Origin: a virus
Direction: 5' to 3' (one strand)
Length of the DNA stretch: 21,721 bases
IMG/VR virus record: IMGVR_UViG_3300025769_000976
Span: 1-21,721 of that record
The notes beneath the pieces were generated by a model. That model made no database searches, had not been told where the DNA came from, and saw only the letters and a program-made list of their open reading frames with translations. The position numbers and the translations under genes were made by a program. How positions within the stretch are numbered: position 1 is the stretch's first letter; each line of letters starts with the position of its first letter. Below, piece by piece: positions 1-21,721 of this stretch.

Positions 1-33
1 TACATCAGTAACTTCTCTTACTTTGATTTCCAT
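1..33 (-). CDS. 5' end of a gene downstream of portal, partial
   Basis: Reading the minus strand from 33, an ATG opens a frame encoding MEIKVREVTDV that leaves the window. It is preceded by a clear TAnnTTTG element (60-67) with a 26-base A/T-rich leader, so it probably has its own promoter rather than depending only on read-through from the portal gene. In tailed phages the gene after the portal is often a head-maturation or scaffold protein. Eleven residues cannot decide this. Confidence 0.6.
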   Translation of the reverse strand, partial: MEIKVREVTDV

Positions 34-59
34 TTAATTTAGATTAGATTTATAGAATA

Positions 60-67
60 CAAAGTTA
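60..67 (-). promoter_or_regulatory. Bacteroidota-type -7 promoter element
   Basis: The minus strand reads TAACTTTG, matching the Bacteroidota sigma-ABfA -7 consensus TAnnTTTG. It lies 26 bases before the ATG at 33, between the portal stop and the next gene. The leader that follows contains AATCTAAT, which recurs upstream of other genes in the window. No convincing -33 TTTG was seen at the usual distance. Confidence 0.6.
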
Positions 68-93
68 TATAAAAATATATTACGTTTTTTGGC

Positions 94-2529
94 CTATCTA
101 GGCTCGAACTCCGCAAGGTCAAATCCATCTAAAGTGTCTTCATTTGACTCAAAGTTTTGCGGAGGTAAATTGTTTTTACGCTGAGTTATTAGTTTTGATT
201 GTTCGCTATTTTGCTGACTAATTCTATCGCTCTTTGCTTTCTCTCGAGAGTCTTCTCTCGATGCTAATGCATTGGCATCTAGGTTTCTGAGCTGAAGATT
301 GTATTGAAACTCTTGTTGCATCAATTGGCTTTTCAAAGCTGCCTCTGCTTTATTACGTTCAATCTCAAGTTGCATTTCGCCCTGCTTGTATTTTAACTTA
401 CTTTGAGTTTCAAGCTCTATTTTTTGCATTTGAACTTGAGCTGACATCTGCTGCTGCTTGACTTGTTGTTGGGAAACAATAGCTTGTTTTTCAAGTTCAC
501 GTTGTTGATCTTGCTCTTGCTTAGCTTTTCTTTTTACTTTAAGTAATTGGTTGGCCAACTTAATATTTTTTATTTCTCTAACATCAATGGCATCTTCCAA
601 GTTGATGTCCCCTTTGGATAAAGCCATTTGTATGTTTTGTTCTAACATGGCTTTTTGCTCTTCATCAGGTGACAACTCAATAAACACTCCGAAATCATAT
701 ATATATAAGTCAGATATTTCATTTAGTATACTAACATTATATTTTCCTATTTTGTTTACAAAGTCATCTTTAAAGTCTGCAAACTCAAGTATATCAGCTA
801 CGCGATATGTTAGAGCCTCTGCTAAAGATCTATATATGTATAAACTAGCGTCTAATATATGGCGTGTTGCTGTATTCGAATTTAAAGCAGCTAACTTTTG
901 AACACCTACTAACGCATCTGGATTTGGAGTAGAGCCATCTCTTGCTTCGTTCAAACCTGTAACAGAGCGAATCATGTCCAAATAATGATTGTAATTAGCT
1001 ATAAGCATTTGTGTTTTAGATGCTCCTGAGTTACTTGTAAGTTGTTGTATAGGCACTCGTCCTTGATTAAAGTCACCTTCTTGTGTATAACTTCTACCCA
1101 CTACACTACCTGTTTGGAAATACAATCTTAATGCATCCTGTGGACTATAAGCTGCCCCTGTTCCGAGATCAACTTCATTTAATCCATCTGCATCTATATA
1201 GACACCATCCGGAACAACTCTTGCAATAACTTGTTGTAACTTCAAATGTGTTATTTGAATCAAATCAGCAAAAGGAATCATTCGGCGTACTAGAGATTCT
1301 ATTACACCTTTATACATTCTTGGAGCAGCAGCTACATAATTTGGTAATGCATGCTGTGAACTTGATTTAGGGCGCACCATATTTTTTGCCAACTCCCATT
1401 TGAGAATTATATTTGTCCCCATTACCATAACACCATCATACCATACATCTATGGTTTTTTCTATCTTTTCAAAGTTTCCTTCTTCAAGCATTTCTTCTGG
1501 TGGGTTGAACTGATCGTCCTTCTCAATCATTCTTGTTGTGCCGTTGTCATTTATCTTTTTCTTATAAACCATCTTTTTAGTGGTTTTATAATTAAAATAC
1601 ATCAACGTACAGGTGTCTCTGTAAAAAATATCATTCTCATAATATTGAGCAGTATTAAAGTAATCATACCAGCTTTGACTATATTGTGATATTTTTTCTA
1701 AATCCTCTGTAGTAAGTGAAGGGTCTATTTTATTTAGCTCTGTGATAGGAACGGTTTTTATTTCGCCCCAATAAAAACAATCTTTGAAAAAGGGATCTTC
1801 TGTGTAGCTGTATACAACATTTGCAGGGTCTACATATGATACCTTTACCCCTGCTCCTGGTAAAAACTCGTGTTTAGCCATTCCCACGCCTACAACCATT
1901 TGGTCATAGTCGATTCTTTTTCTAATATCTTGATAGTGATTTTCTGCCATCAACGTATCTATAGCTTCTTCTTCAGCTATTTCTATGGCAGGCTTGTAAT
2001 TAAGGTTCATATATAATGATAGCTCCTCATCATTTGTAGGCAACTCATCAGGATCCATTATAAAAGGATCAAAACCTGTGCTCTCTTGAACAACTGATAA
2101 CACATCTTTAGCGGCCATTTGACCTTCTATCATGTCTTGATATTTGCTACGTTTTGATTGTGACAAAGCATCTTGTGCATACGCCTTGACCTTAAACAGA
2201 CGATCTTGCATACCATTAACTACAATATCGACAAACTTGGGTAATATAGGGACAGGTGTCCAATCAAGATTTAAATAAGATAGGTCGCCATCAACCGCTA
2301 GCTCATTTTTATATTTTGCAATAGACTGCTCGCCCCTCGCATATAATCTAAGCCTGTTGAAGTCACGCCATTGACTGTAATATCTACAACCGTTTGAATC
2401 TTTTCTAAACCACTCATATTGTATCGCTTGTCCTATCTGTAAACCAAATTCTTTGGTTGCTTTTTCTGAGTCCGATACAAACTGACTTGGAAAACCTACA
2501 GATGAAATATTTATTTTTACGTCTTCCAT
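94..2529 (-). CDS. Portal protein
   Basis: Predicted 811-aa portal, the dodecameric ring at the unique capsid vertex through which DNA is packaged and ejected. The call rests on its position directly after the large terminase (TerL stop TAG abuts this ATG), its size, and an N-terminal region of the long-portal type, with RLYARGEQS near residue 61 and PKFVDIVVNGMQDR near 97. The middle has further portal-like helical/beta segments. Residues about 660-760 form a long Gln/Lys/Glu-rich coiled coil that probably extends the crown or barrel. The tail (about 785-811) is acidic. Such ~800-aa portals paired with ~750-aa terminases recall crAss-like and related Bacteroidota podoviruses; this affinity is from memory. 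Portal function is likely; the subfamily is not established. Confidence 0.85.
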   Translation of the reverse strand: MEDVKINISSVGFPSQFVSDSEKATKEFGLQIGQAIQYEWFRKDSNGCRYYSQWRDFNRLRLYARGEQSIAKYKNELAVDGDLSYLNLDWTPVPILPKFVDIVVNGMQDRLFKVKAYAQDALSQSKRSKYQDMIEGQMAAKDVLSVVQESTGFDPFIMDPDELPTNDEELSLYMNLNYKPAIEIAEEEAIDTLMAENHYQDIRKRIDYDQMVVGVGMAKHEFLPGAGVKVSYVDPANVVYSYTEDPFFKDCFYWGEIKTVPITELNKIDPSLTTEDLEKISQYSQSWYDYFNTAQYYENDIFYRDTCTLMYFNYKTTKKMVYKKKINDNGTTRMIEKDDQFNPPEEMLEEGNFEKIEKTIDVWYDGVMVMGTNIILKWELAKNMVRPKSSSQHALPNYVAAAPRMYKGVIESLVRRMIPFADLIQITHLKLQQVIARVVPDGVYIDADGLNEVDLGTGAAYSPQDALRLYFQTGSVVGRSYTQEGDFNQGRVPIQQLTSNSGASKTQMLIANYNHYLDMIRSVTGLNEARDGSTPNPDALVGVQKLAALNSNTATRHILDASLYIYRSLAEALTYRVADILEFADFKDDFVNKIGKYNVSILNEISDLYIYDFGVFIELSPDEEQKAMLEQNIQMALSKGDINLEDAIDVREIKNIKLANQLLKVKRKAKQEQDQQRELEKQAIVSQQQVKQQQMSAQVQMQKIELETQSKLKYKQGEMQLEIERNKAEAALKSQLMQQEFQYNLQLRNLDANALASREDSREKAKSDRISQQNSEQSKLITQRKNNLPPQNFESNEDTLDGFDLAEFEPR

Positions 2530-4809
2530 CTATTTGATTAATTCACTATAAATTCCACTATTAGCATATCTTGCAAAGTTAAGATTTATTTTGTTTTGTT
2601 TTTGTTCAGGTAAATAGAGATTCTTTTGATTAGCCATAATCGCCAAACCTGAGCTAATAGTAGCATCAAACTTAGTTCTATTGTTAATATCGAATCTTGC
2701 CCATTCATCCAAAGTCCTCGTAAAATACATACTGCCCATTGATGTGGGGTCTCGATAGGCTCCTGTTAAATCTATTCCTACATACTTTTCGATATACGAT
2801 TCTATTGCAGACGCATGTGATTGTTTTACATCTTCTGATGTGTTGGGTATACCGCCGAGCTCCTTTTCTGTTTTAGACAGCTTGTTGTAATGTTTATCAG
2901 GACGATTCATACAAAACCCTCTGTATCCCCTGTTCTTGAAATGATAGAGAAGACGCGGCTTATTATTCTCTATCAGTATGGGCATGCTGAAAAATACACA
3001 CGCCATTAACACTTCTTCAAAAAATATTTCAGCTGTTTGTGGTCTAGCAACATATTGTAAAAAAAACTCATTGCTTGGCGCATTGTCCATATTAAACTTT
3101 GTAAGGCCATGTAGCGCTCCGTTAGAACCCCTCCCCTTAACAGTACCCGATATGTCGTAAGAGTCGCATCCAAAAGCTCCTATGTGCTCGTTCAAAGGAA
3201 AGTATACTCCGTGTTTTTTGTATTTTTTATTAGTAATTTCTTTATCTGGCATCCATGACACGTAAAACCTACCCTTTGGGTCAGGGGTAAATATTACAGT
3301 GGAGTCTAATATACCGTCCCTCCAATAAAACTTACCTCGTGTAACATGCTGTTCAATAATCAAAGAATCATTGTAATCTATCTGTTGATATATTTTGGTA
3401 AGATTAAATAAAGAGGTTTTACTCTCGTCTCTAAAAGCATGAGATTCAGTGCGTGGAAACTGTCTGTAAAATTCATTTAGAGCATCAGCATCGTTTTTTA
3501 ACGAATCTACTTCGGCTTGCCAATAGTCTATAGCTCCATTAGTTATATATTCATTGTCCACTCCCATCACTTTGGTTTCGGGTTTTTCAAAGACAGGCAT
3601 GCCATATTTATCAATAAAACCTTCCATATTCCATTCCATAGGTATAAACAAAGAATACATACCGCTTTTAGTTTGTCCGTTGGAGTTCCGTGTATCTATG
3701 TCTGAATCTTCGTATAGCTTTTTGAAATTATCACCTCCTTTACTTAATGCATTAGAAGTAGAACCCATCATGCATTTACCTATAATCTTGCTACCCAGTC
3801 TCAAGCAGGTTTTGGTTACGCGCCAATTATTTAAGATATTGTTTGGCTTTATCCATTTACCACTCTCATCATGTACTAAGAGCAAAAGCTTTTCTCCATC
3901 ATATGAGTTTTCGTCTGTATTTTTCCAGTCAATAGTTGTATCTAAACCATACAGCTCCTCATCAACTGCATCGTACATATTTTTTTTTGTAATCTTTGAT
4001 GCTGGGACTCGGAAAGCTAATTCTGTTTTTGGTTTATCCATACCATCCTGTATGGGTTTAAAAAAGAAAGGCAGCCTGTTAGCGATAGGCACAACTTTGT
4101 CTGTAAACATTTTTTTGGCATCTGATCCTGTTTTAGATAGTATACCCACTCGTGAATCTTTAGCTAACGTTCCTGTATTTATACATTCTGAAGATCCCAT
4201 AAAAGAAAATCCTGAACGTCTTATTTTTAAATATACTAACCCAAAACATCTGTTGTCAGCTTTGCACGCTTCCCAATAAATAAAAAATATCCGGTTAGCC
4301 TCCCTAAAATCTGGATAACCTACATCAATACTAGTCCACTGCAAATACATATAATGAGAACCTGTGATGTATGTAGGCTTGCCGTTATTATAAAACCAAA
4401 AACCGTACTCTCTTCTGTCAAATTCTGTTTCTATGTAATCAACCCAAGTGTTTTTAAATGAATTAGGCATTTCATTCCAATGAAATATAGAACTTATTCT
4501 TGTAAGTGGTTTGGGTATTTCCTTACGCTCCCAATATTGCTTTGTTGCAGATTCAGAAGTTTTATGTATTTTATCAGGCTGTGCAGGTAAAGCTATGTTT
4601 AAACCATTAATATTAACAACATCTCCTATCATACCGCTTTTTGATATAACCACCATGTCGTATGTGGAATTATATCCATATACCCATGTTTTAGCACGGT
4701 TCTTGTTTTTAAAAGCAGTAACCGGTATAAGATTCTTAACCTTATAAAATAATTTATTTTGATCGTCTTTCTGCAAAGCCTTGTTTTGTTTGTACTTTAT
4801 CTCCGCCAA
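2530..4809 (-). CDS. terL: Terminase large subunit (packaging ATPase/nuclease)
   Basis: Predicted 759-aa packaging motor that translocates DNA into the prohead and cuts concatemers. An N-terminal extension of about 140 residues precedes the ATPase domain. The P-loop position reads KIRRSGFS (195-202), lacking the usual GK[ST]. A hydrophobic strand LLLLVHDES (308-316) supplies the Walker B Asp314/Glu315. The C-terminal RNase H-fold nuclease starts at GCDSYD (547-552, Asp548). The late acidic position is probably Asp715 in KFDATISSGLA, as in other TerL nucleases. Its first 56 bases overlap the end of the upstream 93-aa gene in another frame, and there is no later sensible ATG, which suggests translational coupling. 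The portal gene begins immediately after its TAG stop. Confidence 0.92.
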   Translation of the reverse strand: MAEIKYKQNKALQKDDQNKLFYKVKNLIPVTAFKNKNRAKTWVYGYNSTYDMVVISKSGMIGDVVNINGLNIALPAQPDKIHKTSESATKQYWERKEIPKPLTRISSIFHWNEMPNSFKNTWVDYIETEFDRREYGFWFYNNGKPTYITGSHYMYLQWTSIDVGYPDFREANRIFFIYWEACKADNRCFGLVYLKIRRSGFSFMGSSECINTGTLAKDSRVGILSKTGSDAKKMFTDKVVPIANRLPFFFKPIQDGMDKPKTELAFRVPASKITKKNMYDAVDEELYGLDTTIDWKNTDENSYDGEKLLLLVHDESGKWIKPNNILNNWRVTKTCLRLGSKIIGKCMMGSTSNALSKGGDNFKKLYEDSDIDTRNSNGQTKSGMYSLFIPMEWNMEGFIDKYGMPVFEKPETKVMGVDNEYITNGAIDYWQAEVDSLKNDADALNEFYRQFPRTESHAFRDESKTSLFNLTKIYQQIDYNDSLIIEQHVTRGKFYWRDGILDSTVIFTPDPKGRFYVSWMPDKEITNKKYKKHGVYFPLNEHIGAFGCDSYDISGTVKGRGSNGALHGLTKFNMDNAPSNEFFLQYVARPQTAEIFFEEVLMACVFFSMPILIENNKPRLLYHFKNRGYRGFCMNRPDKHYNKLSKTEKELGGIPNTSEDVKQSHASAIESYIEKYVGIDLTGAYRDPTSMGSMYFTRTLDEWARFDINNRTKFDATISSGLAIMANQKNLYLPEQKQNKINLNFARYANSGIYSELIK

Positions 4810-5035
4810 TCAATGTGGCATTGATGTTTTCTTGTTCACTATCTATTTTATTTAATATATCAAATGCATCAAAGATTGCTAATTTTTTTGTTGCCGCAGC
4901 ATTCTTTAATCTGTCAGCTGCTAATTCATCTTCAGGATCTGGTTTGATAATATCTTCTTTTGCTACTTTTATAAGTTGCTCAACTGCTGTACGACCAGCG
5001 TTTATTATTTGTTGTTTTAATAATTCAGATTTCAT
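4754..5035 (-). CDS. Hypothetical 93-aa protein, candidate small terminase
   Basis: Small, charged, mostly helical protein with no recognised motif. An Ala/Lys-rich helical stretch around residues 38-62 (DELAADRLKNAAATKK, then AIFDAFDILNKI) is followed by a polar tail. It lies immediately upstream of, and overlaps by 56 bases, the large terminase, which is the usual place for the DNA-recognition (small) terminase subunit. Its length fits the short maturase-type subunits of T7-like phages. No helix-turn-helix can be pointed to with confidence, so the function is an inference from position. Its ATG overlaps the stop of the 187-aa gene by four bases. Confidence 0.75.
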   Translation of the reverse strand: MKSELLKQQIINAGRTAVEQLIKVAKEDIIKPDPEDELAADRLKNAAATKKLAIFDAFDILNKIDSEQENINATLIGGDKVQTKQGFAERRSK

Positions 5036-5595
5036 AAGATTAAAGTTATTTGATGGTCATACATTCTGTAAAGTTTTTGCCCTTCTACATAAAACTCATA
5101 TTCGCTGTCTGGTTGAAATGCAACTCTTGCTCCTTTAGTCACACCTTGCTCTATAAGATAATGATTGGGATAATACATTTCTCCAACAAGCGGTTCCTCA
5201 TTGCCTCTTTTTTTAATTATTGATTTAGTTTTTGATATAGGCTTTACAAAACAATACCTGTCATGACTAATCCACTCACTATCTTTTTTATATAAAAAAA
5301 ACTGTTCGTTGTCTACAAAAAACAAATCATTCATAAAAAAACTTTTTCCACTTTTTTGCCTGCCCTTCATGTCGTTGTAATATTTAAATACGTTATGATG
5401 AACTAACAATATATCGCCTGTTTTAATTTTGCCTGTATAATTCAAAGGTGTTTCTACCACAACAGCCATACGGTTAGAAAACTTATAATCCTCTTCAGAG
5501 CTGCTTGTAATAAAATCTACACCGCCTATTTGTTTTGTATTGTTATATCGCTTGCCGTCTAAAGGTCTTACAATAAAGTAAAATGGAGATTTCAT
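5032..5595 (-). CDS. Tandem double GroES-like (Cpn10-fold) protein
   Basis: Predicted 187-aa protein that reads as two Cpn10-like beta-barrels in a row. Repeat 1 (about 5-110) has FIVRPLDGK, a Gly-Gly loop, then AVVVETPLNYTGKIKTGDIL followed by LLVHHN, matching the GroES pattern of an exposed loop, a glycine and a K-x-GD turn. Repeat 2 (about 113-187) has YCFVKPI, VGEMYYPN, VTKGARVAF and ends KLYRMYDHQITLIL, like the GroES C-terminus that positions the last strand. It sits in the packaging module, away from groEL/groES at 19.4-21.4 kb. It may assist folding of capsid or terminase proteins, or use the fold for a structural role. The fold call is by eye; a role as a true co-chaperonin is inference. 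Confidence 0.6.
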   Translation of the reverse strand: MKSPFYFIVRPLDGKRYNNTKQIGGVDFITSSSEEDYKFSNRMAVVVETPLNYTGKIKTGDILLVHHNVFKYYNDMKGRQKSGKSFFMNDLFFVDNEQFFLYKKDSEWISHDRYCFVKPISKTKSIIKKRGNEEPLVGEMYYPNHYLIEQGVTKGARVAFQPDSEYEFYVEGQKLYRMYDHQITLIL

Positions 5596-5819
5596 TAGAA
5601 ATTAATATTATATTCTATGGACACGGGAACCCAAGAATTAAATTCTTTCCACAAAACTATCTCATCCTTTTTTTGTATCCATATCTTTATAGATGAAGAG
5701 CTTGTGTCTTGTTGTATAAGATGAATGAAATATTTCCCATTAAGAACTTCTTGTCCTACTATGTAATGTATAGCTCCTGACTTATAATCAGGTCCTACAG
5801 ATATTTTCCTTATATCCAT
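5595..5819 (-). CDS. Hypothetical 74-aa protein
   Basis: Short soluble protein (begins MDIRKISVGPDYK) that I do not recognise by function. It has alternating hydrophobic beta-like segments (AIHYIVGQEV, YFIHLIQQ, IKIWIQKKDEIVLW) and no Cys or transmembrane segment. Its stop overlaps the ATG of the double GroES-like gene by one base, so the two are probably co-translated. It follows a 38-base A/T-rich gap holding imperfect -7-like sequences, and may be the first gene of the packaging sub-operon (74 aa, GroES-like, candidate TerS, TerL, portal). Confidence 0.65.
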   Translation of the reverse strand: MDIRKISVGPDYKSGAIHYIVGQEVLNGKYFIHLIQQDTSSSSIKIWIQKKDEIVLWKEFNSWVPVSIEYNINF

Positions 5820-5841
5820 TTAATTAAATTAGATTTGAATA

Positions 5842-5849
5842 TAAAGATA
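5842..5849 (-). promoter_or_regulatory. Weak -7-like element before the packaging genes
   Basis: The minus strand reads TATCTTTA, one mismatch from TAnnTTTG, 22 bases before the ATG at 5819. The leader contains AAATCTAATTTAATT, which resembles the leader at 34-50. Another one-mismatch candidate (AATATTTG) lies at 5850-5857. It is plausible as an internal promoter but weaker than the perfect matches elsewhere. Confidence 0.3.
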
Positions 5850-5857
5850 CAAATATT

Positions 5858-5995
5858 TCAACGGCCTTGTCCTCGATACTTTTTGGTGTAGAGTTTGGAG
5901 CTTTTTAAAACAGAAGATTTTGTTTTGGCATGCACTCCTGGACGTTTAACTTTTGGCTTTATATTAGGTGTATAACTGTTATTTGATTTCGCCAT
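5858..5995 (-). CDS. Small basic protein, 45 aa
   Basis: A 45-codon frame from ATG at 5995 to TGA at 5858. It encodes a very basic peptide rich in Lys, Ser and Arg, beginning MAKSNNSYTP, with KRPGVHAKTKSS in the middle and ending KKYRGQGR. I recall similar KRPGVHAKTK / YRGQGR peptides near terminase genes of Bacteroidota phages, with no assigned function. Its composition suggests nucleic-acid or virion-interior binding. Its start overlaps the end of the holin gene by 17 bases. Confidence 0.65.
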   Translation of the reverse strand: MAKSNNSYTPNIKPKVKRPGVHAKTKSSVLKSSKLYTKKYRGQGR

Positions 5996-6473
5996 GGTGA
6001 TTCATTATTTCTGTTTTCTGTTTACTACCTTGAGAAGAGCCAAAGTAATATCCAATTACTTGAGTAAAAGCTGCCACTACTGCACCAAACCCCATATCAA
6101 ATAGTCTTTGTGATTCTTTAGGTATTTCCCACAATCCAACTGCTCCTGCGATAACACCAATAAAACATAGTGTGATGCCCCACCCCACCGTTTTAAATAG
6201 TACATCATTAGAGCCTGATGCTAAAGCGGCCATCTCTCTTTGGCGGGCCGAGGCTCTATCTGCTACCTCCGCCTCATATGCTTCTAGCACCATCTCCTGA
6301 GCTCTAATTTTATCTTCAGCTGGCGCATCAGAATTTTTTATTGAACTGACTACTTGTTCTACAGACATGTCACCCTGTATAAGACTGCCCAATGTGGGGT
6401 TAATTAAACCAACCCCTGCTTTTAATAATTTTCCTACAGTGGTTTGCCCAAATTTTTTCTTTGTGTTGCTCAT
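5979..6473 (-). CDS. Holin, 3TM (gene-transfer-release) type
   Basis: Predicted 164-aa inner-membrane holin that permits endolysin escape. The N-terminal half is soluble and helical and contains the hallmark DRASARQRE (72-80). It is followed by hydrophobic segments at about 94-114 and 126-143, and the motif GYYFGSSQGS (141-150) just after the last segment. This arrangement is typical of the Holin_3TM family. The ATG overlaps the endolysin stop by four bases (ATGA), so endolysin and holin are translated in sequence. Its length fits the family. Confidence 0.85.
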   Translation of the reverse strand: MSNTKKKFGQTTVGKLLKAGVGLINPTLGSLIQGDMSVEQVVSSIKNSDAPAEDKIRAQEMVLEAYEAEVADRASARQREMAALASGSNDVLFKTVGWGITLCFIGVIAGAVGLWEIPKESQRLFDMGFGAVVAAFTQVIGYYFGSSQGSKQKTEIMNHHGEIK

Positions 6474-6931
6474 ATTAGTTGATAAGAAGTTTTACCATTT
6501 TCTTTTACAGCTTTCATAACTCGTCCTCTATTATCGCTTTCGGATATAAAACTTACATGTACCCAATCAGGATTTGTATCATCTCCAAACTCCCATATTA
6601 TTTGGTCGAAACTTAAATTATCCTTGATGTACTGAAACATTTCTGCATTTGTTTTATGGCCAAAAGTATCATCGAGGTCAATCGCTCTTCCTTCGCAATG
6701 CTGTGAGCGTGAACTTCCACCGATAGCCTGATTTAAATCTTCACATCTAAAAAAGCTATTAATTTTTATTGGTCCCCCAACCCATTTTCTTAATGGTTCA
6801 AATATGTGATCACACAATATTCCCATGTTTGATAATTGATAGGCGGTAGGCGTATTGTCTATTCCTAAACGTGTAGCTGTGTTAGACTTAACGCCTTCTT
6901 TGTAAGAAACGTGTTTACTTATTTTTTCCAT
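6470..6931 (-). CDS. M15-family peptidase endolysin
   Basis: Predicted 153-aa zinc peptidase that cleaves peptide cross-links in peptidoglycan (VanY/Ala-Ala carboxypeptidase-like, M15). Metal and catalytic positions are visible: His78 and Asp85 in SQHCEGRAID, Glu114 in IIWEFG, and His125 in DWVHVS. The substrate-side motif INSFFRC lies at 57-63. It has no signal peptide, which fits release through the neighbouring holin. It is a compact single-domain enzyme with no separate cell-wall-binding domain. The start lies inside the end of the upstream 51-aa membrane-protein gene (17-base overlap). Confidence 0.9.
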   Translation of the reverse strand: MEKISKHVSYKEGVKSNTATRLGIDNTPTAYQLSNMGILCDHIFEPLRKWVGGPIKINSFFRCEDLNQAIGGSSRSQHCEGRAIDLDDTFGHKTNAEMFQYIKDNLSFDQIIWEFGDDTNPDWVHVSFISESDNRGRVMKAVKENGKTSYQLI

Positions 6932-7070
6932 GCATTATATACCATTTATGTAAAGTATATCCTATTGCAACGAGGGATAAGATTATTTTGAGTATAACAT
7001 CAAGATTTGTCAAAGATGTCATCAATGCAACAAAATTCAAAGCATATATTTTCAAATCAGTTATTGACAT
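6915..7070 (-). CDS. Small membrane protein, 51 aa (lysis module)
   Basis: A frame from ATG at 7070 to TAA at 6915 encodes a peptide beginning MSITDLKIYALN. One long hydrophobic stretch (about residues 10-40, interrupted by a short polar patch near 20-24) is followed by a basic tail, HKWYIMHGKNK. The open hydrophobic segment could form one or two membrane passes. It lies between a coiled-coil membrane protein and the endolysin, so an accessory holin, antiholin or disruptin-like role is possible. No function is established. Confidence 0.65.
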   Translation of the reverse strand: MSITDLKIYALNFVALMTSLTNLDVILKIILSLVAIGYTLHKWYIMHGKNK

Positions 7071-7127
7071 TTTTAGTATATATGTATTTTATTTTGATGT
7101 CCCCCGCTGTTGTTGTTGTGGTATATG

Positions 7128-7427
7128 TCATTTTTTCTTTGCTTTCTTTCCTGCTCTATTATTACCACCCATTGCTTTAGGCACATCGCCTATTTGATTA
7201 CCAACCTCTTTGATTGCTTTTGTTACATCTCGAAGTTCTTGACCTACACGATCCACTCTTTTTGACACATCATTTTTCATTTGAGCAAATTTTTCCTCCA
7301 ATATGTCTGGGATCATGTTATTGTTTTCGTCTTTAGTAAGACCTTTTTTAGTGAGCCAAATTGCGGCTACATTGATTATGATTAGTAATATTACTAATCC
7401 GATTAAAATAATTATTGTTGTGTTCAT
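7128..7427 (-). CDS. N-terminally anchored coiled-coil protein, possible spanin-like
   Basis: Predicted 99-aa protein with one N-terminal transmembrane segment (about 4-26), then KKGLTKDENNNMIPDILEE, whose D-x-N-x-N-x-I-P-D spacing resembles a calcium-binding loop. A charged coiled coil (about 44-75) and a Lys-rich tail ending GKKAKKK follow. Its place at the head of the lysis cassette and the anchor-plus-coiled-coil plan recall inner-membrane spanins. The basic cytoplasmic-type tail and the absence of a lipoprotein partner in the window weaken that idea. A 25-base A/T gap separates it from the fibre gene. Confidence 0.6.
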   Translation of the reverse strand: MNTTIIILIGLVILLIIINVAAIWLTKKGLTKDENNNMIPDILEEKFAQMKNDVSKRVDRVGQELRDVTKAIKEVGNQIGDVPKAMGGNNRAGKKAKKK

Positions 7428-7452
7428 AAGATTTAATTTAATTAATATTAAT

Positions 7453-10389
7453 TTATTTAATAACTAAGTACAGGTATTCGCCATTAAGAGCATTATATGA
7501 CGTATCTGTTGTTATAATTTCGAAAGAATTAGAGTTAAAATTAGCTGCACTAAATGTGCCTTCTAGATTTGCTAAATTTGGATATAATTCTTTATCTCTA
7601 GGATTACTTGTAGACCTTGTGTTGTCTAATATTCTCCAATTAGCCGAGGCATCAACTCTTTTTATTAATAACCAGCCTGGCTCAAATCCATTTGCTCCAC
7701 CTGATGTTCCATCATCTGTGGTATATATAGTGTTACTTGTTGTATTATTACCTGTATATACTCCTATTTTTTGGTAACCTGAAATTGAATGCCAACAATA
7801 GGCTATATAGTTATCTCCATTTTTGTTTGTTGCATCTTTTGTTCCTACTGTAAAAACACTTGCTGTTGGCGCAGTATCATCCCATGGTGCTGAATCTACA
7901 TCAAAATCATTTGGGGCATTTAAAGAAGCTTTTTTTGTAGCACCTACAGCTGTACTTAAAACCATCCAATTATCTATAGTATCTAAGGTTTTTGTAAAAA
8001 TTAGTTCCGGCGCTGCACTTAATCCGTGTCCAATTGTTGCAGATGAACCTGTTCCTTTATATTTTACGATAGAAAATCCAGCGTTTGTATGAGGTTGAAC
8101 TATACTTTGAGAAGTTCCATTATTATTTATAGAACCAATACTTGAGCTACCCCAACTCCAAGCTACATAAGTTCTGCCACTTGTATTAACTTCACCTCCA
8201 CCACCTGCTCCGTCTAAAATAAAACCATTATTAAATAAAGAAACAAAACCGTTTAAAGATGTACTTGCTGCCGCTGTACTATCGGATGATATTCTACTTG
8301 GCTCACCTCTAACAGAATCGTGTAACTCGTGACTTGTTGGGTTACTTCTTGATTTTATCCAAACCAATGAAGGATTTTTGCTTGTTCCTTCATAGTAAGT
8401 AATATTAGTTTCCGATGAAGCATTATAGTTTCCACTTAAATCATTAGCGTTTGTGTCAAACGTATATGCGGCAAAACATCCAGCTCCTGTAGGGAAGTTT
8501 AATGTATTTGCAGTTGAAGATGTTTCATTATAAAGTTCACTAACCTGTGATGCTGTTAAAACAGTATCAAAAAATCTAAACTGGTCTATACTACCTGTAA
8601 GTTCAAAGCCTGATGATAGTGAATATGTGCCAATTGTAACACCATTAGAATTTGATGATACCGTTCCTGAACCTGTTCCTGTATCACAAAGAATGCCGTT
8701 GTAATAAATTTTTGCTTCAAAAGTAGAAGGATTAAAAGTCACTGTACAGTGCTCCCATGTAAGCTCATTATTAGCTATAGCTCCTGTTCTTACATCTACA
8801 TTTGTATTGCTTGTATTATGCATCTGAAAAACAAAACCAGCTGATGCTGATTGCCATTCTAGTTGCCAACCATACGCACCTGAACCCCCATTACCTTTAT
8901 CCGCAATAAAAGTTCGATTGGTATTTTGTCTAAAAACCCAAAGGCTAATACTTAAATCACTTGTTCCATTAAAATTAGTTGAATTAGGCAACACTATACT
9001 TCCGTTACCTGCCATCACAGCTGCGCCATTTAAATGCCCTCCTATTGTTTGTGAACCTCCAGTGCCAGTATATAAGTTTGTTTTAAAACTGTTTGCTAGA
9101 GTAGGTGTTGTTGATGTGGGGTCAGATGCTATTGCATAATATAAATATGTTCCACCATTAGAATTATAATCTCCTGCGGTAGATTTTATTTCAAATCCAT
9201 TACTTAAAAAAACAATGTCCACATAATCAGTTTGCTCTGCCGCAGAATCATTAGCTTCTAGGACATCTTTACCAAATCCTAGTGATACTCTTTTATTGTC
9301 TTGAATCCTCCATCCGCCTGCGCTATCACTTCTTTTAATCATTAACCAAGCAGGTTGAAACCCTGTGGTAACAATAGGTCCTGCTGTACTTCCATTACCT
9401 ACATATGCACCCACTTTTGAATAACCTGCAACAGAATGAAAACAATATGATACTACATTATTTGTTCCACCGCCTGCATATAAATGTGATGTAAAGGTAG
9501 TATTAGTTACAGAAGAAAAATTATATGTATTATTTGTGGCTACTGAATTGTTTAAATTTAGATATACATATTGTGTATTTGGCAAGGATAAACCATCGTG
9601 ATATACATACCAATTATCAGCAGTATCCAAATTTTTCCATATAATCATTTCAGGAGCTTCACTTAATCCATGACCTACATTAATACTTGTATTGGTTATA
9701 GGAAACTTAACAATAGAAAATCCAGCTCCTTCATTAGCTCTTACTGTGCTTGCAGTAGTTCCTTGATTATTTGTAACTTCTGTAGCAGAGGCTTTGAAGC
9801 ACCAACCAACATAGGCGTAAGGCGCTCTATTGGTAGCTCCATTATTATTCACAGTAAAACCATCTGTATCAAAAGAAGTAAATCCCTCATAAGGCGCTGT
9901 GTTGGTGACTTCGGCTGTAGTAGAATTAGCTTCTAGTTGTTTATTAACACCTCTTATACTATCATACAATGCGTGTGATTCAGCAGGTGAACTTCTTTCG
10001 GCAGTAGTAGAATTAGCTTCTAGTTGTTTATTAACACCTCTTATACTATCATACAATGCGTGTGATTCAGCAGGTGAACTTCTCCTTTTTATCCATACTA
10101 AATCAGGTTGAAAACCTACTCCTGTTATTGCGTGTGATGCATCAGTACCAGCCCACAAAACAGTATTAAAATTTTCTGATGCAATAGGCGAACCCCCTTC
10201 ATCATCTATTTGATACCAATTACTTCCATCATAAAACTCTACCTTATTATCGTCTGTATTATATCTAAAATCACCAGCATTTAAGTTTGTAGATGGTCGT
10301 TGAGCAGTAGTGCCACTAGGCAAACGTACTCCTGATGTTGTAGATTCAAACTCAAATAATTCTGGTGTTGCTATTTTTGTTGTTGCCAT
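7453..10389 (-). CDS. Large tail fibre/adhesin with LamG-type domain
   Basis: Predicted 978-aa virion fibre. The N-terminus (1-62) contains GTTAQRPS and RYNTDDNKVEFYDGSNW, a short module also seen in two neighbouring proteins. Then come three repeat-like modules: A (about 90-200, GFQPDLVWIK to YVGWCFKA), B (222-335, GFSIVKF to HGLSEAPEMIIWK and YCFHSVAGY) and C (337-424, GFQPAWLMIKR to YLYYAIA). A LamG/ConA-like sandwich follows (about 440-645: LSISLWVFRQ, KIYYNGILCDTG, GSIDQFRFFDTVL). A second, diverged A'-B'-C' set covers 668-978. This architecture is common in marine phage fibres and implies host glycan binding. Residues 103-131 and 132-160 are identical because of an 87-bp tandem repeat, possibly an assembly artefact. 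The A' module has only one copy. Confidence 0.85.
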   Translation of the reverse strand: MATTKIATPELFEFESTTSGVRLPSGTTAQRPSTNLNAGDFRYNTDDNKVEFYDGSNWYQIDDEGGSPIASENFNTVLWAGTDASHAITGVGFQPDLVWIKRRSSPAESHALYDSIRGVNKQLEANSTTAERSSPAESHALYDSIRGVNKQLEANSTTAEVTNTAPYEGFTSFDTDGFTVNNNGATNRAPYAYVGWCFKASATEVTNNQGTTASTVRANEGAGFSIVKFPITNTSINVGHGLSEAPEMIIWKNLDTADNWYVYHDGLSLPNTQYVYLNLNNSVATNNTYNFSSVTNTTFTSHLYAGGGTNNVVSYCFHSVAGYSKVGAYVGNGSTAGPIVTTGFQPAWLMIKRSDSAGGWRIQDNKRVSLGFGKDVLEANDSAAEQTDYVDIVFLSNGFEIKSTAGDYNSNGGTYLYYAIASDPTSTTPTLANSFKTNLYTGTGGSQTIGGHLNGAAVMAGNGSIVLPNSTNFNGTSDLSISLWVFRQNTNRTFIADKGNGGSGAYGWQLEWQSASAGFVFQMHNTSNTNVDVRTGAIANNELTWEHCTVTFNPSTFEAKIYYNGILCDTGTGSGTVSSNSNGVTIGTYSLSSGFELTGSIDQFRFFDTVLTASQVSELYNETSSTANTLNFPTGAGCFAAYTFDTNANDLSGNYNASSETNITYYEGTSKNPSLVWIKSRSNPTSHELHDSVRGEPSRISSDSTAAASTSLNGFVSLFNNGFILDGAGGGGEVNTSGRTYVAWSWGSSSIGSINNNGTSQSIVQPHTNAGFSIVKYKGTGSSATIGHGLSAAPELIFTKTLDTIDNWMVLSTAVGATKKASLNAPNDFDVDSAPWDDTAPTASVFTVGTKDATNKNGDNYIAYCWHSISGYQKIGVYTGNNTTSNTIYTTDDGTSGGANGFEPGWLLIKRVDASANWRILDNTRSTSNPRDKELYPNLANLEGTFSAANFNSNSFEIITTDTSYNALNGEYLYLVIK
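9910..10083 (-). repeat. 87-bp in-frame tandem duplication in the fibre gene
   Basis: Copies at 9910-9996 and 9997-10083 match at 86 of 87 bases. The single difference (9916 t, 10003 a) is the third base of a Thr codon, so the two 29-residue copies are identical. The unit does not coincide with a domain. Either recent slippage or a mis-joined strain variant could explain it. Confidence 0.95.
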
Positions 10390-10399
10390 AATTTATATT

Positions 10400-11389
10400 T
10401 TATAATCCGTAAGTAGCTTTAAAATAGTCATGAACTGTTTGTATTTCTGAATCACTTTTTAATTCGTTTTGCCAATAATTTATATCTCCATAATACATAC
10501 CACCATAATTGTAATTAGGATAATAAGAAATGCCAAACCCTAAAGCATTAGATGACTGTCCCCATGTAGCGCTATAAGAATACCTCCAAATAAGGCTACC
10601 GTTTTTATATAATTTAAAATAAGATATACCTCCTGAGTTATATTCATGAGTTAATCCTACTCCTGTCCATGTAGGATAAGGAAGTCCAAATTGAGCTGTT
10701 TCAGTTGTTGTGCTTGTAACTATATTACTTAATGATGAATCATAAGCGTGAGCATAAATATAATATTGATAAGTTAATCCTATTCTCCAAACAACATGAG
10801 TAAGAGTATTACCATAATCCGTATTGCTTGAACCAGTGCTGTTGCCAATTTGAAAAAGTAGCGGATATTCATAATTAGAAGTATAACTAGAATCTGCTGC
10901 CATAAATCCATACCATGAGAAATTTTCTTGCGTAGGATATATTGAATATTTATTAAGACCTGTAGTTCCACTAGGATTCATAGCAAACCCTTGATTCCCT
11001 GAACCAAAAGTAGCTTTAGCGCATTTAGCTCCAGCTAATGTATCCACAGATATTGATCCGCTATTACCATAAGGTGTAGCTACATGACTATTTGAGCCAC
11101 TATTAGTCCATTCAGATATAGTTCCGCTTGAAGGCAGCTCGTCAGGATTTAAATATATTGATGCGTTAAAAGGATTACTACTTGATAGATTAGCAAAATT
11201 TTTCCACTCTGTGCCATTATAAAATTGCATCGTAGATGCAGAATTATTAGATGATTGAGAGGTGTCATTACGAAGCATACCTTCAGTAGCTGTTCCACTA
11301 AAAGCTCCGCCACTTGGCATTTTTAATGACTTTGTTGTGTCAGCTTTATTTAAAGAGGTTACCTCTGGTATTATTTTAGTTGTTGCCAT
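10400..11389 (-). CDS. Tail-fibre-associated ConA/LamG-like protein
   Basis: Predicted 329-aa protein. It shares the N-terminal opening MATTKI with the 978-aa fibre. The segment RNDTSQSSNNSAS-TMQFYNGTEWKNF (about 40-67) is the same attachment-like module found in the other two fibre proteins. The remainder is Ser/Thr/Tyr/Gly-rich and beta-predicted. Its end (GISYFKLYKNGSLIWRYS, then GDINYWQNELKSDSEIQTVH) resembles the closing strands of LamG/ConA-like lectin sandwiches, with an ending typical of 'ALSDSEI..L...' tails. It probably binds carbohydrate or caps a fibre. It sits ten bases upstream of the large fibre gene. The domain call is by pattern only. Confidence 0.65.
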   Translation of the reverse strand: MATTKIIPEVTSLNKADTTKSLKMPSGGAFSGTATEGMLRNDTSQSSNNSASTMQFYNGTEWKNFANLSSSNPFNASIYLNPDELPSSGTISEWTNSGSNSHVATPYGNSGSISVDTLAGAKCAKATFGSGNQGFAMNPSGTTGLNKYSIYPTQENFSWYGFMAADSSYTSNYEYPLLFQIGNSTGSSNTDYGNTLTHVVWRIGLTYQYYIYAHAYDSSLSNIVTSTTTETAQFGLPYPTWTGVGLTHEYNSGGISYFKLYKNGSLIWRYSYSATWGQSSNALGFGISYYPNYNYGGMYYGDINYWQNELKSDSEIQTVHDYFKATYGL

Positions 11390-11395
11390 AATATT

Positions 11396-12493
11396 TTACC
11401 TTGTTCTTGAATCCCACTTTTGTTCTTCTTCGTTCCAACTCCAATATAATTCATCATAATCTTCAGGATAATCTATTGGAGGATTCCACACGCCTGTTGT
11501 TGTGTCCCATACCCAACTCGGATATGGCTGATTATTATCAGGATTTATATATACATAATCCACCCATTCTGTTGTATCTTCTTTCCAATAATGCTGACCT
11601 TCAGGTTTAGGGGTTGGCGGCTGCCATATACAAGTTTCTTCATCAAGAGTCCAACTTGGATAAGGTTGTTCTGCATAAAATGCATCTCTTACAGGGTCGT
11701 ATATATTTCCGTTGCTTGCATAATTTTTTCTTATATTTCCGTTATAAGATGTTCTTTTAACTCCATAAAAACCTTCCCAATATATAGTATTGTCATAATC
11801 TTCTTTAGGAATATTATTTTTTTCATCTAGCTTTGTTTGTATCTGAGCCTGTATAGCTTCTACTTCAGCCATCCATACCTCTTCGTCTTGGGTATAATCA
11901 ATATCTTTTTTACTTTCTTCAAGAGCTTTAATTTCCGCATCTATAGAGGAAGTGTCTCCGCTTCTTGTTTCCAATTCATCACGACCCACAACTACATTAG
12001 TTACTCTACAAAGTGCATTAGCTATTGTAGTTTCTAATGTGTTTTTTTCTGCAATTAAATCTTCCGTATTGTTATACTCAAGCTCGTGTAGCTGGTCTTT
12101 TATTTCTGTTATATCCTCTGCTAGCCTTTCTTTTTCTGTATTTACTTCCTCTTCCTTTGCAATGTATTCTTGAGAACCAATAGGGTGTATAGCTGCTAGC
12201 TCAGCTTCTAAAGTTTTTAATGTATCACTTGTAGATTTAGGATAATATAATTCGTTTATTGTATCACTAATTTCTTTTGATGTTAAGTCATGCCCTTCAT
12301 CAAAATTATTATCAAAAGCATTTTTTATATCTTCATTTGTAACTGTAGGATATAATGTTGAATATAAAAGCTGATAACCTTCTGAATCAATATTATCTTG
12401 TCTAATAACATTTATTTCGTTTTCTATTTGATAAAGCCTAGCTCTTTCTGTAATTGTAAACTCTTCGTTTGATATGTATGCGTAATGTGCCAT
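11396..12493 (-). CDS. Virion protein with coiled coils and W-rich C-terminal repeats
   Basis: Predicted 365-aa protein. The C-terminal third (about 239-299) carries YWEGFYGVKRTSYNGN, KNYASNG, YDPVRDAFYAEQPYPSWTLD and TCIW, a module I recall from many marine phage structural proteins. Two related W-rich repeats follow (QPYPSW...CIWQPP and QPYPSW...GVWNPP, with YW...W after each). In simpler relatives the start MAHYAYI runs almost directly into VTxVxVGRDE and then the TSYNG module. Here MAHYAYI (1-7), VTNVVVGRDE (164-173) and YWEGFYGV (238-245) are separated by about 155 and 65 residues of acidic coiled coil. The function is unknown; a tail-fibre or baseplate component is likely from context. 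Confidence 0.65.
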   Translation of the reverse strand: MAHYAYISNEEFTITERARLYQIENEINVIRQDNIDSEGYQLLYSTLYPTVTNEDIKNAFDNNFDEGHDLTSKEISDTINELYYPKSTSDTLKTLEAELAAIHPIGSQEYIAKEEEVNTEKERLAEDITEIKDQLHELEYNNTEDLIAEKNTLETTIANALCRVTNVVVGRDELETRSGDTSSIDAEIKALEESKKDIDYTQDEEVWMAEVEAIQAQIQTKLDEKNNIPKEDYDNTIYWEGFYGVKRTSYNGNIRKNYASNGNIYDPVRDAFYAEQPYPSWTLDEETCIWQPPTPKPEGQHYWKEDTTEWVDYVYINPDNNQPYPSWVWDTTTGVWNPPIDYPEDYDELYWSWNEEEQKWDSRTR

Positions 12494-12494
12494 A

Positions 12495-14414
12495 TTAGAA
12501 TGTTACTGTATCTGATGCGCCTGCCGCTGTTATTGAATATACATAATCTCCACCGTCTGCTACACCATTAATTGTACCTCCTCCAGATGTTCCATTGCAA
12601 GTTACACCTGAAGTAAATGTGGCTGATGATACAGGTATTCTTAGAATAACAATGCCTGAGCCTCCAGCGCCTCCAGCTGTATCAGCTGCACCGCCGCCAC
12701 CGCCGCCACCAGTGTTTGCCCCACCAGCTATTGGGGCTGTATTATTGCCTTCAGCTCCTGCGCCGCCGCCGCCATCCCCACCAGGGATAACCGTATAACC
12801 AGCAGAAACTCCTCCTGAACCGCCGCCTGCATATGTGACAGCAGAACCAGTTATTGAATTAGACTGACCATCTCCACCATGACCTGTTCCATCAGTATTA
12901 CCAGCTTCTCCTGCGCCGCCGCCGCCACCACCTGGGTAACTACCACTAGCTTGTCCAGCACCACCTGCGAATCCCTCTACAGGAGTAAAACTTCCTGAAT
13001 TACCAGACCCACCTGAAGTATCATAAGCTCCACCTCCTCCAGAACCTCCAGAACCTCCAGCAGTGCCTTGTCCACCACCAAGTCCGCCGCCTGTAGAAGT
13101 TATTGTATTAAAAACAGAATTACTACCTGGGTTTCCATTATTATACACAGGATTAGATGCTCCTCCAGCACCAACTGTTACAGTGTACGCAATGCCTTGA
13201 GATGCTGTAAATGCAGTACCACCATAATTTGTTCTATAGCCTCCTGCTCCGCCGCCACCTGAATTGGAATTAGATCCTCCTGAACCTCCACCCGCAACTA
13301 CTAAATAATATAAATCATAATTTGGAATTACAGCGTTTTCTTTTAAGTTTCTCCATTCTGTTCCGTTGTATACTTCTGTTCTATCAGTCTCGGTATTTAC
13401 TCTTAAATCTCCTGATGCTGGTGAGCCTGACCTTTGAGCTGTTGTTCCTTTTGCCCATATAAGTCCTCCAGCGTTTCCACTCATGTCAATATTGTCTGTT
13501 GTTACTTGCGTAATATTTGGTGGTAAAGGAAAATTAATAGTTTCTGATGTCGTAGTAGTGGCTGTTATTATATACACATAATCTGAGCCAACAGATACTC
13601 CTGCTATATCACCGCCACCTGATGTTCCGTTACAAGTTACTCCGCTAGAAAATGATGCTGTTGCTACGCTAGTTCTAAGTATGACTACACCTGAACCTCC
13701 TGTAGCATTATATCCTCCAGCTCCTCCGCCTGTATTTGCCGTTCCATTATTAGTGCCACTAGCCACAGCTCCGTTGCCGCCGCCTCCTGTACCTCCAACA
13801 CCGCCGCCTGTAGTGGAAGCAGAACCGCCGCCGCCGCCTGCAAAATAAACATCACTGCCGTCTACTTCTCCTACCGAGTATGTAGAAGATAATGTTGTTG
13901 TAATTATATTTACTGCTAATCCTGTACCTCCATTTGCTCCTGGCTGGTTCAAACCTGCCGCCGCAGTGCTTCCTGCTACTGCTGCTCCTCCGCCACCACC
14001 AGCAGGATAAGAACCACTGCCAACAGTCGACGAAGATGTACCGCCAGCAAAACCTTGATTAACTGTTCCTGCTGCTCCTGCATTACCATATTGTCCCCCA
14101 GAGCCACCTCCTCCAGAACCACCGACTCCTGCGGTGTAGCTGTTAGCTGTTCCTGAACCTGTTCCTCCTCCATCAGAAGTAATAGTTGAAAATACTGAAT
14201 TGTCTCCATTTGTAGCAGCTGGTCCACCAGCACCCACAGTTACTGTATATGCCGTTCCTTCGTTAAGTGTTAATGATGATTCAGCAGATGAGCCTCCTCC
14301 TGAATTAGAGCCGTAAGATGTTCTTAGTCCTCCTGCGCCTCCTCCTCCTGGAGAGTCCGCAGCAGTTCCCCCTCCTCCAGCTACAACAAGAAAATCAACA
14401 GTTATACTTGCCAT
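12495..14414 (-). CDS. Glycine-rich double-module adhesin
   Basis: Predicted 639-aa protein with two homologous polyglycine-rich modules. Module 1 (about 8-286) and module 2 (about 368-630) each start FLVVAGGGG/YLVVAGGGS, contain AYTVTVGAGG and many GGGG runs, and end GSGVVILR/GSGIVILR, a Ser/Thr stretch, SGVTCNGTSGGG and a DYVY...ITA strand. Between them (321-357) lies the linker GTTAQRSGSPASGDLRVN followed by TEVYNGTEW, shared with the neighbouring fibres. Gly-rich lattices of this sort form polyglycine-II sandwiches in T-even adhesins (S16 gp38), where exposed loops bind the receptor; that analogy is structural inference. Gly codons (GGC/GGT) give unusually GC-rich triplet runs in an AT-rich genome. 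Confidence 0.75.
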   Translation of the reverse strand: MASITVDFLVVAGGGGTAADSPGGGGAGGLRTSYGSNSGGGSSAESSLTLNEGTAYTVTVGAGGPAATNGDNSVFSTITSDGGGTGSGTANSYTAGVGGSGGGGSGGQYGNAGAAGTVNQGFAGGTSSSTVGSGSYPAGGGGGAAVAGSTAAAGLNQPGANGGTGLAVNIITTTLSSTYSVGEVDGSDVYFAGGGGGSASTTGGGVGGTGGGGNGAVASGTNNGTANTGGGAGGYNATGGSGVVILRTSVATASFSSGVTCNGTSGGGDIAGVSVGSDYVYIITATTTTSETINFPLPPNITQVTTDNIDMSGNAGGLIWAKGTTAQRSGSPASGDLRVNTETDRTEVYNGTEWRNLKENAVIPNYDLYYLVVAGGGSGGSNSNSGGGGAGGYRTNYGGTAFTASQGIAYTVTVGAGGASNPVYNNGNPGSNSVFNTITSTGGGLGGGQGTAGGSGGSGGGGAYDTSGGSGNSGSFTPVEGFAGGAGQASGSYPGGGGGGAGEAGNTDGTGHGGDGQSNSITGSAVTYAGGGSGGVSAGYTVIPGGDGGGGAGAEGNNTAPIAGGANTGGGGGGGAADTAGGAGGSGIVILRIPVSSATFTSGVTCNGTSGGGTINGVADGGDYVYSITAAGASDTVTF

Positions 14415-14423
14415 GCTTTAAAA

Positions 14424-15809
14424 TTAAGTTGTTGTTACTGCCTCTACTGTAGAGCCGTTAGGGAAATTACCAGCCGCAAGGGTTAGTGTTTTACCTGACA
14501 GGGCGCTGAAATTTGCTTTTGCTTGATATACACCGTTTATGTATACATCTATATAATCTTTGCTTGTTGGATCAGTTGCAGAAGTAACTGTTATACTATT
14601 GGTGCTAGCATTACTTATGGTAAAAGAGTCTACGGTTTTAGTTACACCTGCTCCACCACCGTATGTAATATTACCACCCATGCCTGAATGGATAGAACAA
14701 TAATAATATAGTGTAGGTGAATTTTGTGTAATTCTCAACCTTACTCTTCTAGTAGCGTAGCTATTGAAGTTTGTTGTGTTGGAATAATCTGCTTGTGATA
14801 CAGCGGTAAGCGTGTTAGCAGATGTGCTTCCATAATATTGTATTCCTGTTGCGTATGGCGTACTTCCATCTAATACTTCACCAATTTCTAATGGATGGCC
14901 ATCGTTTGTCGCTGCATCTTGATTAAATTCATATGTAAAACCAGGGGTAAGATTTATAGATGCTTGGTAAGCTCCGTCTATATATAGTTGATTTCCTGAT
15001 CCTGGATTGACAACAGTAACTGTCATCTCTGATGCTTGGTCTAAAAGCAGTTGATCAGTTGCCGTTCCTGTGGTTATTACACCGCCTCCTACTTGCACGC
15101 TGTTTACTACGACAGTAGTATTTTCTTTTATTGTTGCGGTATTTCCTACAGATATTGCTTGGTTTGTTCCTTGGTCACCTGCTAGTGTCCAAATATCACC
15201 AGACACATTGATTGTAACAGTATCAGTGGCAGTAACCGCAGTTGTAACATTAGTGCCTCCTGCAAATGTTATTGTGTCTCCGCTGTTGACAGTTTCGGTT
15301 CCAGTATCACCTGATATGTCGAAAGATGTAAATCCTCCAGCCGGTGTAGCCCATGTACCATCTCCACGAAGAAAGGTTGTGCCCGATCCTCCTGTTGGCA
15401 CGTGTCCCACATTTGTTGTTCCTGCATAAGCCATAGATTGTACAAGAACAGTACCCGTAGTTGGATTGACTACTATTGGTGTTCCGCTTGATGTTCCAGG
15501 TGTTGTCTCGTCTACAGATGTTACTGCTCCTATGGCAGCAATCGTTATCTCATCAGTACCTGCCGTTAGAGTTACACCTGAGCCAGCAGTAAACTGCAAA
15601 ACCTCTGTTGTCGAGGAAGAGCCTGTTTTAGTTCCCGTAAGGGTTAGGTCTACGTTACTACCGTCTTGAGTCGTAGCAAAAGAATATGTTGTATCTAAGT
15701 TTGCAGGTGGTATCTGTACATTTATATTACCACTTGCTGTGTAACCTACTATCCTAGTTATATTAGAGGCTACCGTTTCTTCCGTGAATTGTGAAAATTT
15801 TACTGCCAT
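14424..15809 (-). CDS. Tail/fibre protein with embedded cupredoxin-like domain
   Basis: Predicted 461-aa protein. The N-terminal part (1-250) is Thr/Val/Gly-rich beta repeats typical of tail fibres, including RGDGTWATP (148-156). Residues about 260-390 resemble a blue-copper (cupredoxin) domain. NPGSGNQLYIDG, an early His305 in NDGHPLEIGE, and YYYCSIHSGMGGNI supply Cys371, His374 and Met377. The C-x2-H-x2-M spacing equals that of amicyanin, so a full type-1 copper ligand set is present. A final beta segment (about 391-461) includes DVYINGVYQAK, which echoes LYIDGAYQAS at 275-284. Copper binding is untested; the fold may only be used as a stable spacer. The ATG lies four bases after the stop of the upstream 46-aa gene. 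Confidence 0.7.
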   Translation of the reverse strand: MAVKFSQFTEETVASNITRIVGYTASGNINVQIPPANLDTTYSFATTQDGSNVDLTLTGTKTGSSSTTEVLQFTAGSGVTLTAGTDEITIAAIGAVTSVDETTPGTSSGTPIVVNPTTGTVLVQSMAYAGTTNVGHVPTGGSGTTFLRGDGTWATPAGGFTSFDISGDTGTETVNSGDTITFAGGTNVTTAVTATDTVTINVSGDIWTLAGDQGTNQAISVGNTATIKENTTVVVNSVQVGGGVITTGTATDQLLLDQASEMTVTVVNPGSGNQLYIDGAYQASINLTPGFTYEFNQDAATNDGHPLEIGEVLDGSTPYATGIQYYGSTSANTLTAVSQADYSNTTNFNSYATRRVRLRITQNSPTLYYYCSIHSGMGGNITYGGGAGVTKTVDSFTISNASTNSITVTSATDPTSKDYIDVYINGVYQAKANFSALSGKTLTLAAGNFPNGSTVEAVTTT

Positions 15810-15813
15810 TTTA

Positions 15814-15954
15814 TTATTCTGTTATCATGTTTTGACTAGTTGCTTCTGTTATTATTTGATCAGATGCTTCCGTTATTATTCTTTGCGTGCCTCCTGACCC
15901 GCCAGACGGAAACATGCTCCCTATTGAATTGCTTATAGCTATGTAACTAATCAT
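15814..15954 (-). CDS. Small repeat protein, 46 aa
   Basis: A frame from ATG at 15954 to TAA at 15814 encodes 46 residues. A Gly-rich middle (GSMFPSGGSGGTQR) is followed by three imperfect copies of a short unit: IITEASDQ, IITEATSQ and NMITE. Short [IL]xTE repeats like these are known to me from the ends of marine phage structural proteins. It falls between the spike-base-like gene and the cupredoxin-bearing gene with short spacers, so it is probably a co-expressed virion component. Confidence 0.6.
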   Translation of the reverse strand: MISYIAISNSIGSMFPSGGSGGTQRIITEASDQIITEATSQNMITE

Positions 15955-15976
15955 TATATAATAATGCCGATTACAA

Positions 15977-16480
15977 TCACCACAATGCCATTATATTAGC
16001 AGCAGTCGTACTAGTGTTCCAAACTTTCACAACTTGAACAGGAAAAAATGTTCCTGTTTGAAGGCCAACAAATGTTACATCGTCACCTCCTATAGTTGTT
16101 ACTCTTATGTTACCAGATGCTCCTATATATAAAACAGCTCCTTCTTGAGTACCACCATAAATAACGTATGCCTTGGCCGTATTGGTAAACACATTATCTT
16201 TCACAAGTAATGTTGTTCCGTTTACAACTTTTACTACTGTTGTCTGTGTTGAGTCTGTCGTGTTAACAATAATCATCCCCGGCTTTATACCTGCGAGTAA
16301 AAAGTCTAGGGTAGCCATATTGTTGGGATCTGTACCCACACGATTTGCATCTATGAGCTGTGTAGCGCTACCAGTAGTAGTTGTCCCTGTAGGACTGTTA
16401 ACACCTATGTTTGGAATGTCAGTGTTGTCACTTGGATTTACTGACCACGCTCTTCCTGCTTGTAATTTTTGATATGCCAT
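15977..16480 (-). CDS. Structural protein, spike-base/decoration-like
   Basis: Predicted 167-aa protein starting MAYQKLQAGRAWSVNPSDN. The N-terminal half is an extended beta segment with Thr repeats (TGTTTTGSAT). The C-terminal half has GAVLYIGASGNIRVTTIGGD, DVTFVGLQTGTFFPVQVVKV and a final ANIMALW. The 'xFxPVxVxxVxxTxTTAxxIxALx' ending is shared with small phage head-spike-base and decoration proteins such as the Rcc01079-like spike base. It lacks Cys and transmembrane segments. Its position at the head of the fibre genes supports a virion-surface role. The exact location on the particle is uncertain. Confidence 0.6.
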   Translation of the reverse strand: MAYQKLQAGRAWSVNPSDNTDIPNIGVNSPTGTTTTGSATQLIDANRVGTDPNNMATLDFLLAGIKPGMIIVNTTDSTQTTVVKVVNGTTLLVKDNVFTNTAKAYVIYGGTQEGAVLYIGASGNIRVTTIGGDDVTFVGLQTGTFFPVQVVKVWNTSTTAANIMALW

Positions 16481-16484
16481 TTTT

Positions 16485-16640
16485 TTATCTTTTGTAAGGG
16501 AATATTCTATTTAAGGTGTCTCGTCTTTCATCGCAACCACATGGCTGTCCTGTCATTTTAGATACTTTATCAACAGCTGATTTTATACCCGTTGCTTTTG
16601 TAAACTTTGCTACCGTATCTCCAAAACCTCTTGATTTCAT
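16485..16640 (-). CDS. Small protein with CGC motif, 51 aa
   Basis: The frame is open from an earlier ATG at 16670, but that start would overlap the upstream gene by 29 bases. The ATG at 16640 follows the upstream stop by one base (TAATATG) and gives MKSRGFGDTVAKFTKATGIK, which matches the start of similar marine-phage peptides I recall. The C-terminus has GQPCGCDERRDTLNRIFPYK. The Cys pair could bind metal or form a disulfide. The function is unknown. Confidence 0.65.
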   Translation of the reverse strand: MKSRGFGDTVAKFTKATGIKSAVDKVSKMTGQPCGCDERRDTLNRIFPYKR

Positions 16641-16641
16641 A

Positions 16642-16848
16642 TTATCTTTTGCACCCGAAGTTATTAGCATAATTAGCCATAGCCACTACAGGCTTTGAAT
16701 AATTATTTTTGTTTCTCATAATTTTTGATGCGGCAGAACAAGTTGATGTACCAGGCATATTTTTCTTTACCCAATTGGTAAACTTGCCTTGATTCTTTTT
16801 TGCAATCATAGGAAAAGCTCCCTTTTTTGTTCTTCCTCTTGCAGCCAT
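16642..16848 (-). CDS. Small basic protein, 68 aa
   Basis: Begins MAARGRTKKGAFPMIAKKNQ and is strongly basic. It has two cysteines in STCSAASK and NNFGCKR at the end, with ANYANNF before the last one. It resembles unannotated small proteins of Bacteroidota and other marine phages. Its ATG overlaps the stop of the preceding 70-aa gene by one base (TAATG), indicating coupled translation. A nucleic-acid-binding or virion-interior role is a guess from composition. Confidence 0.65.
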   Translation of the reverse strand: MAARGRTKKGAFPMIAKKNQGKFTNWVKKNMPGTSTCSAASKIMRNKNNYSKPVVAMANYANNFGCKR

Positions 16849-17060
16849 TATTTTCTAATTAATGATCCGATGTGATCTTTTACACTTCTTTTTTCTCCGT
16901 GTGATTCGTATGTCATCGAGTGATCACCACCGTATGCATGTCCATAAAGTTTTTTAGACATCGCTTTACTTTCATCTCTTCTAGCTTTATAGCTTTGAGA
17001 TTTTTTGCCATGACGAGCTCCTAGAGATTCGTCTAATCTAGCGTTATATCCTTGTTTCAT
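16848..17060 (-). CDS. Small basic protein with YxARxDES repeats, 70 aa
   Basis: Contains two copies of a short motif: YNARLDES (5-12) and YKARRDES (24-31). A His/Gly-rich middle (GHAYGGDHSMTYESHGE) and a basic end follow. Function unknown; similar peptides are frequent in marine phage late regions. It is the first gene after a perfect TAnnTTTG element at 17087-17094, with a 26-base leader, so it probably starts a transcription unit that runs into the fibre genes. Confidence 0.65.
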   Translation of the reverse strand: MKQGYNARLDESLGARHGKKSQSYKARRDESKAMSKKLYGHAYGGDHSMTYESHGEKRSVKDHIGSLIRK

Positions 17061-17086
17061 AATGTTAAAATTTTAAATTATAAATA

Positions 17087-17094
17087 CAAAGATA
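17087..17094 (-). promoter_or_regulatory. Bacteroidota-type -7 promoter element before fibre genes
   Basis: The minus strand reads TATCTTTG, a perfect TAnnTTTG match, directly abutting the TAG stop of the 96-aa gene and 26 bases before the ATG at 17060. The spacing is identical to that of the element at 60-67. No clear -33 TTTG was found. Confidence 0.6.
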
Positions 17095-17385
17095 CTAATA
17101 TTTTCCTTTCCTATTTTTGGGTGAACTTTTGGTTGATCCCCCTGGTCCAGACCAGAGAGTTTTGCACGCCCAATAGCGTGCTGTAAGTTTTGATTTTGCT
17201 TGGCCGCACTTGTGTCGAGCTCTGAAAGATTTCCTTGCGGCACTACTATAGTTATGACCATAACCTGTAGCCCCGAAATGAATAAGTTTTTCTTGTCCTC
17301 CCGAACAAGCTTTTACCATTTTCTTTTTTCCTGCTCTGTCGCTTTTGGTAACGACATTACATTTCATTTTACTTTTGTCAGCCAT
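17095..17385 (-). CDS. DUF6321-like small basic protein, 96 aa
   Basis: Basic protein with four spaced cysteines: MKCNVV, VKACSGGQEK, RARHKCGQ and YWACKTLW. The core KLIHFGATGYGHN, then ARKSFRARHKC and ARYWACK, matches what I recall of the DUF6321 family found in marine phages (xxRFGxx...RKSFRARHxC...YWxCK). The His/Cys pattern suggests zinc binding and hints at a degenerate nuclease or zinc-finger fold, but no activity is assigned. It is chained to the preceding gene by TAATG at 17385-17387. Confidence 0.7.
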   Translation of the reverse strand: MADKSKMKCNVVTKSDRAGKKKMVKACSGGQEKLIHFGATGYGHNYSSAARKSFRARHKCGQAKSKLTARYWACKTLWSGPGGSTKSSPKNRKGKY

Positions 17386-17627
17386 TATGCGTTTCTTACT
17401 TTAGCGGCTCTTGTGTTAGAAACAACAGTCTTGCCTCTTGAGCCTTCTCTTTTTTTCTTTCTAGCGGTTGCTGCTAATTGTCTCTTTGACAATCTACGTG
17501 CTTTTGCTAAAGGCAAACAGCGATCAGGATTCTTTTTATCTTTACTCGTACCACATGGTCCTTTTATTTTACCATCTGTACCAATACGAACCCATTTTTG
17601 TTCACGCCATTTTTTTAACTCGCCCAT
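17385..17627 (-). CDS. DUF5872-like small basic protein, 80 aa
   Basis: Begins MGELKKWREQKWVRIGTDGK, continues GPCGTSKDKKNPDRCLPLAK, and ends in a Lys/Arg-rich helix with ARKKKREGSRG. The order 'W..EKWV.IG...PCG........CLPLAKARRLSK' corresponds to the phage family DUF5872 as I remember it. The two cysteines may be paired. Function unknown; the charge suggests nucleic-acid binding. Start and stop overlap neighbours by one base on both sides. Confidence 0.7.
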   Translation of the reverse strand: MGELKKWREQKWVRIGTDGKIKGPCGTSKDKKNPDRCLPLAKARRLSKRQLAATARKKKREGSRGKTVVSNTRAAKVRNA

Positions 17628-17746
17628 TATTTTTTAGGTTTCTTCATAGACTTTAGCAGTCTATCAATTTTTCCTGCTTGAGCTTTGTGCATCGCCGATG
17701 CTTTTTTGAGTTGAGATGATATCTCTCTAAGTTTTTTTGCGTCCAT
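17627..17746 (-). CDS. Small helical protein, 39 aa
   Basis: A frame from ATG at 17746 to TAA at 17627 encodes a Lys-rich, Gly-poor helical peptide starting MDAKKLREISSQLKKASAMH. It includes KAQAGKIDRLLKSM and ends KKPKK. It is linked to both neighbours by one-base TAATG overlaps, which strongly supports its reality despite its size. Function unknown. Confidence 0.65.
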   Translation of the reverse strand: MDAKKLREISSQLKKASAMHKAQAGKIDRLLKSMKKPKK

Positions 17747-17880
17747 TACTTTTTCATTTTAGCACCTGCAATACGGTCTGCTTGTGTAGGCTTTGGATTA
17801 TTGTCTATACCAGCCATAACGCTGAGCATACCAAACGCAGGTCTTTTACCTCTGCGGGTTTTTTTATTCATTTTACTCAT
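17746..17880 (-). CDS. Small basic protein, 44 aa
   Basis: A frame from ATG at 17880 to TAA at 17746. It starts MSKMNKKTRRGKRPAFGML and contains the segment NPKPTQADRIAGAKMKK, a pattern I recall from unannotated phage peptides. A second ATG at codon 4 is a possible alternative start. It is coupled to the next gene by TAATG. Function unknown. Confidence 0.65.
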   Translation of the reverse strand: MSKMNKKTRRGKRPAFGMLSVMAGIDNNPKPTQADRIAGAKMKK

Positions 17881-17886
17881 AACAAA

Positions 17887-17976
17887 CTATTTACAAGCGT
17901 CTTGCGTATTGTCACAATGTCCTGAAACATCAGACGTATTACCGCAATGGCACTCTGGTTGATTTACGTTTTTCAT
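17887..17976 (-). CDS. Cysteine-rich micro-protein, 29 aa
   Basis: A frame from ATG at 17976 to TAG at 17887. Cysteines lie at 9, 11, 21 and 28, in PECHCGNTSDVSGHCDNTQ and near the end (ACK). The layout C-x-C-G-x-T...G-x-C-D resembles CDGSH iron-sulfur motifs, but the spacing is one residue too long and the expected His ligand is Gln. A zinc knuckle through four Cys is an alternative. Its ATG overlaps the upstream stop (ATGA), supporting translation. Confidence 0.55.
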   Translation of the reverse strand: MKNVNQPECHCGNTSDVSGHCDNTQDACK

Positions 17977-18131
17977 CTTTTACTTTTTTTAGCGTAGTTA
18001 GGATCTTTACAATATTTACTAGCGGCCATATTTGCATAAGCTGAAGGATAAGTGTCAAAGGTTCTTTTCGCCCACGCGATTCCCGCAGGGCAAATTTTAT
18101 TACCTTTCTTTTTAGTTCTTCCCTTAGCCAT
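17973..18131 (-). CDS. Small protein with CPxGIAWAKRTFD motif, 52 aa
   Basis: A frame from ATG at 18131 to TGA at 17973. The basic N-terminus (MAKGRTKKKGNK) leads into ICPAGIAWAKRTFDTYPSAY and then ANMAASKYCKDPNYAKK. I recall this arrangement from many marine phage peptides, usually annotated as hypothetical. Two cysteines flank the conserved core. It overlaps the stop of the upstream gene by one base and the next ATG by four. Confidence 0.7.
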   Translation of the reverse strand: MAKGRTKKKGNKICPAGIAWAKRTFDTYPSAYANMAASKYCKDPNYAKKSKR

Positions 18132-18283
18132 TAGTATCCGCTCATTTTTTTCTCCATCCCATATCCAGGGTTGTTTTTCTTTTTGCCTTTCATCATTTTA
18201 GAAAATGAATCGGCTTGTGCTTTTCCTATTGCGTTGTAAGGAAAAACTCTCGATGTTCCGTTAGGTAGTTTTACTGTTGGCAT
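18131..18283 (-). CDS. Small basic protein, 50 aa
   Basis: A frame from ATG at 18283 to TAA at 18131. It begins MPTVKLPNGTSRVFPYNAIG, has KAQADSFSKMMKGKKK in the middle, and ends with the Gly/Tyr/Met stretch NPGYGMEKKMSGY. The start lies 23 bases inside the upstream 65-aa gene. Similar peptides with a VKLPNGxxxxFPY opening occur in other marine phages to my recollection. Function unknown. Confidence 0.65.
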   Translation of the reverse strand: MPTVKLPNGTSRVFPYNAIGKAQADSFSKMMKGKKKNNPGYGMEKKMSGY

Positions 18284-18458
18284 TTTTATAAATGTTTTTA
18301 ACTTTTATTGAATCTTTTACTTTAGGATTTCTACTCTCCTTGTATGCAGGATTGTAAGGCATTCCACCAGGCCCAATCTTGAATTTTGTCATCAGCGTAT
18401 CAATTTGCTTGTTACGCATAGGTATAGAGTCGTGTATTTTTTTTCTTGGATCACGCAT
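18261..18458 (-). CDS. Small basic protein, 65 aa
   Basis: Begins MRDPRKKIHDSIPMRNKQID and contains KFKIGPGGMPYNPAYKESR and DSIKVKNIYKNANSK. Basic and probably partly disordered. A second ATG (codon 14) could also serve as the start. It follows the 40-aa Lys-rich gene with a two-base gap. I do not recognise a function. Confidence 0.6.
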   Translation of the reverse strand: MRDPRKKIHDSIPMRNKQIDTLMTKFKIGPGGMPYNPAYKESRNPKVKDSIKVKNIYKNANSKTT

Positions 18459-18460
18459 GA

Positions 18461-18583
18461 CTATTCTTCTCTAGTTCGTTCTTCATAACTCTCACCGTTC
18501 CAGTGACGATATGTTATTATTTTTTTCTTTGGCGCTTCGGGTTTTTTCTCCGCAGCTTTTTTTGTTGTTGCTTTTTTTGCCAT
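18461..18583 (-). CDS. Lys/Ala-rich small protein, 40 aa
   Basis: A frame from ATG at 18583 to TAG at 18461. The N-terminal half is a histone-H1-like Lys/Ala/Pro tract (MAKKATTKKAAEKKPEAPKK). The second half is a short aromatic and acidic segment, IITYRHWNGESYEERTREE. The bipartite charge could let it bridge nucleic acid and a protein. It lies five bases after the stop of the membrane/coiled-coil gene. Function unknown. Confidence 0.6.
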   Translation of the reverse strand: MAKKATTKKAAEKKPEAPKKKIITYRHWNGESYEERTREE

Positions 18584-18588
18584 GATTA

Positions 18589-18939
18589 TTAGACTTTTCG
18601 ATTTAAATTTTTGAGTTCAGTTAATTTTTCAATCATCTCTTTCTGCATGTCTATGATCATTTGTTCTAACTGGTCGTTACGTGTTTCCATCTGATCGTTG
18701 ATAGAAGATAGAGATTCATTTTTCTTTTGAAGTTTATTTACTTCATCAGGCTGCTGGCCTATAATTGTATAGACTACCATCCCAAGACTTGATACCAAAG
18801 TACCTACTATTGCCACAAATAAATCTTTGTTTACAGGTGGTATTTCTATAAAACTAAGAAATAAAAGTAAGCACACAACCAGTACAAATATCCCCAATGC
18901 ACCTATGTAGTGCCGTATATCCTTTCTCTCATTTGTCAT
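18589..18939 (-). CDS. Two-TM protein with C-terminal coiled coil, 116 aa
   Basis: An upstream ATG at 18960 overlaps the -7 promoter element and would lie before the expected transcript start. I therefore choose the ATG at 18939 (MTNERKDIRHYIG). Hydrophobic segments at about 11-32 and 38-60 form a hairpin in the membrane. They are followed by a polar coiled coil (about 65-112, KLQKKNESLSSINDQMETRN onward). The plan resembles small phage membrane proteins of unknown role; a holin-like or membrane-anchoring function is possible. It is the first gene of the small-protein operon, downstream of the interlocked promoter pair. Confidence 0.75.
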   Translation of the reverse strand: MTNERKDIRHYIGALGIFVLVVCLLLFLSFIEIPPVNKDLFVAIVGTLVSSLGMVVYTIIGQQPDEVNKLQKKNESLSSINDQMETRNDQLEQMIIDMQKEMIEKLTELKNLNRKV

Positions 18940-18946
18940 AATTGTA

Positions 18947-18954
18947 TATCTTTG
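18947..18954 (+). promoter_or_regulatory. Plus-strand -7 element for the winged-helix gene
   Basis: The plus strand reads TATCTTTG, a perfect TAnnTTTG match, 25 bases before the ATG at 18980. The transcript would start near 18961. It faces the minus-strand element at 18958-18965 three bases away. A TTTG at 18932-18935 is too close for a standard -33 element. Confidence 0.5.
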
Positions 18955-18957
18955 ATA

Positions 18958-18965
18958 CAAAGTTA
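18958..18965 (-). promoter_or_regulatory. Minus-strand -7 element for the small-protein operon
   Basis: The minus strand reads TAACTTTG, a perfect TAnnTTTG match, 18 bases before the ATG at 18939. Together with 18947-18954 it forms CTTTG-3 bases-CAAAG, so the two elements cannot be bound by polymerase at the same time. It also decides the start of the two-TM gene. Confidence 0.55.
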
Positions 18966-18979
18966 TAAAATTAAATCTA

Positions 18980-19432
18980 ATGAAAAATCGCCGTGAAAGG
19001 GACTATATGAAATATTGGAGAGTCATCCGTTATTTCGTCAAAAGAAAATACGGTATTAATACTGAAGAGCTAGACATGCTCTTTTTTTTGTATAGTGAAG
19101 AATATTTTAACGTAGATAAATTTAAAGAGTTCAACAGTCTTTTAGGATGGAACAAAAAAAGATTTAAAAAACTTCGCAAGGAAGGGTGGATAGAAGTTGT
19201 AAAGCCTTACAAGTTCGGAGGCCCTAAAGCCTTATACGGCCTATCATTCAAGACGGTACACCTAATCAGGTCGATATATGACAAGCTAGAGGGGGGTCCC
19301 ATACCTACAGCAAAAAGCAAAAATCCTATCTTTTTAGCTAAGGCTGGTTACTCGGACAAGGTATATCGAAAAGCTATTGAGCGTATGAACGAGGCTATAA
19401 GACAAGAACAATGTCATTCTCTCGAATTATAG
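18980..19432 (+). CDS. Probable winged-helix DNA-binding protein
   Basis: The only convincing plus-strand gene, 150 aa. A basic N-terminus (MKNRRERDYMKYWRVIRYFV) precedes an alpha-helical segment with LDMLFFLYSEEYF, then the helix-turn-helix-like FNSLLGWNKKRFKKLRKEGW followed by IEVV, and a beta-hairpin ending ALYGLSFK. That order matches MarR-like winged helices. The C-terminal part (PIPTAKSKNPIF, DKVYRKAIERMN) resembles a family I recall from flavobacterial phages. Being divergent from the late genes, with an interlocked promoter, it is a candidate regulator of them; this is inference. Its end overlaps the end of groES by 38 bases in convergent orientation, with no terminator visible between them. 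Confidence 0.7.
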   Translation: MKNRRERDYMKYWRVIRYFVKRKYGINTEELDMLFFLYSEEYFNVDKFKEFNSLLGWNKKRFKKLRKEGWIEVVKPYKFGGPKALYGLSFKTVHLIRSIYDKLEGGPIPTAKSKNPIFLAKAGYSDKVYRKAIERMNEAIRQEQCHSLEL

Positions 19433-19652
19433 TAAAGGGCTCATCATGGATCATCATCGTATAACCCGCTCTTTTGTCGTAGTATATCTCGCTATCTTTC
19501 TCGATAGCTACAACGTCAGTGCCTATTGCAACAATCCTGCCCTTCTTATACCTAAGCTGATTAGCATCTTCATCAGAAAGTAATAATCCCGATGAGGTTT
19601 TTATCTTCTCGTTTATTTCTTTTATAACAACGTACTTACCTATTGGTTTCAT
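19395..19652 (-). CDS. groES: Co-chaperonin GroES (Cpn10)
   Basis: Predicted 85-aa phage GroES, the heptameric lid of the GroEL chamber. The start MKPIGKYVVIKEI is the first strand. NEKIKTSSGLLLSDEDANQL corresponds to the flexible loop that docks on GroEL. GRIVAIGTD follows, as in GroES VLAVGNG. The C-terminus PFTIIRENDIVLVL matches the last strand. It is slightly shorter than the ~95-aa host protein, mainly in the roof loop region. The ATG overlaps the groEL stop by four bases, so the pair is translationally coupled, with groEL first, the reverse of the usual bacterial groES-groEL order. Confidence 0.85.
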   Translation of the reverse strand: MKPIGKYVVIKEINEKIKTSSGLLLSDEDANQLRYKKGRIVAIGTDVVAIEKDSEIYYDKRAGYTMMIHDEPFTIIRENDIVLVL

Positions 19653-21395
19653 TTCGCGTCGTAACTTCTAGCCATAGTTATAATAGCGTTAGTAGATAAT
19701 ATTGTTGTGGCTACTGACACTGCATTAGTCAGTGCTTCTTTGGTAACCTTTAGCGGATCAATAATTCCCATTTTGATCATGTCTCCTCTTTTTTTGGTCT
19801 TCACGTTGCATCCCTCCCATACTTTGTTCTCGGTGTCCCAGCTGACATACTTATGCTGCTTGTCTCTCGCTATGCCTGCATTACTCAAAATCGTATTACT
19901 AGGCTCATGTAAAACATCTAATAAAACTGCGATAGCAGTTTTTCGCGATTTTGAATTGCTAGTTAGGTATGATTTGTTAAGCATATCGGTACACATCAGA
20001 TAGGCAACCCCACCTCCAGGAAGTATCCCTTCTTCCAAGGCAGAGCGTACCGCACATACCGCATCATCAACACGGTCATACAGCTCCTTCTGCTCTAGGT
20101 CTGTGTTACCTCCCACGTATATTACACCAATCCCCCCAGTAAGTGAGGCAATACGTTGTTTTATAAATTCTTTATCGGCTTTTGATTTAGTTATCTTATG
20201 CTGCTCCCATAACTGGTCTACTCGTTCTTTTACTTTGTCATCGTTATCTATCTCAGAGTCTTTGACTATCACCGTCTCATCTTTGGATACGATTATTTTC
20301 TTTGCCTTACCCAAATCCTCAAAAGTAATTGTCATCGTTATCTATCTCAGAGTCTTTGACTATCACCGTCTCATCTTTGGATACGATTATTTTCTTTGCC
20401 TTGCCTAAATCCTCAAAAGTAATTAGGCTCAGGTCATCGCCTGTACTCTCCGAAAAATAAGTAGCACCAACTGACAAAGCTATATCGTTCATCAGCTCTT
20501 GTTGTTTGTAACCAAAATTGGGAGGAATGATAGTACAAAGTTTCAAGTTGTTTTTCATAACGTTAGCGGCTAAAGTATTGATAACGTTTTGTGAACAAGG
20601 TGCTATGATAAGCAGTTTTTTGTTCTGGTTTATTATAGGCTTTAGAATGGTCTCGATAGATAATATATTATTTATCTCTGCATCACATACAAGCACGTGC
20701 ACATCATCGAGTATACACTGGTCTTTCTTCTGATCGTTTATAAACAAATGCGAAGAATATCCCCGGTCTACTTTTATCCCTTGCGTAGTCTGCGAGTAGG
20801 TCTTACTATCATCGCTCTTCTCAATGGTTACTATACCATCTTTACCGACAGCCTTATATGTATCGGCGATTATCTTCCCTAGCTCTTTGTCATTGTTGCA
20901 TGATATGGTTGCCACATCTAGCAGCTTCTCATCATCCACCTGAACCGCTATATTAGAAAGCTCATTTATGATTATATCTTTCACTGCATTTATCTCACGT
21001 ATCACTTCTGTCTTGTCAGACACGTTCTGTACTTGTCCGCGCATAGGATCAAACTCCTTTATCGCATTAAGCACTATAGCCTCAGTAAGAACTATTGATG
21101 TGGTAGTGCCATCACCTGCATGGGTGGCCGTCCTCTCTGCCGCCTCTTTCATCATACGCACCGCAAGGTTCTCTACCGGGTCCAACAAAGATATACTCTT
21201 GGCTACAGTAACCCCATCCTTGGTAACAGTGATACCTTTCAAATGCTCCTGCGATTCTATCAGCACCGTCTCGCCTAGCGGACCTAAGGTCGACTTAACA
21301 CAACGTGCTATCTTTTTAATTCCTGAGATAAGTTTCTCTCTGGCCTCTTTGTCAAAATGTAATTCTTTAGGTGAATATCCTCCCGATGTATTCAT
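19649..21395 (-). pseudogene. groEL: Chaperonin GroEL, interrupted by a 94-bp duplication
   Basis: Phage-encoded chaperonin. The 5' frame (20319-21395, 358 aa) carries the equatorial ATPase residues in TKDGVTVAK (Asp60) and AGDGTTTS (Asp95) and most of the apical domain. The 3' frame (19649-20335, 228 aa) carries GGIGVIYVGG, DRVDDAV (the D398 equivalent), EEGILPGGGVAY and MGIIDPLKVTKEALTNAVSVA. A 94-bp tandem duplication near the apical end shifts the frame. Removing one copy leaves exactly 551 codons in one frame, a 550-aa protein close to the usual 548. The C-terminus lacks the GGM tail. The break may be an assembly artefact, in which case the gene is intact in the phage. It forms an operon with groES, with a TAnnTTTG element 31 bases upstream. 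Confidence 0.88.
20237..20424 (-). repeat. 94-bp tandem duplication inside groEL
   Basis: Copies at 20237-20330 and 20331-20424 match at 92 of 94 bases. The differences (20309/20403 a/g and 20312/20406 c/t) are third-codon changes in Gly and Leu codons, so both copies encode the same residues. Ninety-four is not a multiple of three, hence the frameshift and the premature end DNDDNYF. Confidence 0.97.
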
Positions 21396-21426
21396 GTGAT
21401 TTGATTTAAATTAAATTAGATTAAAA

Positions 21427-21434
21427 CAAAGGTA
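21427..21434 (-). promoter_or_regulatory. -7 promoter element for groEL-groES
   Basis: The minus strand reads TACCTTTG, matching TAnnTTTG, 31 bases before the groEL ATG at 21395. The leader contains AATCTAATTTAATTTAA. A TTTTACAC half-site directly abuts the upstream edge of the element (21435-21442), placing a possible repressor within the promoter. Confidence 0.55.
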
Positions 21435-21587
21435 GTGTAAAAAATGTTGATTTTTTTTCCTTTAGGTGACTTTTTATTTTTTTATACTTTATTACTTTTT
21501 TTTCGACTCCACGCGAGGAAATATTAACATAATCAACACTACCCTTGATAATCAGATAGTTAGGTGCTAAAAATCAACACTAAATTC

Positions 21588-21613
21588 TACACTCGAGTGT
21601 AAAAGTTTTACAC
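21588..21613. promoter_or_regulatory. Two overlapping palindromes, probable operator
   Basis: TACACTCGAGTGTA (21588-21601) is a perfect 14-base palindrome. GTGTAAAAGTTTTACAC (21597-21613) is a perfect 8-base inverted repeat around a single G. They share the GTGT at 21597-21600 and the A at 21601, so a dimeric protein could occupy either site but probably not both. No T-tract follows on either strand, which argues against a terminator. Confidence 0.55.
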
Positions 21614-21687
21614 TAATTGCTGTTTGTAACATCAATAAACCAAATTAGTGCGATTACTAAAATCCAAAATGTTATGTCGTCAACCAT
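21613..21687 (-). CDS. Possible 24-aa single-pass membrane peptide
   Basis: A short frame from ATG at 21687 to TAG at 21613. It encodes a negatively charged start (MVDDIT), a continuous hydrophobic stretch FWILVIALIWFI, and a polar end (DVTNSN). The composition is like a small transmembrane peptide rather than random AT-rich sequence. The frame lies between two palindromic sites, so its expression could be regulated by the same protein. No perfect -7 element precedes it, so it remains tentative. Confidence 0.3.
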   Translation of the reverse strand: MVDDITFWILVIALIWFIDVTNSN

Positions 21688-21697
21688 AATTTTATGT

Positions 21698-21713
21698 AAA
21701 AGTGTACACTTTT
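21698..21713. promoter_or_regulatory. 16-base perfect palindrome, probable operator
   Basis: AAAAGTGTACACTTTT reads the same on both strands and shares the GTGTA/TACAC core with the overlapping palindromes 97 bases away. It lies ten bases upstream of the ATG of the possible 24-aa gene. A run of T follows on the plus strand, so a weak plus-strand terminator is an alternative, but the stem has no loop and little GC. Confidence 0.45.
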
Positions 21714-21721
21714 TTTTATTT

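Follow-up and report, generated by a model that had tools for sequence, protein, structure and literature searches.

A cupredoxin-like domain with a putative type-1 copper ligand set in a phage tail-fibre-type protein

The window analysed here, 21,721 nucleotides long, is the entire 21.7-kb IMG/VR virus record IMGVR_UViG_3300025769_000976, which belongs to an uncultured aquatic phage, and carries a tail-fibre-type gene, whose product is called P0001, next to a block of further fibre-type genes (Table 1). The original prediction had drawn attention to this open reading frame as encoding four residues arranged as the ligands of a type-1 copper site, His305, Cys371, His374 and Met377; the reading frame and the four positions proved exact, and the strand, absent from that prediction, is the minus strand. 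Terminase and portal place the virus close to Flavobacterium (elemo) and Cellulophaga podoviruses, an affinity that makes a Bacteroidota host likely. The closest named record, MW202828 (Manatee Spring; terminase 74%), has the backbone from groEL to portal in common with the window and no counterpart of the fibre block containing the P0001 gene; the block behaves as an exchanged cassette.

Two tandem duplications were seen outside the P0001 gene. A 94-nt duplication (positions 20235–20422, copies 98% identical) lies within groEL and shifts the frame, so that the gene is split into the open reading frames 20319–21395 and 19649–20335. The repeat is present as a single copy in a near-identical virus (L001), so the duplication either arose as an artefact of assembly or is very recent. 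The other, of 87 nt and in frame (positions 9910–10083, 99% identical), is found in the fibre open reading frame 7453–10389; it is also single-copy in L001 and is possibly an artefact.

Table 1. Positions in the window of the P0001 gene, its segments, the putative ligand codons and the adjoining genes.
Feature	Position	Strand	Basis or remark
Tail-fibre-type gene P0001, 461 aa + stop	14424..15809	minus	Single uninterrupted ORF
N-terminal fibre part of P0001, residues 1–255	15045..15809	minus	Full-length model unreliable, pLDDT 49.5
Cupredoxin-like domain, residues 256–396 as modelled, ordered to ~385	14622..15044	minus	AlphaFold2, Foldseek, VIA
His305 codon, first putative metal ligand, motif GHPL	14895..14897	minus	112/112 Cys-bearing dereplicated homologues
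Cys371 codon, sole Cys of the protein	14697..14699	minus	112/122 family Cys in this column
His374 codon	14688..14690	minus	112/112 Cys-bearing homologues
Met377 codon, putative axial ligand	14679..14681	minus	Met 110/112, Gln 2/112
DUF4183-like C-terminal segment of P0001, residues 385–448	14466..14657	minus	PF13799 E 2.3e-5
Adjoining fibre-type genes 12495–14414, 11396–12493, 10400–11389, 7453–10389	7453..14414	minus	Pfam Gly_rich_2, DUF7483, Laminin_G_3; PHROG tail/virion families

P0001 is probably a virion fibre protein, as suggested by the PHROG tail families that it matches and by its position within the fibre-like gene block. The whole protein matched PHROG 677, annotated as 'baseplate wedge tail fiber protein connector' (E 1.6e-7), and the domain alone matched the baseplate wedge subunit PHROG 708 (3.2e-10), while a phmmer search of P0001 against the PDB gave no match. 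The match of the C-terminal segment to PF13799 (24.5 bits) falls slightly below the gathering score of 25.1. Residues ~407–439, within this segment, also resemble the first strands of the cupredoxin-like domain, of which the window holds a single example of this type. Nine full-length relatives were found in IMG/VR, 48–98% identical to P0001 and alignable over the whole protein.

The last three putative ligands form a C-x2-H-x2-M loop in LYYYCSIHSGMGG. His305, Cys371 and His374 are kept in 9/9 full-length relatives, one of which (L011) has Gln in place of Met377 (CAVHGIGQGG), and another (L002) a loop longer by one residue (CSVHGAGMGG). Apart from Cys371, the residues able to take part in such a site are scarce in the protein, with three His (136, 305 and 374) and four Met (1, 126, 262 and 377). 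A chance origin of the motif was rejected, as C..H..M appeared in 11 of 200,000 shuffles of P0001, 4 of them also with a His 40–90 residues upstream. Two other roles were considered for these residues and discarded: a disulphide for Cys371, given that there is no second Cys, and an HxH iron site, since the three His include no His-x-His.

The domain (residues 256–396) was modelled by AlphaFold2 with a 78-sequence alignment, yielding a β-sandwich built from nine strands, with a pair of short helices (pLDDT 88.1, pTM 0.82), with block means of at least 91 for most of model residues 21–120. In a Foldseek comparison with the PDB the nine best matches were rusticyanin (top, E 6e-5) and the copper nitrite reductase CuNIR; multicopper oxidases came next, with AcoP, itself a cupredoxin. 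One of the matches is a pseudoazurin bearing an engineered amicyanin loop. Alignment of the model with VIA gave Z values of 8.9 for CuNIR (2dv6, 104 residues, 3.3 Å), 8.7 for laccase and 8.5 for rusticyanin (3.1 Å), which are moderate, and a fold in common does not demonstrate function. Residues ~256–385 of P0001 are thus predicted to be a cupredoxin-fold domain, with the Greek-key β-sandwich. A cupredoxin at about residues 260–390 had been anticipated from the letters of the sequence; the profile matches and the model place it at nearly the same limits, and the structure prediction proposed as a check returned a cupredoxin-like fold (pLDDT 88) with copper proteins as matches. Structural matches to the model were also seen in BFVD among 'beta-sandwich proteins' of Pithovirus and Marseillevirus (E ~2e-6).

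At the sequence level the relation to copper proteins is more distant. Neither P0001 nor its domain matched PF00127 (Copper-bind), and P0001 did not match the amicyanin model TIGR02657; as it lies below the Pfam and NCBIfam cut-offs, the domain was filed as cupredoxin-like and not as a PF00127 member. Among 78 relatives, 12 match TIGR02657 weakly (best 8e-5; one of them at 13.8 bits against a cut-off of 110.2) and 10 match PF00127 (best 8e-4). The best matches of the family profile in the PDB were mostly blue copper proteins (CuNIR 9e-4, plastocyanin 0.018, rusticyanin 0.06), and hhalign of the family with PF00127 proteins from 23 loci gave a p value of 4.9e-5 and a probability of 68%, all four ligand columns (H, C, H, M) being aligned without forcing. 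The family shows the type-1 ligand order His...Cys..His..Met/Gln at equivalent positions. The resemblance to amicyanin that had been proposed holds for the loop, since the C-x2-H-x2-M spacing is present in 176/180 family loops, that of the window among them. It does not extend further: the fold and the G-H-P-(F/L) motif are nearer to rusticyanin and multicopper-oxidase domains, and the first His is followed by Pro in 109/112 Cys-bearing domains, not by the Asn/Ser of the small blue copper proteins.

Whether the four residues behave as a unit could be read from the wider family, recruited with a profile masked at the ligand columns and then with a profile of the part preceding the first His only. 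With this N-terminal part alone, 180 domains had the first His and the loop, 13 had neither, three had the His only and none the loop only. In a dereplicated set of 127 domains, 112 had the Cys, a share of ligand-bearing domains that is inflated by the recruitment of some homologues through ligand-containing patterns; both His were present in all 112, with Met in 110 and Gln in 2 at the axial position. Cys is otherwise nearly absent, 112 of the 122 Cys across the 127 domains falling in the ligand column. Most of the other ligands are also gone from the 15 domains without Cys. The covariation that the original prediction had set as its own test is therefore seen, the first His being lost with the loop in 13 cases against three in which it was kept, and never by itself.

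Among the 15 Cys-less domains are the PSS2-type protein, the second copies of Syn1 and S-H9-1, a first copy in P-HM1 gp7, and a protein that many Synechococcus myoviruses encode between gp9 and gp8. The site is still present in two relatives at this last position, L270 and L276, the former reading HPFEI...YYQCTAHGAM with a loop end MGN. In the stand-alone proteins of ~112 aa (Cyanophage PSS2 and relatives; L249–L252 and L073, 4992–5330) the first His, the Cys and the second His are lost, and the ligand-free 112-aa protein of PSS2 superposes on the domain model with an rmsd of 1.5 and a TM of 0.88. Once the Cys is lost, Met persists in some PSS2-type domains and the first His in three others. 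Ligand-free sister domains retain the fold-level signal, and so the ligands are dispensable for the fold; a fold that survives without them, together with the lack of piecemeal loss while the Cys stays, is what one would expect to see for a metal site. On the tree there are 4 site changes, 2 of them forced by supported branches, too few for significance by independent pairs. The putative metal site thus appears, on this comparative evidence, to be under joint selection, with few independent losses.

The ligand-free versions, found in phage baseplate proteins and as the stand-alone protein of PSS2, are also what would be expected if the domain were purely an adhesion or decoration fold, in which the four residues were inherited and kept for packing and no metal is bound in nature. 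Many phage Ig-like domains only decorate, and fibres fold in a copper-poor cytoplasm. However, residues kept for packing only should be lost singly, yet every Cys-bearing domain has both His, and in a family almost devoid of other Cys this reading leaves a lone exposed Cys without other evident use. We consider it improbable.

The domain is a mobile virion module of host-facing tail proteins in many phages, with hundreds of cultured ocean phages among them. It was found in at least 10 PHROG structural families, mostly annotated as tail fibre, baseplate wedge or gp9, and in fibres of pelagiphages. In the phage collection, 349 records have the gp9-type domain, almost all of them from Synechococcus and Prochlorococcus phages, and 255 records have another type, pelagiphages and Methylophilales phages included. 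In cyanophage gp9 it is C-terminal, after T4_gp9_10_N (for example in L284), and in PSS2 it forms by itself a protein of 112–113 aa. The proposal of a ligand site in a virion fibre protein agrees with the PHROG tail families and the fibre-like neighbours, but the site is not the oddity of one fibre. Outside phages, the domain was found in large surface proteins of Bacteroidota, in 11/100 genomes from one family (L282, L283, L288 and L323–L330); these proteins match the phage domain family (E 6e-20), and two of them, L282 and L283, exceed the PF00127 cut-off (25.0 and 24.2 vs 21.2 bits). They are possibly a source or a sink of the phage module. No relatives of the domain were found on plasmids. 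In six of the loci a second, more divergent structural-protein domain was observed in other genes, with the pattern HP(I/F)...(S/A)YYC/YAC..HGYMGG. In a search confined to the open literature, no description of a cupredoxin domain in virions was found, which does not establish novelty.

The placement of the domain at the host-facing end, both in fibres and in their connector gp9, together with the swapping of its fibre cassette with respect to a syntenic relative, in the manner of host-range modules, would also suit a bait of copper (or of a copper complex): outer-membrane copper-handling or TonB-dependent receptors of the host would recognise the loaded site as a copper 'Trojan horse'. Iron-binding HxH fibres and the iron form of this idea have been published for T4, lambda, cyanophages and alterophages (PMC11705849). 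Against a copper bait, the domain is shared by phages whose hosts are cyanobacteria, SAR11, OM43 and probably Bacteroidota, for which one common copper receptor is unlikely, and homology makes gp9 a connector rather than a tip. We regard the bait as unlikely, and rank it second, after a metal-stabilised host-facing domain and before the metal-free decoration discussed above.

The preferred reading, to which we would assign a probability of about 0.6, is that the P0001 domain is a genuine cupredoxin fold with an intact mononuclear type-1-like site, carried close to the C-terminus of the fibre as a mobile module and serving a metal-stabilised, host-facing role. The site would bind a soft metal, most likely copper. 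Type-1-like sites have a very high affinity for copper. Since the cytoplasm in which phage proteins are synthesised and fibres fold contains almost no copper, the site probably stays empty or binds zinc there, and filling with copper would probably take place after lysis. At one end of the sandwich, the bound metal would link the strand that bears the His with the C/H/M loop; the filled site would shield the lone Cys and stiffen the attachment surface, without any need for electron transfer.

Zinc is more available than copper in the cytoplasm during assembly, and type-1 sites also take Zn, Hg and other metals. A purely structural site occupied in nature by zinc or by opportunistic soft metals would fit these properties, but two His together with Cys and Met/Gln, set in a rigid scaffold of the cupredoxin kind, make a copper-type set, Met is rare in zinc sites, and the Met-to-Gln swap, seen twice, is the one made by nature in the copper stellacyanins; another metal therefore seems a quite improbable occupant. 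Still less credible is a redox role, in which the site would act at adsorption as a switch or an electron-transfer centre and sense the conditions of host or light. Type-1 centres do transfer electrons, and the envelopes of cyanobacterial hosts are redox-active, but no partner redox protein or domain is present in the window and phages of heterotrophs carry the domain as well.

A broader extension of the metal-stabilised reading is put forward only tentatively, and we think it rather doubtful: marine phage particles might be copper metalloproteins, with type-1 sites in gp9 and fibres that would be filled in seawater and required for the tail to be stable or for adsorption, so that a virion copper pool would be coupled to infection. 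If the sites were filled, picocyanobacterial myoviruses whose gp9 has the domain, among the most abundant cultured ocean phages, would carry copper to the cell surface, the iron-fibre idea would be extended to a second metal, and seawater copper chemistry would be linked to phage stability and adsorption. Filled sites would also provide a stable blue chromophore for following tail assembly. These proposals are directly testable, since some cultured phages have intact sites and, in the same genomes, domains that are naturally free of the ligands.

Among known systems, rusticyanin, the cupredoxin domain of CuNIR and laccase domain 3 have in common with the phage domain the β-sandwich and the ligand order H...C..H..M, at 11–19% identity; GHSF/YYYVC of rusticyanin aligns with GHPL/YYYC of the phage domain, and laccases and other multicopper oxidases have HP at the type-1 His. 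In contrast, the loop of rusticyanin and laccase is C-x4-H-x4-M, longer than the C-x2-H-x2-M of the phage domain, and these three proteins are enzymes or electron carriers and not virion components. Amicyanin and plastocyanin have the same ligand set, the loop spacing being of the amicyanin type, but they are small and secreted, whereas the phage domain is embedded in a large fibre, has a long insert between the first His and the Cys, and has Pro in place of Asn after the first His. The C-terminal domain of cyanophage gp9 (PHROG 677) is of the same kind, with an intact HPF...C..H..M; unlike gp9, P0001 has no T4_gp9_10_N, and its genome is podovirus-like and related to Flavobacterium and Cellulophaga phages. 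The HxH fibres (T4 gp37, alterophage R22Y; PMC11705849) likewise have a metal site, proposed or shown, that is discussed for marine metal cycling. That site is octahedral, with six His around iron in a trimeric needle, while the site of P0001 would be mononuclear, formed by Cys/His/His/Met within a cupredoxin sandwich.
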